From Sorangium aterium (GTDB taxonomy: Bacteria; Myxococcota_A; Polyangia; Polyangiales; Polyangiaceae): DNA of 64,000 nucleotides. How positions within the stretch are numbered: position 1 is the stretch's first letter; each line of letters begins with the position of its first letter. The notes under the pieces were generated by a model. That model was not told the DNA's origin. It made no database searches and was given only the letters and a program-made list of their open reading frames with translations. The stretch covers positions 372,001 through 436,000 of the forward strand of contig NZ_JAQNDK010000005.1 of the NCBI RefSeq assembly GCF_028368935.1, in the 5' to 3' direction. Positions 1-64,000 of the stretch are shown one piece after another. The translations under genes were made by a program, and so were the position numbers.

Positions 1-1473
1 TCGCCGGCGAGCGATCCCCTGGCGATCGACGTATTGAACGGCAAGGCCGAGCGGGTGCTCAGGTCCGAGAAGGACGGCCGCCAGGTGACGCGGTACATCT
101 GGGACGACCCGCCCGAGGTGCCCGAGGAGCCGCTCGCCCCGCACCTCGCGGAGGTGCTGCCGGTCGTCGTGGGCTCGACGTTCCACGGATGGCACGACTT
201 CCGGGAGTGGTACCGGGGCGCGGTCGCTGGCTTCATGGAGCCCGACGATCAGGTCCGCCGGCTCGCCGCGGAGCTCACCAAGGGCAAGGCCACGCGCGAG
301 GACAAGCTGCGGGCGCTCTTCGACTTCGTGTCGGACGACATCCGGTACGTGAACTTCGTGTCGGGCGAGTGGTGGCTGCCGAACCGCCCGCAGGAGCTCC
401 TGGCGCGGCGCCAGGGCGACTGCGACGACAAGGCGATGCTGCTCATCACGCTGCTCAAGTCGATCGGCATCGAGGCGACGGAGGTGCTGGTGCAGACGCG
501 CTACACGGGCCAGCCCTCGCTGCTCCGGAGCGAGGTGGCGGCGATCCCGGTGTTCGATCACGGCATCGCGTACCTCCCGGGCGCGGGCGGCGCGCCGGGC
601 CTGTGGCTCGACGCGACGAGCCCGCAGAGCCGCCTGGGTCCGCTGCCGGCGATGGACGCGCGCACGCTGGCGCTGTTCGTCGACGAGGGGCCGCCGAAGA
701 TCGTGGAGACGCCGGCGAGCTCGCCGGCCGATCACGGCGTCGACGCCGAGTGGACGATCGCGCTGCTCCCCTCCGGCGCGGGCGAGCTCGCGGCGAAGGA
801 GCGGCACATCGGCGACGCGGCGTTCGAGCTCCGGTCGAACCTGGCGGAGGCCGACGCGCGCGCGCAGTGGGTCGAGCAGTACCTCGCGTACGGCTGGTTC
901 CCGACGGTCGACGTGAAGCCCAAGGTGGCGTTCCAGGCCGATCTCCCGCACGGGGCGGCGACGCTCGAGTACGAGGCGCGCTCCGAGGGGCTCGCCCGCC
1001 GCGAGGGCGCCGAGCTCTCCGTGCCGCTCTCGGGCGCGTCCACGATGACGTCGCAGCTCGCGCCGCTCGTGAAGCGCACGCTGCCGGTGGTCCTGCCGCC
1101 GAGCTTCGCGCCGCGGCACCACAACCGGACGATCACGATCACCGCCCCGCCCGGGTACGTGTTCGCCGAGCTCCCGCCGGGCGGCGACGAGAACGGCGGC
1201 GCGTTCGGGCGGGCGACGATCTCCTTCGCGAAGGCGCCCGGCAAGAACGCGGTGGTGGTGAAGGAGCGCGTGATCCTCGATCAGTCGACCATCCCGGTGG
1301 CGCAGTACGCCGCCTGGCGCGGCTGGCTGCAGCGGGTCGACGGGCTCTTGCACCGGATGGTGCGGCTCTCGCCTGTCGCGCCCGCGACCAAGCAGGCGCG
1401 CAGCGCGCTGGACACCGAGGCAGGCGGCGGCGCCGGTGCGGCGCCGCCGCAGGCGCGCGGCGCGATCCACTGA
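1..1473 (+). CDS. Transglutaminase-like domain protein, 5' truncated
   Basis: The reading frame is open from the first base, so the true start lies upstream; the TTG at 34 is only the first possible start inside the window. The visible part carries a transglutaminase-like core with the nucleophile in RQGDCDDKAMLL (about residue 133 of the fragment), a following FDHG histidine and an LDAT aspartate, giving a Cys-His-Asp order. Downstream is a beta-rich region typical of DUF3857/transglutaminase proteins, ending in an Ala/Gly-rich tail. Members of this family are usually exported or membrane-linked and their substrates are mostly unknown. It is read in the same direction as the CBS gene, 195 bases away. 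Function beyond the fold is not shown by the sequence. Confidence 0.85.
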   Translation, partial: SPASDPLAIDVLNGKAERVLRSEKDGRQVTRYIWDDPPEVPEEPLAPHLAEVLPVVVGSTFHGWHDFREWYRGAVAGFMEPDDQVRRLAAELTKGKATREDKLRALFDFVSDDIRYVNFVSGEWWLPNRPQELLARRQGDCDDKAMLLITLLKSIGIEATEVLVQTRYTGQPSLLRSEVAAIPVFDHGIAYLPGAGGAPGLWLDATSPQSRLGPLPAMDARTLALFVDEGPPKIVETPASSPADHGVDAEWTIALLPSGAGELAAKERHIGDAAFELRSNLAEADARAQWVEQYLAYGWFPTVDVKPKVAFQADLPHGAATLEYEARSEGLARREGAELSVPLSGASTMTSQLAPLVKRTLPVVLPPSFAPRHHNRTITITAPPGYVFAELPPGGDENGGAFGRATISFAKAPGKNAVVVKERVILDQSTIPVAQYAAWRGWLQRVDGLLHRMVRLSPVAPATKQARSALDTEAGGGAGAAPPQARGAIH

Positions 1474-1668
1474 CGAGCGGCTTCGCCCTCGCGCGGGCGG
1501 CGCGCCAGGCGCTTGCTCGTCCGCTCGCGGCGGCGGCGATCGGCCATCCCGCGCGCCGCGTCCACCCGCCGGCCACGCGCGCCATCGCGGTTGGTACCGT
1601 TCTGGCTAGCCGATCCCTGTCGTACGCACGCACAACCCCGAACGCGCTGCCCAGGGGAGGGACTCGCC

Positions 1669-2589
1669 ATGTCGCTCGAAGAGTACCGACGCCCGCGAAT
1701 GATCGTTCTTAGCCCGCGCTCGACCGCTTATGACGCCGTGAGGGCGATGATGGACAACCACGTCGGCGCGGTCCTGGTCCACGACGGCCAGCGCCTCGCC
1801 GGCATCGTGACCGACCGCGATATCGCGCTGGAGGTCGTGGCAGGCGACCTCGACGCGCGCAGCACGATGCTGCGCGACATCATGTCGGACGAGATCGCGA
1901 CGCTCGAGCTCGACGCGTCGATCGACGACGCCGTGCGCACCATGCGCGATCATGCGTGTCGGCGCGTGCCGGTGACCGAGCAAGGGCGGCCCGTCGGCCT
2001 GGTGACCCTCGACGATCTGCTCGCCGATGGGGTCATCGACGCGGAGGTCGCCGGCTCCGTCGTGAAGGCGCAGCTCGAGGTGGCCGCCCGGTTCAAGCCG
2101 GAAGGCGCGATGCACCCCGAGGCGACCGCGCGCCCGGAGCGCTCGCACGGCCGCGTGCGCGCCCTCACCCGGCGCAAGGCGCGCGCCGACAGCGCGTATG
2201 GCCGGCTGATCCACGCCGTCGAGCGCCACAGCGGCCTCCAGCAGCGCGACCGCGCGGAGCTCGCGCTGCAGATCGTCCTCGGCTGCCTCTGCCGCAGGGT
2301 GACGCCCCAGGAGGCGCGGCACCTCGTCGCGCAGCTGCCCTCGAAGCTCCACCCGTCGCTCGAGCCGTTCCTCGACGGGCCCGACAAGCGCATCACGACC
2401 GCGACCATCGAGGCCGACGTCGCGCGCGAGCTGCGCATGGACCGCGAGGCCGCCGGCTTCGTGCTGCAGGCGATCTGCGAGGCCGTCGCCGACAGCGTGT
2501 CCGCGGGGGAGATCGAGGGGTTCCGCGGTCAGCTCCCGCTCGACATGAAGGACCTGTTCCCGCCGACCCCGCTGCGCCGGGCCGTCTAG
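1669..2589 (+). CDS. CBS-pair protein with C-terminal DUF2267
   Basis: A 306-residue protein. I chose the ATG at 1669 because a GGGAGG ribosome-binding site sits just upstream; the frame is open further upstream but has no site. Residues about 8-60 and 70-125 form two CBS motifs (GAVLVHDGQRLAGIVTDRDI, then CRRVPVTEQGRPVGLVTLDD), the usual adenine-nucleotide-sensing pair. After a basic linker, residues about 180-295 match the helical DUF2267 pattern (ERHSGLQQRDRAE, LHPSLEPFL). CBS modules commonly regulate a partner by binding AMP, ATP or SAM; the partner here is unknown. The stop codon directly abuts the stop of the convergent epimerase gene, with no gap. Confidence 0.9.
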   Translation: MSLEEYRRPRMIVLSPRSTAYDAVRAMMDNHVGAVLVHDGQRLAGIVTDRDIALEVVAGDLDARSTMLRDIMSDEIATLELDASIDDAVRTMRDHACRRVPVTEQGRPVGLVTLDDLLADGVIDAEVAGSVVKAQLEVAARFKPEGAMHPEATARPERSHGRVRALTRRKARADSAYGRLIHAVERHSGLQQRDRAELALQIVLGCLCRRVTPQEARHLVAQLPSKLHPSLEPFLDGPDKRITTATIEADVARELRMDREAAGFVLQAICEAVADSVSAGEIEGFRGQLPLDMKDLFPPTPLRRAV

Positions 2590-3591
2590 CTACGCTTGCG
2601 GCCAGACCACGCCGCGGGCGCGCAGATCGGCGACGGTGTCCGCGAGGGTCTCGAGCGGGTCGCGCGGCGTCCAGCCGAGCTCTCGCCGGGCCTTCGTCGC
2701 GTCGAGGTACCAGAAGTGCTGGCCCATCTCGGCCGACACCGGATCGACCGGCAGATCGAACGGCAGCCGCTTCCGCGCCTGCTCGATGAGGTGCGCGCCC
2801 GCCTTCGCGAGCGCGATGCTCCGCGGCAGCCGCAGGGCGGGGGCCGGGACGCCGGAGATGCGCGCGAGGCGGCGGAAGAAGACCTCCAGGCTCATGTTGG
2901 CGGCGCCGAGCAGGTAGCGCTCGCCCGCGCGGCCCTTGTCCATCGCCAGCGCCATGCCCTGGGCCGCGTCGCGGGCGTCGACGAAGGAGAGGCCGCCCGC
3001 GGGGGTGAAGGGGAGCCGGCGCTCGAGGAAGCTCACGATGTCCCCGGTCGAGGCGCCGTGGACGTCGCCCGGGCCGAGCAGGATGCTCGGGTTGACGGCG
3101 ACGACCTCGAAGCCGGGCCCGCTGCGATCGAACGCCGCGCGCTCGGCGTACAGCTTCGAGCGGTAGTAGGGCCAGCCGGCGATGAGGTCGATCGGCGTCG
3201 CCGCCGTCTCGTCGCGGACGTCGCTCGGGTCCTTGCTGACCGCGACGACGCCGCTCGTGCTCGCGATCACCGCGCGCTTCACCCCCGCGTCGCGGCAGGC
3301 GTCGAGGGTGATCTTGGTCCCCTCGACGTGCGTCCGGTAGAGCGCCTCGGCGTCCTCACGGCGCCGCGAGACGCGCCCCGCGCAGTGGAAGACCCCGTCG
3401 CAGCCCTCGGCGGCGCCGCGCACCGACCCCGCGTCGAAGATGTCTCCGCGGCGAAGCTCCACGCCTTGCTCGGCGAGCGCGGGCGCCTCCGTCCGGCAGA
3501 GCGCCACCACGTCATGGCCACCCCCACGGAGCGCCGTGACGAGGTGCGATCCCAGGAAACCGGTCGCCCCGGTGACGAGATAGCGGCTCAT
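2590..3591 (-). CDS. NAD(P)-dependent epimerase/dehydratase (extended SDR, HpnA/dihydroflavonol-reductase-like)
   Basis: A 333-residue extended short-chain dehydrogenase. The N-terminus has the Rossmann motif TGATGFLGSHL, followed by the acidic RRGDIFD segment, the FHCAGRVSR strand, the catalytic STSGVVAVS serine region and a YYRSK Tyr-x-x-x-Lys motif near residue 143. The family reduces or epimerises sugar-, sterol- or terpenoid-like substrates using NAD(P)H. Its ATG overlaps the stop of the upstream 1527-residue acyl reductase/ligase gene (ATGA, 3588-3591), so the two are almost certainly translationally coupled, which suggests it acts on a product of that lipid enzyme. The substrate cannot be read from the sequence. 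Confidence 0.9.
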   Translation of the reverse strand: MSRYLVTGATGFLGSHLVTALRGGGHDVVALCRTEAPALAEQGVELRRGDIFDAGSVRGAAEGCDGVFHCAGRVSRRREDAEALYRTHVEGTKITLDACRDAGVKRAVIASTSGVVAVSKDPSDVRDETAATPIDLIAGWPYYRSKLYAERAAFDRSGPGFEVVAVNPSILLGPGDVHGASTGDIVSFLERRLPFTPAGGLSFVDARDAAQGMALAMDKGRAGERYLLGAANMSLEVFFRRLARISGVPAPALRLPRSIALAKAGAHLIEQARKRLPFDLPVDPVSAEMGQHFWYLDATKARRELGWTPRDPLETLADTVADLRARGVVWPQA

Positions 3592-6500
3592 GCGAGATCG
3601 AAAACCTTCTGGAAGGTCTGGAGGAGGGAGATGTCGTTCGATTTCACGAGGCCCGTCATGAACTCCATCGGGCTCGGTGTGTAGGCCTCGCGGACGATCT
3701 TGGTGAATATCTCGGGCGTCGTCTTGAGGACACAGTCCGCTTGCTGGCTTGGCTTACCGATCCGCGCCTCGCAGCTGGCCGGGTCGATCCGCAGCGTCCA
3801 CTTCGCCTCGTCCTCCGTGCCGAGCGTCACGTAGTAGGTGATCGGCTGGGTGACCCGCCCGGCGACGTATTTCGACTCGAGCTCGCGGAACAGGACCGTG
3901 AGCGGGTGCTCCTTGGTGGTGGTAGCGGCCTGATCGATGCTCTCGACCCGGCTCAGATCGAGGGCGCCGCCCTCTTTGAGCTTGATGACGGCGAGCTGCG
4001 TGAGCTCCGCGACCTTGCGGCAGGCCACCGCGTACTTCATCCCGGCGGTGAGCCGCCGGAGGTCGCCGATCGTGAGCGGCGGCCCGATGCGCGCGACGAG
4101 GTCGCGGCGGATCGGGACGGTGCGCCCCTTGGGGAGCGCCTCGAAGGTGCCGCCCAGGTAGAGGGGCAGGATGTCGACGTTGTGCGTGAGCGCGAGGTGC
4201 CCGATCGCCGGCTTGAACTCGAGGATGCCGCCGTCGGGGCTGCGCGTGCCCTCCGGGAAGAGGAGCACCGTCCGCCCGCGGTCCAGGATCTCGCCGGTCT
4301 GGCGCAGCGCCGTGCGGAGGCCGCCCTTGCGGTCGAAGGGCGCCAGGTTCGTGAGGTTCTCGAAGTAGGCGCGCCGCCAGCGGTTGCCCTCGAAGAAGTA
4401 GTCCTGGGCGGCCAGCGAGACGAGGCCGTCCCCGTAGCTGCCCAGCGCGAACTTCACGAGGCCCATGTCGAGGTGGCTCGCGTGGTTCGAGACGACGATC
4501 GTGTTGCGGTTGTGCGGGATGAACGCGCGCCCGTAGACCTTCGGGCGCATGACGTTCCCGTAGAAGCCGGACTGGACCTTGTTCATCCAGTGCTTGGCGA
4601 AGTCGGCCACCGGTCGAGGGATGTGGATCGGCTCCTCGCCCGGGCCCTGCGCCTTCGGCTCTGCGATCGCCGCGCCGGCGTCCTGCGCGACGGCCGCCGC
4701 GCCCGCGCCGGCCTCGGCGGCGAGGCGCGTGACGATCGCCTTCACCTCGGAGCGCTTCACCTGACCGGACGCGGTGCGCGGCAGGTCGGCGTCGTGGAGG
4801 TGGAGGGCCATGGGGTGGCACGGCTTGGGCAGCCCCTGGATCGCCGTCCGGAGCGCGTCGAGCGCGCGCTCGTGCTGCGTGGCCCGCGCGAGCGCCTCGT
4901 CGCCGTCGCCGTCCTTCGCGCCGGGCGCCGTGGGGACGGCGAGGCAGGCGACCTGCTCGCCGCCTCGGCCGTTGTCGATCCCGACGATGGCGAGCTCCTT
5001 GACGTGCTCGACCTTGCCGAGCATTCGCTCGATGTCGGCCGGGTACAGGTTCTCGCCCTTCGCCGCGCTGATCACCTCGCTCTGCCGGCCGACGAGGACG
5101 AGCCGCCCTTGCTTGTCGAGCTTGCCGAGATCGCCGGTGCGGAGCCACCCGTCCGCGTCGAGGACCGCCTGGGTCGCGCCCGGGTCGTCGGCGTAGCCCT
5201 TCATGACGTTGGCGCCGCGCGCGAGCACCTCGCCGACGCCGTTCGCGTCCGGGTTCGCGATCTTGATCTGCACCCCGGGGATCGGCTTGCCGACGTTCCC
5301 TGGGTTCGCCGCCGGCGAGGGCCTGGCGACGGTCAGGAGCGGCGCCGCCTCGGTCAGGCCGTAGCCCTCGGCGAGCGGCAGGCCGAGCCCCTTGAACACG
5401 GCGGCCGTGTCCCTGGGGAGCGCCGCGCCGCCCGAGATGAGGAAGCGGACGTTGCCGCCGAGCGCGTCGTGGACGCTGCCGAAGAAGAGGCGCCCCGCGT
5501 TCAGGCCCAAGCGCTTGCCGAGCATGCGGTTCAGCTCCATCGCCCAGCTGAACGCGGTGGCCGCGGCGGGCCCCTGCTCCTTCACCCTGGCGACGATCTG
5601 GCGCTCCAGCATCTGCCAGAGCGCCGGCACGCCGACCATCGCCGTGACGCGCGCCCTCTTCAGCCCGTCGCTCACCCGATCGGCCGAGACGTCGTCGAGG
5701 TAGATGATCCGCGCGCCCTGCGACAGCGGCAGGAGCAGGCCGCAGGTCACCTCGAAGGTCTGGTGCAGCGGCAGCACGCTGAGCACGCGGTCGCTCGCCT
5801 TGAGCGGGAACAGCGGCGCCAGCGAGGCCAGCAGGGCCGTGAAGTTGCCGTGCGTGAGCAGCACGCCCTTCGGCTCCCCGGTCGTGCCGCTCGTGTAGAC
5901 GACGCTCGCGACGTCCTGGCTGCCCACGCGCACGTCCGGGGGCGCGAGCCCGTCGCCGGACGCCGGCCCCAGGTCGGGCACCTGGCCCTCGGCGAACCCG
6001 CCCATGTCGAAGGCGACCAGGTTCGGCAGCGCCGCGCGCACGTCGGCGCCGAGCTTCTCCGCCACGCCGCTGTCCCAGAGGACGACCTTCGCCGTCGACG
6101 AGCGGAGGACGTCCGCGAACGCCTTCGCGTCGAGCGCGGGATCGATCGGGACGGCGACGGCGCCTGCGCGGAGGATACCGAAGTAGGCGACGGGCCACGC
6201 CGGCTGGTTCGCGCCGGAGAGCGCCACGCGATCGCCGCGGCGGACGCCGAGCGCGGCGAGGCGCGCGGCGGTCATGCAGGCGGCGTCCCGGAGCTCGCGG
6301 TAGCTCGTGCGCGAGAGCCCGTCCTGCTCGAACCGCTGCACCGACAGCGCGTGATCGAAGCGCTCGGCGACCTCGTCGAGCAGGTCGACCAGGCTGTCGT
6401 AGGGCCGGAGCGGCTTGATCTCCCGGCGGAGCATCTCCTCCATGAGCGGGAAGGCCCACTTCTCCAGGCCGGGGAGGTGCACGTTCCAGATGTAGTCGCG

Positions 6501-8171
6501 CCAGTCGATCTTCTCGGGCGCCCAGACGAAGCGCGCCCGCTCCTCGGGGGGCATGCGGGCCATCGCCGCGCGCGTGTTGGCGCACGAGTAGACCCAGTCG
6601 CCCTCCGCGACGAACGGCATGAAGACCTCGAGGAGCGTGGCCGTCTTCTGCTCGGTCCTGGCGGCGCTCTCCAGCGCGGCCGCCGCCGGCTTGAGGAGGG
6701 CCGCGGCGGGGCCGACGCTCGCCGTCTTGAGCAGGCCGCCCAGGCCGCGGAGGGCGCCCTCGATGGCGCGCGCGCCGTGCGCGCCGTACTGCTGCCGGGT
6801 CAGCCCGCGCGGCTCGAAGCGGGACGACACGACGTCGAAGAGCGAGGTCTTCTTCCCCTCGAACACCTGCCGCCGCTTGTAGAGCCCGGCGAGCTCCAGG
6901 TAGCGCGTCACGCGGCAGCCGTTCGTGTCGGTCGATCCGTACTGGTACACCGCGGGCGCGCGGCCCTCGATGAGCTCGCAGAGCGAGGCGATCATGCCGC
7001 TCGCGGTCATGTCGACCGGGATCAGGTCGAGCCGCACGTCGTGGTCGCCCGGGAACTGCACCTGCCCCTTCGAGGCGAGGTAGAGGTACGGCGCCGAGGT
7101 GTTGATCCCCTCGTTCCAGCCGCAGAACGGGAACTCGACCGCGGTCTCGACGACGGCGGGGCGGACGATGGTGAAGGGCAGCCCGGAGCTCGCGAGGACC
7201 TGCTCGCCGATGCTCTTCGTGTAGGTGTAGATGTTGGTCCACCCCCAGAAGAGCGCGCGCTCCTTGCCGGCCTCGATGAGCCGGTCCTTGATGAACTTGC
7301 GCTTCACCCTGGCGAGCTCGTTCTCGAGCGCGCTGCCCCGGCACGGCTCGCTGCGCGCGGCCAGGTTGGCCTTGGCCTCGTCGAGGAAGGCGCTCTGCCG
7401 GAAGGCGTCCTCGCACCGCTGGCGCGCCTGCTGCACGAGGTCGAGGCACTCGCTGATCTCGCGCTGCGGATCCCAGTGCGACCGATCGAGGGTCCGCTTC
7501 GGGCAGGCGGCGCCGAACCACGTCTCGCCCGCGGCGCGGGGGAAGGGGATCTCGGCCGGGTGGTTCTCCTCGATGAGCCCCGAGCGGTAGCCCGCGACGA
7601 AGCAGGTGCTCGTGTGCATCACCTTGGCCCCGAGGGTCCGCGCGAGCTCGACGAGGTTGCTGATGCCGAACGCGTTGACCTCGAGCGCCTCGTCGAGCGG
7701 CGGGTTGAAGTCGACGACGCCGGCCACGTTCACGACCGCGGCGATCGTGCCCGTGAGCTCCCCCACGCGGTCGCCCAGCCCGAGCAGCGGCAGGCCGACG
7801 TTGCCGTTCATGGGGGTGATCTTCTGCCGCAGGTACTCCTCGAAGGCGGGCCCGGGGTACTGCTCGCGGATCGGGTCGAAGACCGGCGAGGTCACGATCT
7901 GCGACCAGAAGCGCTCCTCCGGCGACTGGCTCTCCTTGGCCCGGACGAGCAGGTAGATGTGGGCGATCTCCGGGAACCTCGCGAGCAGCATGGCCAGCCA
8001 GACCTTGCCGAGGAAGCCGGTCCCTCCGACCACCACGAGCCGCTTGCCCGAGAGCACATGCGACGGCATCAGCGGCGGGGCCGCCGCGGTTTCCTCGCCC
8101 TTGGCCCCACCCGGCGACCCCGGCACTGCCTCTCCGGCGCCGGCCCCGTTCGTAACACCCATATGGCTCAT
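3588..8171 (-). CDS. Four-module lipid enzyme: fatty acyl reductase - acyl-CoA/ACP ligase - acyltransferase - SCP2-like
   Basis: A 1527-residue fusion. The start is placed at the ATG at 8171, preceded by GGAG five bases away; a TTG at 8195 is in frame but has no site. Module 1 (about 45-560) is a fatty acyl-CoA reductase: TGFLG Rossmann motif, YTYTK catalytic Tyr/Lys near 313, then a FAR C-terminal-like region. Module 2 (about 590-1140) is an ANL adenylate-forming ligase: YTSGTTGEPKG near 757, EGYGLTE, RTGDLG. Module 3 (about 1190-1400) is a PlsC-type acyltransferase: NHASHLD near 1227 and FPEGTRS near 1305. Module 4 (about 1430-1527) resembles an SCP2 lipid-carrier domain. No acyl carrier domain is evident. 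Activation, reduction to aldehyde or alcohol, and esterification in one chain would suit ether-lipid or wax-type products. It heads a coupled pair with the epimerase gene. Confidence 0.93.
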   Translation of the reverse strand: MSHMGVTNGAGAGEAVPGSPGGAKGEETAAAPPLMPSHVLSGKRLVVVGGTGFLGKVWLAMLLARFPEIAHIYLLVRAKESQSPEERFWSQIVTSPVFDPIREQYPGPAFEEYLRQKITPMNGNVGLPLLGLGDRVGELTGTIAAVVNVAGVVDFNPPLDEALEVNAFGISNLVELARTLGAKVMHTSTCFVAGYRSGLIEENHPAEIPFPRAAGETWFGAACPKRTLDRSHWDPQREISECLDLVQQARQRCEDAFRQSAFLDEAKANLAARSEPCRGSALENELARVKRKFIKDRLIEAGKERALFWGWTNIYTYTKSIGEQVLASSGLPFTIVRPAVVETAVEFPFCGWNEGINTSAPYLYLASKGQVQFPGDHDVRLDLIPVDMTASGMIASLCELIEGRAPAVYQYGSTDTNGCRVTRYLELAGLYKRRQVFEGKKTSLFDVVSSRFEPRGLTRQQYGAHGARAIEGALRGLGGLLKTASVGPAAALLKPAAAALESAARTEQKTATLLEVFMPFVAEGDWVYSCANTRAAMARMPPEERARFVWAPEKIDWRDYIWNVHLPGLEKWAFPLMEEMLRREIKPLRPYDSLVDLLDEVAERFDHALSVQRFEQDGLSRTSYRELRDAACMTAARLAALGVRRGDRVALSGANQPAWPVAYFGILRAGAVAVPIDPALDAKAFADVLRSSTAKVVLWDSGVAEKLGADVRAALPNLVAFDMGGFAEGQVPDLGPASGDGLAPPDVRVGSQDVASVVYTSGTTGEPKGVLLTHGNFTALLASLAPLFPLKASDRVLSVLPLHQTFEVTCGLLLPLSQGARIIYLDDVSADRVSDGLKRARVTAMVGVPALWQMLERQIVARVKEQGPAAATAFSWAMELNRMLGKRLGLNAGRLFFGSVHDALGGNVRFLISGGAALPRDTAAVFKGLGLPLAEGYGLTEAAPLLTVARPSPAANPGNVGKPIPGVQIKIANPDANGVGEVLARGANVMKGYADDPGATQAVLDADGWLRTGDLGKLDKQGRLVLVGRQSEVISAAKGENLYPADIERMLGKVEHVKELAIVGIDNGRGGEQVACLAVPTAPGAKDGDGDEALARATQHERALDALRTAIQGLPKPCHPMALHLHDADLPRTASGQVKRSEVKAIVTRLAAEAGAGAAAVAQDAGAAIAEPKAQGPGEEPIHIPRPVADFAKHWMNKVQSGFYGNVMRPKVYGRAFIPHNRNTIVVSNHASHLDMGLVKFALGSYGDGLVSLAAQDYFFEGNRWRRAYFENLTNLAPFDRKGGLRTALRQTGEILDRGRTVLLFPEGTRSPDGGILEFKPAIGHLALTHNVDILPLYLGGTFEALPKGRTVPIRRDLVARIGPPLTIGDLRRLTAGMKYAVACRKVAELTQLAVIKLKEGGALDLSRVESIDQAATTTKEHPLTVLFRELESKYVAGRVTQPITYYVTLGTEDEAKWTLRIDPASCEARIGKPSQQADCVLKTTPEIFTKIVREAYTPSPMEFMTGLVKSNDISLLQTFQKVFDLA

Positions 8172-8465
8172 CGAGACTCCAGGAAGGCCGCTCAATTCGC
8201 GCCTGGGCAGGAACGCGTCAAGGGTGAGGTGCCGCGAACCGGGGTTCGCGCCCTCCCGGCATGCGGTTTGCTCGATTTGCTCGCGGAATCGGGGTCATCG
8301 CAGGGGACGGACGAGGTGGCCCGGGCGTTGCCCCCATGCGTGAGAGCGCGTGAGGGCGCGTGGAGGGCGCGCGGGCGCGCGCGGATGGCGGGGGCCGTGG
8401 CAGATCCGGTCGGCTCGGGGCAATGCCTTGCCGGCGGCGGGGAAGCGCCCCAAGCAGTGCGGCCC
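8172..8465. other. Divergent intergenic region between the lipid fusion gene and endonuclease IV
   Basis: This 294-base gap lies between two divergent starts and must hold both promoters. The half near 8340-8400 is extremely GC-rich with runs of GCGCG. I see no convincing -35/-10 pair, no long inverted repeat and no coding frame of its own. Confidence 0.5.
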
Positions 8466-9416
8466 ATGATCTTCGGCGCGCACGAGTCCGTGGCCGGCGG
8501 CCTTCACCGCGCGATCGCGCTGGCGGGGGAGGACCGCTGCGAGGCGGTGCAGATCTTCACCAAGGTCTCGGGCCAGTGGCGGGAGCCGGCGCTGAGCGCG
8601 GAGCAGATCGCCGCGTTTCGCGCCGCGCGCGCGGCCTGGGCCGGCGCGGGCCGGACGCTCGCCCACGCGAGCTACCTCATCAACCTGTGCGCCGACGACG
8701 CCGCGATCCTCGAGCGCTCGCGGGAGGCGCTGTTCCAGGAGCTCGCGCGGTGCGACGCGCTCGGGATCGACTTCGTGGTGTTCCATCCGGGCGCGCCGCG
8801 CAGCCTCGGCGAGGAGGTCGGCCTCGATCGCATCGGCGAGAGCCTGTCGATCGTGCTCTCTCGCGCGGAGGGCCTCCGCGCGCAGCTGTGCATCGAGAAC
8901 ACGGCCGGGCAGGGGTCGACCCTCGGCGATCGCGTCGATCAGATCGCCGCGATGATCGATCGCGCCGGGCCGGAGGGGTCGCGGCTCGGGGTCTGCGTCG
9001 ACACGCAGCACGCCTTCGCGGCGGGGCACGACCTCCGGAGCGAGGCCGGCTACGAGCGGTTCTGGAGCGACTTCGGCCGGCTGCTCGGGCTGGAGCGGCT
9101 GAGGTGCATGCACATGAACGACTCGAAGGCGGGGCTCGGCCAGCGGCTCGATCGGCACGAGCGCATCGGCGACGGGGAGATGGGGCTCGCGCCGTTCTGG
9201 CGCCTCGCGAACGACGCGCGGCTCGCGCGCGTGCCGGCGGTGATCGAGCTGCCGCCGCTCTCGAAGGAGCGGCGCGGCTACATGGAGGAGATCGCGCGGC
9301 TGCGCGCCCTCGAGGGCGCGGCGGAGCCGGTCACCCTACCCGGTGCGGCACCCGGACCCCCTTCTCGTCCGCCACGCGGATCGCCGTCTCGTAGCCCGCG
9401 TCGGCGTGCCGGATGA
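8466..9416 (+). CDS. nfo: Deoxyribonuclease IV / AP endonuclease (Nfo family)
   Basis: A 316-residue TIM-barrel enzyme for base-excision repair, cleaving DNA 5' of abasic sites. The ATG at 8466 starts [12 protein letters not shown], the usual first strand. All nine expected metal ligands can be placed: His in AHASY, His in FHPG, Glu in CIENTAGQG, Asp and His in VDTQHAF, His in CMHMNDSK, Asp and His in DRHERIGDG, and Glu in VIELPP. Known members are about 280 residues; this one carries roughly 30 extra C-terminal residues rich in Pro, Ser and Arg. That tail is encoded where the gene runs 86 bases into the 3' end of the convergent urocanase gene. Confidence 0.93.
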
Positions 9417-11004
9417 TCCCCATCCCCGGATCGATGGTGAGCACCCGCTCGAGCCTCTGCCGCGCGGCCTCGGTGCCGTCGGCGACGATCACCATCCCGG
9501 CGTGCAGCGAGTTGCCGATCCCGACGCCGCCGCCGTGGTGGAAGCTCACCCACGACGCGCCGCCCGCCGTGTTCGCGAGCGCGTTGAGGATCGCCCAGTC
9601 GGCGATCGCGTCCGAGCCGTCCTTCATCGCCTCCGTCTCCCGGAACGGCGACGCGACCGATCCGCAGTCGAGGTGGTCGCGCCCGATCACGATCGGCGCC
9701 TTCACCCGGCCGGCGCGGACGAGCTCGTTGAAGGCGAGCCCGACCTTCGCGCGATCGCCGTAGCCGAGCCAGCAGATCCGCGACGGGAGCCCCTGGAACG
9801 CGATCTTCCGCTGTGCGAGCTCGATCCAGCGGCGGAGATCGGCGTCGCCCGGGACCGCCTCGAGCACCGCGCGGTCGGTGGCGAGGATGTCCTCGGGATC
9901 GCCCGAGAGCGCGACCCACCGGAACGGGCCCTTGCCCTGGCAGAACAGCTCGCGCACGTACGCCGGAACGAAGCCGGGGATCGCGAACGCGTCCTCCTCG
10001 CCCGCCTCCGTCGCGCAGGTGCGGATGTTGTTGCCGTAGTCGAAGACCTCGGCCCCGCGCCGCTGCATCGCGAGCATCGCCTCGACCTCCCTGCGCATCC
10101 CCGCCTTCGCGCGCGCGACGTACTCCCCGGGGTCGCGCGCGCGGAGCTCCGCCGCCTGCTCGAGCGTGAGCCCCGGCGGGACGTAGCCGACGAGCGGATC
10201 GTGCGCCGCGGTCTGCTCGGTGACGAGGTCGGGCGTGACGCCGCGGCGCACGAGCTCCGGGTAGACGTCGGCGGCGTTGCCGCAGAGGGCGATCGAGCGT
10301 GGCGCCCCGCGCTGGACGCTCTCGAGGACGGCGTCGAGGGCGCGGTCGAGATCGTCGATGCGCTCGTCGACGTAGCCGGTGCGGAGCCGCTTCTCGATGC
10401 GCGCCGGGTCGATCTCGACGCCGAGGCAGGCCATGCCCGCCATCGTCGCGGCGAGCGGCTGCGCGCCGCCCATGCCGCCGAGCCCCGCGGTGAGCACCCA
10501 GCGCCCGCCGCCCGGGGCGCGCGCCGCGTGCGCCTTCCGCGCGGCGACGAACGTCTCGTAGGTGCCCTGCACGATGCCCTGCGAGCCGATGTAGATCCAC
10601 GAGCCCGCGGTCATCTGCCCGTACATGGTCAGGCCGAGCGCCTCGAGCCGGCGGAACTCGTCCCACGTCGCCCACCGGCCCACGAGGTTCGAGTTCGCGA
10701 GGAGCACGCGGGGCGCGTCCGGGTGCGTGCGGAAGCGGCCCACCGCCTTGCCCGACTGCACGAGGAGCGTCTCGTCGTCCGCGAGCTCCCGGAGTTCGCG
10801 GACGATCACGTCGAACGCCTCCCACGAGCGCGCCGCCTTCCCGGTGCCGCCGTACACCACGAGATCGTCGGGGCGCTCTGCGACCTCCGGATCGAGGTTG
10901 TTGTGGAGCATCCGGAGCGCGGCCTCCTGGATCCACCCCTTGCAGCTCCGCTCGCTCCCGCGCGGCGCGCGCACCACCCGGGCCCCCTGCTCTCCGGTCG
11001 TCAT
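9331..11004 (-). CDS. hutU: Urocanate hydratase
   Basis: A 557-residue urocanase, matching the family's usual length, converting urocanate to imidazolone propionate in histidine degradation, in the cytosol with tightly bound NAD. Diagnostic segments are [15 protein letters not shown] (NAD site), [20 protein letters not shown] and the cysteine-containing [15 protein letters not shown]. The start is the ATG at 11004 (MTTGEQ), with GGTGGAG about 11 bases upstream; a 19-residue extension is possible. No other hut gene lies nearby, so the pathway is dispersed. Its 3' end overlaps the convergent nfo gene. Confidence 0.97.
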
Positions 11005-11187
11005 GCTGTCGTGTACTCCACCCGGTCCGGATCGACCAGAAGGCGCGGCGTCCGCCGCCACGCGTGGCGACGGGCACGCCGGCGCGCGACGCGAGCCTGC
11101 TCGGTCCTCTCCGGAGCAGCCGGCTTCGTCCGAACCGGAGTATGCTCGCTCGGGGCGCGCGCAGCGCCCGTGTGTCCGGGAGAATCC

Positions 11188-11535
11188 ATGATCTCGACGA
11201 TCCGTTCGGCCCTCGCGCGTTGCCCGGTCCGGGCCCTCCAGCTCGCAGCCCTGGCGCTCACCCTCGCGACGACGGGGTGCGACAAGGTCGGGTGCTTCGA
11301 GTGGACCGAGATCGAAGGGGAATGCCCCTCCCAGGACGAGGCGCTCGCCTATTTCGGAAGCGACTCGTGCAGCGGCGAGGTCGAGTCGGTCGACAGCGAG
11401 CCCGAGTACGACGGCGATTACTGCTGTTACGACATCACCAAGCGCGACGATTACGGGGGCTTCTGCACCTCGCCCGGCGGGCGCATCTCGCCGCCGCAGC
11501 CGGCGCCGCCGCCCGCCCCGTCTCCGCCGAACTGA
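11188..11535 (+). CDS. Small Cys-rich putative lipoprotein
   Basis: A 115-residue protein starting at ATG 11188. The N-terminus has basic residues, a hydrophobic stretch ([12 protein letters not shown]) and a lipobox-like TTGC, so the mature protein probably begins at that cysteine. The mature part is acidic with six further cysteines (including CSGE, CCYD and FCTSP), which may form disulphides, and ends in a short Pro-rich tail. I do not recognise a family. It is divergent from hutU across 183 bases. Confidence 0.75.
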
Positions 11536-11559
11536 GCCGGCGCGCCGGACACCCCCAAC

Positions 11560-11576
11560 GCCCGCGCATCGCGGGC
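11560..11576. terminator. Hairpin between convergent genes
   Basis: A perfect 7-bp stem (GCCCGCG / CGCGGGC) with a 3-base loop lies between the stop of the small lipoprotein and the stop of the kinase gene. Position and stem suggest a bidirectional terminator, but there is no U-run on either side. Confidence 0.4.
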
Positions 11577-11613
11577 CCCGCGTCTGGCGCCGCCTCCGCC
11601 CTGGTTCATCGAT

Positions 11614-13680
11614 CTAGAGCTCGTCCAGCGCGTTCCTGTCGAGCTCCTGGAGCGCCGCGAGATCCCGCGCTGCGAGCTCCTCCACGTCGCCGGGAGCCTC
11701 GCGCGGGTAGGCCAGCGTGAGCTCGCCGTCGTGGACGTAAAGGTGCTGGCTGTCGATGCACCCGTGCGCGCCTCCGGCCGCGTGGAGCGCCGCGATACCC
11801 TCGCCGAGGCGCGCGCGCTGAGCCCTCGTCAGCGCGCGCGCCTCGTCGGCGAGCGCGCGGCCCTGGGGCAGCGCCACCCAGACCTCGCCGTTGGCGAGAT
11901 CGACCCGGAGGACGGACGCCAAGGCCGCGTGGCCGGCGCGCGCGAAGGTCCGGGCCCGGGCGAGGGTCGCGTCGTCGAGCTGCAGCACGAGGACGTCGCG
12001 ATCGAGCCAGGCGTCGTGCCAGCGCCCCTCCGTGTCCCGGCCGTCGCCGACCTCCAGGGTCGCCGCGAGCCGCGCCGCCGTGGCGGGCGGCGCGTCGCTC
12101 GATCGGGGCCGGCCGCTCGCGCGCGACCGCCGCGGCCGCGGGCGCTCTGGCCAGGAGATCGCGGTGATCGCGCGCCGCGCCTCGAACGCGTCGGCCGGCC
12201 GCGCGGCGGGGTCTTCCGCGAGCAGCGCCGCCACGGCCGCGTCGTGGGCCGCCGTGAGGTCCGGATGGATCTCGCTCGGCGCGGGATCGAGCTGCCCGCG
12301 CACGGCGGGGGCGGGCGGCTCTCCGGTGAGCAGCTCGGCGAGCACCGCGCCGACGCCGTACAGATCGCTCGCCAGCGTCGCCGGTCGGCCCATGCGCTGC
12401 TCCGGCGACATGTACGCGAACGTCCCGATCGCGCCCGCCGTGGCGGTGGACGAGAGATCCCCGAGGTGCGCCGCGCCGAAATCCGCGAGGTGAGCCGTCC
12501 CCATCTCGTCGAAGAGCACGTTGCTCGGCTTCACGTCGCGGTGGAGGATGCCGAGGCGGTGCGCTTCGCCGAGCGCGGACAGGAGCGCGCCCGCGATCTC
12601 GACGGCGCGCGCGGGGGTGACCGGATCCCCCCGCAGCCGCTCGATCAGGGACCCGCCTGTCATCCAGGCGAGCACCATCGCCGGCCCTTCGGGGTAGTAC
12701 GCGCGGAGCGCGACGACGTTCGGGTGCCGGAGCTGGGCGAGGGCGCGCGCCTCGCGCTCGAACCGGAGGAGCGCGTCGCGGCCCGCTCCGAACGCCGCGC
12801 CCGCGAAGATCTTCACGGCGACGCGCTCCGCCGTGATCCGGTCGCGCGCCTCCACCACGCGCGCGTGGGGCGTCGACGTGACCTCGCGCAGCGTCTCGTA
12901 GCGCCCGAAGAGGAGCGGCCCGACGGGCGCGGGTCCTGCCGGGGGAGGGCCTGCGGCGGGGCTGCCGGGAGCGGCGCCTCGCGAGGAGAGCGCCTCCTGG
13001 CCGGGCGGATCGAGCCGGGCGAGCTCGTCGCGGACGGTCCGCGCGGCGTCCTCGAGCCCGAGCTCGCTCAGGCAGCGGCCGAGCAGCGGCAGCGCGCGGG
13101 CCCGCTCGGCGGCGGCGGGCGGCAGCTGCTGGAGCGCCCGCACGGCGGCCTCTGTGCGGCCGTGGCGCGCGAGCAGCTCGCCCAGCGCGAGCCACGCCGC
13201 CGCGTCGCCCGGGCGGCGGCGGAGCGCGGCCTCGAGCACCCGCGCGCCGTCGGCCGGGCGGCCGGCGAGCTCGAAGCTCTCGGCGGCGCGGCACGCGTCG
13301 TGGGCCGCGGTGAACGCCTCCGCGGCCGCCGTGTGAGCGCCGAGCGCCGCGAACAGCGCGCCCGCGTGGCGCGAGAAGCCGCGCGCCGCGAGGTCGGCGG
13401 CGGCGCGCAGCGCAGCGTCCCGGGGCGACGTGGCGGCGATCCGATCGAGCGCCTCGCGCGCGAGCGCCTCGTCGCCGCCGAGCGCGGCCATCAGCGCCGC
13501 GCGGGCCGGGTCCCCGGCTGCCAGCGCCTCCCGGGCCGCGCCGGCGAAATCGCAGACGCGCTCGAGCAGCTCCGATGCGCCCGCGTGATCTCCGGCAGCC
13601 ACGAGGAGCGCGGTGCCGCGGTCGCGCTGCCCGATGGCGGCGAGCTCGGCCGCGCGACGTCGCAGATCCTCGTGCGCCAC
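11614..13680 (-). CDS. Ser/Thr protein kinase with helical-repeat N-terminus and C-terminal pseudokinase-like domain
   Basis: A 688-residue protein read from a GTG at 13680. Residues about 1-250 are Ala/Leu-rich helical repeats of TPR type. Residues about 258-510 are a Hanks-type kinase: VAVK lysine, HRDVKPSN near 380, DFG, and the GTFAYMSPEQ activation segment. The glycine-rich loop is poorly kept (LREVTSTPHARVV). Residues about 530-675 resemble a second kinase fold: the LHAAGGAHGCIDSQHLYV segment copies subdomain VIb but has HGC in place of HRD and no DFG. No membrane segment follows the kinase, so it is probably cytosolic. The upstream lipoprotein gene ends 22 bases before its start, making a two-gene unit likely. 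Confidence 0.9.
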   Translation of the reverse strand: MAHEDLRRRAAELAAIGQRDRGTALLVAAGDHAGASELLERVCDFAGAAREALAAGDPARAALMAALGGDEALAREALDRIAATSPRDAALRAAADLAARGFSRHAGALFAALGAHTAAAEAFTAAHDACRAAESFELAGRPADGARVLEAALRRRPGDAAAWLALGELLARHGRTEAAVRALQQLPPAAAERARALPLLGRCLSELGLEDAARTVRDELARLDPPGQEALSSRGAAPGSPAAGPPPAGPAPVGPLLFGRYETLREVTSTPHARVVEARDRITAERVAVKIFAGAAFGAGRDALLRFEREARALAQLRHPNVVALRAYYPEGPAMVLAWMTGGSLIERLRGDPVTPARAVEIAGALLSALGEAHRLGILHRDVKPSNVLFDEMGTAHLADFGAAHLGDLSSTATAGAIGTFAYMSPEQRMGRPATLASDLYGVGAVLAELLTGEPPAPAVRGQLDPAPSEIHPDLTAAHDAAVAALLAEDPAARPADAFEARRAITAISWPERPRPRRSRASGRPRSSDAPPATAARLAATLEVGDGRDTEGRWHDAWLDRDVLVLQLDDATLARARTFARAGHAALASVLRVDLANGEVWVALPQGRALADEARALTRAQRARLGEGIAALHAAGGAHGCIDSQHLYVHDGELTLAYPREAPGDVEELAARDLAALQELDRNALDEL

Positions 13681-13702
13681 GCCGATGTCGGTCGGAGCGC
13701 CG

Positions 13703-14677
13703 TCAGCGCGCGGCGATGCGCGCTCGGCCGTTCACGGAGAGGTCGAAGCGCACCTCGCCGAGGTCGATCCCCGAGGTGTTGAACGGCACCTGCCGCGTCC
13801 GGTGCAGGGCGAGCGTCGCGTTCGCCGGCAGGGGCCCGAGCGTCGAGGGATCCAGCAAGGAACCCGGGATCACGCCCCTCCCGGTGTCCTTGAACGCGCA
13901 CCGCACGGTCGCGCCGTGCGCCGAGGTCACGTCGACGTAGATGACGTCCCGCGCCCGGCCGCCCTCGTCCGCGCGCCACTGCACGACCGCGCCGACCCCG
14001 GCGTCGAGATCGACGCCGTCGGCCAGCTCGGCGTCGCCGATGCGCACCTCCTCGGGACCCGCGGGGGCATCGGCCTCGAACGCGAACCGGTCGAGCTGCC
14101 CCGAGCCGGAGCTCTCGAACACGTACCGCGCCGGCGCAGGCAGATCGCTGGTGGCGTCGCGCGACGTGTAGAACACGCCGAAGACCAGGGCGCCCACGTC
14201 CGGGAACGCGCGGGCTGCGAGCGGCATCTCGGTGCTCTCGGTCTTCATCGTCACGTCGCCCGCGTCGAGGAGCTCGATGGGGCTGAGCGAGCTGATGCTG
14301 CTCGCCGCCTCGTCGTCGGCGGCGGGCGAGAGGACCATGCAGCTGCCGGCGGAGGGGAGGACGAACGGCTTCCCGACGGCGCCCTCGGCGAGCTCGGGAT
14401 CCATCGCGGACGAGAGGCGCATGAACTTCGCCAGCACGTTCGTGACCGCCCCCGCCCCCTCGACGCCCGCGCTCGGCGGCGCGGCGTCGTCGAGCTCACC
14501 GGGGGTGGCGGTCGAGGCGGCGTCCCGGCTCAGGTTGATCGCGCGCTCGACGCGCACGACCCCCTGGGTGACCACCCCGTTGACCTCCGTCGCGTCGCCC
14601 GCGACAGGCGCCGAACAGCCGACGAGAGCCGCACCGGCGAGCAGGCATGAGGTGGCGAGGGCGCCGTGGGGACGCAT
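13703..14677 (-). CDS. Hypothetical lipoprotein
   Basis: A 324-residue protein. The start at 14677 (MRPHGALATSC) is supported by a promoter whose -10 ends seven bases upstream. A signal sequence ends in the lipobox LVGC at about residue 23. The mature protein is acidic, with predicted beta-strand segments and no recognisable domain; cysteines near SCMVL and RCAFK could pair. It is transcribed towards the kinase gene 22 bases downstream, so the two are probably co-transcribed. Function unknown. Confidence 0.8.
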   Translation of the reverse strand: MRPHGALATSCLLAGAALVGCSAPVAGDATEVNGVVTQGVVRVERAINLSRDAASTATPGELDDAAPPSAGVEGAGAVTNVLAKFMRLSSAMDPELAEGAVGKPFVLPSAGSCMVLSPAADDEAASSISSLSPIELLDAGDVTMKTESTEMPLAARAFPDVGALVFGVFYTSRDATSDLPAPARYVFESSGSGQLDRFAFEADAPAGPEEVRIGDAELADGVDLDAGVGAVVQWRADEGGRARDVIYVDVTSAHGATVRCAFKDTGRGVIPGSLLDPSTLGPLPANATLALHRTRQVPFNTSGIDLGEVRFDLSVNGRARIAAR

Positions 14678-14684
14678 AGAGCCG

Positions 14685-14713
14685 AGTCTAAGACGGGTCC
14701 TCCGGCCGGGCAA
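14685..14713 (-). promoter_or_regulatory. Sigma-70-type promoter of the 13703-14677 lipoprotein
   Basis: On the minus strand TTGCCC (14713-14708) and TAGACT (14690-14685) are separated by 17 bases, a good housekeeping promoter. The start ATG follows only seven bases after the -10 box and no Shine-Dalgarno fits between, so the transcript is probably leaderless. Confidence 0.65.
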
Positions 14714-14757
14714 GCGCCTGCGCTTGCCACCAAAAATGGCCGGGAATCCGCTTCATT

Positions 14758-14806
14758 GCGTTTTGTTGCGTTTTGTTACGCTTGCTGCGCCTTGTTCCGT
14801 TTGGTT
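14758..14806. repeat. Phased 10-bp T-rich direct repeats
   Basis: Five quasi-identical units about 10 bp apart: GCGTTTTGTT twice exactly, then ACGCTTGCTG, CGCCTTGTT and CCGTTTGGTT. Another GCGTTTGTT lies at 14865-14873. This is the most T-rich non-coding stretch in its neighbourhood and lies upstream of the lipoprotein promoter. One-turn phasing would suit a bent or multi-site protein-binding region. Confidence 0.55.
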
Positions 14807-14822
14807 ACGTCCGGAAACGCCC

Positions 14823-14862
14823 CGACGTCGTGCAACGTCGCGCTGCCGACGTTGCAACGTCG
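14823..14862. promoter_or_regulatory. Two adjacent palindromes, candidate operator
   Basis: The 16-bp CGACGTTGCAACGTCG at 14847-14862 is a perfect palindrome. A second, looser one (CGACGT, 6 bases, ACGTCG) lies at 14823-14840, sharing the half-site CAACGTCG. Two related dyads about 24 bp apart centre to centre resemble a tandem operator for a dimeric regulator. They sit between the stop of the 14883 gene and the promoter of the 13703 gene. Confidence 0.5.
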
Positions 14863-14882
14863 TTGCGTTTGTTGCGGTCCCA

Positions 14883-15671
14883 TCAGAAGGTGACCGTGAG
14901 GCCGCCGCCCGGGGCGACGGTGCCCTGATCGATCGCGACCGGACTGCCGGCGATCTCGCCCTCGGCGTGGTGGTAGGTCGCGGTGGCCTCGAGGGCGACG
15001 TGCACGTGGCGGAACCCCGCGCGGATGCCCAGCACGAACCCGAGCTGGAGATGCTGGCCCGACGCGTCGACGAGCGGTCCTCGGAGCGCCGCCCCGGCGG
15101 CGGGCAGCCGCACCTCGCCGCCGAGGAGCTCGAAGCCGAGCCGGGGACCGAACCAGACCGCGTAGAGATCCGCGTCCGACCGGAAGCCGAGCAGCAGAGG
15201 GACGTCGAGCCCCGCGCCGTGGACGTCGATCCCTTCTGCGCTGGGGCCCGGCCCGCCCGCGAGGAGCGCCGAGGCGCCGAGGCCGATCGACAGGGCCGCG
15301 TCGCCGAGCGGGAACGCGTGGCGCCCGTCGAGCCGGATGGCTCGCCCCGTGTACGTCAGCCCCGCTTCGTTCTCGCCCTCGATCCCGACGCGGGCGCTGG
15401 CCCACGGCGCGACGCCCGGCGAGACGGCGATCTCGGAGAGCTTTCGTCGCGCGGCGCCCTCCGCCGTTGCGGGGTCGGCGGCGCTCGCGCCTGCGTCCGC
15501 CGCTCCGGCGACGACCATGTCACCCGACAGGCCGCCGCCGAGGCGCACGGCGCCGGGGCGGAGGACGTGGGCCGGGTGGAGCAGCGGACCGCTGCCATGG
15601 CAGCCCGCGCAGGCGCCCGCGAGGACCACTGCGGCCCAGCGCCGGATCACGGTGTGACCCGGGCGCCGCAT
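14883..15671 (-). CDS. Hypothetical outer-membrane-associated lipoprotein
   Basis: A 262-residue protein with a signal sequence ending in AGACAGC, so lipidation at the cysteine near residue 23-24 is likely. The mature part alternates hydrophobic and Gly-rich strands (WFGPRLGFELLGG, LQLGFVLGIRAGF) and ends in LTVTF, a terminal aromatic typical of outer-membrane beta-barrel proteins. No named family is recognised. The ferredoxin gene lies 73 bases upstream on the same strand. Confidence 0.75.
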   Translation of the reverse strand: MRRPGHTVIRRWAAVVLAGACAGCHGSGPLLHPAHVLRPGAVRLGGGLSGDMVVAGAADAGASAADPATAEGAARRKLSEIAVSPGVAPWASARVGIEGENEAGLTYTGRAIRLDGRHAFPLGDAALSIGLGASALLAGGPGPSAEGIDVHGAGLDVPLLLGFRSDADLYAVWFGPRLGFELLGGEVRLPAAGAALRGPLVDASGQHLQLGFVLGIRAGFRHVHVALEATATYHHAEGEIAGSPVAIDQGTVAPGGGLTVTF

Positions 15672-15744
15672 CGAACCGACGGAGCCGGCGGAGGCATGGG
15701 AAACGCGGCCGCAGAGGCGACGCGATGGTGCGCGAAGAGGCGCG

Positions 15745-16050
15745 CTACTTGCGGAAGCGCGAGGGGTAATCGTTGGCAGCGGCCCGCTTCTTCAGCTCCG
15801 CATCGTCGGGGTGCAGCCTGACCGCGCGCGCGATGAGGACCTCCTCGGTCTCCACGATCTGCGGGTTGGGCAGGCAGCACTCGACCGGGCATACGGCCTG
15901 GCACGCTTCGTGATCATAGAAGCCGACGCACTCGGTGCAGAGCTCCGGATCGATCACATAGATCTCGTCGCCCTCGCTGATGGCTTCGTTCGGGCATTCG
16001 GGCTCGCAGGCGCCGCAGTTGATGCAGTCTTCGGTGATGTAAGTCGCCAT
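15745..16050 (-). CDS. YfhL-type 2[4Fe-4S] ferredoxin
   Basis: A 101-residue ferredoxin beginning MATYITEDCINCG. It has one classical cluster motif (CINCGACEPECP) and a second with the longer spacing of the YfhL/Alvin subgroup (CTECVGFYDHEACQAVCP), followed by ECCLPNP and a charged C-terminal helix. Such ferredoxins are low-potential cytosolic electron carriers. The frame stays open upstream to 16158, but the ATG at 16050 fits the conserved N-terminus. The partner reductase is not in the window. Confidence 0.93.
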   Translation of the reverse strand: MATYITEDCINCGACEPECPNEAISEGDEIYVIDPELCTECVGFYDHEACQAVCPVECCLPNPQIVETEEVLIARAVRLHPDDAELKKRAAANDYPSRFRK

Positions 16051-16218
16051 GGCCTTCGCTTCGTTCTCCGGGGTCACCCCGGTCCGCTCGTTTGTAGAGG
16101 CCTGACCGCAGGGTGTCAATTCGGGCGGAAGCGAGCGCCGGTTCCGGCACGGTGTCATGGGCGTCGCGGGCCTGCGCTTGCGCGCGGGCGCCCCTGCCGG
16201 TACTAAGCGGCCTCCTCG

Positions 16219-16938
16219 ATGCTCCGCCTCACCGAGCCCGCCCTCCTGCTCGTCGTCCTTGGCGCATCCTCGCTGCTCGCCGGATGCGGTCCCCAGATCG
16301 GCGATCCGTGCACCTCGTCGCTCGATTGCGTGCAGGCAGAGCAGCAGCTCCTCTGCGATGGGACGCAGCCTGGCGGCTACTGCACGGTCTTCAACTGCGA
16401 TCCGGACGGCTGCTCCGGGAGCAGCGTCTGCGTCGCGTTCAACCCGGTGATCGATCCGGCGTGCAGCGAGCTCGAGAACGTCCGCTGGCCGCGCTTCGAG
16501 CGCACGTTCTGCATGGCCACCTGCGATGAGGACGACGACTGCCGCCGCGGCTACTCGTGCGTCGCGCTGGGCAAGATCCAGGATGCCGCAGGGATCGCGC
16601 CGGGCGAACGCAACGCCGCGATCGTCGACGCCAGGCCGGAAGGCTCGAAGGCCTGCCTGCCGAACCCGCCGTCCGCGTCGAGCGCCGCCAGCGAGCCGCC
16701 GGGCGGCGTCGAGAGCGAGCCTGGGGTGTGCAGGGCCGCTCCTGAACAGGACGAGTGGCCCCCCTACACGCCGGATGCCTCGGGCGCTGGAGGCGCCGGC
16801 GGCGCTGGAGGGTCGGGTGGCGCGGGAGGCGCCGGCGGCTCGGAGGGCGAAGGCGGCGGCTCGCGTGGCGAAGGGGGCGCTGGTGGCTCGGGCGGCGCTG
16901 ACGGTTCGGGCGGCGCTGGCGGCTCGGGCGGCGGCTGA
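16219..16938 (+). CDS. Cys-rich lipoprotein with Gly-rich tail
   Basis: A 239-residue protein with a clear lipoprotein signal (LLLVVLGASSLLAGC). The mature region to about residue 145 has many cysteines (CTSSLDC, LLCDG, FNCDPDGC, CMATCDEDDDC) in EGF/metallothionein-like spacing. The last 60 residues are Gly/Ala/Ser repeats of GAGGSGG type. Such cell-surface lipoproteins are common in Sorangium-like genomes and have no known function. A TACTAA sequence 12 bases before the ATG may be part of its promoter. Confidence 0.8.
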   Translation: MLRLTEPALLLVVLGASSLLAGCGPQIGDPCTSSLDCVQAEQQLLCDGTQPGGYCTVFNCDPDGCSGSSVCVAFNPVIDPACSELENVRWPRFERTFCMATCDEDDDCRRGYSCVALGKIQDAAGIAPGERNAAIVDARPEGSKACLPNPPSASSAASEPPGGVESEPGVCRAAPEQDEWPPYTPDASGAGGAGGAGGSGGAGGAGGSEGEGGGSRGEGGAGGSGGADGSGGAGGSGGG

Positions 16939-16978
16939 GCGTCGCTCGGTGCGGTCCGGCTTTGCGCGTCGACCGTGC

Positions 16979-16984
16979 TAGCGT
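16979..16984 (+). promoter_or_regulatory. -10 box (TAGCGT) of the HEAT-repeat gene
   Basis: TAGCGT ends seven bases before the GTG at 16992, with no Shine-Dalgarno between. It matches the recurrent TANNNT arrangement in this window and helped choose that start. No convincing -35 is seen. Confidence 0.4.
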
Positions 16985-16991
16985 TGGCCGC

Positions 16992-18020
16992 GTGTTCGGA
17001 TCGGCCCCTGCGAAAAGGACGCTCGAGGCTGCGCTGCGCGACGTCGCTTCGCAGAAGCCGGCCATGCGCGCGGAGGCCGTGAGCGACCTCGTCCCGTATG
17101 CCGCAACGGCACGGGAGCAGGTCGTGCGCGCGATCGAAGGCGCGCTGCGCGTCGATGAGCACGCGGCGGTCCGCGCGGCAGCGGCCATCGCCCTCGCCGA
17201 CACGAAGGCCGTCGAGGCGCTCCCCGCCCTGCTCCTCGCCGTCGAGGACGTGGATCCCTACGTCCGGCAGATGGCGATCACGGCGCTCGGTGAAATCGGG
17301 GACATGCGGGCCACGGGCCGGCTCCGGCGCGCCCTCTCGGACGAGCGGCCCGAGGTGCGGTTCCAGGCGGTGATCGCGTTCCCGCGCGTCTGCGCCCAGC
17401 AGGCCGACGCGATCGAGGCCGTCATGCAGGCCACCCACGACGACGACCCGCTCGTCTGCCACATCGCGCTGCGGATGTTCGAGGAGCTGGGGGAGTCCGG
17501 CGGCGAGCTGCCTCCGCTGGGCATGGAGCGGGCGCGCGCGCTGCTCGGCCACGCGTCCCCGCTCGTGCGGGCAGCGGCGGCGGTCGTCACCGCGCGCTTC
17601 GGCGATCCGGTCGGCCACCCCGTGCTCGCCGAGATCGTGGGAGGAAAGCTCCACGGGGTCGATCACGAAGACGAGGCCGCGGCCATCGAGCTCTGCGGCG
17701 AGCTCGGCCTCGCCGCTTCCCGGAGCGCCCTGGAGCGGCGCGCGTTCGGGCTCAAGCTCGGCTTCGGTCGCGACCCGCTGCGCTGGCACGCGCGCGTCGC
17801 GCTCGCGCGGATGGGCCACGAGCGGGCCATCCGCGAGATCCTCAGCGAGCTCGGCGCGTGGGATCGCCACCGGCGCACGCTCGCCGTCGCGGCCGCCGGT
17901 CGCGCCCGCCTCTCGGCTGCCCGCGCCGCGATCGCGGCGATGCGGGGAGACGAGCGGAAGGCCGATCAGGGGGCCGTCGAGGAGGCGCTCGCCGTCCTCG
18001 CTTCCGAGGTGGATGCATGA
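16992..18020 (+). CDS. HEAT-repeat protein
   Basis: A 342-residue all-helical protein of HEAT/PBS-lyase-type repeats; typical units are RQMAITALGEIGD and VRFQAVIAFPRV. HEAT proteins act as binding scaffolds. The GTG at 16992 (VFGSAPAKR) is preferred over TTG 16962 because the HEAT region starts soon after it and a -10 box lies just upstream. No signal peptide is present. Its stop overlaps the start of the following DUF4149 gene by ATGA, so the pair is translationally coupled. Confidence 0.85.
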   Translation: MFGSAPAKRTLEAALRDVASQKPAMRAEAVSDLVPYAATAREQVVRAIEGALRVDEHAAVRAAAAIALADTKAVEALPALLLAVEDVDPYVRQMAITALGEIGDMRATGRLRRALSDERPEVRFQAVIAFPRVCAQQADAIEAVMQATHDDDPLVCHIALRMFEELGESGGELPPLGMERARALLGHASPLVRAAAAVVTARFGDPVGHPVLAEIVGGKLHGVDHEDEAAAIELCGELGLAASRSALERRAFGLKLGFGRDPLRWHARVALARMGHERAIREILSELGAWDRHRRTLAVAAAGRARLSAARAAIAAMRGDERKADQGAVEEALAVLASEVDA

Positions 18021-18628
18021 ACGATGAAGCGCAGTTCAGCGAGGCGGACCTCGCTCCGAGCCCCGAAGAGCGCGCCGCGTCGCGCCGCTCCCTCATCGAT
18101 CGCGTGGCCGCGAGCGTGGCCGCGCTCGCGGCGGGGGCCTGGGTCGGTGGCATCGTGGCGCTGGGCGCCTGCGCTGCCCCGTTCGTCTTCCGGCTCGCCC
18201 CGGCCCCCTTCTCCGGTGACGCCATGAGCGCGGCGTTCGCCCGCTTCGATCAATTCGCGCTCGGCGCCGCGGTGATCCTCCTCGGCGCCGAGGTGGCCCG
18301 CACCTGGGCCGCGTACCGCCACGGCGCGGGCCGCGCGGCGCGCGTGCGCCGGGTCGTCGCCATGGTGCTGGCCGGGTGCGCCGCGTACGTCGGCCTGGCG
18401 CTCACCCCCCGCATCGCGGCGCTCCACCGCGAGGGCGTCCAGCGCGGCGAGGGGGAGCTCGGCATGGAGCTCGAACGCGTCCATCGCCGCGCCGAGCTCG
18501 TGAGCAAGTCGGAGGTGTTCCTCGGCGCGAGCCTGGTCCTGCTGCACGTCTTCACGCTCGGCGCGCGCCGCCCCGAGCAGCACGACGACGAGGAAGCGGC
18601 CGCCCCGCTGCCGCCCGGCCCGCGGTGA
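18017..18628 (+). CDS. DUF4149-type membrane protein
   Basis: A 203-residue integral membrane protein with four hydrophobic segments (around residues 30-55, 75-95, 112-132 and 170-190) and a charged loop before the last (GELGMELERVHRRAE). The pattern matches the DUF4149/TMEM205-like family, whose function is unknown. The ATG overlaps the TGA of the HEAT gene, so this membrane protein and a soluble scaffold are probably made in step. Confidence 0.8.
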   Translation: MNDEAQFSEADLAPSPEERAASRRSLIDRVAASVAALAAGAWVGGIVALGACAAPFVFRLAPAPFSGDAMSAAFARFDQFALGAAVILLGAEVARTWAAYRHGAGRAARVRRVVAMVLAGCAAYVGLALTPRIAALHREGVQRGEGELGMELERVHRRAELVSKSEVFLGASLVLLHVFTLGARRPEQHDDEEAAAPLPPGPR

Positions 18629-18754
18629 CGACGCCGGGGGCGCCCCACCTGCGCCGTCGCCTCGGGCGTGGGCGCACGCGCGACGATCGAGGCTCCGAGG
18701 GGCGCGATCGTCGCGCGCGCGCCGCCGCGCATCGCGCCCACACGGAGGGATCGG

Positions 18755-19030
18755 ATGCCGCGTGACAACAAGCTCTATAGCGGCTTCGTCAACCACGATT
18801 ACATCATCACCTTCTCGATCGCCGACGAGGCGAACCGGGCGCGCCTCGTCGCGCTCTGCGCCGGACCGTGGCAGGGCGACGAGGTCACGCCCGACACCTG
18901 GGAAGTGTCGAACACGCTGAGCCCCGATCAGATGGAGCGCGCCATCCTCGATCTGATGGGCGACGCGGACCGCGCCGCTTACTACTACCTCTCGGACAGC
19001 AAGCGGATGTTCCGCGTCCTGCTCGGCTGA
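18755..19030 (+). CDS. Small conserved-looking protein of unknown function
   Basis: A 91-residue protein starting at ATG 18755, with GGAGGG close upstream. It has no signal or membrane segment and mixes alpha and beta elements (DYIITFSIADEAN, then a helix with LSPDQMERAILDLMG, ending in DSKRMFRVLLG). Codon use fits a real gene, and the strong ribosome-binding site supports translation. I do not recognise a family. Confidence 0.75.
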   Translation: MPRDNKLYSGFVNHDYIITFSIADEANRARLVALCAGPWQGDEVTPDTWEVSNTLSPDQMERAILDLMGDADRAAYYYLSDSKRMFRVLLG

Positions 19031-19133
19031 GCTCGTGCGCGAGGGATGTGAGCCGCTTCGCTCGGGCATGCCGCAGGGCGCGGGAGGCGCGTCGCCGCGG
19101 GCCGAAGGGGCCACGAGCGCCGTCATTTCGCGG

Positions 19134-19139
19134 TATGGT
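19134..19139 (+). promoter_or_regulatory. -10 box (TATGGT) of the E1-alpha gene
   Basis: TATGGT ends six bases before ATG 19146 and leaves no room for a ribosome-binding site, consistent with a leaderless transcript. Confidence 0.45.
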
Positions 19140-19145
19140 CCGGTC

Positions 19146-20339
19146 ATGAGCGAGCTGGAAGCCACGCCGCCCGGCGCCTCCGCGAGGTCCGCCGCCGACG
19201 CCCCTCCACCTCACGCGCCCACGTCGCGACCAGGGGAGGGGGGCGACGAGGGCTTGCTCAGCGTCCTCCGGGACGACGGAACCCTGGATCCCGCGACCGA
19301 CCCCTGCCTGAGCGACGCGCTGCTGCTGCGCGCGTACCGCGAGATCAAGCGCCTCAGGCTGCTCGACGCGCGCATGCTCCTGCTCCAGCGGCAGGGGCGG
19401 GTCGGCTTCTACGGCGCGTGCACCGGCCAGGAGGCGACGCCGATCGCCACCGCGCTCGCGGTCGAGCCCACGGACTGGATCTTCCCCGCGCTGCGCGAGA
19501 GCGTGATGATGCTGGTGCGCGGCTTCCCGCTCCGCACCTATGTGGCCCAGGTGTTCGGCAACGCGGGCGACCTCCTCCAGGGGCGCCAGATGCCGTCGCA
19601 CATGAGCGGGCGGCAGGTGAACCAGGTGTCCTGGTCGAGCTGCATCGGCCCGCAGCTCCCGCAGGCGGTCGGCGCCGCGTGGGCCGCGAAGCTGCGGCGC
19701 GACAGCACCGTGGTGGTGGGGTTCATGGGCGACGGCGCGACGAGCGAGCCCGATTTCCACAGCGCGATGAACTTCGCGGCGGTCTTCAAGGCGCCGTGCG
19801 TCATGATCTGCCAGAACAACCACTGGGCCATCAGCGTGCCGACGGACCGGCAGACGGCCTCGAGGACGATCGCCATCAAGGGGCGCGCCTACGGCGTCCC
19901 GTCGGTGCGGGTCGACGGCAACGACGTCATCGCCGTCTACCGCGCCGTCTCCGAGGCGGTCGCGCGGGCTCGTGACGGCGGCGGCCCCAGCTTCATCGAG
20001 GCGCTCACCTACCGCGTCGGCGCGCACTCCTCGAGCGACGACCCGAGCCGCTACAGGTCGCAAGAGGAGGTCGATCGCTGGACGGAGCGCGACCCGCTGC
20101 TGCGCCTCGGGCGCCACCTCGCCGGCCGCGGGCTCCTCGACGACGCCGCGGAGTCCTCCCTCGAGGCGGAGCTCAACGCCGAGATCGCCGCCGCCGTCGC
20201 CGAGGTCGAGGCGATGGGACCGCCTGCCCGGGAGACGCTGTTCGACGACGTCTACGCCGAGCTGCCCTGGCACCTGCGGGACCAGCGCGCAGAGCTCCTG
20301 CGCTCCCCGAAAGCGCCGGCGCACGGCGGCGGGCGCTGA
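19146..20339 (+). CDS. 2-oxoacid dehydrogenase E1 component, alpha subunit
   Basis: A 397-residue thiamine-diphosphate enzyme subunit, decarboxylating pyruvate or branched-chain 2-oxoacids. The ThDP motif runs from GDGATSEPDFHS to CQNNHWAIS, and the phosphorylation-loop region YRVGAHSSSDDPSRYR is present. The first 55 residues are a Pro/Ala-rich extension absent in many relatives. The YGACTGQEA segment and SSSDDPSRY loop look closer to the branched-chain (2-oxoisovalerate) type, but this is not certain. The next gene encodes E3; the E1-beta and E2 genes are not in the window. Confidence 0.9.
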   Translation: MSELEATPPGASARSAADAPPPHAPTSRPGEGGDEGLLSVLRDDGTLDPATDPCLSDALLLRAYREIKRLRLLDARMLLLQRQGRVGFYGACTGQEATPIATALAVEPTDWIFPALRESVMMLVRGFPLRTYVAQVFGNAGDLLQGRQMPSHMSGRQVNQVSWSSCIGPQLPQAVGAAWAAKLRRDSTVVVGFMGDGATSEPDFHSAMNFAAVFKAPCVMICQNNHWAISVPTDRQTASRTIAIKGRAYGVPSVRVDGNDVIAVYRAVSEAVARARDGGGPSFIEALTYRVGAHSSSDDPSRYRSQEEVDRWTERDPLLRLGRHLAGRGLLDDAAESSLEAELNAEIAAAVAEVEAMGPPARETLFDDVYAELPWHLRDQRAELLRSPKAPAHGGGR

Positions 20340-20501
20340 CCTCGGGGAGGGATTTCCCCTCGCTGCGAGGTCGTGTAAGCCCCCGGGCACCCAGGGACGG
20401 CTCGCGGGTGCGGGCGCGGCCTCAGGGCTGTCGGCGAGGGGCTTGCCTGACGAACCCCGGCGCCCCTAGTTCCAGTCTTCGAAGCGCACAAAAGGACAAG
20501 G

Positions 20502-21908
20502 ATGAAGACCTACGACGCAATCGTGATCGGAGCCGGCCCCGGCGGTTACCCCTGCGCCATCCGGCTCGCTCAGCTCAAGCAGAAGGTGCTCTGCATCGAG
20601 AAGGAGAACGTCGGCGGCGTCTGCCTCAACTGGGGGTGTATCCCCTCCAAGGCGCTGATCTCCGCCGCGCATCTCTACGAGAAGTCGCAGGCCGGCGCCG
20701 CGATGGGCATCAAGGTCAGCGGCGTCGAGCTCGACGCCAACAAGATGCAGGACTGGAAAGAAGGCATCGTCAAGAAGCTCACCGGCGGCGTCGGGTCGCT
20801 GCTCAAGGGCAACGGCGCCGACGTGGTGAACGGCACCGCCACGGTCGTGGGGCCGAAGCGCGTGGACGTGACCCGGGCTGACGGCTCGGTGGAGCAGTTC
20901 GAGGCGACGAAGGCGATCGTGATCGCGACCGGCTCGACGACCATCGAGATCCCGACGTTCAAGTTCGACGGCGACACGATCATCGGCGCGAAGGAGGCGG
21001 TCAGCCTGCGCCGCGTCCCGAAGCGGCTGATGGTGATCGGCGGCGGCGTCATCGGCCTGGAGCTCGGCATGGTCTACCAGGCGTTCGGCGCCGAGCTCAT
21101 CGTCGTCGAGGCGCTGCCGGAGCTGCTCACGGGCGTCGACCCCGACTGCACAAAGATCGTCGAGCGCAAGATCCTGAAGCGCGGCGGCACGATCCACAAG
21201 AACGCCAAGGCGCTCGGGTACGAGAAGCAGAAGGACGGCTCGGTCGGGGTGAAGATCCAGGCCGACGGCAAGGAGCAGACGATCGTCGTCGACACCGTGC
21301 TCGTCGCCGTCGGCATGCGGCCGAGCAGCAAGGGGCTCGGCCTCGAGAAGGTCGGCGTCACGGTCGATCAGCGCGGGTTCGTCCCGACGGACAAGTTCTG
21401 CCGCACCAACGTGCCCTCGATCTACGCCATCGGCGACGTCAGCGGGCCGCCCCTGCTCGCGCACAAGGCGACGAAGGAGGGCGAGATCGCCGCCGAGGTC
21501 ATCGCGGGCCACAAGGCCGAGAAGGACTGGGTCGCGATCCCGGGCGCGATCTTCACCGATCCGGAGATCGCCACGGTGGGGCTCACCGAGGCGGAGGCGA
21601 AGGCGAAGGGCCTCGAGGTCAGCATCGGCAAGTTCCCGTTCTCGGTGCTCGGCAAGGCCATGGCCATGAACGAGACCGAGGGCTTCGTGAAGATCGTCGC
21701 CGACAAGAAGACGAAGCAGGTGCTCGGCGTCCACATCGTCGGGCCGGAGGCCAGCACCATGATCAGCGAGGCGTCCCTCTCGCTCGAGATGGCGGCCTTC
21801 CTCGAGGATCTCTCGCTCACGATCCACCCCCACCCGACCCTCGGCGAGTCGCTGATGGAAGCCGCCGCCCACGCCATGGGCGCCGCGATCCACATCGCAA
21901 ATCGCTAG
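20502..21908 (+). CDS. lpdA: Dihydrolipoamide dehydrogenase (E3)
   Basis: A 468-residue flavoprotein that reoxidises dihydrolipoamide of 2-oxoacid dehydrogenase or glycine cleavage complexes. It has the FAD motif GAGPGGYPCAIR, the redox disulphide GGVCLNWGCIPSK, the NAD motif GGGVIGLE, the FAD-contact region YAIGDV and the C-terminal catalytic HPHPTLGE. Length is normal for the family. AAGGACAAGG before the ATG serves as ribosome-binding site. It lies 162 bases after the E1-alpha gene on the same strand, a functional pairing. Confidence 0.97.
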   Translation: MKTYDAIVIGAGPGGYPCAIRLAQLKQKVLCIEKENVGGVCLNWGCIPSKALISAAHLYEKSQAGAAMGIKVSGVELDANKMQDWKEGIVKKLTGGVGSLLKGNGADVVNGTATVVGPKRVDVTRADGSVEQFEATKAIVIATGSTTIEIPTFKFDGDTIIGAKEAVSLRRVPKRLMVIGGGVIGLELGMVYQAFGAELIVVEALPELLTGVDPDCTKIVERKILKRGGTIHKNAKALGYEKQKDGSVGVKIQADGKEQTIVVDTVLVAVGMRPSSKGLGLEKVGVTVDQRGFVPTDKFCRTNVPSIYAIGDVSGPPLLAHKATKEGEIAAEVIAGHKAEKDWVAIPGAIFTDPEIATVGLTEAEAKAKGLEVSIGKFPFSVLGKAMAMNETEGFVKIVADKKTKQVLGVHIVGPEASTMISEASLSLEMAAFLEDLSLTIHPHPTLGESLMEAAAHAMGAAIHIANR

Positions 21909-21931
21909 AGCGACGGTCACCCGCTTCGGAT

Positions 21932-22008
21932 ACGGGCCCACCTCGACGTTTTCGGTGCTCAGCGCACCGGAGTGCGCTTGCGCGCCGAAAACGCCGATCT
22001 GGGCCCGT
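21932..22008. repeat. Long inverted repeat downstream of lpdA
   Basis: Two 24-base arms (21932-21955 and 21985-22008) are complementary at 21 of 24 positions; outer ACGGGCCCA and inner CGTTTTCGG blocks are perfect. The 29-base centre contains a further GCGCA/TGCGC hairpin with loop CCGGAG. It begins 23 bases after the lpdA stop and could fold into a large cruciform or RNA stem. Confidence 0.7.
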
Positions 22009-22029
22009 CTCCTGTGCGGGAGACCGCCG

Positions 22030-22052
22030 CTCTGCTCTGCACTTAAGCAGAG
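22030..22052. repeat. Hairpin CTCTGCT/AGCAGAG
   Basis: A perfect 7-bp stem with a 9-base loop containing the only CTTAAG-like AT-rich patch in the gap. It is the second of three inverted repeats between lpdA and msrBA. Confidence 0.5.
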
Positions 22053-22065
22053 GTGGGCGGAAACC

Positions 22066-22093
22066 GGTTTCGAGCACCGGAGCGCTCGAAACC
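22066..22093. repeat. Hairpin GGTTTCGAGC/GCTCGAAACC
   Basis: A perfect 10-bp stem with an 8-base loop. The loop region CACCGGAG is the same as in the inner hairpin of the 21932 repeat. The left arm overlaps the palindrome AAACCGGTTT (22061-22070). It could terminate the msrBA or lpdA transcript or bind a protein. Confidence 0.55.
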
Positions 22094-22179
22094 AGCAGAG
22101 AGTTCCGGGAGGCGTGGAGTTCTCAGCCTTCCCGCCGCCCTTCGATTTTCGCGGCTTCTTGACGTGATGGCGGTCTACG

Positions 22180-23337
22180 TCAGTCGCGCATGAAATGGCA
22201 CGTATACCCGGCCGGGTACTTCTCCAGGTACTTCTGGTGGTACTCCTCGGCGCGCGTGAACGGGCCGGCCTCCACGATCTCGGTGACGAGCGGAGCGCGC
22301 CACTTGCCGCTCTTGTCGACGCGCGCCTTCACCTCCTCGGCGATGCGGCGCTGCTCGGGCGTCGTGACGAAGATCGCTGAGCGGTACTGCGTCCCGACGT
22401 CGTTGCCCTGGCGGTTCCGCGTCGTCGGATCGTGCATGCGGAAGAACCACTTCTCGAGCAGCTCGGCATAGGACAGCTTCGCGGGATCGAAGACGATGCG
22501 CACCGACTCGGCGTGGCCCGTCGATCCGGTCTTCACGTCTTCATAGGTCGGCGCCTTCGTCCGGCCGCCGGCATAACCGACCTCCGTCTCGAGGACACCG
22601 GGGATCTGCCGGAGGAGCTCTTCCATCCCCCAGAAGCAGCCGCCCGCCAGGACGGCCGTCTCCAGCGTCGTCTGGCACCCAGGCGCCTCGCCCGGCGCCG
22701 GGACGGCGCAGGCGTTCGCGCTCGCTTGCTCCCTAGGCGCGCCGCCGCGGCCCTCGAACAGCGCCCGATAGGCGCCGTAACCCTCCGCCTCGAGGCGAGC
22801 CAGCGGGATGAAACGGAGGGACGCGGAGTTGATGCAGTAGCGCAGCCCTTCGGGCGCGGGCCCGTCCTCGAAGACGTGCCCGAGGTGCGAGTTGCCGGCC
22901 TTGGAGCGAACCTCCGTTCGGACCATCCCGTGGCCCCTGTCCGAGCGCTCCACGACCCGCTCCGGCTCGACGGGGCGCGTGAAGCTCGGCCAGCCGGTGC
23001 CCGAGTCGAACTTGTCGAGCGACGAGAAGAGCGGCTCGCCGCTCGCGACATCCACGTAGAGGCCCGCCTCGTGGTTGTCCCAGAAGGCGTTGCGGAACGG
23101 CGGTTCGGTCGCGTCGCGCTGGGTGACCTCGTATGCGAGCGGCGTGAGCTGCTTGCGCAGCTCCTCATCCGACGGTTTGCGATAGCTTCTGTCCGACATC
23201 GTCACAGCCTCCTTGGACCCCGGAATCACCTTGCTCGCCCTCCCTGCATCGCCGGCGCGAAAGCACGCGAACACGGCGGCGCACGCGATGAGGACGAGCG
23301 CGAAGAGAAGACCAGCAGCGCGGAGCCGTTTCATCAT
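22180..23337 (-). CDS. msrAB: Exported methionine sulfoxide reductase, MsrB-MsrA fusion
   Basis: A 385-residue protein with a hydrophobic N-terminus ([10 protein letters not shown]) whose LIAC fits a lipobox, so it is probably membrane-anchored outside the cytoplasm. Residues about 45-175 are MsrB ([14 protein letters not shown], catalytic [11 protein letters not shown]). Residues about 215-380 are MsrA (catalytic [31 protein letters not shown]). MsrA and MsrB reduce the S and R sulfoxides respectively. The order MsrB then MsrA is the reverse of the common PilB-type arrangement. Starts at 23337 or 23334 both fit. Confidence 0.95.
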
Positions 23338-23447
23338 CCACCTGGCCTGTCGAGGGTAGCGCACCTAACCCTCCTACGCCCCGCGGCGCCGCTGGTTTCG
23401 CCCGGCGAGCACGGCCCGCGCAGCCTCGCGCGGCGCCGGCCTCGGCG

Positions 23448-24452
23448 CTACGGGCCGCCGCTCTCGAGCGAGGCGTCGCTCTCGGCGGCGCCCCGCTCGA
23501 AGCATTCGGCAGGGATCTCGCGCGCGCGGCGGACGAGGCGGGTCGCCCCGATGAAGGCCGACGTGACCGGATCGTAGTAGCCGCTCGCCCCGTGCAGGCC
23601 CGGGACCGCGCGCTGGTAGTGGCGCGCGACCCGCTCCATGAGCGCCTCGCGGACGTACTTGCCCACCATCGACGCCATCGCGACGCAAAGATCCGAGGCG
23701 TCGCTATCGCGGACGAACGCGATCTCGCCGAGGCCGGGGAAGCGGTAGGCGCTTCGGGCGCGGCTCTCCTCGAGCACGGCGTGCATCCTCCCCGCGAGCG
23801 GGCCGAACGCGGAGCCGTACTTGCCGAAGCCGCCGACCTTGCCGCACACCGCGAACACCTCCGCGCCGGCGAGGCCGCGGAGCTCCAGGACGAGGCGCTC
23901 CATCGCGTGGAGATCGAGCACGAACCTGTTCTTCCCGGCGCGCGCCCCGTCGTTCATCCGCTTCGCGCAGAGCAGCACCGAGCGCACGGCGACGACCTCG
24001 ACCCCCTTCCCCGACAGCTTGTCGAGGTCCTTACCGACCGCGCCGAGCAGCTCGTCGGGCGCGGTGAACGCCTCGCCCTCCGCCGACCAGCACTGCTCCT
24101 CGACGTGGCCAGGGCAGAGCGCGCGGAGCGCGGGGCGATCGTCGAGCGCGACGGCGTGGAGCAGCTCATCCACAGATGACGCGCCGCTGACCATCCCCGC
24201 GCGGCCGCATCCGCGCGCGACCAGCGCGCGAGCCCAGGCCTCGCCGAGCGAGACATCCCCGTGCGCAACGAGCTGCTTCGAGTCGCCGAGCCGCTGGGCG
24301 AGCGCACCGCGAGGGGCGCGGCCGGCGACGTGCCAGCCCGCCTCCGTGACGCGCGTGAGGACCGCCGTCACCACCATCGGACCGAGCCGCGGGCCCAGCC
24401 CGTTCTCATCGACGCCGATACGGTAGCGGACGGAGGGCTCGGCGGACGTCAT
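23448..24452 (-). CDS. Divergent RNase HII-like protein
   Basis: A 334-residue protein read from ATG 24452, with GAGGGG well placed upstream. The N-terminal GVDENGLGPRLGPMVV and GDSKQL copy the RNase HII signature (usually DEAGRGP and DSKKL), and RDSDASDLCVAMASMVGKYVRE resembles the block with the last active-site aspartate. It is about 100 residues longer than bacterial RNase HII and the third acidic residue is not obvious. RNase HII removes ribonucleotides from DNA; whether this copy does so is open. It may be a paralogue with another nucleic-acid role. Confidence 0.75.
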   Translation of the reverse strand: MTSAEPSVRYRIGVDENGLGPRLGPMVVTAVLTRVTEAGWHVAGRAPRGALAQRLGDSKQLVAHGDVSLGEAWARALVARGCGRAGMVSGASSVDELLHAVALDDRPALRALCPGHVEEQCWSAEGEAFTAPDELLGAVGKDLDKLSGKGVEVVAVRSVLLCAKRMNDGARAGKNRFVLDLHAMERLVLELRGLAGAEVFAVCGKVGGFGKYGSAFGPLAGRMHAVLEESRARSAYRFPGLGEIAFVRDSDASDLCVAMASMVGKYVREALMERVARHYQRAVPGLHGASGYYDPVTSAFIGATRLVRRAREIPAECFERGAAESDASLESGGP

Positions 24453-24632
24453 GCACGGCCCCTCTGCCACACCATGACGCCCGCGTCACCGCGCGGATCT
24501 CCGTCAGGCCACCCGCCGTCCCGCTCGGGACCACTTGCCGGTTCGGTCCCAAAATTCTCAAACTTTCTCGAGCTCATGCGCGATCCACCGCGCCGCGCGC
24601 ACCTTTTCCCCGGCTCCCGCCGGGGGCGCCGC

Positions 24633-24638
24633 TATAGT
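24633..24638 (+). promoter_or_regulatory. -10 box (TATAGT) of gloB
   Basis: TATAGT ends nine bases before ATG 24648 in an otherwise GC-rich setting. No Shine-Dalgarno lies between, which suggests a leaderless or near-leaderless transcript. Confidence 0.5.
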
Positions 24639-24647
24639 CGACGCCTC

Positions 24648-25403
24648 ATGCGCATCCTCCCCGTGCCCTGCCTCAGCGACAACTACGCGTACCTCGTGGC
24701 CGCGGACGGGCGGCGCGAGGCGATCGTCATCGATCCCTCGGAGGCCCAGCCGATCATCTCGGCGCTCGAGCGCGAGAAGCTCAGTCTGGTCGCCATCGTC
24801 AACACGCACCACCACCACGATCACGTCGGCGGCAACGAGGCGCTCCGCGAGCGCTACGGCGACCTCCCGGTCTATGCGCACTCGAGCGACGTCGGGCGCG
24901 TCCCCGCGCAGACGGAGCGGGTCGAGGAGGGCACGCCGGTCCAGGTCGCCGGCCTCACGCTCCAGCCGTTGCACGTCCCCGGCCACACGCTCGGCGCCGT
25001 CTCGTATTGCGTCGAGGACGTTGTGTTCACCGGAGACACCCTCTTCATCGCCGGATGTGGCCGCATGTTCGAGGGGACGCCGGAGGTCATGCACGCCTCG
25101 CTCTCCAAGCTCGCCGCGCTCCCGGCGCACACGCGCGTCTTCTGCGGTCATGAGTACACAGTGAACAACCTTCGTTTCGCCGAGACGGTCGAGCCCGAGA
25201 ACGAGGCTGTCCGCAAGAAGCTCGCGGCTGCCCGTGCGGCGCGGGAGCGCGGCGAGCCCACGGTCGGGAGCACGATGGCCGACGAGCTCGCGACGAACCC
25301 GTTCCTGCGCTGCGGCGAGCCGCGTTTGCAGGCGCGCTTCCCGGGGGCCACGCCGTCCGACGTGTTCGCCGCCGTGCGTCGCGCGAAGGACGATTACCGC
25401 TGA
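24648..25403 (+). CDS. gloB: Hydroxyacylglutathione hydrolase (glyoxalase II) family
   Basis: A 251-residue metallo-beta-lactamase-fold thioesterase hydrolysing S-lactoylglutathione to lactate and glutathione. The metal-binding motif THHHHDHVGG is intact, as are HVPGHTLG, FTGDTLFIAGCGRMFEG and FCGHEYT. The C-terminal substrate-binding helix region (NPFLR) is present, as in true glyoxalase II. Length matches the family. Confidence 0.95.
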   Translation: MRILPVPCLSDNYAYLVAADGRREAIVIDPSEAQPIISALEREKLSLVAIVNTHHHHDHVGGNEALRERYGDLPVYAHSSDVGRVPAQTERVEEGTPVQVAGLTLQPLHVPGHTLGAVSYCVEDVVFTGDTLFIAGCGRMFEGTPEVMHASLSKLAALPAHTRVFCGHEYTVNNLRFAETVEPENEAVRKKLAAARAARERGEPTVGSTMADELATNPFLRCGEPRLQARFPGATPSDVFAAVRRAKDDYR

Positions 25404-25469
25404 CTTTCGACGTCGCGCGCGGCCGTATTCCGCTCGCGCCCGCCGTCCGATTTCTATACGACTAGGCCC

Positions 25470-27251
25470 ATGGACTCCCGCGCTCCCATCTTCGGGTTCA
25501 ACGACGCGCGCGACGAGATCGTGCGCACCGTGGTCGACCGGGTCGTCGGCTCCACGAGGGATCCGCTGCTCGCCATGAACGAGGCGGCGTATCAGGAGGC
25601 GAAGCGGCTCGAGGGGTCCCGGAAGCCGCAGGACATCCGCGAGCTCGCCGAGTGGCAGCGGCTCGCCCGCTCGCTCGGCCGCATGCACGACGGCGAGCGC
25701 CGCCGCCGCCTGCGGGAGCTCTCGGAGGAGTACGCGTGGGACATCGCCGGGAACTTCGACCGGCGTGTCTACCAGCTGTCGTCGCGGCTCCTGCCGCCGG
25801 TCGTCAGCGCCCTGCTCGCGCCCCGCAAGCTCATGACGGTGGTCCGCGACCCGCTCAAGCTCGTCAGCCTCGAGCTCCTGGCCGACCGGGTGCTCGTGGA
25901 GGGCCCGCTCGCGAAGCTCCGCTCGCTCGTGCAGCGCGGCACGGCCGTCTACGTCCCGACCCACCTGTCGAACATGGACTCGATCGTGTTCGGCTACGCC
26001 CTCGAGCGCGCCGGCCTGCCGCCCGCCACGTACGGCGCCGGCAAGAACCTGTTCACGAACCCGGTCCTCTCGTTCTTCATGCACAACCTCGGCGCCTACC
26101 GCGTCGACCGGCGCATCCGGCACAACCTCTACAAGGACGTGCTGAAGACGTACTCGGGCGTGCTCCTGGAGCGCGGCTACCACTCGCTGTTCTTCCCGGG
26201 GGGCACGCGGTCTCGCTCGGGCGGCGTGGAGCGGAAGCTCAAGCTGGGCCTTGTAGGCAGCGCGTTCGAGGCCTACACGCGGACGCTGCAGAGCGGCCGC
26301 GAGCGCCGCGTCTTCTTCGTCCCGGCCACGATCAACTACCTCATCACGCTCGAGGCCGAGACGCTGATCGCCGATTTCCTCTCCGAGGCCGGCAAGGGCC
26401 GCTTCATCATCGAGGATGACGAGTCGAGTCGCATCGGCCGGATCGCCTCGTTCCTGCGCAAGCTCCTCGCGATGAACGCGGCGGTGGTCATCCGCTTCTC
26501 CGAGCCGCTCGATCCGTTCGGCAACCGGGTCGACGAGCTCGGCCGCTCGTTCGACGCCCGCGGTCGCGAGGTCGATCCGGCGAGCTACGTGAAGGATCTG
26601 GCCGGCAAGGCGGTCATCGACGCGGCGCGCGACGCCCAGTACGCGCGCGAGCTCGGCGAGGAGATCTGCCGGGCGTACGCGCGCGACACGGTCGTGATGG
26701 CGACGCACGTCGTCGCGGCGGCGAGCTTCGCCCGGCTCCGCAGCCAGGCGCCCGCCGCGGATCTCTTCACGGTGCTCCGGCAGCGCGACGTGATCACGGT
26801 GCCGCGCGACGACCTCGCGGCCGACGTGGTGGCCCTCTGCGATCGGCTGCGCGCGCTCGAGCAGCGGGGGTGCATCGTGCTGGGGGAGGACGTCCGGCTC
26901 GGCTCGGGCGGGGACATCGTCGAGCGCGCGATGCGCGCCTTCGCGGGCTACCACTCGTCGCCGGTGCTCGACTCGCGGCCCGACGGCATCGCGCTCTGCG
27001 ACACCAACCTGCTCTTCTACTACCAGAACCGCCTCGCCGCCCACGGGGTGGCGTGGGACGTCATCGCGCCGCCCGGCGTCCCTTCCGGCCTGCAGGTCCA
27101 GCCGCCGCTCCCGCCGCTCGAGCCCGCCTCGTCGCCGCCGCCCCTGGAGGAGCCGCGGGGCTCGGCCTCGTCGTCCTCGTCTGCTTCGTCTCGCGCGGGC
27201 GAGGCGGACGCGCACGTGGGCTCGATGAACGGCGCCGGGGGTGGCCAGTGA
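25470..27251 (+). CDS. GNPAT/PlsB-like glycerol-phosphate acyltransferase
   Basis: A 593-residue acyltransferase. Acyltransferase block I is THLSNMD (His-x4-Asp), block II GAYRVDRR, block III FFPGGTRSRSG and block IV FFVPATINY, spaced as in glycerol-3-phosphate and dihydroxyacetone-phosphate acyltransferases. Block III has Gly where most members have Glu. There is no clear membrane-spanning segment, and the last 55 residues are Pro/Ser-rich. The stop overlaps the GTG of the GpsA-like gene (GTGA), so the two products are made together. Likely role: first acylation in phospholipid or ether-lipid synthesis. Confidence 0.85.
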   Translation: MDSRAPIFGFNDARDEIVRTVVDRVVGSTRDPLLAMNEAAYQEAKRLEGSRKPQDIRELAEWQRLARSLGRMHDGERRRRLRELSEEYAWDIAGNFDRRVYQLSSRLLPPVVSALLAPRKLMTVVRDPLKLVSLELLADRVLVEGPLAKLRSLVQRGTAVYVPTHLSNMDSIVFGYALERAGLPPATYGAGKNLFTNPVLSFFMHNLGAYRVDRRIRHNLYKDVLKTYSGVLLERGYHSLFFPGGTRSRSGGVERKLKLGLVGSAFEAYTRTLQSGRERRVFFVPATINYLITLEAETLIADFLSEAGKGRFIIEDDESSRIGRIASFLRKLLAMNAAVVIRFSEPLDPFGNRVDELGRSFDARGREVDPASYVKDLAGKAVIDAARDAQYARELGEEICRAYARDTVVMATHVVAAASFARLRSQAPAADLFTVLRQRDVITVPRDDLAADVVALCDRLRALEQRGCIVLGEDVRLGSGGDIVERAMRAFAGYHSSPVLDSRPDGIALCDTNLLFYYQNRLAAHGVAWDVIAPPGVPSGLQVQPPLPPLEPASSPPPLEEPRGSASSSSSASSRAGEADAHVGSMNGAGGGQ

Positions 27252-28192
27252 GCGCCCCGGGGAGCGCGCTTCCGGCGCCTTCGGTGGGGGTCATCGGCGG
27301 CGGTTTCTGGGGCGTGGCGCTGGCGCTCGCGGCGAGCCGCACCGGGGCGGAGGTCCTCCTCTACTCCCGCCGCGAGCAGCCGCAGCTCAGGGGCGGCCCG
27401 CGGATCGTGCGCGACCACGCGGAGGTCGCCCGGGCGCGGCTGCTCGTGATCGCGGTGCCGTCGAACGCGGCGCGGACGGCGCTGCGCGCGCTCGGCGATC
27501 ACATGGACGGCTCGCACCTCGTGATCCACGGCGTGCGCGGCCTCGAGGGCGAGGCGCTGAAGACCGTCTCGGACCTGGTGCGCGAGGAGACGCCGGCGCG
27601 CCGGGTGGGCGCGCTGGGCGGCCCTGTGCAGGAGGACGAGCTCCGGGAGGGCCGCCCCTCGGCGATGGTGTGCGGCTCGCGCTTCCCGGAGGTCCACGCC
27701 GCGGTGACCGCGGCGTTCCAGTCGGACGCGCTCCACGTCTACACGACGCCGGATCTCCAGGGCCTGGAGTGGGCGTCGGCGCTGGTCGGCTGCCTTGCCA
27801 TCGGCGTGGGCTTCGCCGAGCAGGCGGGCGCGGGGCCCGGGTTGCTCGCCGCGCTCATCTCGAGGGCGGTCGACAGCGCGGCCCGCATTGCCGCCGCGGC
27901 GGGCGCGGAGGAGCGGACGATGCTGGGGCTCGGCGGCTACGGCGACCTGCTCGCCTCGATCCGGCTCGAGGGCCGCCCCGAGGTGGTGCTCGGCAAGGCG
28001 CTCGCGCGTGGGAGGACGCTCGACGAGGCGGTCGCGGAGGCCAGGCTGCGGGTGGAGGCGATCCCGCTGATCCCGCGCGTCGTGGCGTTCGCGAAGGCGC
28101 GGAGGGTGGATGCGGGGGTGTTCGAGGCGCTCGAGACGACGCTGAAGGGCGGCGCGCCGAGGGCGGTGCTCGATCGGATGTTCGCGGCGTGA
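27248..28192 (+). CDS. Glycerol-3-phosphate dehydrogenase-like protein (GpsA fold), catalytic residues altered
   Basis: A 314-residue protein with the GpsA layout: Rossmann GVIGGGFWGVALA, AVPSNAART, GPVQEDEL and the C-terminal GGYGDLLASI helix bundle. GpsA makes sn-glycerol-3-phosphate from dihydroxyacetone phosphate. By eye the residues expected to be catalytic are changed: the ALKN lysine reads ALVG, the KG lysine reads RG and the SRN motif reads GRP. The GTG start overlaps the acyltransferase stop. It may be inactive, a regulatory partner of the acyltransferase, or act on another substrate. Confidence 0.8.
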   Translation: MSAPGSALPAPSVGVIGGGFWGVALALAASRTGAEVLLYSRREQPQLRGGPRIVRDHAEVARARLLVIAVPSNAARTALRALGDHMDGSHLVIHGVRGLEGEALKTVSDLVREETPARRVGALGGPVQEDELREGRPSAMVCGSRFPEVHAAVTAAFQSDALHVYTTPDLQGLEWASALVGCLAIGVGFAEQAGAGPGLLAALISRAVDSAARIAAAAGAEERTMLGLGGYGDLLASIRLEGRPEVVLGKALARGRTLDEAVAEARLRVEAIPLIPRVVAFAKARRVDAGVFEALETTLKGGAPRAVLDRMFAA

Positions 28193-28213
28193 GGCGCGGT
28201 GACCGGAGATCGC

Positions 28214-29251
28214 TCACTCGTTCGCGAGCGCGAGGACGGCCTGGGCCACGCCGGTGACGACCTTTGCAGCGCGTGCGTAATCGAGCGTATCCGGCGTGTC
28301 CTTGTCGGTGTGGTAACGCCGGTTGCGCAGAAACGCCGTGTCCGTGATCATGACCGCTGGGTAGCCTGCTTCCCAGTAGCTCCGGTGGTCGGACCAGTCC
28401 ACGCCCTGAACGAGCCCCGGAGCGCTCAGGGAATAGGCGGGCAGATCGGTCGCGCCGCGCATCGCCCCCTTGATGGTGCGAACGAGCGAGAGCCCTTCCA
28501 GGTTGCCGACCACGGCCACGAAGTTCCCCTTCGTGGGATAGAGCATGGAGAGCGGCGCCAGCGGGAACGCCTGACTACCCTCCTCGTCGGTGAAATACCC
28601 GATCATCTCCAGGCTGATCATCGCCCGGACCTTCACGCCTGCTGCTTGCATCGCATCCGCGTGGTGGGCGCTTCCCATGTGCTCGGACCGGAAATAGGGC
28701 GGCTCCTCCAGCGTGAACGCTACGAGCTCGACGTCGCCTCGGAGGGGCGCCCGGCCGAGCATTCGCCCCAGCTCGAGCAGCCCTGCCACGCCGCTCGCGT
28801 TGTCGTCGGCGCCGGGCAAGTCGTTCGCCGCGTCGTAGTGGGCGCCGACCACGACGCGCGCCGACGAGTCCGGGCCGAACCGGGCGAGCACGTTGCGGTA
28901 CGTCTGTCCCTCGACATCGTAGAGCTGCTCGGTCACGCGTCCTCCGGCGGCGCTGAGCTCGTCGCGGAGGTACGCCGCGGCGCGGTCCAGCTGCTCGATT
29001 TGCCGGTAGCCTCGCGGGCGGAACTCCTCCACGAGCATCCGGACGTCGCGCTCCATGCGAGCGGGGTCCGCGGAGAGCGCCGGAGCGGGCGGCGGGAGCG
29101 CCGCCACGAGGGGCTGGCTGACGAAGGCTCCGATGGCCGCGAGGCTGGAGAGGAGCAGCGTCGCGGCGGCTGCGGCCCAACGGCCGTAGCGAGGGCGAAG
29201 CGCTGTGATCGCGCGAGCGTCCTCCAGGGTCGTCGCTGCGCTCGTGGTCAT
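28214..29251 (-). CDS. M28-family zinc aminopeptidase, membrane-anchored
   Basis: A 345-residue protein with one N-terminal hydrophobic segment (about residues 26-50) that would anchor it facing the periplasm. The M28 metal and catalytic residues are visible: HYDA (first His/Asp), GADDNASG, the EEPPYF glutamates and a final RYHTDKDTPD histidine; DWSDH is the usual preceding block. It would trim N-terminal residues from peptides. No good ribosome-binding site is seen. It is 295 bases from the SUMF1-type gene upstream. Confidence 0.9.
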   Translation of the reverse strand: MTTSAATTLEDARAITALRPRYGRWAAAAATLLLSSLAAIGAFVSQPLVAALPPPAPALSADPARMERDVRMLVEEFRPRGYRQIEQLDRAAAYLRDELSAAGGRVTEQLYDVEGQTYRNVLARFGPDSSARVVVGAHYDAANDLPGADDNASGVAGLLELGRMLGRAPLRGDVELVAFTLEEPPYFRSEHMGSAHHADAMQAAGVKVRAMISLEMIGYFTDEEGSQAFPLAPLSMLYPTKGNFVAVVGNLEGLSLVRTIKGAMRGATDLPAYSLSAPGLVQGVDWSDHRSYWEAGYPAVMITDTAFLRNRRYHTDKDTPDTLDYARAAKVVTGVAQAVLALANE

Positions 29252-29440
29252 CGAGAGGGCAGGACATCTGGCGGACGTGCTCTGTTCCTGGCGCGGGCAG
29301 GAATCGACGGGCGATCCTCGGAGACGGCTGCGCGCAATGAGAGACTGCGGCCCGCGATGAGCGCGCCGCAGCTGTCTCGGGGCGCGGCGTTGCTGGGATG
29401 GCGCTGCGGGCGAGGGGATCGCGCCGCGGGCGAGCTCGCC

Positions 29441-29518
29441 GGTGCCCGTGGGCGCCGGTGCCCATGGGCGCCGGGGGCCTCGGCGCCGGTGCCCATGGGC
29501 GCCGGGGGCCTCGGCGCC
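29441..29518. repeat. 31-bp perfect tandem repeat with a partial third copy
   Basis: Units 29457-29487 and 29488-29518 are identical 31-mers, each opening with the near-palindrome GGTGCCCATGGGCGCC; a degenerate 16-base copy precedes at 29441-29456. The rest of the 29252-29546 gap holds no recognisable coding frame. The repeat lies 190-270 bases upstream of the M28 gene start and just after the SUMF1-type gene. Confidence 0.65.
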
Positions 29519-29546
29519 GAGCCGAGCGTCGCGGCCGGCCGCGCTG

Positions 29547-30779
29547 TCAGCCGCCGTCTCGCTGGCTCGCGTCGGTCGCCCCCGGGGCGGCGGGCGGGTC
29601 GACGCTGTCGCAGCAGCGGAATCCGGTGGAGTAGTCGTGATAGGTCGGCTCGTGGGCGATGGTGGTGAAGTAGCAACCGGGGCCGAGCTCGCTGGTCGTG
29701 CTGAAGAAGCCGCCCATGAACACGCCGTTGCCCTCGTGCCAGGGCTGGTCGCGGCGCTCGACGCCTTCGGTGCTCATCCGGATCACGAGCTCGCCATCGA
29801 CCATGTCGCCGACCCACTCGTGCAGATTCCCGATCATGTCGTGGACGCCGAGCTCGCTGGCGCAGCCGGCGTGCTCGCCGCTCCTTGCCAGGAACCCTGG
29901 CTTCTGGTCGAGGTCGGGGCTGTTGAAGTGCCGCTCGTAGCTCCACCCGCCCGGCGGGTGCTCGCCGAAGACCTCCCTCAGGAGGTGAAGTTTGCCTGTG
30001 TTGCACCGCCCGCGCTCGCCGCGTGGGCCGTAGGGGTAGCGGTGGGCGCCGTTGCCGCGGCAGGCGCGCAGCCATTCCCGCCGCGTGCAGAGGCGCTTGC
30101 CGGCGGCGACGCAGGCGGCCTTGGCCTCGACGCGGCTGATGTACGCCTGCGGAAAGACGCCGGCCGCGCTGCGAGCGAGGTACCGGACGCCCGGCTCGGG
30201 GCGCTTGAAGTGCGGGTGGACGGCGAGCTCCCCGCCGGCATCGGTGACCAGGTGCGCCTCATATCGATCGATGCAGAAGCCATTGACGAGGGCCATGTCG
30301 GCGGGGCAGGGGCCGGGGGCCGGCGCGGGATGGACGGGCGGCAGGGCGCCGGTCGAGCCGAGCGGGCGCGCCTCTGCGGGGAGGGCGCTGGTGGCGGGAG
30401 CGGCGTTGGCCGAGCCGAGCGGGTGCGGCTCTGCGGAGGCGGCGCTCGGGCTGCCCGCGGCCAGCGTGGCACCGGGGCCCGAGCCGCCCAGGATGGCTGT
30501 GCCGGCGTGCGCGCCGCCGGCAGACGCTGGCGCCGTGAGCGCGGAAGCCGCGGCGGGAGCCGTCCCCTCGGCGGCGGGCGTCATGTGGGTTTCGCTGGTG
30601 GAGTCCGCCGCTTTCTTCGCCGGGCTGGCGCCGCCGTCGTTCGGAACGGAGCACGCCGTGAGCCCTACCAGCGCGGCGAGCAAGGCTGAACCTGCAGGGC
30701 GTGACGCACGGCGTCGGGGCAACGAGGATCTTTTCGACAGGCGAGCCCGGAGGCGATCGCGGTACGGCGCAGACGGCAC
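29547..30779 (-). CDS. SUMF1/formylglycine-generating-enzyme-domain lipoprotein
   Basis: About 410 residues from the GTG at 30779, chosen because the signal region follows; the frame continues upstream to 30899. A basic N-terminus leads to the lipobox LTAC. Residues about 60-165 are an Ala/Pro/Ser-rich spacer. Residues about 170-400 are a SUMF1-type fold (MALVNGFCIDRYE, CTRREWLRACRG, GNLHEWVGDM, YSTGFRCC). True sulfatase activators carry a specific Cys pair in this fold; most bacterial members bind rather than modify. It may be a surface-anchored binding or carbohydrate-associated protein. Confidence 0.85.
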   Translation of the reverse strand: MPSAPYRDRLRARLSKRSSLPRRRASRPAGSALLAALVGLTACSVPNDGGASPAKKAADSTSETHMTPAAEGTAPAAASALTAPASAGGAHAGTAILGGSGPGATLAAGSPSAASAEPHPLGSANAAPATSALPAEARPLGSTGALPPVHPAPAPGPCPADMALVNGFCIDRYEAHLVTDAGGELAVHPHFKRPEPGVRYLARSAAGVFPQAYISRVEAKAACVAAGKRLCTRREWLRACRGNGAHRYPYGPRGERGRCNTGKLHLLREVFGEHPPGGWSYERHFNSPDLDQKPGFLARSGEHAGCASELGVHDMIGNLHEWVGDMVDGELVIRMSTEGVERRDQPWHEGNGVFMGGFFSTTSELGPGCYFTTIAHEPTYHDYSTGFRCCDSVDPPAAPGATDASQRDGG

Positions 30780-30999
30780 GAGGCGGAGTGTACACGCGCC
30801 CCGCGCGCGGCTGCGTGGGATTGCGCTATGCCCTTCCTCCTCACCCGCCAGCGCTGGCGTGCCGCTCCCGTGGGCTCGCGTCCTGGTAAGTGAGGTCACG
30901 CTGAGGGGAGGAGCGAGGCCTCGAAATCAAGGCCTGTCGCGCTCGATCGACGGAGCGGTGGTCTCGTCTCGATGCAACGGTCCGAGAGAAGGGCTCAGG

Positions 31000-31029
31000 C
31001 TGACGCCCCGCGCTTCTCGCACTACGATG
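31000..31029 (+). promoter_or_regulatory. Promoter of the propeller lipoprotein
   Basis: CTGACG (31000-31005) and TACGAT (31024-31029) are 18 bases apart, and ATG 31036 follows six bases after the -10. This favours 31036 over the ATG at 31027, which would lie inside the -10. Confidence 0.45.
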
Positions 31030-31035
31030 GCGCGC

Positions 31036-32649
31036 ATGAGAATGCTCACATCGCTCCGATGCCTCGCAGGTGTCGGCATCATGACCGCATCCGGTTGCGG
31101 GCTGGTGCTCGGCCTCGACGACTTCGAGGACGCCGCACCCGCGGACGACACGACGCTGACGGGGACAGGCGGAGGCTCCACGTGCGAGCCCGAGAGCGTG
31201 GCCAAGTGTTACTCCGGCCCCGACGGGACGAAGGACGTCGGGATCTGCCAGGCTGGGACGCAGGCGTGCAAGCGAGATGGCTCCGGGTATGAGGCATGCA
31301 AGGGCGAGGTGACGCCGGCGGCCGAGACGTGCGCGAGCACGGACGACGAGGACTGCGACGGGAAGGACTGCGTCGGATGGGCGAGGTTCATCGGCGGGGC
31401 CGAGGAGGAGATGGTGAGTGCCGTCGCAGTAGACTCGGCGGACAACATTTATGTTGGCGGCAACTTCGAGGGAGCGATGTCGTTCGGAGAGGATGTGCTC
31501 ATCGCTGCCCGAGACAGAGACGCGTTCCTGGTCAAGTTCTCTGCTTCGGGAGAGTACGTCTGGAGTCGACAGGTTGGCGATGTCAAAAGTGAGACATTGT
31601 ACTCGTTCGCGGTCAATCCGCAGGGTGATACCTTTGCCGTGAGCTTGGAGCTCGAGGATGACCTGAGCTCGATGAACATGGTATTGCATAAGTACGACCC
31701 GGATGGGCGGTTGCTGTGGCGGAAGCCGCTGGGCGGAAAGATGTGCGGAATCGTGCCGAGCACCATGGCGGGAATGAAATTTCTTCCAGATGGGGACATT
31801 GTGCTCGTGGGCAACTTCTGCGGGACAATCCGATTCGACGATGATCACGTTCTTTCCAACGAGGCCGATCGGGAAGAAATGTTTGTTGCCAGGTTGCGGT
31901 CTTCTGATGGTTCAGTCGACGATGAGAGCGGTTGGGTTCGGGTTTGGGGTGGTGAGAATGCACAGATCGCCCAAGATGTGATAGTCGACGCCGCTGGTAA
32001 TATCATCCTCGCGGGGACCTTTTATAACGAGCTGGTTCTGGGTGACCTCTCCTACACGTCCGCCGGTGGCACGGATGTGTTCCTGGTGAAGCTCACGAGC
32101 CGTGGCCTCGTGAGCTGGGCGAGGGTTGTGGGAGGCGTCGACGACGAGGCGCTGTGGTCCATCGCTTTAGATAGGCTGGGGGGTCCGGCTATCGCGGTAG
32201 GGTTCCAAGGGATGGTTGATTTTGGCGGTGGAGAGATCGTCGCGAATGATCGTGCGAACGCCTTGCTGAAATATACGACGTCGAATGTTTACGAGTGGGG
32301 CCGGGCCTTTGATGCGGCCCTGAGTGTTGAGGGGCTCTTGGCCGAGTCCGCGAGTGACGTGTTGATCGTTGGCGGCTTGGTCGAAAGTGTGGAGTTGGGA
32401 GACAAGCTGCTTCGCGCGAAATCCGAGCGAGATCTAGTGCTCGTGAAGGTCGGGCCCGAAGGTGAGCCTCTCTGGACCAGGACCTTCGGTCTGGTGGGGG
32501 AGGGCGGCGTGAGCGCGATGGCGAGCGTGCTCAGCGGCCGTGGTGAGCTACTAATTGCCGGCGCTGCGGAGGGAAGGATTGATTTCGGTGCCGGGGTGAT
32601 GACCCCGCAGGGCGATGGGGATGTCTTCGTCGCAAGTTTCAGCCCGTGA
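31036..32649 (+). CDS. Beta-propeller-repeat lipoprotein
   Basis: About 537 residues (ATG 31036; 31027 also in frame). Signal and lipobox TASGC give a surface lipoprotein. Residues about 45-110 hold cysteines in a myxobacterial-type domain (CYSGPDGTKDVGICQAGTQ, EDCDGKDC). The rest is a series of about 60-residue repeats of SBBP/propeller type (VDSADNIYVGGNFEG, VDAAGNIILAGTFYN, WARVVGGVDDEA). Codon use is clearly less GC-rich than neighbours from about 31380 on, for example in GACAACATTTATGTTGGC. That suggests recent acquisition or low expression. Role unknown, perhaps adhesion. Confidence 0.85.
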   Translation: MRMLTSLRCLAGVGIMTASGCGLVLGLDDFEDAAPADDTTLTGTGGGSTCEPESVAKCYSGPDGTKDVGICQAGTQACKRDGSGYEACKGEVTPAAETCASTDDEDCDGKDCVGWARFIGGAEEEMVSAVAVDSADNIYVGGNFEGAMSFGEDVLIAARDRDAFLVKFSASGEYVWSRQVGDVKSETLYSFAVNPQGDTFAVSLELEDDLSSMNMVLHKYDPDGRLLWRKPLGGKMCGIVPSTMAGMKFLPDGDIVLVGNFCGTIRFDDDHVLSNEADREEMFVARLRSSDGSVDDESGWVRVWGGENAQIAQDVIVDAAGNIILAGTFYNELVLGDLSYTSAGGTDVFLVKLTSRGLVSWARVVGGVDDEALWSIALDRLGGPAIAVGFQGMVDFGGGEIVANDRANALLKYTTSNVYEWGRAFDAALSVEGLLAESASDVLIVGGLVESVELGDKLLRAKSERDLVLVKVGPEGEPLWTRTFGLVGEGGVSAMASVLSGRGELLIAGAAEGRIDFGAGVMTPQGDGDVFVASFSP

Positions 32650-32730
32650 GGCGCCCGAGATCATTGCCAGGTGCCTGGCGGCCGCAGGCGGCGAGTGGCG
32701 TTCGATCTGTGCGTTGGTGAGGCTTTCAAC

Positions 32731-33450
32731 TCACGGGCTGCATGGGTCTGCGATGGTTTCGCACGTGTCCGCGCAGCTCGTGCAGGTACACTCATAGACA
32801 GCACGGTAGAGAGCCTCGACGCCCTCACCGCCCGGGCCGGCTTCGGCAGCCGCATCGCAGCTTCTGAAGCACTCGGGGCGAGGGTCGTCTCTCATGCACC
32901 CCAGCGCACACAGGAGCCAGAGCTGACATGCAGAGTCGTCTCCGCAGGCATCCATGCAGCCGTTTCGCGTCGAACAGCTCAGGCACTCCACGGCACTGCC
33001 CCCTTCACCACCCTGGCACGCGCTCAGGCAGCCGGCGAGCTCCGGATCGACGGTGTCCCCCTCCAGCGACTGGAGCTGCTCACACGTCGCGTCGACCACG
33101 CACTGCGCGCCGCACTCCGCTGCGGGATCTGCGCAGTCGAAAGGAAGGGCGTCGCACACGGGAAAGCCGCATTCGTCTGCCTTGTCGCAGGCCTGATCGC
33201 ACACGGTGGCGCCGCCGTCGCTGCCGCCTCCGCCGTCCCCGCCAGCTCCGCTCGACGCCGCCGTCGTCGAGCCGGTGCTCGCCCCCGTCGTGCTCGCCCC
33301 TGTCGTGCTGCTCGTCGTTCCCGCGCTGCCGCTCGCTCCGCTCCCCCCGTCGCCGCCAGGGTTCTCCGTCGTCTCGCCCGAGCACGCTGCGAACGCGGCG
33401 CCCGCCGCGAGACAGAATACGAACACCAAAGAAGAAGTCCTGCTGCGCAT
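32731..33450 (-). CDS. Cys-rich lipoprotein with Ser/Thr/Gly spacer
   Basis: A 239-residue protein. The ATG at 33450 has AAGGAG seven bases upstream. The signal ends in the lipobox FAAC. A Gly/Ser/Thr-rich spacer spans about residues 25-80, and the mature domain has over twenty cysteines in repeated C-x3-C-x3-4-C spacing (CDQACDKADECGFPVC, CGAQCVVDATC, CLSACQGG). This resembles other surface lipoproteins of large-genome myxobacteria. No enzyme motif is seen. Confidence 0.82.
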   Translation of the reverse strand: MRSRTSSLVFVFCLAAGAAFAACSGETTENPGGDGGSGASGSAGTTSSTTGASTTGASTGSTTAASSGAGGDGGGGSDGGATVCDQACDKADECGFPVCDALPFDCADPAAECGAQCVVDATCEQLQSLEGDTVDPELAGCLSACQGGEGGSAVECLSCSTRNGCMDACGDDSACQLWLLCALGCMRDDPRPECFRSCDAAAEAGPGGEGVEALYRAVYECTCTSCADTCETIADPCSP

Positions 33451-33709
33451 CGCCGTTCTCCTTGGGCACGCCGCGGGTGTTCCACGTAATTGCCCCAACG
33501 GCGCGGGATCGTTCGCCTGCTTCATTCCCCCGGCAAGATTTTTCGCCGAGGAACCCATGCCCAGGCGCGCGCATCCCCGCGACCAGCTCCCGGCCGCGAC
33601 GTCGCCTGCCCGAAGCCGGCCCCGACGTCGCCCTCCGCGCTACGGCCGCGCCCGGCGCGCCCCCCCGCTCGCCACGCCGTGCTCGACGATCCCTCGCCGC
33701 CGCCTCCCC

Positions 33710-35530
33710 TCAGCCCGGCCCTGGCGACAGGGCCCCGAGCTCCGCGCCGCTGCGCTCCACGCCGAGCAGATCCCGCGCCGGCACCTCGCGCGCATCGCCC
33801 TGCCCGATCAGCATCTTCGACGACCGCTTCGGCCTGAAATCCGGGCGGTTCGGGTTGAGCTTCCACCAGCCCCCGTCGAGGATCACCCACGGCTCCTCGC
33901 TCGCGCGCACCACCTCCGTCGCGAACCGCGCGCGCGTGATGCCCGTGATCGCCCTCGTCTCCGGAAGCGCGGCCGCGAGGCGCTTCAGCCCCTCCGGCAT
34001 GCCGCCGTAGCTCACCTGGGTCACCACGTTGTGGCCGGCGTCGAACCGGTAGATGCTCGTGCTCAGCACCTCGATCGACGGCGAGGCGTCGCTCACGAGG
34101 ATGTTGTTCCGCAGGCGGCAACCCCAGCTCCCGTTGCCGCACTGGAGCGCGGGCCGGGCCCTCGCGCTCAGCACCACGGTGTTGTTGCGGATCAGGTTGT
34201 TGCGGCAGCCCCAGAGCGGCAGCGCGTCAGGCCCGGTCACCTGCTCCGGAGCGCGCGGGCCGGGCTCCACATAGGCGCGGTCGAACGGGTTCGCGTTGTC
34301 CCACTGCGCGATCCCGCTGGCGAGGTTGCCATAGATGAGGTTGTTCTGGATGACCGAGTCCGACACGCCTGCGAGGTTGATCGCCCCGCCGCCGCTGCGC
34401 CCGTTGCCGTTGATGACGTTCTGCTCGATGATGAAGTTCACGCCGCGGCCATCCGGGAACCCGTGCTCGCCGAACCGCTCCGTCGCGCGCTTCATCAGCT
34501 CCGCGGCCCAGGCGCGGGTCGGCTCCTTGCGCGGATGATCCCGGAACGACGGGTGCTCCAGCACCGCGTCGAGAGAGGCCTCCGGATCGAGGTTCGCCTG
34601 GAGCCCGCTCGCGTTGTTGCCGAAGAACACGTTGCGACGAACCACATAGTCGTCCGATCCGTCGGATATGTAGGCGCCGTGCTCGCCCGCCGAGAAGGCG
34701 AACAGGTTATTCTGCAGGAGCACCGTGTGGCTGTCGGTGGAGTGAACCCCCCACATCCGATGGTGATGGGCGAGGTTGCCGACGATTGCGATGTGGTGCG
34801 CGAGCCTGCTGGTCTCGCCGAAGGCGCCGTCGATCATGATCCCCGCCTTCGGCTCAGCCGCGCTCTGCCCGCCAGGCGCGCTGCTGCCAGCGAGGCGGAA
34901 GCCCTCGATCACGACGTGGTGCGCTGCCTTCAGGTAAATCATCCAGTTCGGGTCGGCGGCGCACCCCCGGTCGATCACGACCTCGCCCGGGCTCCCCATC
35001 GCCTTGAAATGGATGTACGACTCCTGACCGGCGCTCGGCTTGTCGCCAATCGAGAACCCCGCGTACGTCCCGGGCAACACGGCGATGAGATCGCCGCCGC
35101 GCGCCGCGTCCGCCGCCTCCTGGAGCGTGGCGAACGCGCGCGTGACAGGGAGCTCACCTGGCTCGGCCGCAGCGCCCCGCGCGTTCAGATCGAGCGCGGC
35201 CACGCGGATCTCGGCGGGGGCCGGCGCGCCGACGACGAGGACGCGCTCGTACCGCGCCTGCACTTTCATCGTCTGACGCACCCACTCGTCGGAGTCCCGC
35301 GTGATCACGAACGGCTCGACCGCCGCGGGCGTCGGCTGCTCTGGCGCCTCGGGGGCCTTCGCTGGCGCGGGCGGCTTCTTCGCCTGCGCCGGCGGGGGCG
35401 CCGCCTCCTCGGGCGGCGGCCCCGCGACCTGGATCGTCCCGCTGCACGCGAGCGTGGCGACCGCGACGAGCCCGCCGCCGATGCGCGCGCAGCCACGGGC
35501 CAGCTGGATGACGCTTGTCGATCCTCTCAT
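33710..35530 (-). CDS. Exported right-handed beta-helix (parallel PbH1 repeat) protein
   Basis: A 606-residue protein with GGAG seven bases before ATG 35530. A signal sequence (GGLVAVATLAC) may end in a lipidated cysteine; residues 35-70 are a Pro/Ala/Lys spacer. From about residue 130 a pectate-lyase-like helix is evident: ATLQEAADAARGGDLIAVLPG, then repeating asparagine ladders (VIQNNLIYGN, LIRNNTVVL, RRNVFFGNNASG). Such proteins bind or cleave polysaccharides. No unambiguous lyase residues can be assigned. Confidence 0.88.
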   Translation of the reverse strand: MRGSTSVIQLARGCARIGGGLVAVATLACSGTIQVAGPPPEEAAPPPAQAKKPPAPAKAPEAPEQPTPAAVEPFVITRDSDEWVRQTMKVQARYERVLVVGAPAPAEIRVAALDLNARGAAAEPGELPVTRAFATLQEAADAARGGDLIAVLPGTYAGFSIGDKPSAGQESYIHFKAMGSPGEVVIDRGCAADPNWMIYLKAAHHVVIEGFRLAGSSAPGGQSAAEPKAGIMIDGAFGETSRLAHHIAIVGNLAHHHRMWGVHSTDSHTVLLQNNLFAFSAGEHGAYISDGSDDYVVRRNVFFGNNASGLQANLDPEASLDAVLEHPSFRDHPRKEPTRAWAAELMKRATERFGEHGFPDGRGVNFIIEQNVINGNGRSGGGAINLAGVSDSVIQNNLIYGNLASGIAQWDNANPFDRAYVEPGPRAPEQVTGPDALPLWGCRNNLIRNNTVVLSARARPALQCGNGSWGCRLRNNILVSDASPSIEVLSTSIYRFDAGHNVVTQVSYGGMPEGLKRLAAALPETRAITGITRARFATEVVRASEEPWVILDGGWWKLNPNRPDFRPKRSSKMLIGQGDAREVPARDLLGVERSGAELGALSPGPG

Positions 35531-35650
35531 CTCGACGCTCCGGGGAAGGCGGCCCCTCCGAGGTGCGCCGCGCGCGCGGCGCTCGGCCCTGGCTACCCCG
35601 GCTTACCCCAAAGCGCGCGCTTCAGCCAGACGAGGGCGCGCCTCGGCCAG

Positions 35651-35680
35651 GGCCCGCGCGCGCTCGGCCCGCGCGCGCTC
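35651..35680. repeat. 15-bp tandem repeat
   Basis: GGCCCGCGCGCGCTC occurs twice in tandem, with a third partial copy after it, in the 264-base divergent gap 35531-35794. No promoter is evident inside it. Confidence 0.4.
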
Positions 35681-35782
35681 GGCCCGCGCCGCGCGCCGAG
35701 CCAGGTGCGACATCGCCTTCCAGCGGCGGCCGTCATGCGGCCGACACGTGCCCGTTTGCTTCCGTCGCTGCCCTTCCTTTGG

Positions 35783-35788
35783 TACGAA
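35783..35788 (+). promoter_or_regulatory. Possible -10 box (TACGAA) of the barrel gene
   Basis: TACGAA ends six bases before ATG 35795; it lacks the final T of the TANNNT pattern. AGAG lies between, too weak and too close to be a good Shine-Dalgarno. Confidence 0.3.
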
Positions 35789-35794
35789 GAGCTC

Positions 35795-36361
35795 ATGAAA
35801 GCGCTGCCCTCGCTCGTGAGCGTCGCTCTTGCCGGCGCCACCCTCCTCACGCTCGCGCCCGAAGCGCAGGCGAACATCAAGAATCCGAACGATCACCCCC
35901 GCTACTTCGCCGAGCTCGAGCCGCACGGAGACCTCGTCTTCTTGCACCGCGACTACGGCCTGCGGCGGTACGGGCCCGGGCGCTACAACGACTTCGGCGA
36001 CCCCGAGTTCGGCCTCGGCTTCAGGGCGAGCATCGAGCTCGCCGATCCCGCGTTCATCCCCAAGCTCAACAACACTGTCGCCATCTCGTTCGGGCTGGAT
36101 TTCACCGACTGCAGGTACTGCCGCCGCGACTTCACCATCTGGAGCCCGGTCACCATGCAGTGGAACTTCTTCTTCAACGATCAGTGGAGCGCGTTCGCCG
36201 ATCTCGGCGCTACCCTCCGGACCGACGGATTTTACCGCGACGTGTGGTTCGACTTCGTCGGCATGGTCGGCGGCCGCTACCACTTCAACGACAGCATGTC
36301 GCTCACGATGCGGATCGGGTATCCCTTCTTCAGCGTCGGCGTCTCGTTCTTCGTCGGCTGA
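35795..36361 (+). CDS. Small outer-membrane beta-barrel protein
   Basis: A 188-residue protein with a cleavable signal peptide (LLTLAPEAQA). The mature part shows amphipathic strands with many aromatics (DLVFLHRDYGLRRYG, MQWNFFFNDQW, VGMVGGRYHFND) and ends in SFFVG. This fits an 8-stranded barrel. No family name is clear. The 195-base gap after it contains the direct repeat GGCTGAGCCGCACC, two copies about 35 bases apart. Confidence 0.8.
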   Translation: MKALPSLVSVALAGATLLTLAPEAQANIKNPNDHPRYFAELEPHGDLVFLHRDYGLRRYGPGRYNDFGDPEFGLGFRASIELADPAFIPKLNNTVAISFGLDFTDCRYCRRDFTIWSPVTMQWNFFFNDQWSAFADLGATLRTDGFYRDVWFDFVGMVGGRYHFNDSMSLTMRIGYPFFSVGVSFFVG

Positions 36362-36542
36362 GCCGCACCCCGCTGGCGCTGGCCCTCTGGCGGGCTGAGC
36401 CGCACCGGGCGCTGCCCTGCTGTCGCGCTCTCCCGGCACACCAGGGCCGGTGGGAGCGCGCGGCCTCCGCCGCGGGCGGCATCTCGCCGGGGCGGGCGTA
36501 CGGCGCGGACATCGGGCGCGTGCGGAAGGGGCCCGCCCTGGT

Positions 36543-36548
36543 TAGACT
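36543..36548 (+). promoter_or_regulatory. -10 box (TAGACT) of rseP
   Basis: TAGACT lies eight bases before ATG 36557. GGAG directly abuts the ATG and is too close to act normally, so the message is probably leaderless. Confidence 0.4.
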
Positions 36549-36556
36549 AGCCGGAG

Positions 36557-37663
36557 ATGGTCGGCTGGTATTTCGTAGGCATCCTCGGTCTCGCCCTGCT
36601 GATGGTGGTCCACGAGGGAGGGCACTTCCTCGCCGCGCGCGCTTACGGCATGCGCGTCTTGAAGTTCTCGATCGGCTTCGGCCCCACCTTCTTCAAGGTT
36701 GTCCCGAAGGACGGGTACTACTGGTTCACGACCGCCGCGGACAAGGTCCGCGTGCGGCTCTTTCGCCACGACCCGGTGAAGCACGGCCCCACCGTGTTCC
36801 AGGTCGCCATGATCCCCTTCCTCGCGTACGTGCAGATCGCGGGGATGAACCCCCTCGAGGAGGTCGATCCTGAGGACAAGGGCAGCTACGCGAACGCGAG
36901 CCTGATGGGCCGGATCGCCGCGATCTTCGCCGGTCCGCTCGCCAATTACCTGTTCGCGTCGGTGCTCTTCTTCGCGAGCCTGATGACGGGCGGCAAGCCC
37001 TACCGCTTGACCGACATCGGCGTGGTCGCCGGCATGCCGGCCGCGGCGGCCAACCTCAAGGACGGCGACCGCATCGTCGAGATCGATGGAACCCCGGTCC
37101 AGGACTGGGAAAAGATGGCCGAGATCATCTCCCGTAGCCCGGGCCGGCCGCTCGACGTCGTCGTGGAGCGCGCCGGCGAGCGCGTCCAGGCCAAGGTCAC
37201 GCCGGCGAACGAGGGCGGCGCGGGCAAGATCGGCGTGATGGCCATCGGGCCGGTCCAGTCAGCGCCGGTGACCGCCAAGGAGGCGGTGGTCCTCGCCGTG
37301 ACGAAGCCGCCGAAGGTCGTGCAGAGCCTGGTCGTCGGTCTGGGCCAGTACCTCACGGGCAAGGTCGACGGCGAGCTCGGCGGTCCGAAGCGGATGATCG
37401 AGGAGACCGCGCACGCGGCCAAGCGCGGGTGGGCCGAGGGGCTCGAGTTCCTCGGTCTGCTCTCGGCCTACCTCGGCGCCTTCAACCTGATCCCGTTCCC
37501 GGCGCTGGACGGCGGCCGGCTGATGTTCCTGTTCTACGAGGCCGCCACGCGGCGCCGGCCGAACGCCCGCATCGAGGCGCATATCCATCTGGTCGGCGTG
37601 TTCATGCTGATCGGGCTGATGCTCTACGTCACGGCGAACGACTTCGGCCTCGGGTCGAAGTAG
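36557..37663 (+). CDS. rseP: Site-2 intramembrane metalloprotease (RseP/M50)
   Basis: A 368-residue membrane protease. The active-site HEGGH (about 19-23) sits in the first membrane segment. A PDZ domain covers about residues 150-225 (GVVAGMPAAAANLKDGDRI), and the second conserved motif NLIPFPALDGG is in the C-terminal membrane part. Only one PDZ is present, against two in E. coli RseP. Such proteases cleave anti-sigma factors or signal-peptide remnants within the membrane. A GTG-started envelope gene follows 19 bases later. Confidence 0.95.
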   Translation: MVGWYFVGILGLALLMVVHEGGHFLAARAYGMRVLKFSIGFGPTFFKVVPKDGYYWFTTAADKVRVRLFRHDPVKHGPTVFQVAMIPFLAYVQIAGMNPLEEVDPEDKGSYANASLMGRIAAIFAGPLANYLFASVLFFASLMTGGKPYRLTDIGVVAGMPAAAANLKDGDRIVEIDGTPVQDWEKMAEIISRSPGRPLDVVVERAGERVQAKVTPANEGGAGKIGVMAIGPVQSAPVTAKEAVVLAVTKPPKVVQSLVVGLGQYLTGKVDGELGGPKRMIEETAHAAKRGWAEGLEFLGLLSAYLGAFNLIPFPALDGGRLMFLFYEAATRRRPNARIEAHIHLVGVFMLIGLMLYVTANDFGLGSK

Positions 37664-37682
37664 CGTCGAGCCAGCGCACCCC

Positions 37683-38663
37683 GTGGCATCGAGGCCGCCC
37701 GCGCGGGTCCCGGCGTCGCTCAGGCGCCTCGCCCGCGCGGCGGCGTGGCTCGGCCTGCTCTCCGTGGCGAGCGCAGCGGAGGCCGCGTCGCCCGGTCCAG
37801 GCGCGTGGTCCGACGAGGAAGACGAGGCCGTCTTCGACGTCCCCGCGCCCCCGACGCTCCCCGGGCTCACGCTGCGCGATCCGACCTTCACCTTCGAGTA
37901 CACGGCGGCCGTGATCGAGCCGGACGCGGCGAGCCGGGCGGGCGGCAAGCTCGCCTTCGCCTGGTACTCGCACGGCGAGATGGAGGTGCCGCTCGTCCCG
38001 CGCAAGTGGTTCGTCGGCGCGGTGCATGACAGCGCCGCGGCGAGCGTCCCGGGGGTCGAGCGGTCGATCCTGCTCGGGAGCCCCGAGCTGTACGGGCGCG
38101 GCGTCTGGTCGAGCGTGCGCGGGCTCGCCTCCGGCGGAGGCTTCGGCCTCGTGCTCCCGGTTCCGCGCGACGTCTCGCGCGACCAGGCCGAGGTGCTCCG
38201 GACGGCGCGCGTGGTGCGGCCGTGGGACGAGACGCGCTTCCGGGAGCTCACGCTCACGTTCCGCCCCTGGTTCGACATGCGGCACATCACCGGGCCGTTC
38301 ATCTTCCAGCTCAGGCAGGGCCTCGACTGGTCGCTGGTCGTGCGCGGCCTGCGGTCCGGGGAGCGCCGCACCGACATCTCGGCGCACACGGCGTTCTACT
38401 TCGGCTACCGGCTCGCGCGGCCTGTCGGGGTGGGGCTGGAGCTGTGGGAGGTCTACCAGCTGACCCAGGACCTGCCGGACGACCGGCGCGCGACGTTCGC
38501 GGTCTCGCCGAGCGTCCGCTTCATCCTGTCGAACGTGCAGCCGGCGCTGAGCGTGCTCTTGCCGGTCACGACCCCGCTGCGCGGCGACGTCGCCTCGTAC
38601 TACGCCGCGCGGTTCAGCGTCGGGTTCACCTTCCCGACAGGCGCTCCACGGGCGCCCCCGTGA
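37683..38663 (+). CDS. Hypothetical exported beta-rich protein
   Basis: A 326-residue protein from GTG 37683, with a signal peptide (WLGLLSVASAAEA). The mature sequence alternates aromatic strands (FTFEYTAAV, LTFRPWFDMRH, FYFGYRLARPVGVGLELW) and ends near FSVGFTFPTG, resembling an outer-membrane barrel. It is 19 bases after rseP and probably co-transcribed with it, so it may be an envelope component under the same control. No family is recognised. Confidence 0.75.
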   Translation: MASRPPARVPASLRRLARAAAWLGLLSVASAAEAASPGPGAWSDEEDEAVFDVPAPPTLPGLTLRDPTFTFEYTAAVIEPDAASRAGGKLAFAWYSHGEMEVPLVPRKWFVGAVHDSAAASVPGVERSILLGSPELYGRGVWSSVRGLASGGGFGLVLPVPRDVSRDQAEVLRTARVVRPWDETRFRELTLTFRPWFDMRHITGPFIFQLRQGLDWSLVVRGLRSGERRTDISAHTAFYFGYRLARPVGVGLELWEVYQLTQDLPDDRRATFAVSPSVRFILSNVQPALSVLLPVTTPLRGDVASYYAARFSVGFTFPTGAPRAPP

Positions 38664-38759
38664 GCGCGGCGGGCGCGCTCGCCGGGCGCGCCTCTGGCCG
38701 AAGGCGCCGAAGGCGCGGGCTCGGCTTCGAGTGTGCGTGCATCCAGCGCGGGCGCTCGG

Positions 38760-38765
38760 TACCCT
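38760..38765 (+). promoter_or_regulatory. -10 box (TACCCT) of the 38772 lipoprotein
   Basis: TACCCT ends six bases before the GTG start, with no Shine-Dalgarno between. Confidence 0.45.
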
Positions 38766-38771
38766 GGCCGC

Positions 38772-39491
38772 GTGGTCAACGCAGCATGGCTCCGGCGCGG
38801 TCTGGTTCTCGCGGCGCTCCTCGGCTCGGCCGGCTGCTCCACCCAGCTCGTGAGCCTGAACGAGGGGCCCCGCGAGTACGTCGCGACGGACTACGAGAAC
38901 GTGCTGCGCAGCTGGACGCGCACGGAGCACCTGTTCGCGCTCTCCGAGCTCGACAACTTCCTCACCGCCACCGCGACGTTCGAGTCGTGGGACTTCCGCT
39001 GGGCCTACGTGGTCCGCTACGCGCAGGACTACCGGCTCACGATCGAGCAGCGGCAGAAGCTGCTCGAGAAGACGCTCGAGGAGACGCGCCAGCGCCATCA
39101 GTTCTTCGTCGCGATCTTCGGGGGCGAGCGCAAATACAACGACCTCTCGACGCCGAACAGCGCGTGGATCGTGCGGCTGATCGACGACACCGGGAACGAG
39201 ACGGCGCCCGAGGAGATCGTCGCGATCGCCAAGCCGAACGCGCTCGAGCGGACCTACTTCCCGTACAACACGGTGTGGCGCCAGGCGTTCCGCATCCGCT
39301 TCCCGCGCGCGACCGCGGACGGCAAGCCGACGATCTCGCCGAGCGCGAGGTGGTTCGGGCTCCGCTTCGCCGGAGCGCAGGGCAACAGCGAGCTCGTCTG
39401 GCAGATCAACGAGGAAGCGGAGCCCATCGATCCCGCCGAGCTGGAGCAGGGGGCCGCGCGGCCGCCGCGGCCGAAGGGCGGCCAGCTCTAG
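38772..39491 (+). CDS. Hypothetical lipoprotein
   Basis: A 239-residue protein from GTG 38772, with lipobox GSAGC. The mature domain is mixed alpha/beta with a helical centre (TIEQRQKLLEKTLEETRQRHQ), a conserved-looking FFVAIFGGERKYNDLS segment, and a C-terminal strand region (FRIRFPRATADGKPTISPSARWFGLRFAG). No named domain is recognised. It follows the rseP pair on the same strand after 108 bases. Confidence 0.8.
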   Translation: MVNAAWLRRGLVLAALLGSAGCSTQLVSLNEGPREYVATDYENVLRSWTRTEHLFALSELDNFLTATATFESWDFRWAYVVRYAQDYRLTIEQRQKLLEKTLEETRQRHQFFVAIFGGERKYNDLSTPNSAWIVRLIDDTGNETAPEEIVAIAKPNALERTYFPYNTVWRQAFRIRFPRATADGKPTISPSARWFGLRFAGAQGNSELVWQINEEAEPIDPAELEQGAARPPRPKGGQL

Positions 39492-39570
39492 CGCCGCGCG
39501 CCATCCCGCCAGCGCTCGCCGACGCGCGGAGCCAGCCGAGCCCCGCGCGGCTTTCGCTCCGCGCGCCGCC

Positions 39571-42500
39571 TCAGCCGCGCTGAGCGTTCATCGAGACGGA
39601 CTGCGCCAGGATGGAGAGCAGCTCGGGCGTGCTCTCGAACAGCTCGCGCAGCGTGGGGTGGTCGGCGATGAGCACGAGCGCGCCGCCCCCTGCGGCGCGA
39701 GCGATCGACGGCGCCGGCTGGCCTCCGAGCAGCTCCGAGGCGAACAGGAGCTCGCCGGGCCTCGCTGTGCCGGCGATCGTCTGCGATCGCTCCGCGACCA
39801 GCTCCAGCGCGCCTGCGCCGATGATCACGAGCCCGGGGATGGGGTTGCCGGCATGGATGAAGTGCTCGCCGGGCGCCAGGCCGCGCAGCCGGAGCTGGCC
39901 GAGGACGCGGCGCAGCAGCGTGTCTTCGAGCTCGCCCAGCGGCCCCATCGTGGCGCCTGCGAGCGACTGGATCCGGTCTGCGACGGTGCGCAGCTCGTCG
40001 AGCACCCACGGGCAGCTGCGGAGCGCGTGATCGATGGTCGCCTGGTCCCAGATCGCCACCCGCGCGCCGTCCGCGCCGGCGACGACGCGCAGCGGGACGC
40101 CTTCCTCGAGCGTCCCTCGGGACGGCACGAGCGTCCTCGTCGCGGCGCGCTCGGCGGGGATATCGACGATGTTCGCGCACACGGCGGCGTCCCCGCGCAG
40201 GACCAACGCCGCCCCGTCGACGGCGAGCTCCTCGTCGGACGAGAGGTCTTCCACGCGCGCTGCGAGCGCGAGCTCGTCGTGCATCTCCTCGGGCAGATCC
40301 GCGAACGCCTCGATCTGCTCCAGGTCGCGGCCGGTGAGGGCCCCGGCACCGGCGGCGGCTGGCGCGGCGCTGGCCGCGCCGGGTCGCGGCAGATCCGGCG
40401 CGAGCTCCGGGGCGAGGTCGAGCGCCGCGCTCGCCTCCGTCTCCGGCGGCGCGCTGGGCGGCGCGCCGAGCGCCATCGCGGCGAGGTCGGCGCTCTCGCC
40501 TGCGGCCGACCGCCGCCGCTCGACCGCGGGCACATCGACGAGCGGCGCCTCGGCGAGATCGGGGAGGGCGTCGACCGAGGCCGGCGCGCGGGCGTCGGCG
40601 GCGGGCGCAGGCCGCGGCGCGGCGGTGGGCGCCTGGGCCGGGGGCTCCTCGTCGAGCGCGAGGTCCGCGTCGTCGAGCAGCTCTTCCACGGGTTCCGGCG
40701 CGGGCTCGCCCGAGGCTTCATCGAGCGCGCGCGGGCGCGGCGCCTGGACCTCGGCGCTGCTGGACGCGGGCTCGGTGCGGGACGGGGTGGCCGTCGTCTG
40801 CAGGTCGTCATCCGGCTCCGCTGCCAGTGGCGGAGGCGGAAGGCTGGCGAGCCGGGATGACATCGGCGCTTCGAGGTCGCTGTCGGAGAGCTCGATGACG
40901 ACCGTCCCCTCGATCGTCGACTCCGCGGGCGACGCGTCTGTGCTCGCAGGGGGCTCGAGCTTTGCGTCGTCGCTCGCGGAATTTGCGGTGCCCTTTGCTG
41001 GAACGCTGTCGGCCGAGGCCCCGAGGTGTCCTGGGGGTTCGTTTCCGGTGGGCGTCGCCGGGCGGATGCGCGCCGCCGCTGGCGTCGGGGGCGCCGGAGG
41101 TCGCGCGGAGATCGGCTTCCGCTTGAGCGTCAGATCGAGCGGCGCTGCCGAGGTGATGACCTCGTCTTCCTCTTCGTCGCCCGGCTGTGGCGTCGAGGGA
41201 TGCCTGCGGGCCACGAGGTACGTGTCGCCGTTCGACGTGATGATCTCCTGGGGAGGCCGCGGCGGCGCGGCTGGCTCCGCGTCCTCGGACCAGGGATCGA
41301 GGATCGGTTCGCGCGGCCTGCGTTTGGAGCTGATCGCTCCCTGTGCGGGCGCGGCCGTGCCTGTGCGGGCCGGGGTGGGCGTCGGGGCCTGAGCCTCCAC
41401 GACGATCTCGCCGATGTCGTCGTCGCTGGGCGCGTGCTCGTCGGCGGGGGCTGGCGGGCTCGGGGCCTGGTGCGACGCCGATGTCGTGAGCGAGGCCGCT
41501 GCGGCCAGAGGTGCGGCGGATACCGGCGACGATGGCGCAGCGGGCGCCGCGGGCGGCGGGACGGACGCCGGCGACGGCGCGGCGAGCGGCGGCACAGCAG
41601 GTGATGGCGGTCGCGTGGCGACCCCCGAGGGCGCATCGGGAGGCGCAGCAGGCGGCGCGACCGGCATCGACGACGCCAGCGGCGGCGCCGCGGGGGGCGG
41701 AGGCGTGAGAGGCGGAGGCGCGAGGGGCGCCGGATGCGGCGTGGTGGTGGCCGAGAGCGACGGTGGACGCGTGGCTGGCGCCGGAGGTGCGCCGGGCGGC
41801 GGCAGCGCGCTGGGCGGCGGCAGCGCGCTGGGCGGCGGCAGCGCGCCGGGCGGCGGCAGCGCGCCGGGCGGCGGCAGCGCGCTGGGCGGCGGTATGGCGG
41901 AGGCCAGCGTGGGCGGCGGCGGCGTCGGGGGAGGCAGAGCCTGCGGGTGTGGCGGCGTGCTGATCGGCGGCTGCGACGGCGCGAAGGACGGCGGCGACAC
42001 CGGCGGGGGGAGCACCTGCGGGGGTGCAAGCACGCCAGCTGACGGCGCAGCGGGCGCCGGCACGGCGGATGGAGGCGGAGGTTGCGGGCGCGGAGGTTGA
42101 AAAGACGGCGGATGCGGTGCTGCCGCAGGCTGCGGGCGCGGGGGCGCAAAAGGCGGCGGGTGCGATGCGGGTGGAGACCCGAACGACGGCGGGTGCGATG
42201 CGGGCGGAGGCCCGAACGACGGCGGGTGCGGCGCTGGTGGAGGCCCGAACGACGGCGGGTGCGGCGGTGGCGGAAGTCCGAGGGACGCCGGATGCGGCGC
42301 TGGCGGAGGTCTGAACGACGGCGGGCGCGACGCGGGCGCGACGCCTCCCGGCGCTGGCGGCGGTCGCGGCTCCGCGATGAGGCTCGGCAGCGGTGGAGCA
42401 GGTGGCGGTACCGCCGGAAGCGCTGACGGAGGTCGCGGTGCCGGGGGCGGTGGCTCGCTCATGGAGCGTACCCCGGCGGGACGCGGGGGCTGCAGGGGGC

Positions 42501-43707
42501 TCATCGCGGGGTCGGACCGGCCGCGCTCCGGCGACGGAGGCAGGGCAGACTGCAGCTCCTGCGGCGTGGGCACGGAAGCAGGCCGAGGGGGAATCGAAGA
42601 CGGCCGCCGCGATGCTCCCCGCGGGATGGCCGGCGGTGGTATCGGGGCGGGCGGTGGCGCGCTCTGTGTCTTCGCCGGCGCTATCACCAGAAGCGGGTCC
42701 GTGGTGAGCTGCTGCCGGAACGACGGAACCCCGGGCGCGGGAGGCAGCGGCGGAATGGCGCTCGCCATGGGGACAGGCAGAGGAGCCGCCGGCGGCGGCT
42801 GACTCCTGTACATCGCTCCGGCCTGGACGTTGGGCGCGGCCGTCGGTGGTGCCGAGGGGGCCGTCGGCGGCGCCGGCGGCGCCGCGTGCGGTGGGTCGAG
42901 CCGCTGCGGGTACGCGGCGGGGAGCGGCTGCGAGCGCGAGACGGGCGGAGCCGCCGGAGCGAAGGGCGGCGGCTGCGAGCGCGACACGCCGGGCGGAGCC
43001 GCCGGCGCGAAGGGCGGCGGCTGCGAGCGCGACACGCCGGGCGGAGCCGCCGGCGCGAAGGGCGGCGGCTGCGAGCGCGAGACGGGCGGAGCCGCCGGAG
43101 CGAAGGGCGGCGGCTGCGAGCGCGAGACGGGCGGAGCCGCCGGCGCGAGGGGCGGCGGCTGCTGAGCGGGCGGCGCGGGGGAAAACGGCGCGATCGGTCG
43201 TGCTCCGGCGCCAGGTCCGCCCTCTGCATCCGGGCCGAGCGGCGGCGACGGCCGGGAAGATGCCGTCAGTCGCTCTGCTTCGGCCGCCAGCTCCGGCTGC
43301 GAGAGCGGTTCGAACATGTCGATCTCGATCGAGGGCATCGAGGCGCGCAGCTCCTGGGTGAGCGACATGCGGCGGCGCCAGGTCTGCTCGTCCGACGGCG
43401 GCGCTTCGTCAGAGGACGGGGGCGGCTTGTCGCCTTCGCTGTCGATGGTCTCCAGGAGATCGGGATCGCTCGGCTGCCCGACCTCCGAGGCCATCACCTC
43501 CTCGAGCGCCGTCACGCACAGCCCGAGCTCCGAGGCGCGGAACGGCTGCCCGGCCGCCCCGGCGGCGTCGGCCGCGCGTCGCAGCCACACGATAGCGTCG
43601 CGCCGCTCGCCGCGCGCCCACAGCGCGCTGGCCGTGGAGATCCCCCACACGACATCTTCATCGTCATTCGGGTGCGGTTCGGGGAGGGCGACCACGCGGT
43701 TCGCCAT
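39571..43707 (-). CDS. Giant Pro-rich protein with C-terminal cyclic-nucleotide-binding-like domain
   Basis: About 1378 residues from ATG 43707. Residues 1-135 form a helical N-domain (WGISTASALWARGERRDAIVWL). Residues about 140-800 are Pro/Ala-rich with three in-frame minisatellites (15/16-, 11- and 6-residue units). Residues about 800-1130 are acidic low-complexity. The last 240 resemble a cNMP-binding jelly roll (LRGLAPGEHFIHAGNPIPGL, ARPGELLFASELLGG), but the arginine that binds the cyclic phosphate is not evident. There is no membrane segment. It is probably a scaffold or surface-polarity protein; function unknown. Confidence 0.85.
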   Translation of the reverse strand: MANRVVALPEPHPNDDEDVVWGISTASALWARGERRDAIVWLRRAADAAGAAGQPFRASELGLCVTALEEVMASEVGQPSDPDLLETIDSEGDKPPPSSDEAPPSDEQTWRRRMSLTQELRASMPSIEIDMFEPLSQPELAAEAERLTASSRPSPPLGPDAEGGPGAGARPIAPFSPAPPAQQPPPLAPAAPPVSRSQPPPFAPAAPPVSRSQPPPFAPAAPPGVSRSQPPPFAPAAPPGVSRSQPPPFAPAAPPVSRSQPLPAAYPQRLDPPHAAPPAPPTAPSAPPTAAPNVQAGAMYRSQPPPAAPLPVPMASAIPPLPPAPGVPSFRQQLTTDPLLVIAPAKTQSAPPPAPIPPPAIPRGASRRPSSIPPRPASVPTPQELQSALPPSPERGRSDPAMSPLQPPRPAGVRSMSEPPPPAPRPPSALPAVPPPAPPLPSLIAEPRPPPAPGGVAPASRPPSFRPPPAPHPASLGLPPPPHPPSFGPPPAPHPPSFGPPPASHPPSFGSPPASHPPPFAPPRPQPAAAPHPPSFQPPRPQPPPPSAVPAPAAPSAGVLAPPQVLPPPVSPPSFAPSQPPISTPPHPQALPPPTPPPPTLASAIPPPSALPPPGALPPPGALPPPSALPPPSALPPPGAPPAPATRPPSLSATTTPHPAPLAPPPLTPPPPAAPPLASSMPVAPPAAPPDAPSGVATRPPSPAVPPLAAPSPASVPPPAAPAAPSSPVSAAPLAAAASLTTSASHQAPSPPAPADEHAPSDDDIGEIVVEAQAPTPTPARTGTAAPAQGAISSKRRPREPILDPWSEDAEPAAPPRPPQEIITSNGDTYLVARRHPSTPQPGDEEEDEVITSAAPLDLTLKRKPISARPPAPPTPAAARIRPATPTGNEPPGHLGASADSVPAKGTANSASDDAKLEPPASTDASPAESTIEGTVVIELSDSDLEAPMSSRLASLPPPPLAAEPDDDLQTTATPSRTEPASSSAEVQAPRPRALDEASGEPAPEPVEELLDDADLALDEEPPAQAPTAAPRPAPAADARAPASVDALPDLAEAPLVDVPAVERRRSAAGESADLAAMALGAPPSAPPETEASAALDLAPELAPDLPRPGAASAAPAAAGAGALTGRDLEQIEAFADLPEEMHDELALAARVEDLSSDEELAVDGAALVLRGDAAVCANIVDIPAERAATRTLVPSRGTLEEGVPLRVVAGADGARVAIWDQATIDHALRSCPWVLDELRTVADRIQSLAGATMGPLGELEDTLLRRVLGQLRLRGLAPGEHFIHAGNPIPGLVIIGAGALELVAERSQTIAGTARPGELLFASELLGGQPAPSIARAAGGGALVLIADHPTLRELFESTPELLSILAQSVSMNAQRG
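41794..41883. repeat. 18-bp tandem repeat, five copies
   Basis: Units of GGGCGGCGGCAGCGCGCY encode LPPPGA or LPPPSA repeats in the Pro-rich gene on the minus strand. Reading frame is preserved. Confidence 0.8.
42178..42276. repeat. 33-bp tandem repeat, three copies plus degenerate flanks
   Basis: Units beginning CCCGAACGACGGCGGGTGCG recur every 33 bp and encode an 11-residue PPSFGPPPAPH repeat in the Pro-rich gene. Confidence 0.75.
42926..43156. repeat. 45/48-bp tandem repeat, five copies
   Basis: Units starting GGCTGCGAGCGCGA at 42926, 42971, 43019, 43067 and 43112 (45, 48, 48, 45 and 45 bp) encode SRSQPPPFAPAAPP-type repeats. The 3-bp difference adds one glycine, so copy number and length vary without a frameshift. 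Confidence 0.85.
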
Positions 43708-44126
43708 GAGCAACACCACCTATCACAGGCCCCACTGCGGCCGTTTACCCCAGGGTACCGAGCGAGCCGACGTCCCGGATCGGGCGTCGCGCGAGCCCCG
43801 CGGCGCGGAAAGCCGCGCCACCCAGGAGCTTAGCCGCGCTCGCTACGGCACGTACAAATTACGGTACGGATGTCGCTTTTAACGCACGCCTCGCCGTCGC
43901 CTCGCTGTCGTTGCCCGTCAGGTGCCCGTCAGAACCCGGTGCTGGCCCACATTCGCGAGGCGAACGCGGGTCCGGGGCGACGCTCCGACGTGAATTCGAC
44001 GCAGCCCGACCTATAAGGAGCGAGCGCCGCGTGCGTCCGCAGAGCGCTCGGCCAGGGGGTCTGGCCGATCCTGGTTGAGCACGGGGCACGCGCGGGCGCA
44101 TCCGCGGCCTGTGCAATGACGCCGGG
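43708..44126. promoter_or_regulatory. Upstream region of the Pro-rich gene, with candidate operator sequences
   Basis: This 419-base non-coding gap contains an AT-rich patch at 43846-43875. On the minus strand it gives a possible TTAAAA/TAATTT promoter, overlapped by the inverted repeat CGTAC (43851-43855) / GTACG (43864-43868). Further upstream TGCCCGTCAG is repeated at 43912-43921 and 43923-43932, 11 bases apart. Nothing else is recognised. Confidence 0.35.
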
Positions 44127-44354
44127 TCAGGTGGAGCGCCGTCCGCCGATGCGCCGCGGCCGGCAGCCCAGGACCGCTGCGCGACGGCACATCTCCTCGA
44201 CACCATCCCGCGATGCGGCCTCTCCGGGCATGCGTCTCGCGAGCCAGCCGATGAGCGTCAGCCCCGCTGCGCGGGCGTCTGCGGGCATCGTCCCGTCGTT
44301 CAGGAGGCTCGCGATCTGGGCAATCAGACGCGTGCGCGTTTCCTCGGGCGCCAT
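44127..44354 (-). CDS. Small hypothetical protein
   Basis: A 75-residue protein from ATG 44354 with GGAG eight bases upstream. It is helical and charged at the start (MAPEETRTRLIAQIASLLND), then TLIGWLARRMPG, with two cysteines and a basic end (RPRRIGGRRST). It is not recognised and too short for certainty; the ribosome-binding site and helix pattern are the support. The 180-base gap to the ftsK stop shows nothing further. Confidence 0.45.
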   Translation of the reverse strand: MAPEETRTRLIAQIASLLNDGTMPADARAAGLTLIGWLARRMPGEAASRDGVEEMCRRAAVLGCRPRRIGGRRST

Positions 44355-44534
44355 CCTGGGTGCTCCATGAAGCATTCGAACGGGAAAGTCAAAAGAACCG
44401 CCATGCTGGCGCGCAGCCCCGTCGGCGGGCACCTCGACGCTGTGTGCTCCTCGACATCCCGTCTGTCCCGCTTGCCCGGGTCGGCCGCGTGCCAATACCC
44501 GTTGTGCAGTGGCGTCAAGATAAATTACATGGGG

Positions 44535-47500
44535 TCAAATCGGCGCGATCAGCACCTCGCGATCCTTGGCGCCGTTCGCGGGCCCGACGAGCCCGCGCTT
44601 CTCCATTGCCTCGACCAGCTTGGCCGCGCGGTTGTAGCCGACGCCGAGCTTGCGCTGCAGCCATGAGGTCGAGCAGCGCCGGGTGTCGGCCACGATGCGA
44701 ACCGCGGCGTCGTACATCGGATCGGTCTCCGCGTCGGACGTGTCGGGCTCCTCGCCCTCGTCGTCTCGGGGCCGGAGGATCGCCTCGTCGTAGACGGGCT
44801 CGCCCTGGAGCCGGAGGAAGTCGGTGATCTTCTGGACCTCCTCCTCCGAGCAGAACGGGCACTGGACGCGGCGCGTATCGTTCGAGCCGTTCATCTTGAT
44901 CAGCATGTCGCCGCGGCCGAGCAGGTGCTCCGCGCCCTGCTCGTCGAGGATCGTCCGGCTATCCACCTTCTGCGCGACGCGGAAGGCGATGCGCGTGGGG
45001 AAGTTCGCCTTGATCATGCCGGTGATCACGTCGACGCTCGGCCGCTGCGTCGCGAGGATCACGTGCATGCCGGCGGCGCGCGCCTTCTGCGCGAGCCGGG
45101 CCACGCTCGCCTCCACGTCCTTGCCTTGCTGCATCATCAGGTCGGCGAACTCGTCGACCACGATCACGATGAAGGGGATCTTCTCCGGCAGCGCCGCGTC
45201 CGATCCGTCCTTCGCCGCGTCGATCTCCACCTCGAGCCCGTCGGCGCCGACGGCGCTCACCTTGGCCGGGGGCTTCGGCGGGCGCGCCTCGCCGCGCTGC
45301 ACGCGCTCGACCCAGGCGTTGTAGGTCGTGATGTTCTTCGTCCCCGCGTTCGCGAAGAGCTGGTACCGGCGCTCCATCTCGTCGACGGCCCACTTGAGCG
45401 CGTTCGCCGCCTGCTTCATGTCCGTCACGACCGGCAGGAGCAGGTGCGGGATGCGATCGAAGGGCGCGAGCTCGACGACCTTGGGATCGATCATCAGGAG
45501 CCTGAGCTCCTCCGGCGTCTTCCGGAAGAGCAGGCTCACCAGCATCACGTTGAGGCCCACGCTCTTGCCCGCGCCGGTCGCGCCCGCGACGATGACGTGC
45601 GGCATCGACGCGAGGTCGGCGAAGTACGGCGTCCCGATGATGTCGCGGCCGAGCACGCACGGCAGCGGCGCCTTCATCTCGACGAAGCGGCGATCCTCGA
45701 CGAGCTCGCGCAGGTTGACGGGCAGGCGGTGCTCGTTCGGGATCTCGAAGCCGATGCGGTTCTTGCCGGGGATGGGGGCGACGATGCGGACCTTGCGCGA
45801 GAGGCCGAGCGCGAGGTCGTCCGCGAGCCCCGCGACCTTCGACACCTTGGTGCCGGCGGCGGGGGAGACCTCGAACGTCGTCACGGTCGGCCCCGGGTGG
45901 ATCTCCTCGACCTTCCCGCTGACGCCGTAGTCGGCGAGCGTCTTCTCGAGGAGCTGAGCGGTCGCCTTCAGCTGATCCGCATCGAGCTGGAGGCGCCCGC
46001 CCGCGGCTGCTTCGAGCATGTCCGTCATCGGCAGGCGGAAGCCCGCCCCGGTCGCCGGGACGACCTTCACCACGGCCGGCTTCTCGCTGACGAGCGCGCG
46101 GCTCGTATCGACGATCGTCGGATCGCGCGGCGCGACCGCGCGAGCCCGCTCCGGGCCGATGGCGGGCGGGGGCTCGCGATGGGCCACCGCGGCGTCGTGC
46201 TCGCGCGCGGGCAGCTCACGGTGGGCCACCGCGGCGTCGTGCTCGCGTGCGGGCAGCTCGCGATGAGCGACCGCGGCGTCGTGCTCGCGTGCGGGCAGCT
46301 CGCGATGAGCGACCGCGGCGTCCTGCTCGCGTGCGGGCAGCTCACGCACCGGCGGCTCGCGACGAGCCACCGCGGCGTTCTGCTCTCGCGCGGGCAGCTC
46401 GCGGTGAGCCACCGCGGCGTTCTGCTCTCGCGCGGGCAGCTCGCGTCGGTGACGCACGGGCAGGATGGGCGACGGTGTCGGCACGTCGACCTCCTCCGGT
46501 TCTCCGAGAGCCGTCACCATCTCGTCGTCGCCCGGATCGAGCGCCGCGAGCTCGTCCTCGTCGAGGTCACCCTGCTCCTCGTCGAGGTCGCCCTGATTCT
46601 CGTCGACCTCGCCCTGCTCCTCGTCGAGGTCGCCCTGCTCCTCGTCGATGTGCGCCTCGCCTCCGAACGACGGCTCATCGCCGTCCTCCTCGGCGGCGGC
46701 GCCGCGCGGCGCCGCGGGAGATGCGGCGCGACGCCGTGCTGCTCGGCGCTGCGCTCCCTCGCGCGGCTCGGCAACGCGCTGCGCCCGGCCGCGCGGCTCG
46801 GCGCCGCGCGACGCCGCCTCGCGCGGCTCGTCGTCCCGCTGCGCCGCCTCGCGGGGCTCGGCGCCGTGGGTCACCACCTCGTGCGCCTCACCGCCGTGGA
46901 TCACCAGCTCGCGGGGCTCGGCGCCGTGGATCACCAGCTCGCGGGGCTCGGCGCCGTGGATCACCACCTCGTGCGCCTCACCGCCGTGGATCGCCACCTC
47001 GCGGGGCTCGGCGTCGCGCGGCTCTGCCCCGCGCGGCTCGACGCCCTGCTGCGCCGCTTCGCGCGGCTCCCTGGCCTGCGCCTTCCGCCCGCGCCGCGGC
47101 TTCGCCGGGGCGGCCGGCTCCTCGGGAGAGGCGTCGAACGGCGCGCTCTTCCAGAGATCAAGCGCCGGCGCCTCGACGGGCGTCGGCTCGACGGGCGTTG
47201 CCCTGGCGGAGGGATCGGACGGCCGCTCGTCGGTGTCGTCGGCCAGCGCGGCGATGATCGCGTCGGGGCTCGAGTTGCGCGCGATGATCGGGGGCGCGCT
47301 CTGCGTCTTGGCCTCGGTCTGCCGCTCCAGGTCGCGCGCCGCGGCCCATGCCCCGAAGAGCGCGCGCGCCCAGCCGGCGACGCGCATCGCGACGGCGATC
47401 GCGAGCTGCTCGGCCCGGTGCGCGAGCTCGATGAACGAGAACGTCGCGCGGCCCATCAGGATGAGCGCGACGATGGTGAGCCCGATGATGTAGGACCCGA

Positions 47501-48035
47501 TGTTCGAGAAGAGCGCGCGCAGCACCTCCCCGAACAGCTCGCCCACGGCCCCGCCGAGCGGCATCGCGCCGAACGCGACCGCGCGCGGGAACGCGACGTG
47601 CGCGAGCGCCGCGAGCACGATGACCACCACGATGTCGCCGCTCAGCCGGAACAGGCTGGCGATCGAGCGCCTCGCCCCGAGGAGCGGCATCGCGAGCAGC
47701 GCGAGCTCGAGCGGGACGAACCACGCGATGACGCCGATCGCCTCGATCGACGTCCCCGCGAGCGCGGCGCCCACGGGACCCACCCAGTCGTCGCCGGCGA
47801 CCTCCGGCCGCATCGGATCCCCGCGGAAGGAGGCGAGCGCCAGCGCGCTGTACAGGGCCGACACAAGAAGAACCAGCGCCGCCGCATCCCGGGCGTAGCC
47901 ATGGCCCGGCGGCGCAGCAGGACCGGCGATCCCTGCTGGGCTGGTCCGCGCGGCGCCGCGCGCCCCGGACCGCAAGGGCTCGCCAAGGCCGGCGGCGGGC
48001 TGGGCACGGCGAGGAGCGAACAAGGGGACGTGCAT
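44535..48035 (-). CDS. ftsK: DNA translocase FtsK with long repetitive linker
   Basis: A 1166-residue FtsK. The N-terminal quarter has four or five membrane segments (about residues 50-205). The linker (about 210-660) holds three different tandem repeat families. The C-terminal motor has Walker A GATGAGKS near 830 and Walker B IVVDEFADL; the last 70 residues are the gamma winged helix (YDAAVRIVADTRRCSTSWLQRKLGVGYNRA), which reads polar DNA signals. FtsK coordinates chromosome dimer resolution with division. It starts at ATG 48035, preceded by AGGTAGG. Confidence 0.97.
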   Translation of the reverse strand: MHVPLFAPRRAQPAAGLGEPLRSGARGAARTSPAGIAGPAAPPGHGYARDAAALVLLVSALYSALALASFRGDPMRPEVAGDDWVGPVGAALAGTSIEAIGVIAWFVPLELALLAMPLLGARRSIASLFRLSGDIVVVIVLAALAHVAFPRAVAFGAMPLGGAVGELFGEVLRALFSNIGSYIIGLTIVALILMGRATFSFIELAHRAEQLAIAVAMRVAGWARALFGAWAAARDLERQTEAKTQSAPPIIARNSSPDAIIAALADDTDERPSDPSARATPVEPTPVEAPALDLWKSAPFDASPEEPAAPAKPRRGRKAQAREPREAAQQGVEPRGAEPRDAEPREVAIHGGEAHEVVIHGAEPRELVIHGAEPRELVIHGGEAHEVVTHGAEPREAAQRDDEPREAASRGAEPRGRAQRVAEPREGAQRRAARRRAASPAAPRGAAAEEDGDEPSFGGEAHIDEEQGDLDEEQGEVDENQGDLDEEQGDLDEDELAALDPGDDEMVTALGEPEEVDVPTPSPILPVRHRRELPAREQNAAVAHRELPAREQNAAVARREPPVRELPAREQDAAVAHRELPAREHDAAVAHRELPAREHDAAVAHRELPAREHDAAVAHREPPPAIGPERARAVAPRDPTIVDTSRALVSEKPAVVKVVPATGAGFRLPMTDMLEAAAGGRLQLDADQLKATAQLLEKTLADYGVSGKVEEIHPGPTVTTFEVSPAAGTKVSKVAGLADDLALGLSRKVRIVAPIPGKNRIGFEIPNEHRLPVNLRELVEDRRFVEMKAPLPCVLGRDIIGTPYFADLASMPHVIVAGATGAGKSVGLNVMLVSLLFRKTPEELRLLMIDPKVVELAPFDRIPHLLLPVVTDMKQAANALKWAVDEMERRYQLFANAGTKNITTYNAWVERVQRGEARPPKPPAKVSAVGADGLEVEIDAAKDGSDAALPEKIPFIVIVVDEFADLMMQQGKDVEASVARLAQKARAAGMHVILATQRPSVDVITGMIKANFPTRIAFRVAQKVDSRTILDEQGAEHLLGRGDMLIKMNGSNDTRRVQCPFCSEEEVQKITDFLRLQGEPVYDEAILRPRDDEGEEPDTSDAETDPMYDAAVRIVADTRRCSTSWLQRKLGVGYNRAAKLVEAMEKRGLVGPANGAKDREVLIAPI
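46173..46439. repeat. 42-bp tandem repeat in the FtsK linker
   Basis: Six 42-bp units (starts 46173, 46215, 46257, 46299, 46356 and 46398) with a 15-bp insertion at 46341 encode the 14-residue RELPAREHDAAVAH repeat. Confidence 0.85.
46560..46643. repeat. 21-bp tandem repeat in the FtsK linker
   Basis: Four 21-bp units encode the acidic heptad DLDEEQG and its variants. Confidence 0.85.
46861..47010. repeat. 30-bp tandem repeat in the FtsK linker
   Basis: Five exact-length 30-bp units encode ten-residue EPRELVIHGA / EAHEVVIHGG repeats; degenerate EPRE copies continue on both sides. Confidence 0.85.
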
Positions 48036-48335
48036 ACCTACCTGTACCTACTTTGCTCACATATGCGCACTTCGCTCCGGGGGCAAGAAGTACGGGAGGG
48101 CCGTGCGCCGCGCGCGCCTGAGCTCGCCTGGAGGGCGAAACGCGCCCGCCTCCGGGCGGCGTGGGTCAGGGGAAGCAGGGAAGGGGAGCCGGGAGGGGGC
48201 AACGAGGCCGCCTGCGCGCTGGAGTTCTGGCCAGATTTCGCGCAGACTTTGGAAAGGCTCCTCTCTATCCCGGCCTTGAAATTCTTTCAAACAGAGCGCT
48301 GCGGGCGGTACCATCCCGACCCTCCTGGGACGTGC
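48036..48335. promoter_or_regulatory. Divergent region between ftsK and the 48336 lipoprotein
   Basis: This 300-base gap must hold both promoters. Near the lipoprotein start is the inverted repeat TTGAAA-TTC-TTTCAA (48276-48290), 46 bases before the ATG, and GGTACCATC at 48307 may supply a -10. On the ftsK side the AGGTA word is repeated before the start. Confidence 0.4.
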
Positions 48336-49949
48336 ATGGAAACTGTCGAACGAGCAGGGCGGCGCGTCGGCGCTGCGGGCCTTCTTTTGCTGTGCCTCGC
48401 GACCGCGGGCGCAGGGCTCGCGACGAGCGGGTGCCGCGTCAACGAGGACGACATCCACCGGTGGGAGACCACGGCGCACGGCCCGGACAAGCTGAGGGCG
48501 GTGCTGTTTCACGATAAGTACGACAGCTCGCTCCGCGTCGAGGCGGCCACCTCGCTCATCCGCATGAAGCCGCGGCAGGGCCGGCGCGTGGGCATCGGCA
48601 TCATGGTCGAGACCCTCGCGACCATGGCGCCGGAGGCCCGGCAATCCATCGTGGCGGCGCTCGTGCCGTCGATCATCGCCGAGCTCAGGAAGCCGCCGCC
48701 CGTCGCGCAGCCAGGACAGCCGCTCCAGCAGGACACGTCCTTCCCTTACAAGGACACGGCGTACGCGATGCTCACGTCGGATCGGACCGTGATCATCGCG
48801 GACGAGGGGCTGAAGGAGGGGCTCAAAGCCGCCCTCATCGACTGGGCGATGGCGGACTTCGAGCACCGGCTCGAGGACCGCTCGCAGGCCTACGGGATGG
48901 AGCAGCTCCTGCGCTTCATCGGCCCCGCCGCGGTGGCCGGCCTGCCGAAGCTGATGACCCGCGAGGCGAAGCGGCTCGACCAGCTGGCGTCGCTCGTGGC
49001 CGAGTACGGCGACCCGCCGACGAAGGAGGCCGCCTCCGCGAACCTGGTCGCCATCGCCAGGTTCGTCACCTCCGGCGAGTGGACCACCGTCAAGAAGCCC
49101 GAGCTCCAGGCGGCGAACGCCGCGTCGAAGCTCGACCCGACCGAGAAGCAGTTCGAGGCGCAGCTCGCGCAGTACCAGGAGGAGGAGCTGTTCCGGGTCT
49201 TCGGGTCGATGAAGAAGCTCGGCGGCAGGCCGTCGGTGGACTTCCTCCTCGGGTTCGCGGCGAACAAGGATCAGCCGGAGAAGCGCCGCCAGGCCGCGCT
49301 CGCCGCGCTCGAAGGCCGGCTCGATCGCAACAACCCGAGCGACATCCAGCGCATCCTCGAGATCGCGACAGCGGACGCGCCCGACGCGGTGCTCGACCAG
49401 GCCTTCCGTCGCGTCGGCGAGATGCCGCGTGAGCTCGTCGTCGAGAAGCTCTACGGCCTCTTCAAGACCGACAAGTGGAAGATCCGCCGCGCCGCCGCCG
49501 CGACCATCCTGAAGATGTCGACGGTGAAGCACATCGACGAGTTCATGAGCAGGCTCCCCGACAGCAAGGACAGCAAGGGGTTCGCCATGCCGGAGGCGCT
49601 CACGTACGGCGCGGCGCTCGGCGACCTGAAGGAGGGCTCGCCCGTCGAGGCGCTGAAGAAGCACTTCGCCGCGGGCCCCGCGGCGGCGCGGACGAGCGCG
49701 ATCGCCTACTACTTCACCTTCGGCACGGCGGCCGATCTCCCGGCGGTCAAGCCGCTCGAGGGCGACACGACGCGCGTGCCGGTCTGCGAGGCCGACCCGG
49801 ACTGCAAGTGGGCGTGCGAGGTGCAGAAAGAGGGATCGACCGAGCGCGAGCTCAGGGACGTGAAGACCGTCGGCGAGTTCGTTCAGTACTGCATCGAGCC
49901 GGCCATGCAGGACAGGAAGCCGGAGCTCGAGAAGGGCGAGAAGAAGTGA
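48336..49949 (+). CDS. Lipoprotein with HEAT-like helical repeats
   Basis: A 537-residue protein from ATG 48336. The signal ends in the lipobox ATSGC. The mature part is a long array of helical repeats (SLRVEAATSLIRM, KRRQAALAALEGRL, WKIRRAAAATILKMS) of HEAT/armadillo type, ending in a Cys-bearing acidic region (CEADPDCKWACEVQ) and a Lys-rich tail. It is probably a periplasm-facing scaffold. No enzyme motif is seen. Confidence 0.82.
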   Translation: METVERAGRRVGAAGLLLLCLATAGAGLATSGCRVNEDDIHRWETTAHGPDKLRAVLFHDKYDSSLRVEAATSLIRMKPRQGRRVGIGIMVETLATMAPEARQSIVAALVPSIIAELRKPPPVAQPGQPLQQDTSFPYKDTAYAMLTSDRTVIIADEGLKEGLKAALIDWAMADFEHRLEDRSQAYGMEQLLRFIGPAAVAGLPKLMTREAKRLDQLASLVAEYGDPPTKEAASANLVAIARFVTSGEWTTVKKPELQAANAASKLDPTEKQFEAQLAQYQEEELFRVFGSMKKLGGRPSVDFLLGFAANKDQPEKRRQAALAALEGRLDRNNPSDIQRILEIATADAPDAVLDQAFRRVGEMPRELVVEKLYGLFKTDKWKIRRAAAATILKMSTVKHIDEFMSRLPDSKDSKGFAMPEALTYGAALGDLKEGSPVEALKKHFAAGPAAARTSAIAYYFTFGTAADLPAVKPLEGDTTRVPVCEADPDCKWACEVQKEGSTERELRDVKTVGEFVQYCIEPAMQDRKPELEKGEKK

Positions 49950-50052
49950 CGCGCTTCTTCGTCCGCCGCGCGCGGCACGCGCGGCCCAGAGCCGTCAGTT
50001 GCTTGCAGGGAAGAGGCCGGGAGGAGGCTTCCCAGCGCAATTCATCCTCCAT

Positions 50053-50058
50053 TATCGT
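50053..50058 (+). promoter_or_regulatory. -10 box (TATCGT) of the RHH-FHA gene
   Basis: TATCGT ends nine bases before ATG 50068, with no ribosome-binding site between. Confidence 0.4.
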
Positions 50059-50067
50059 TGGGTAGAG

Positions 50068-51222
50068 ATGAGCGCGGATCCGAACAAGAAAAGCGCACGG
50101 ACGTTCCAGTGTCGCGATGTCCTTTGGGAGACGTTCGAGCAGATGGCGCGCGAGCTCGAGTGCTCCATCGACTACCTCATCAATGAGTCGATGAAGCAGT
50201 ACGCGCGGCAGCGAAGCTACAGCCCGCGCACGCCTTTCCCGCCGCCCGCCAGGGGCGACGCGGTGCCCCCCTCCGGGCACATGGCGGTCCCGCACGCTCA
50301 TCAGGCCAGCGCGCCACCTCCCCTCGCGACGCCCCAGCCGCCCGGGCTGGCGACGTCCGGCTCGGCGCCGCCCCTGGGAGGCTTGCAGCAGCAGCCCGCA
50401 GCGGGGATGCCCTACGGCGCTTCGGCCGGGGCGCCTGCGTATGGCGCGCCGTCGCCGTACGGCGTGACGCCCGTCGGGCCAGGGCCGACGCCGGTCCCGG
50501 CGATCACGCCCCCTCCACCGCCTCCGGGGCAGGTCCGTGCGGGCGCGCCGCCGCCGCCCCCGCCGCCCCCCGGCAGCAGCAACGCGGGCGGCAAGCGGCC
50601 CAGCCTGCCCGTGCCGCCGCCCGTCCCGGGTCGCGTCGGCGGCCCGCCGCCTCCGCCGACCAGCGTGACGCGCCTCGGCGCGCCGCCGCCGCTCCCGTCC
50701 CAGGTCACGAACCCCGGCGGCCGCCAGAGCCTCCCGGGCGCCGCGGCGAGCCGCTCGGGGCCCCCGCCGCCTCCGCCGATGAGCAACGCCGCCGGCTACG
50801 CCTCGCCGATGGGACCGCCGGTGGCGCCGCCCCTCGCGCCCCCGCTGTCGCCGCCGCCGTACATCGCTCCGCCGCAGGCATCCAGCAGCGTGTCGGGGCC
50901 GCCGCCGATGGCCATGGGGATGCCGAATCAGGTGCCCGTCGGCCCGACGCTCGCCGCGTTCTACGCGGGGCAGCGGTTCGTTGTGAACAAGGATCGGTTC
51001 ATCATCGGGCGCGGCAAGCAGTCGAGCGATCTGACGATCAAGGACCCGAACGTGTCGCGCCAGCACGCCATGGTCGAGTTCCTGAACGGCCAGTACTACA
51101 TGGTCGACATGGGCTCGACGAACGGCGTCGAGTACAACGGCCAGCGCATCGCCCGGAAGGCCATCGTCGAGGGCGATCTCTTCCGGATCTGCGATCACGA
51201 AGTGCGCTTCTCCTACCGCTGA
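50068..51222 (+). CDS. FHA-domain protein with N-terminal ribbon-helix-helix-like segment
   Basis: A 384-residue protein. Residues about 10-52 (RTFQCRDVLWETFEQMAREL, then CSIDYLINESMKQYARQ) match the strand-helix-helix pattern of CopG/Arc-type DNA-binding domains. Residues about 55-290 are a Pro/Gly-rich linker. Residues about 300-384 are an FHA domain with GRGKQSSDL, NVSRQHA and STNGVEYNG, the phosphothreonine-reading residues. FHA proteins are read-outs of Hanks kinases. A DNA-binding head joined to a phosphopeptide reader would link kinase signalling directly to DNA; DNA binding is an inference. Confidence 0.88.
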   Translation: MSADPNKKSARTFQCRDVLWETFEQMARELECSIDYLINESMKQYARQRSYSPRTPFPPPARGDAVPPSGHMAVPHAHQASAPPPLATPQPPGLATSGSAPPLGGLQQQPAAGMPYGASAGAPAYGAPSPYGVTPVGPGPTPVPAITPPPPPPGQVRAGAPPPPPPPPGSSNAGGKRPSLPVPPPVPGRVGGPPPPPTSVTRLGAPPPLPSQVTNPGGRQSLPGAAASRSGPPPPPPMSNAAGYASPMGPPVAPPLAPPLSPPPYIAPPQASSSVSGPPPMAMGMPNQVPVGPTLAAFYAGQRFVVNKDRFIIGRGKQSSDLTIKDPNVSRQHAMVEFLNGQYYMVDMGSTNGVEYNGQRIARKAIVEGDLFRICDHEVRFSYR

Positions 51223-51253
51223 GCCCGCCGACCGCAGGCGCGCAGGCGGGAGT

Positions 51254-51283
51254 TTGGCTGGAGCGCAGGCGAGGGCTTAGGAT
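51254..51283 (+). promoter_or_regulatory. Promoter of the L,D-transpeptidase gene
   Basis: TTGGCT (51254-51259) and TAGGAT (51278-51283) are 18 bases apart and the ATG at 51295 follows 11 bases later; GCAGG just before the ATG is too close to act normally. Confidence 0.45.
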
Positions 51284-51294
51284 CCCGCTGCAGG

Positions 51295-52653
51295 ATGACC
51301 AAGCGTGGAGGCGCCGAGCTCGGCCCGCAGGAACGGCGCCGGGGCGCGCTGCGACGAGCGCGCCGGGGCGCGCTGCGCGGCGGCGCCGCGGTGGTCGGCC
51401 TCGGCGTGGCGATCTGGGGCGGAGCGGTCCTCGCTTCGCAGCTGCCGCCGTGGGTCTCGGCGGGCGACGCCCCGCTGCCGGCGTCGGTCAGGAGCGCGCG
51501 GGTGCTCAAGCGCGACCAGCCGCTGTTCGACGCCCCCGGCGAGGGCGCGCGCCGGCGCGGCTCCGTCGATCGCAACGTGCAGCTGCCCATCTTTGCGGCC
51601 AGGCGCGCCGGCGGATGCCTCGGGCGCTGGCTCGAGGTGGGCGCCGCGGCCTGGGTCTGTGACGACGCCGTCGAGCTCTCCGCCGCGGCTCCGATCAGCC
51701 CGCTGGTGCGGACGTGGCGCGAGATGCCGGATGGGCTCCCGTACCGCTACTACTTCGTCGGCCCCGACGGGACCTTCGGCTATCGGCGGGCCGAGGCGGC
51801 CGACATCGACGCGCCGGACGCGCAGCTCGAGCCCGGCTTCGCGGTGGCGATCGTCGAGGAGCGGATCGAGGGAGGCGCCCGGTACGGCCGCACGAACAGC
51901 GGCTTCTGGTTGCCGATGCGAGATCTCGGTCCGGTGCGCGCGTTCGCGTTCCACGGGGTGGACGTGGCGCCGGGCGCTGCCGAGATCGCGACCGCGTGGG
52001 TCGTGTCGGAGCGGGCTCCGCTCTACACGCGGACGGGGGCGGGCTTCACGCGGACCGAGGAGAGCAAGGTGCGGTTCGAGGTGGTCCCCTATCTGGAGGA
52101 GGCGCAGGGCGCCTCGGGGAAGCTCGCGCGGATCGCCGAGGGCGACGTCGCGGCGTGGATCTCGACCCGCGATCTCCGGCGCCCGTCGGTGGCGCCGCCG
52201 CCCGAGGTCGACGTCGAGGCGGGTGAGCGCTGGATCGACGTCGAGCGCTCGACGCAGACGCTCGTTGCCTACGAGGGGCGTCGCCCCGTGTTCGCGACGC
52301 TGGTCTCGACCGGCAAGGGCGCGCCCGGGTCGCAGCGCGCGACGCCCGCCGGCACCTTCCGGATCTGGGCCAAGCTGCTCACCTCGGACATGGACAACCT
52401 CGAGGACGAGGCCGCCGAGCGGTACTACCGGATCGAGGATGTCCCCTACGTCCAGTACTTCTCGAAGGGGATCGGGCTTCACGGCGCGTTCTGGCATCGC
52501 TCGTTCGGCCAGGTGCGGAGCCACGGCTGCGTGAACCTGGCTCCGCTCGACGCGCAGCGGCTGTTCTGGTGGACGTCGCCCCGGCTCCCCGCCGGCTGGA
52601 CGGCCGTCCTCCCCACGGCGCACGAGCCGGGCACCGTCGTGCGCGTGAGGTAG
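51295..52653 (+). CDS. L,D-transpeptidase (YkuD), membrane-anchored
   Basis: A 452-residue protein with a basic N-terminus and one membrane segment (about residues 31-50). Residues about 60-300 contain SH3-like strands. Residues about 310-440 are the YkuD catalytic domain, with HGAFWHRSF and the nucleophile in SHGCVNL. Such enzymes make 3-3 crosslinks in peptidoglycan or attach proteins to it. TPAGTFRIW is the usual substrate strand. Confidence 0.93.
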   Translation: MTKRGGAELGPQERRRGALRRARRGALRGGAAVVGLGVAIWGGAVLASQLPPWVSAGDAPLPASVRSARVLKRDQPLFDAPGEGARRRGSVDRNVQLPIFAARRAGGCLGRWLEVGAAAWVCDDAVELSAAAPISPLVRTWREMPDGLPYRYYFVGPDGTFGYRRAEAADIDAPDAQLEPGFAVAIVEERIEGGARYGRTNSGFWLPMRDLGPVRAFAFHGVDVAPGAAEIATAWVVSERAPLYTRTGAGFTRTEESKVRFEVVPYLEEAQGASGKLARIAEGDVAAWISTRDLRRPSVAPPPEVDVEAGERWIDVERSTQTLVAYEGRRPVFATLVSTGKGAPGSQRATPAGTFRIWAKLLTSDMDNLEDEAAERYYRIEDVPYVQYFSKGIGLHGAFWHRSFGQVRSHGCVNLAPLDAQRLFWWTSPRLPAGWTAVLPTAHEPGTVVRVR

Positions 52654-52740
52654 CGGCAGGCGCGAGGCCCGTCGGGGTAGCAGTGAGGGGGGCGGGAAGG
52701 AGCAGCGGAGCCGGGCCCGATGGGCGCGGCGAGCGCTGGC

Positions 52741-53079
52741 TCAGGGGGCGATCTTGCCCTGGAGGAAGAACGCGATGACCCAGGAGAGGAGCACGAGCGA
52801 CTCGATGAGCGCCAGGCCGAGGATCATCGGGGTCTGGATCCGGGCAGCGGCGCCCGGGTTCCGGGAGATGCCCTCCAGGGCGGCGGCTGCCGCGCGCCCC
52901 TGGCCCATGGTGCCGCCGAGGGCAGCGATGCCGATCGCGAATCCGGCAGCGACGGCGAGCCACGAGTTCGCGTCGTACTTGTTCGACGCCGCGCCATCCT
53001 GCGCCAGCGCCATAGCGGGAACCAGTACCAGCGCAGTGCCGACAACGGCGGACAGCGACAGCTTGCTCTTCAGCGACAT
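52741..53079 (-). CDS. atpE: ATP synthase F0 subunit c
   Basis: A 112-residue proteolipid with GGAG nine bases before ATG 53079. Two membrane hairpin helices follow a signal-like N-terminus ([17 protein letters not shown]), which is an extra feature for subunit c. The loop motif RNPGA is present; the ion-binding glutamate is in ALIESLVLL, with a Gln in GTMGQG on helix 1. The Gln/Glu-Ser combination resembles sodium-binding c-subunits, though it also occurs in proton types. It is the last gene of the F0 cluster. Confidence 0.95.
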
Positions 53080-53367
53080 CCGAATCTGCTCCTTTCAAGC
53101 CACACAGCCCGCGGGGCTGCATGCGAAACATCTGCGTGGGTCGGGGGCCGCGGGGCGGTCCCCCATCGAGATCCGGGGATCGCTCCAGGGACCTCTGCTG
53201 CTGCTCGGTAGGGGCCGCGCTTCCGCGAACCACCACCTTGTGGGGCAACCCATCGACAGCGGGGCCCCTCTAATCCGATTTTCGAGGGCTGGCTAGCCTT
53301 CTCTTCACCTCCAGCGCCATTCTCCGCGGCGCCGGTGGGCGGCTGACCAGGCGGTCAGGCGAAGCGG
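53080..53367. other. Spacer between atpB and atpE
   Basis: This 288-base gap, long for an operon, holds a 6-bp hairpin CTGACC/GGTCAG at 53343-53358, ten bases after the atpB stop on the minus strand. It could act in transcript end formation or processing, allowing atpE to be expressed more than atpB. No coding frame is convincing. Confidence 0.4.
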
Positions 53368-54135
53368 TCAGTGGTGGTCTGCCTTCTCGGTCGCGAGCCC
53401 GATGTAGATGCAGCTCAGCAGGCAGAACACCAGCGTCTGCACGACGATGACGATGATCGCCAGGAACATCAGGGGCACCGGGACGAACAGCGCGACGAGC
53501 CCCAGGAAGATGCTCGCCACGAGGTGATCGACGCCGATGTTGAGCATGAGCCGGATCGAGAGCGTGACCGGGCGGACGCAGGTGGAGATGACCTCGATGG
53601 GGAAGATGAGCGGCGCCAGGTACCACTTCGGCCCGGCGAGGTGAGCGAGGTAGCTCCAGCCGTTCTCCTTCAGCCCGTAGTAATTGAACAGGACGAACAC
53701 CACGACCGCGCACCCGATCGTGATGTTCAGGTTCGAGGTCGGCGGGTTCACTCCCGGGATGAGCGCCGACGCGTTCGAGAAGAAGATGAACGCGGCCGAG
53801 CCCCCGATGAGCGGGAAGTACCGCTTCGCGTTCGCGGGCCCCATCACGTCCCGGGCCATCCCGTAGAAGTAGCCGAAGAACGCCTCGAAGAACGTGCGCA
53901 GCGTGAGCTTGTCCTCCGGGATCACCGACTCGTTCAGGCGCCGGTACTGGCCGCGGACCTCGCTGGCGAGGAGCACGAACAGCACCATGATCAGCAGGCT
54001 CATGAAGATCGGCTCGGTCCCGCGGTAGTCCACCGTGTGATGACCGATGAACGTCTTGCCGATGTTGCGAGCGTTCTCCCGGAGTCCGGGGAGCTGCGCC
54101 AGGAGGTACGTGAGGAACCCTGTGTGCTCAGGCAT
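53368..54135 (-). CDS. atpB: ATP synthase F0 subunit a
   Basis: A 255-residue membrane protein with five or six helices. The essential arginine is in PVTLSIRLMLNI, and the terminal helices carry VVQTLVFCLLSCIYIGLA. It forms the ion half-channels next to the c-ring. It is downstream of atpZ and atpI and 288 bases before atpE. Confidence 0.96.
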   Translation of the reverse strand: MPEHTGFLTYLLAQLPGLRENARNIGKTFIGHHTVDYRGTEPIFMSLLIMVLFVLLASEVRGQYRRLNESVIPEDKLTLRTFFEAFFGYFYGMARDVMGPANAKRYFPLIGGSAAFIFFSNASALIPGVNPPTSNLNITIGCAVVVFVLFNYYGLKENGWSYLAHLAGPKWYLAPLIFPIEVISTCVRPVTLSIRLMLNIGVDHLVASIFLGLVALFVPVPLMFLAIIVIVVQTLVFCLLSCIYIGLATEKADHH

Positions 54136-54337
54136 GGCTTTCGTCGTCGATGCGCCGCGCCGGCAGCCGCGCGGCTGTGCCGGTACGGCCGCGAGCGCTG
54201 GCGAGCCTTGTGGGAATTCGCCCTCGGGCGAGGGGCCTCGCCTCTACCACAACTCGTTTACGGTGGGCACCCTGCAGCGCGCCAAGTCTCCTCACGCCGC
54301 GCGGGTCGCCCTCGGCGGCGCCGGTTCCGGCGGGAGC

Positions 54338-54802
54338 TCAGCCGTGAGCGCCCGGCGGGCTTCCGTCCTCCGGGGGCTTCGGTCCGAACAGCGTCCCCAG
54401 GCTGATGCCGACGACGAGCGAGGCGTAGCCGACCATCAAGGCGACGCCCGAGACCATCTCGCTCTTCAGGATGAGCCACACGCCGCCCATCAGGCCGGTG
54501 AGCTTGATCATCGCGATCAGCGTCCACGACACCGTGTGGCCCCGGCGCGAGAGGAATGCGTCGACGATGCGCGCGAAGACGTACAGGTTCGCCGTCGCGA
54601 TGGCGCCTCCGATGCACACGCCGAGCGCCGCGCGCACGCCGTACGCGAGCAGCGCGGCCACGGACAGGACCGCGGCCGTGCCGGCGACCCAGCGGAGCAC
54701 AGACCGCATCGTGGCGTCCCCGACGCCGGGCCGCTCCTCCGCGTCGGGCTCCTCGTGGGGCGGGTCGCCCCCGGGCGTACCGGGCCTTCGCTCAGCGCTC
54801 AT
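54338..54802 (-). CDS. atpI: ATP synthase subunit I-like membrane protein (AtpI)
   Basis: A 154-residue protein with a soluble acidic/Pro N-terminus and four hydrophobic segments (from about residue 35). The pattern and location just before atpB match the poorly conserved AtpI family, which helps assemble the c-ring. It overlaps the end of atpZ by 11 bases. Confidence 0.75.
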   Translation of the reverse strand: MSAERRPGTPGGDPPHEEPDAEERPGVGDATMRSVLRWVAGTAAVLSVAALLAYGVRAALGVCIGGAIATANLYVFARIVDAFLSRRGHTVSWTLIAMIKLTGLMGGVWLILKSEMVSGVALMVGYASLVVGISLGTLFGPKPPEDGSPPGAHG

Positions 54803-55160
54803 CGTTCCCCTTCGCGTCCTGCAGCCTGTCGGGATCGCGGACGTCGTCGCTCGAGCCTGTCCGGCGGTCGTCGTCCGGAGCGCGCTCGTCCTGCCGTGTC
54901 TTCCGGTCGTCGAACCTCGGCGCAGGGTTCCCCTGCTCGCGCTCCTCGCGCTCGGCCACGGCCTGCATGTCCTTCCACGCCCGGAAGACCGCCTTGCCGG
55001 CGGCGCCGATCCCGAAGAAGAACCAGAGCACCGAGAGGTACGGATCTGTCCCGAGCTTCCCGTCGAGCCAGCGGCCGATGAACAGGCCGACCAGCATGCA
55101 CAGCACCACCTCGAGACCGACGGTCCCGTAGCTTCCGACGGCCTTCCAGTCCTGCTTCAT
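54792..55160 (-). CDS. atpZ: F0F1-ATPase accessory protein AtpZ-like
   Basis: A 122-residue protein with two membrane helices (LEVVLCMLVGLFIGRWLD, then LSVLWFFFGIGAAGKAV) in the AtpZ arrangement, and a strongly charged Asp/Arg-rich tail. AtpZ works with AtpI in some bacteria, possibly as a divalent-cation channel. It begins the F0 cluster, 120 bases from rdgB. Confidence 0.8.
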   Translation of the reverse strand: MKQDWKAVGSYGTVGLEVVLCMLVGLFIGRWLDGKLGTDPYLSVLWFFFGIGAAGKAVFRAWKDMQAVAEREEREQGNPAPRFDDRKTRQDERAPDDDRRTGSSDDVRDPDRLQDAKGNDER

Positions 55161-55280
55161 CAGGGGATCCGATCACCGGGCAGTACTTGGGTGCCTCCGG
55201 TCGCGATTACAAGCGGTCCCGGACGGGGTCAACCGCCGTCCGGCGTCGCCGCGCCTGTCGTCCTACCGTCGCACCGTCGC

Positions 55281-55904
55281 TTACCGTCGCGCGACCAGCG
55301 CCTCGAGCGAGGAGCGCATCGCCCGTGCGGCCTTGCCGCGGTGGCTCACGAGGTTTTTCTCGGCCTCGTCGAGCTCGGCCATCGTCCGGCCGTAGTCCTC
55401 CACGACGAACAGCGGATCGTATCCGAAGCCGCCCGCGCCCCTGGGCTGCCTGCCGATCCGCCCCTCGCAGCGCCCTTCGGTCACGATGGGCTGCGCCTCG
55501 GACCGCGGATCGTGCAGCACCATCACGCAGCGGAAGCGCGCCTGGCGCCGGTCGTCCGCGACGTCCGCGAGCGCCGCGAGCAGCGCCTCGTTGTTCTCCG
55601 CGTCGGTCGCGCCTTCCCTCGCGAAGCGGGCGGACCGGACGCCCGGCCGGCCGCCGAGCGCGTCCACCTCGAGCCCCGAGTCCTCGGCGAGCGTCACCAT
55701 CGCCGACCGGTGCGCCCCGGCGCGCACCTTGAGGAGCGCGTTGTCCAGGAACGTCGCGCCGTCCTCGACCACCGGCGGCGCGCCCGGGAGCACCTCCGCG
55801 AGCGAGAGCACCTCGATCGGGAGGTCGGAGAGCAGCGAGCGCAGCTCCACGAGCTTTCCTCGGTTCGACGTCGCGGCGAGCAGGCGCAGCGGCTCCCGGC
55901 TCAC
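55281..55904 (-). CDS. rdgB: XTP/dITP diphosphatase (RdgB/HAM1)
   Basis: A 207-residue nucleotide house-cleaning enzyme hydrolysing dITP, XTP and ITP. It opens with LLAATSNRGKLVEL, then has FLDNALLKV, the metal-binding LAEDSGLEVDALGG, GFGYDPLF and the terminal SHRGKA. The GTG start overlaps the rph stop (GTGA), giving an rph-rdgB operon as in many bacteria. Confidence 0.97.
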   Translation of the reverse strand: MSREPLRLLAATSNRGKLVELRSLLSDLPIEVLSLAEVLPGAPPVVEDGATFLDNALLKVRAGAHRSAMVTLAEDSGLEVDALGGRPGVRSARFAREGATDAENNEALLAALADVADDRRQARFRCVMVLHDPRSEAQPIVTEGRCEGRIGRQPRGAGGFGYDPLFVVEDYGRTMAELDEAEKNLVSHRGKAARAMRSSLEALVARR

Positions 55905-56674
55905 GCGACCCTCCAGCGATCCGTCTGGAACAGGGCGGAGAGTTCGACGCCGGCGCTCGACAGCGCCCGGTGCTGCGCGCTCGCGAGCGACGCCACGCCT
56001 GCGAGCGCGAGGTCGGTCATGCGATCGAGCTCCGCCCGGGGGATGGCCTCGTCCTCGGCCGTCGCCTGGACCTCGACGATCGAGCCGACGGCCGTCGCCA
56101 CGACGTTCATGTCGACGCGCGCCGAGCTGTCCTCGGTGTAGACGAGGTCGAGCGCGAGCCCGCCCGGGAGGTGGCCCACGCTGATCGCCGCCACCTGATC
56201 GCGGAGCACCGGCGCCTCGAGCGACCCGGCCGCGCGCATCCGGTCGAGCGCCAGCGCGAGCGCCACGAACCCGGCGGTGATCGACGCGGTCCGCGTGCCC
56301 CCGTCCGCCTCCAGGACATCGCAGTCGATCGCGATCGTCTGCTCGCCGAGCTGCTTGAGATCGATCGCCGCCCGGAGCGCGCGGCCGATGAGCCGCTGGA
56401 TCTCCTGCGTGCGCCCGCTCGGGGCCTTGCCCCGCCCGTCGCGCGGCTCCCTGCGGGCCGGGCTCGATCGCGGGTGCATCTGGTACTCGGCCGTGAGCCA
56501 GCCCGCGCCCTTGCCCATCATCCAGGCGGGCACCGTGGGCTCGACCGACGCCGTGCAGAGCACGACCGTCCTCCCGGCGCGGTAGAGGACGGATCCCTCT
56601 GCGTTGCGGTGGAACCCGAGGATCATCTCCACGGGGCGGTGGACATCGAGGGCGCGGCCGTCAGGGCGATTCAC
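55901..56674 (-). CDS. rph: Ribonuclease PH
   Basis: A 257-residue phosphorolytic 3'-exonuclease maturing tRNA ends. It begins VNRPDGRALDVHRP from a GTG; GWLTAEYQMHPRS, RTQEIQRLIGRALRA and DCDVLEADGGTRTASI are the family core. It is slightly longer than E. coli RNase PH owing to the C-terminus. The stop overlaps rdgB. Confidence 0.97.
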   Translation of the reverse strand: MNRPDGRALDVHRPVEMILGFHRNAEGSVLYRAGRTVVLCTASVEPTVPAWMMGKGAGWLTAEYQMHPRSSPARREPRDGRGKAPSGRTQEIQRLIGRALRAAIDLKQLGEQTIAIDCDVLEADGGTRTASITAGFVALALALDRMRAAGSLEAPVLRDQVAAISVGHLPGGLALDLVYTEDSSARVDMNVVATAVGSIVEVQATAEDEAIPRAELDRMTDLALAGVASLASAQHRALSSAGVELSALFQTDRWRVA

Positions 56675-56753
56675 GCGGCCGCCTTAGCACACTTCGCGCG
56701 TCGCGCGGGCTCGCCTCGCGGCGGCGGGCGAGGAGCCCTGCGGACCCGCGCCG

Positions 56754-57770
56754 CTACATCCCGAACCAGGGACCCGGGTCGATCACCTCGGCGCCGCGCC
56801 TCAGCTCGAAGTAGAGCTTCGCGCCGCCCGGTCCGCTCGCGACCGTGCCCACCCGCGCCCCGCCCGGGAGCTGATCGCCGGCGCGCACGTCCGCGGCGCC
56901 GAGGTTCGCGTACACCGAGTAGAGCCGCTCGCCGTGATCGACGATCACGGTGAGCCCGTAATCCGCGTATGTGTCGGCGAAGGCCACCCGCCCCGCCGCC
57001 ACGCTGCGGACCGGCGCGCCGTCCAGCGCGGTGAGCTCGACGCCGGGGCCGCCGGCGCCGCGGCGCGACACCTTGCGCACCTCCGCGCGGCCGGCGATCG
57101 GGAAGGGGAGCCGCCCCATGAGCGAGCGGAAGCCGGCGCGGCGATCGAGCTCGGCGGGCCCGGTGTCCGCGCCGTAGATCGCGAGGTAGTCGGGGCGCAC
57201 GCTCGTCTCGAACGCGCGCGAGAACGCGGCGCGGCGCTCCTCCTCCTGGGCCAGCGCGACCCGGGCGCGGTTCATCGCCTCGCGGTGCACCTCGAGGGGC
57301 GCGCGCTCCGCTCCGAGGTGCGTGAGCCGGTCCGCGAGCTCGGCGCTGCGCCGGGTCAGCTCCGCCTCGCGGGCGAGGTCGCGCTCGAGGGCGAGCCGGG
57401 TGCGCTCCACGCGGGCGGCGTGGTCCACCAGCGCGTCGAACCCGCCGCCCACCGGGAGGAAGCCGGCGCGGACGTGGCGGTAGTACGCGCGCCCGCGCGC
57501 GATCATCCGGCGGCGGGTGAGCTCCAGCGCGGGGCCGATCGCGTCGAGCTCCGCGCGCAGCGCCTTCTCCTCGGCGTCGAGCTTCGCGAGCAGGCGATCG
57601 AGATCGTTCTCGGCCAGCGCCGAGCCCGGGCGCGCCGCCGGAGCCGGGGCCCTGGCCGCCAAGGCGGACGTGGGCGCCGGGGCGTCGGCCGCCGGCACCG
57701 CGGCGCCGCTCGTCGCGGCGCCGGTGAGGAGCGCCAGCGCGAGCGGCGCGAGCCGGATGCGGCGCCTCAC
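56754..57770 (-). CDS. EnvC-like coiled-coil LytM-domain protein
   Basis: A 338-residue exported protein from GTG 57770, overlapping the ftsX stop (GTGA). A signal peptide is followed by an Ala/Pro spacer, a long coiled coil (about residues 60-195, [19 protein letters not shown]) and a C-terminal LytM fold (about 235-335). The zinc ligands of active LytM enzymes are absent: YAHL reads YANL and HLHFE reads KLYFE. This matches EnvC, which activates amidases without being a hydrolase. Following ftsE and ftsX, it is the natural periplasmic effector. Confidence 0.87.
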
Positions 57771-58660
57771 ACGGCCACCATCTTGCGCAGCGTGAGCAGC
57801 GCGGTCGTGGCGCCGAGCGCGGCGCCGAGGGTGACCATCCCGAACGCGACCTCCCAGGGCAGGAACGACGGCGAGATGCCGAGCAGGTTGGCGAGCTCGT
57901 GATCGAAGCGGCCGCGCACCATCATGAACAGGCCGCCCAGCACGAGCAGCGCGCCCGCCGCGCCGGCCGCGCCCTGCGTGGCGCCCTCGACGATGAACGG
58001 CCGGCGCACGAAGCCGTCGGTCGCGCCGACCAGCTTCAGCACCTCGACCTCGATCTTCCGGCGATGCAAGAGCAGGCGCATCGTCGAGCCGATGACGCTC
58101 ACGACCGCGCAGAGGACGATCGCGGCGAGGCACGCGCTCGCGGCGACGCCGCCGCTGAGGAGGGACGACAGCCGCTCCGTCCAGCGCTGGTACGTCTCCA
58201 CCGTGTCCACGGCCGGCAGGGCGCGCAGCTTCACCGTCATCGAGGCGAGCGCCTCGTCGGAGACCTCCTCGGTGAAGCCGACCTCGAGGGACGCGGGGAA
58301 CGCGCTCGGCGGAAGCGCGGCGAGGGCCTTGTCGCCGTCGTCGTGCACCACCTCGCGGCGCGCCTCGGCGCTCGTCACGAGCCGCACCTTCTTGACGCCC
58401 TCGGTGCCCTCGAGCGCGCGGGTCAGCTCCGCGGTCTGCGCCTCGGTCGCGCTGTCGCGCAGGTAGACCGTGGCGCGGCCGGCGCGCGACCAGCGATCGC
58501 GCACCGCCATGAGGTTCGTGACCACGAGGAGGGCCGACGCGAGGCATACGAACGCGACCGCGAGCGAGAAGATCGACAGCGCCTGCAGCCGCCAATCGCT
58601 CCTCCCTGCCCGCCAGGTGCGAAGCCATCTCCGCCGATCGTCACGCTCGCTGGTCTGCAT
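57767..58660 (-). CDS. ftsX: Cell-division permease FtsX
   Basis: A 297-residue protein with four membrane segments: one near 28-50, then a periplasmic domain to about 165, then three more (about 170-195, 220-245 and 265-290). It pairs with FtsE to couple ATP hydrolysis to activation of septal peptidoglycan hydrolases. It is 41 bases after ftsE and overlaps the envC-like gene. Confidence 0.94.
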
Positions 58661-58701
58661 CCGGTTCCCTCTATCCGTCTCGTGAGGCGGAGCCCTCGGC
58701 G

Positions 58702-59523
58702 CTACGCTGCGCCGCGCACGCCGCTATCCATCTCGTCCTCGTCGCCGCCGTCGACGAACTCGCCGCCGGACCCGAGGCCGTGCGGCACGTCGGTCGCCTT
58801 CCCGTCGTCGAGCACGACCACGCGCCGGGGGCGCACGTCGAGCAGCGTCCGATCGTGCGTCGCGAACAGGACGGTCGTGCCGGTCTCGTGGATGTCCTCG
58901 AAGAGCCCGAGCAGATCGATCGCGAGCTGCGGGTCGAGGTTGCCCGTCGGCTCGTCCGCGAGGATCAGCGTCGGCTCCCCGACGATCGCCCGCGCGATCG
59001 AGACGCGCTGCTGCTCGCCGCCGCTCAGCACCTGCGCCCGGTCGCCGCCGCGCCCCGCCAGGCCGACGCGCTCGAGCGCCTCGCCGACCCGGGTCCGGAG
59101 CAGGCGCGACGGGAGGCCGAGCACCTCCAGCGTGATGGCCACGTTGTCGAACACGGTCCAGCTCGGGACCAGCTTGAAGTCCTGGAAGACGAAGCCGATG
59201 TTGCGCCGGAGCGCGGGGATCGACGCGTCGGTCAGGCGCGCGATGTCCCGGCCGAGGAACAGGATCCGGCCATCGTCGACGCGCTCGGTGCGGTGCACGA
59301 GGCGGAGGAGCGTGCTCTTGCCCGAGCCGCTCGGACCCGTGATGAACACGAACTCGCCGCGCTCGATCGAGAGCGACATCCCGCGCAGCACCGGCTGATC
59401 GGCCCGGTACGATTTGTAGACGTCCTCGAAGACGAGGATCGGCCGGCGCGCGGCGGACGCGTCGTAGCGGTGGCCGGGCCGGAGCGCCGGACGAAATGAG
59501 CCTTGCAGAGGGGGCGCCGCCAT
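58702..59523 (-). CDS. ftsE: Cell-division ATP-binding protein FtsE
   Basis: About 273 residues from ATG 59523, with GAAGG upstream; a GTG at 59535 is also possible. The ABC ATPase features are Walker [10 protein letters not shown], the Q-loop FVFQDF, signature LSGGEQQRV, Walker B LILADEP and switch ATHD. The first 25 residues and the last 35 ([18 protein letters not shown]) extend beyond typical FtsE. Its 5' end overlaps the divergent formyltransferase-like gene. Confidence 0.94.
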
Positions 59524-60476
59524 CGGAGCCTTCACCTATCAGCCTGCTCGCACACGGAAAACTTTTCGGCCGACGCTCGGGCGAGCGCCCTCTGCGGGTC
59601 GCCTTTTTTGGCCTCCCGCTGGCGGCGTTGCTGCTCCACGGCGACGGTCACGAGATCGCGCTCGCCGCGATCAGCCGCGCCGACGCCGTGGGGCTCCGCC
59701 GGGCCCGCCGGATCTTCGGCGCGCGCCTCCTGCTGCGTCCCGACGTCGAGCGCCCGGAGCTCGCGTCGCGCGTCGAGGCGCTCGCGCCCGATCTCCTGGT
59801 GAGCTGGTTCTGGACCACGCGCCTGCCGATGTCGCTCGTGAAGGCGGCGCGGCTCGGGGGGATCGGCGTGCACCCCTCGCTGCTCCCCCGTCATCGCGGG
59901 CCGGACCCCACCTACTGGGCGATCGCCTCGGGGGACGCCGAGAGCGGCGTCACGGCGCACCGGATCGAGGCGGAGTACGACACCGGCGACATCCTTGAAC
60001 AGGAGAGGCTCCCCATCGATCCGGGGTGGACCGCGTGGCAGCTCGCCCGGGCGCTCGACCGGCCGAGCCTCCGGGTCCTGCGGCGCACGGTCGCCCGGTT
60101 TGCGCGCGGCGAGGAGGTGGCGGGGGTCGCCCAGGATCCGGCGCTCGCGACGCAGGCGCCTGCGCCTGACGACGAGGCGTGCGCCATCTGCTGGTCCTGG
60201 CCGACGGAGCGCGTCCTCCGGCACGTCCGCGCCCTCGCGCCGGCCCCGGGCGCGTGGACCGAGATCGAGGGCGCCTGCGTCATCGTCCTGCGGGCCGCGC
60301 CGGCGGCGAGCTTCCCTGAAGCGCTTGCGCCCGGCGAGGCGGTGGTCGAGGGCGGGGTGGTCCTGGTGCGGACCGGCGACACGGCGGTCGCGCTGCTGGA
60401 GGGGGAGATCGACGGAGAGCCGGCGTCGGTGGATGAGCTCGCGGCCCTCGTGGCGTCGGGGGCGTCGCGCGGGTGA
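59496..60476 (+). CDS. Formyltransferase-fold protein (Fmt/ArnA-like), first catalytic residue changed
   Basis: A 326-residue protein from ATG 59496, the only start in frame. Residues about 30-215 follow the Fmt hydrolase fold, with VHPSLLPRHRGPDPTYWAI and DTGDIL. The usual Asn of the Asn-x-His motif reads Gly (GVHPS), while His and the DTGD Asp remain. The C-terminal domain (about 235-320) is Fmt-C-like. It is not the standard Fmt; it could transfer formyl groups to a sugar or be inactive. The start lies inside the ftsE 5' coding region. Confidence 0.82.
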   Translation: MSLAEGAPPSEPSPISLLAHGKLFGRRSGERPLRVAFFGLPLAALLLHGDGHEIALAAISRADAVGLRRARRIFGARLLLRPDVERPELASRVEALAPDLLVSWFWTTRLPMSLVKAARLGGIGVHPSLLPRHRGPDPTYWAIASGDAESGVTAHRIEAEYDTGDILEQERLPIDPGWTAWQLARALDRPSLRVLRRTVARFARGEEVAGVAQDPALATQAPAPDDEACAICWSWPTERVLRHVRALAPAPGAWTEIEGACVIVLRAAPAASFPEALAPGEAVVEGGVVLVRTGDTAVALLEGEIDGEPASVDELAALVASGASRG

Positions 60477-60542
60477 CCGCCGGCAGGGGCGTTTGGCGGC
60501 CGGCGGGGTCGCCTGGCCGGCTCGCGGCCATCGAATCCTGAG

Positions 60543-60566
60543 CCTACGCGCGCGCGACCGCGTAGG
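60543..60566. promoter_or_regulatory. Hairpin CCTACGCG/CGCGTAGG before the PilZ-like gene
   Basis: A perfect 8-bp stem with an 8-base loop ends 20 bases before ATG 60587. Its right arm contains TAGG of a possible -10 (TAGGAT, 60563-60568), so a bound protein would cover the promoter. Confidence 0.45.
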
Positions 60567-60586
60567 ATGCGCCCCTCGGAGGATTC

Positions 60587-61765
60587 ATGTCGGAACCCGC
60601 GCAGCTTGCGAAAAGCGCCCGCGAACTGCTCGCCGCGGCGCTCAATGCGCTCCAGTCGAACGGGGGGGTGTCGCCTGAGATCGAGGCGCTCGCCGAGCCG
60701 ATAGCGCAGGCGATGGGCATCATGCACCGCATCGAGCGCTCCGGGGGCCAGGCCCTCGACGGCAGCGAGATCGCGCTCGGCCATGTGCGCGACGTCCTGA
60801 ACCGTCTGCAGAGGATCACCGCGGCCGATCCGGTGGTGGACGTGCTGATGGAGCACGTCGCCTCCTCGCTGAGCAAGGTCAACGCGCTGAGCAGGGCGCA
60901 GGCCGCCGGCGCCTCCGCGCAGCCGCGTGCGCCCGTGGCGGCGGCCGCGCCAGCGCCGGTTGCGCCTGCACCTGTGGCGGTGGCCGCGTCAGCGCCGGTT
61001 GGCCCAGCGCCGATCGCGCCAGCGCCCGTGGTGGCGGTGGCCGCGCCAGCGCCGGTTGCGCCTGTGGCGGTGGCCGCGCCAGCGCCGGTCGCGCCAGCGC
61101 CGATCGCACCTGCGCCCGCGCCAGCGCCGTTCGTGCCTGCACCTGCAGCGGTGGCCTCGCCAGCGCCGTTCGCGGCTGCACCTGCAGCGGTGGCCTCGCC
61201 AGCGCCGTTCGCGGCTGCACCTGCAGCGGTGGCCTCGCCAGCGCCGTTCGCGCCTGTGCCCGCGGTCGCCGTGGCTGCGCCCGCCCAGCACACGCTGCCC
61301 TCGCCGCAGCAGCCGCGGCGCGCGCCGGCGCCCGCGTCACCCGCTTACCCGGCCGCATCGCACCCGTCCGCGGAGCCGCGCGTCGCTCCGCCGCCCCAGG
61401 CCATGCCGCAGCCCGTCGACCACCGCACGCCTGCCGCGGTCGTCGATGTCGAGCTCGGCGCTCTGACGCCGTCGAACTTTTACAAGGGACTCGCAGGCAA
61501 CGATGTCATCGAGCACGGGGGCATCTTCGTCGCGACCTACAAGATCCCGCCGACGGGCTCCGTCGTGACCCTGCGTGTCCGCCTGCCGGGCAACTACGAG
61601 TTCACCGCGCAGGCCGCGGTCCGGTGGACGCGCGAGGCCGGCGGATCGAGGGACTCGGCCGAGCCAGGCTTCGGCGCCCGGATCACGCAGATCTCGGCGG
61701 AGGGCCGGCAGCTCGTGTCCCGGTTCACGCGCAACAGGGAGCCGCTCTTCTACGACGACCTCTGA
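60587..61765 (+). CDS. PilZ-like domain protein with Ala/Pro linker
   Basis: A 392-residue protein with GGAGG before ATG 60587. Residues 1-105 are helical (IAQAMGIMHRIERSGGQ). Residues about 110-265 are Ala/Pro repeats, including three exact 39-bp units. Residues about 285-390 form a small beta-barrel of the myxobacterial TIGR02266/PilZ-like group (GGIFVATYKIPPTGSVVTLRV, FTAQAAVRWTRE, GFGARITQI). The RxxxR and D/NxSxxG residues that bind cyclic-di-GMP are not clear, so binding is uncertain. Confidence 0.85.
   Translation: MSEPAQLAKSARELLAAALNALQSNGGVSPEIEALAEPIAQAMGIMHRIERSGGQALDGSEIALGHVRDVLNRLQRITAADPVVDVLMEHVASSLSKVNALSRAQAAGASAQPRAPVAAAAPAPVAPAPVAVAASAPVGPAPIAPAPVVAVAAPAPVAPVAVAAPAPVAPAPIAPAPAPAPFVPAPAAVASPAPFAAAPAAVASPAPFAAAPAAVASPAPFAPVPAVAVAAPAQHTLPSPQQPRRAPAPASPAYPAASHPSAEPRVAPPPQAMPQPVDHRTPAAVVDVELGALTPSNFYKGLAGNDVIEHGGIFVATYKIPPTGSVVTLRVRLPGNYEFTAQAAVRWTREAGGSRDSAEPGFGARITQISAEGRQLVSRFTRNREPLFYDDL
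61145..61261. repeat. 39-bp tandem repeat, three copies
   Basis: Units of 39 bp starting GCAGCGGTGGCCTCGCC encode a 13-residue AAVASPAPFAAAP repeat in the PilZ-like gene. Confidence 0.8.
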
Positions 61766-61789
61766 GGTCGCCACGCCGCATCGATCTTG

Positions 61790-64000
61790 GTGAACTCCTC
61801 TCCCGCGCGCGCCGGCTCGCGAGCGAGCCGGCCGCTCCACCGCGCAGCGTCCGTCCTCTCTGCCGTCGCCCTCGCGGCGCTGCTGCTCCTCGCGCCGCGG
61901 CCGGCCCAGGCGACGGGCGACCCCGAGCTCGCCTTCTGGACGTTCGAGACCGCCCACTTCCGCGTGCACCATCCACAGGGCCTCGAGCCCATCGCGGCGC
62001 GCATCGCCTCGCTCGCCGAGACGATCTACGGGCGCGTCGAGGATGCGCTCGGCTACGCCCCGCAGGGCCGCACGGAGATCCTGATCACCGACGACTCCGA
62101 GATGGCGAACGGGTCGGCCGGCACGCTCCCCTACAACTCGATCCACCTCCTCGCGTCCGGTCCGGACGACCTGTCGACGCTCGGCGACTACGACGACTGG
62201 TACCTCGATCTCCTCACGCACGAGTTCACGCACATCGCGCACATCGACAACACGTCGGGGATCCCGGCGATCCTGAACGCGATCGTTGGCAAGACGTTCT
62301 CGCCGAACCAGGTGCAGCCGCGGTGGATCATCGAGGGGCTCGCCGTGGTGAGCGAGAGCCACCACTCGAGCGGCGGCCGGATGCGCTCGAGCATGTTCGA
62401 CATGTACCTGCGCGCCGACGTGCTCGAGGACAACATCGCGGGGCTCGATCAGATCTCGAGCTCCGCGTTCCGCTGGCCGCAGGGCAACCTCTGGTATCTC
62501 TACGGATCGAGGTTCCTGGGCTGGATCATCGACGTCTACGGGCCCAACACGATGCGCGCGGTCTCCGCCGACTACGGGGCGTCGCTCATCCCGTGGGGGA
62601 TCAACCGCGCCATCCGCCGCGTGACCGGCAGGACCTACGTCGAGCTGTACGAGGGCTGGAAGGACCACCTCCGCCAGCTCTACCGAGCGCAGATGGCGGC
62701 CGTCGAGGCGCGCGGGCTCCGCGAGGGCGCGCGGCTCACCTACCACGGGCGCACGGCGCTCTACCCGCGGTTCGTTCCGCCCGCCGCGCGCCGGACCGAC
62801 GCAGACGAGATCGTCTACTTCCGCGACGACGGCAGGGAGCGCCCCGGTATCTACCGCGTCTCCCTCGCCGCGCCCGCGCCCGGGAGCGAGCGCCGCGAAG
62901 CGCTTGTCGCGCGCACCAACGCGCCCTCGCGACCGGCGTTCACGCCGGCGGGTGACCTGGTCTTCACGGCGCTCCTGCCGTGGCGCAACCACTACTACCG
63001 GAACGATCTGGTCCTGCTCCCGCGCGGCGAGGCGGCGCCGGACGGCGACGAGCCCTCGCGGCGCCGGTTGACGCAAGGCCTCCGATCCTCGGCCCCGGAC
63101 GTGAGCCCGACCGGAGATCTCGTCGCCTTCTCCCTCAACAGCAAGGGCACCCGCTACCTGGAGATCGCGCGGCTCTCCAGGGATGGGGCCCTGTCCGAGC
63201 GGCGCGATCTCGTCCCGAGCGCCCGCTTCGAGCAGGCCTACTCCCCGTCGTTCTCGCCCGACGGCAAGCGCCTCGCGTACAGCGTCTGGACCGCCGGCGG
63301 CTATCGCGACATCCGCGTGGTGGACGTCGCCACCGGCAGCTTCCGACAGGTGACCCGCGATCGCGCGACCGACATGAACCCCGTCTGGTCGCCCGACGGC
63401 GAGACGCTCTATTTCACCTCCGATCGCACCGGCATCCACAACGTCTACGCCTACGACGTCTCGTCCGGCGCGCTGCGCCAGGTCACGAACGTGAGACTCG
63501 GGGCCTTGCACCCGGCGATCAGCCCCGATGGCAAGACGCTTGTCTATGTTGGATATACCTCTCGCGGCCACGACCTCTTCGCCATGCCGCTCGATCCGGC
63601 GCGCTTCCTCCCGGCGCCGCCGCCCCCGGGCGATCGCCCCGATCCCGCCGCCGAGCCTTCGGCGGCGCGGCTCCAGCGCGTTCCTTACAACCCGCTTCCC
63701 ACGCTCGCGCCGCGCGCGATCACGCTCGACTACGCGCCCGGGAGCTATGGCTCGAACGCGCTCACGGTGAGCGTGACCGGCACCGACATCGTCGGTCGCC
63801 ACACGATCTTCGGCGAGCTCACCGTGCAGCCGGACGCGCCGGCCCCGAACGTCCTGCTCGGGTACAACTACGGCCGGCTGCCTGTCGACCTCGGCGTCCG
63901 CGCGTACCACAACATCTCGCCGCGCGGCGGCTACCGCTTCAACGGCCGAAACGTCGTCTACGACGAGCGGACGGTCGGGATCTCCTCGGGCGTCAGCTAT
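61790..64000 (+). CDS. Exported metalloprotease-propeller protein, 3' truncated by window end
   Basis: At least 737 residues from GTG 61790, open to the last base. A signal peptide (ALAALLLLAPRPAQA) precedes a gluzincin-like domain (about 45-310) with HEFTHIAHID and the third-ligand segment IIEGLAVVSES. Residues about 330-600 are TolB-type propeller repeats (YSPSFSPDGKRLAYS, NPVWSPDGETLYFTSD, HPAISPDGKTLVYVG). From about 640 the sequence turns into strands like a beta-barrel (LTVSVTGTDIVGRHTIFGEL). It may be a surface protein with the barrel in the outer membrane. Confidence 0.88.
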   Translation, partial: MNSSPARAGSRASRPLHRAASVLSAVALAALLLLAPRPAQATGDPELAFWTFETAHFRVHHPQGLEPIAARIASLAETIYGRVEDALGYAPQGRTEILITDDSEMANGSAGTLPYNSIHLLASGPDDLSTLGDYDDWYLDLLTHEFTHIAHIDNTSGIPAILNAIVGKTFSPNQVQPRWIIEGLAVVSESHHSSGGRMRSSMFDMYLRADVLEDNIAGLDQISSSAFRWPQGNLWYLYGSRFLGWIIDVYGPNTMRAVSADYGASLIPWGINRAIRRVTGRTYVELYEGWKDHLRQLYRAQMAAVEARGLREGARLTYHGRTALYPRFVPPAARRTDADEIVYFRDDGRERPGIYRVSLAAPAPGSERREALVARTNAPSRPAFTPAGDLVFTALLPWRNHYYRNDLVLLPRGEAAPDGDEPSRRRLTQGLRSSAPDVSPTGDLVAFSLNSKGTRYLEIARLSRDGALSERRDLVPSARFEQAYSPSFSPDGKRLAYSVWTAGGYRDIRVVDVATGSFRQVTRDRATDMNPVWSPDGETLYFTSDRTGIHNVYAYDVSSGALRQVTNVRLGALHPAISPDGKTLVYVGYTSRGHDLFAMPLDPARFLPAPPPPGDRPDPAAEPSAARLQRVPYNPLPTLAPRAITLDYAPGSYGSNALTVSVTGTDIVGRHTIFGELTVQPDAPAPNVLLGYNYGRLPVDLGVRAYHNISPRGGYRFNGRNVVYDERTVGISSGVSY

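Follow-up and report, generated by a model that had tools for sequence, protein, structure and literature searches.

The gene pair at positions 2590 to 8171 of the window, the 64,000-nucleotide stretch of the Sorangium aterium genome analyzed here, most likely represents the Sorangium form of ElbD-ElbE, the central pair in the ether-lipid (Elb) pathway of myxobacteria, and, judging from sequence comparison, shares common descent with ACP-bearing ElbD-like proteins. It looks like a variant of the known ElbD that lacks the ACP and whose ligase is decaying. We are fairly confident in the combined reading that the ACP was deleted, that the ligase lost its catalytic lysine, that the loading module is decaying and that the remaining parts work on acyl-CoA. 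The elbD and elbE genes are described as acting in the ether lipids of M. xanthus (PMC9131029), and we infer a role in ether lipids for the Sorangium pair. A literature search over titles and the beginnings of abstracts returned nothing to the point on Sorangium ether lipids or on ACP loss from ElbD.

All features of the window described below lie on the reverse strand. The ElbD-like multifunctional protein without ACP (3588..8171), delimited by its open reading frame and by Pfam and orthologue searches, has an ATG start at 8171, a stop codon at 3588-3590 and 1527 aa, and the gene of an ElbE-like extended SDR of 333 aa (2590..3591) begins within the ATGA stop/start overlap (3588..3591) that joins the two genes; protein and overlap are thus as the original prediction had them. 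Pfam places NAD_binding_4 (48-391), a weak FAR_C (505-572), AMP-binding (602-993) and Acyltransferase (1210-1339) in this order along the chain. The FAR1-like N-terminal reductase (PF07993, aa 48-391, 6999..8030) has the motifs GGTGFLG at aa 49 and YTYTK (YxxxK) at aa 315, and the FAR C-terminal match (PF03015, aa 505-572, 6456..6659) reaches 32.9 bits, below the cut-off of 35.4. PF07993 matches 11 places in this genome, the ElbD-like gene included; the others were considered as possible counterparts of MXAN_1675. The glycerolipid-type (PlsC/GNPAT-type) acyltransferase (PF01553, aa 1210-1339, 4155..4544) carries NHASHLD at aa 1229 and FPEGTRS at aa 1305. The SCP2-like lipid-carrier tail (about aa 1420-1527, 3591..3914) went unreported in the Pfam scan of the full-length protein at E<=0.001; scanned alone, it gave an SCP2 match over residues of about 1448-1525 (E 8.9e-5, 23.2 bits, cut-off 21.3), and in a fold comparison the model of aa 1180-1527 (mean pLDDT 68.7) aligned with human MFE-2 in its SCP2 domain (1ikt; Z 12.2 and rmsd 2.6 over 105 residues). 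Pfam and fold searches thus bear out the proposal of a lipid enzyme that combines a reductase, a ligase, an acyltransferase and an SCP2-like tail and is coupled to an SDR. A polyketide-synthase-like enzyme was rejected, with no PKS domain at E<=0.001; at the same Pfam threshold the pair is devoid of a FAD domain and hence of AGPS. A promoter and terminator scan 5′ of the ElbD-like gene found none.

Among 282 Myxococcota genomes, an even draw from the phylum in which many are incomplete, 83 contain the protein at E<=1e-100, a spread beyond chance. The Sorangium orthologues align end to end, the draft copy L011 only up to aa 1472, and those of Polyangium, Minicystis, Byssovorax and other Myxococcota align around a longer linker. 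An SDR gene follows ElbD at a distance of at most 429 nt in 35 of 36 loci, the window copy included, and was not found there in locus L067; the other 2 of the 38 ElbD loci have no downstream DNA to score. PMC9131029 describes ElbD as a chain of FAR1-like, ACS, ACP and AGPAT-like acyltransferase parts with an epimerase-family ElbE adjoining, a description that departs from the original account of ElbD as polyketide-synthase-like. Because of this published architecture and the gene order, on which the link to M. xanthus ElbD rests rather than on its sequence, the pair is most likely ElbD/ElbE itself and not the different route that had been suggested. As in the M. xanthus elb operon (MIBiG BGC0000871), FAR, ACS and acyltransferase share one chain with an epimerase-family SDR next to it, and ElbB- and ElbC-type genes occur in the same genome; unlike in M. 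xanthus, the ACP is deleted, the A10 and A8-region lysines are lost and elbBC is unlinked from elbDE. A route of its own, with all four modules active, would start by activating free fatty acid and arrive at ether lipids, wax esters or fatty alcohols with no carrier involved. Such a route would fit the domain order and the absence of an ACP, both of which are real, but it is hard to reconcile with full-length orthology to ACP-bearing ElbDs that have ElbE behind them, with the missing A10 lysine and with a near-neutral ligase C-subdomain, and we regard it as highly improbable. In a plasmid collection, 2638 records match the protein, but in all of them identity stays below 60% and coverage of the query below 80%; the top records are ligase or ligase-acyltransferase stretches.

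The linker (aa 1151-1194, 4590..4721) is the ACP site of most other ElbDs and has no significant Pfam match here, with none at E 0.01 and DUF3349 alone at E 0.19; the original impression that no carrier domain is visible was correct. Where an ElbD orthologue with an ACP had been set against the proposed route, the orthologue is present and its ACP is absent. PP-binding (phosphopantetheine ACP) was detected in 58 of the 65 ElbD linkers scanned, and reading of the linkers assigned the seven that lack it to the six Sorangium copies, that of the window included, and to a separate lineage, L072. The linker distance is 65-71 in Sorangium and mostly 131-171 elsewhere. In a FastTree phylogeny built from FAR and AT columns only, the ACP trait changes twice and Sorangium is nested among ACP-bearing relatives, and the most plausible interpretation of the missing ACP in Sorangium is a derived loss. 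Had the ACP gene moved elsewhere, its product could act in trans, and carrier-like matches do exist at other places in some Sorangium genomes. With the ACP of a Byssovorax ElbD as query, however, three of the six genomes give five places between them (35-41% identity, best E 6.5e-6), the remaining three give none at E<=0.001, and the ligase meant to load such an ACP is decaying; we reject this explanation as very improbable indeed.

The ligase consists of an AMP-binding N-subdomain with its P-loop present (PF00501, aa 602-993, 5193..6368) and a C-subdomain (aa 1011-1150, 4722..5141) that is near-neutral in Sorangium. Codon 1137 in the A10 motif (4761..4763), which was checked, encodes Gln (Q1137) and not Lys; this position is Q in all six Sorangium rows and K in every one of the 59 ElbD rows from outside Sorangium. 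Codon 1031 in the A8 region (5079..5081) encodes Ser (S1031) and not Lys, the residue found in 58 of 59 non-Sorangium rows. In simple NG86 counts, with confidence limits taken over codons and not over strains, dN/dS in Sorangium is almost neutral for ligase C (0.88, 95% CI 0.56-1.42) and raised but below 1 for ligase N (0.45, 0.35-0.60), with 0.23 for FAR, 0.22 for AT and 0.14 for SCP2; ACP-bearing Polyangium gives 0.11 for ligase C and 0.16 for ligase N. All 15 Sorangium pairs show a higher ratio for ligase C than for FAR and AT, single pairs scattering from 0.42 to 1.51 for ligase C and from 0.12 to 0.86 for the first part of SCP2 (aa 1420-1470). In L072, 16 of 88 near-invariant sites of the ligase are changed versus 1 of 101 in FAR, AT and SCP2. 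The corresponding Sorangium counts, by Fisher tests that ignore kinship, are 4/88 for the whole ligase versus 1/101 for the other domains (p 0.19, not significant) and 3/20 for ligase C alone (p 0.014). In Sorangium the loading module appears to be in decay, whereas selection still acts on the reductase, the acyltransferase and the SCP2 tail. Given the lost lysines and the near-neutral C-subdomain, the four complete modules with active-site motifs of the original prediction reduce to three plus a decaying loading module, and the fatty-acid activation that it placed first is precisely the step that looks disabled.

Residual or altered ligase activity is nevertheless possible, since the frame is open throughout, the P-loop and motifs A5 and A7 are kept, and PF00501 still scores 273 bits. 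Compatible with the same descent from ElbD, the ligase might still work without ACP as an acyl-CoA ligase, or for the thioester half-reaction only, with K to Q tolerated and the raised dN/dS reflecting a change of substrate. The retained A8 Arg and a ligase N ratio below 1 agree with this, but the A10 lysine is described as the key catalytic residue for adenylation (PMC8388817) and the ratio for ligase C is close to neutral; we consider a working ligase unlikely. The probabilities given here for alternative explanations overlap with one another and with that of the preferred one.

In the preferred reading, the remaining ElbD parts most likely feed on acyl-CoA made elsewhere in the cell. After deletion of the ACP in the Sorangium lineage and loss of the catalytic lysine of the ligase meant to load it, the FAR domain would reduce this acyl-CoA, giving fatty alcohol (or the aldehyde), the acyltransferase would esterify a glycerol-phosphate or DHAP-type acceptor, and the SCP2 tail would shield the lipid while ElbE performs a ketone/alcohol step upon it; ElbB and ElbC, encoded about 339 kb away, would complete the Elb set. 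The in vitro results given in PMC9131029 for M. xanthus ElbD are activity of ACS and ACP, with FAR and AT activity undetected, so that, on that account, the parts kept in Sorangium are those without demonstrated activity. Nature has seemingly carried out a domain deletion on two occasions, each time removing the ACP together with ligase function and sparing reductase, acyltransferase and SCP2. This joint loss argues that ligase and ACP form a single loading unit and defines a testable core of the “multifunctional enzyme”; the reductase, acyltransferase and lipid-carrier parts that were kept suggest which parts matter.

Minus its loading module, the Sorangium protein is functionally FAR plus acyltransferase, like MXAN_1675, a FAR1-like and GNPAT-like two-domain protein encoded in an operon with AGPS (PMC9131029); unlike MXAN_1675, it retains an SCP2 tail and a ligase in decay and has no AGPS gene beside it. 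The same kinds of domain occur in the mammalian ether-lipid set of FAR1, GNPAT and AGPS (PMC9131029) and in SCP2-tailed MFE-2, whose SCP2 fold the tail matches, but in Sorangium they are fused in one bacterial chain. The ligase part also matches NF006386 (Acyl-[ACP]-phospholipid O-acyltransferase fusions) at E 3.8e-56, its 190.5 bits lying far below the curated cut-off of 1221. Proteins of that family are likewise ligase and acyltransferase fusions and are not known to carry FAR or SCP2.

ElbB (HAD phosphatase-like) and ElbC (LarA-like) orthologues are both present in this genome. With thresholds of E<=1e-60 for ElbC and AGPS and the stricter one above for ElbD, ElbC occurs in 81 of the 83 sampled genomes with ElbD versus 1 of the 199 without it, and AGPS in 2 of the 83. 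AGPS is the known ether-bond enzyme, and the steps to alkyl ether lipid in the ElbD route are called unknown in PMC9131029. This genome does encode AGPS (an orthologue of peroxisomal alkyl-DHAP synthase 4bby, E 5.8e-171), elsewhere and not beside the pair, so the ElbD reductase and acyltransferase of this strain could now feed a free-standing AGPS as FAR1 and GNPAT do in mammals; yet AGPS is found in only one of the six Sorangium genomes while the ACP is lost in all six, and we find this proposal highly improbable. The same counts led us to reject AGPS gain as the cause of ACP loss.

ElbD almost always occurs together with a LarA-like protein and avoids AGPS; this provides a concrete candidate for the missing ether-bond step and points to ElbC, a relative of LarA-type (nickel-pincer) enzymes, as an overlooked usual, though sometimes unlinked, partner of ElbD. 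We offer as a speculation, rather unlikely as it stands, that ElbC is the missing ether-forming enzyme of an AGPS-independent aerobic route, of a hydride-shuttling nickel-pincer type and serving with ElbD. ElbC would remove hydride from C2 of the acyl-glycerol-phosphate supplied by the ElbD acyltransferase, giving a transient ketone; the fatty alcohol from ElbD would then displace the C1 acyl group and ElbC would give the hydride back, following the logic of AGPS with a hidden redox step in place of FAD and DHAP. If so, Sorangium would have an ElbD able to serve without its own loading module. Among the papers listed in a literature search for LarA with ether lipids, none contained the term ether lipid, and among those listed for ElbC with ElbD, one named ElbC. 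In the LarA superfamily (see PMC12611868), the GG.K Lys anchors the cofactor and two His are catalytic. ElbC matches the Lar_N profile (E 9.6e-39), and all 35 rows examined carry both the GG.K Lys and an HH motif; over the 20 residues before this Lys, there is no conserved His except the adjacent one (28/35), and an Asn, N187, is invariant (35/35).

The elbD-like gene (positions 8171 to 3588, minus strand) encodes a protein of 1527 aa, and the start of the SDR gene behind it falls within its stop codon (ATGA), so that both the protein length and the gene overlap proposed in the original prediction are borne out by the sequence. The genome spans 13.47 Mb. We found the gene in 6/6 genomes of the sampled genus group, with 88–93% identity (best segment) to its counterparts in five named Sorangium genomes or MAGs. 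For a draft copy in strain So0008-312 (L011:3892-8592), the match reaches only aa 1472 and stops 68 nt short of the SDR gene, perhaps owing to an assembly frameshift. A gene for a CBS–DUF2267 protein (window 1513-2589) converges with the SDR gene, their ends abutting without a gap, and the urocanate hydratase gene hutU (window 9331-11061) lies upstream of the elbD-like gene.

Pfam profiles identified a male-sterility type fatty acyl reductase (FAR) with a weak FAR_C match, an AMP-binding ligase and a PlsC-type acyltransferase (AT), and an SCP2 domain was matched when the tail was scanned by itself. Tail-alone scans also matched SCP2 in relatives L013 and L059 and found no match in L055, yet L055 aligns across that tail. 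Solved relatives by sequence include fatty-acyl-CoA synthetases and the fatty acyl-CoA reductase 7eoz (E 1.1e-44). A structure model of residues 1180-1527 (mean pLDDT 68.7) superimposes on Thermotoga PlsC (Z 14.8, 187 residues, rmsd 3.6), and model residues 221-348 match alkylsulfatase tails and human SCP2 domains (Z about 12–14, about 105 residues). The four modules originally proposed as complete are present by Pfam and fold, but the ligase, with Q in place of its A10 lysine, appears to be decaying. The SCP2 tail is missing from one ElbD clade (L025, L063, L064, L067 and L070, one of them an Acidobacteria MAG) and is therefore regarded as an accessory of the ElbD enzyme.

The elbD-elbE pair is already known. 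According to a Myxococcus xanthus study (PMC9131029), ElbD comprises FAR1-like, ACS, ACP and AGPAT-like acyltransferase domains, and in vitro work confirmed activity for the ACS and the ACP but not for the FAR or the acyltransferase. Its gene lies between elbC, listed as of “unknown function”, and elbE of the epimerase family; elbB is HAD-like. Our protein has the same domain order, minus the ACP. An SDR gene directly follows elbD in 35/36 loci with downstream DNA, the exception being L067 (genome G263), where no ElbE-like SDR turned up. In ACP-bearing relatives such as L059 and L069, the order HAD, Lar_N protein, ElbD, SDR agrees with elbB-C-D-E; from the gene order in these relatives, we infer that ElbC is the Lar_N protein.

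The absence of a carrier domain, as first proposed, was confirmed by reading 66 ligase–acyltransferase linkers and scanning 65 of them (L019 is a copy of L026). PP-binding was matched in 58/65; of the seven ACP-less linkers, identified by reading, six belong to the Sorangium copies and one to L072, from outside Sorangium. L031, L055 and L056 miss the strict ACP motif pattern and keep the serine. A FAR and AT tree (64 rows, FastTree only) requires two changes of the ACP trait and places Sorangium nested within a set of ACP-bearing relatives (Polyangium, Minicystis, Byssovorax and L026); judging from sequence, the ACP was lost separately in L072. A search for a relocated ACP in the six Sorangium genomes gave no close match.

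PMC8388817 names the A10 lysine as the key residue for catalysis of adenylation. This position is Q in 6/6 Sorangium rows and K in 59/59 others, and the A8-region lysine, K in 58/59 non-Sorangium rows, is replaced in Sorangium by S, Q or H. All 65 rows retain the FAR Tyr/Lys and the AT His/Asp. Selection on the Sorangium ligase is relaxed, with dN/dS of 0.88 for its C-subdomain and 0.45 for its N-subdomain, versus 0.23, 0.22 and 0.14 for FAR, AT and SCP2; ligase C exceeds both FAR and AT in 15/15 Sorangium pairs. The corresponding ligase C and N values are 0.11 and 0.16 in Polyangium, and 0.11–0.16 and 0.14–0.19 in three further ACP-bearing groups. Sorangium changes at near-invariant sites give a weak signal for the whole ligase (4/88 versus 1/101 in other domains, p 0.19); for ligase C alone the count is 3/20 (p 0.014). 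L072 retains the A10 lysine, has an altered P-loop motif, and has changed at 12/68 ligase N and 4/20 ligase C near-invariant sites, versus 1/56, 0/30 and 0/15 in FAR, AT and SCP2 (ligase versus remaining domains, Fisher p 3.5e-5). Two lineages, Sorangium and L072, therefore seem to have dismantled the ligase and ACP while keeping the remainder.

An adjacent elbB-elbC orthologue pair (48% and 54% to the queries) lies at G000:C5:34555-36864 (L093:7538-9871), about 339 kb from elbDE and thus unlinked; no ElbC was found in the flanks covered (4–8 kb of upstream DNA) of the Sorangium/Polyangium loci L009-L012, L021 and L015-L018. Among 282 Myxococcota genomes, ElbD occurs in 83, ElbC in 82 and both in 81, G188 and G264 having only ElbD and G062 only ElbC. 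PF01969, the LarC family of nickel-pincer cofactor synthesis, is present in 78/82 ElbC genomes versus 129/200 others. By its Lar_N profile, ElbC belongs to the LarA superfamily; 35/35 ElbC rows have the GG.K lysine and, 11 positions N-terminal to that lysine, an invariant Asn. For two single-histidine proteins, PMC12611868 suggests carbohydrate metabolism from gene context, its authors calling their modelled sugar phosphate highly speculative.

The sequence data establish the domain architecture, the common descent with ElbD-like proteins, the losses of the ACP and of the ligase lysine, the relaxed selection and the presence of the partner genes. In the working that we propose, FAR would reduce an acyl-CoA made elsewhere, AT would acylate a glycerol-phosphate or DHAP acceptor, SCP2 would hold the lipid and ElbE would reduce or oxidise an intermediate, while ElbC and ElbB would act in trans. 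An alkyl ether lipid is the most likely product, since M. xanthus ether lipids are reported (PMC9131029) to be strongly reduced by elbD insertion and decreased by elbE inactivation. No lipid data for Sorangium were found in the open-licence literature.

Alkyl-DHAP synthase (AGPS) occurs in 44/282 genomes and overlaps with ElbD in two (G000 and G263) versus about 13 expected (p 2e-5, uncorrected for kinship); when only the 31 strong AGPS matches are counted, the overlap is 2 versus 9.1 expected (p 0.0016). In the open-licence papers searched, we found no earlier account of the loss of the ACP, the decay of the ligase, the co-occurrence with ElbC or the avoidance of AGPS. L072 (L072:4862-9544, genome G074) belongs to family f19, and the AGPS list includes 15 other f19 members. 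AGPS was not found in the five other Sorangium genomes at E<=1e-60. The strain studied here has a stand-alone AGPS gene (G000:C2:1274499-1276535; L099:4500-6536) and, from its gene content, may have both ether-lipid routes; G263 is the only other sampled genome having both ElbD and AGPS.
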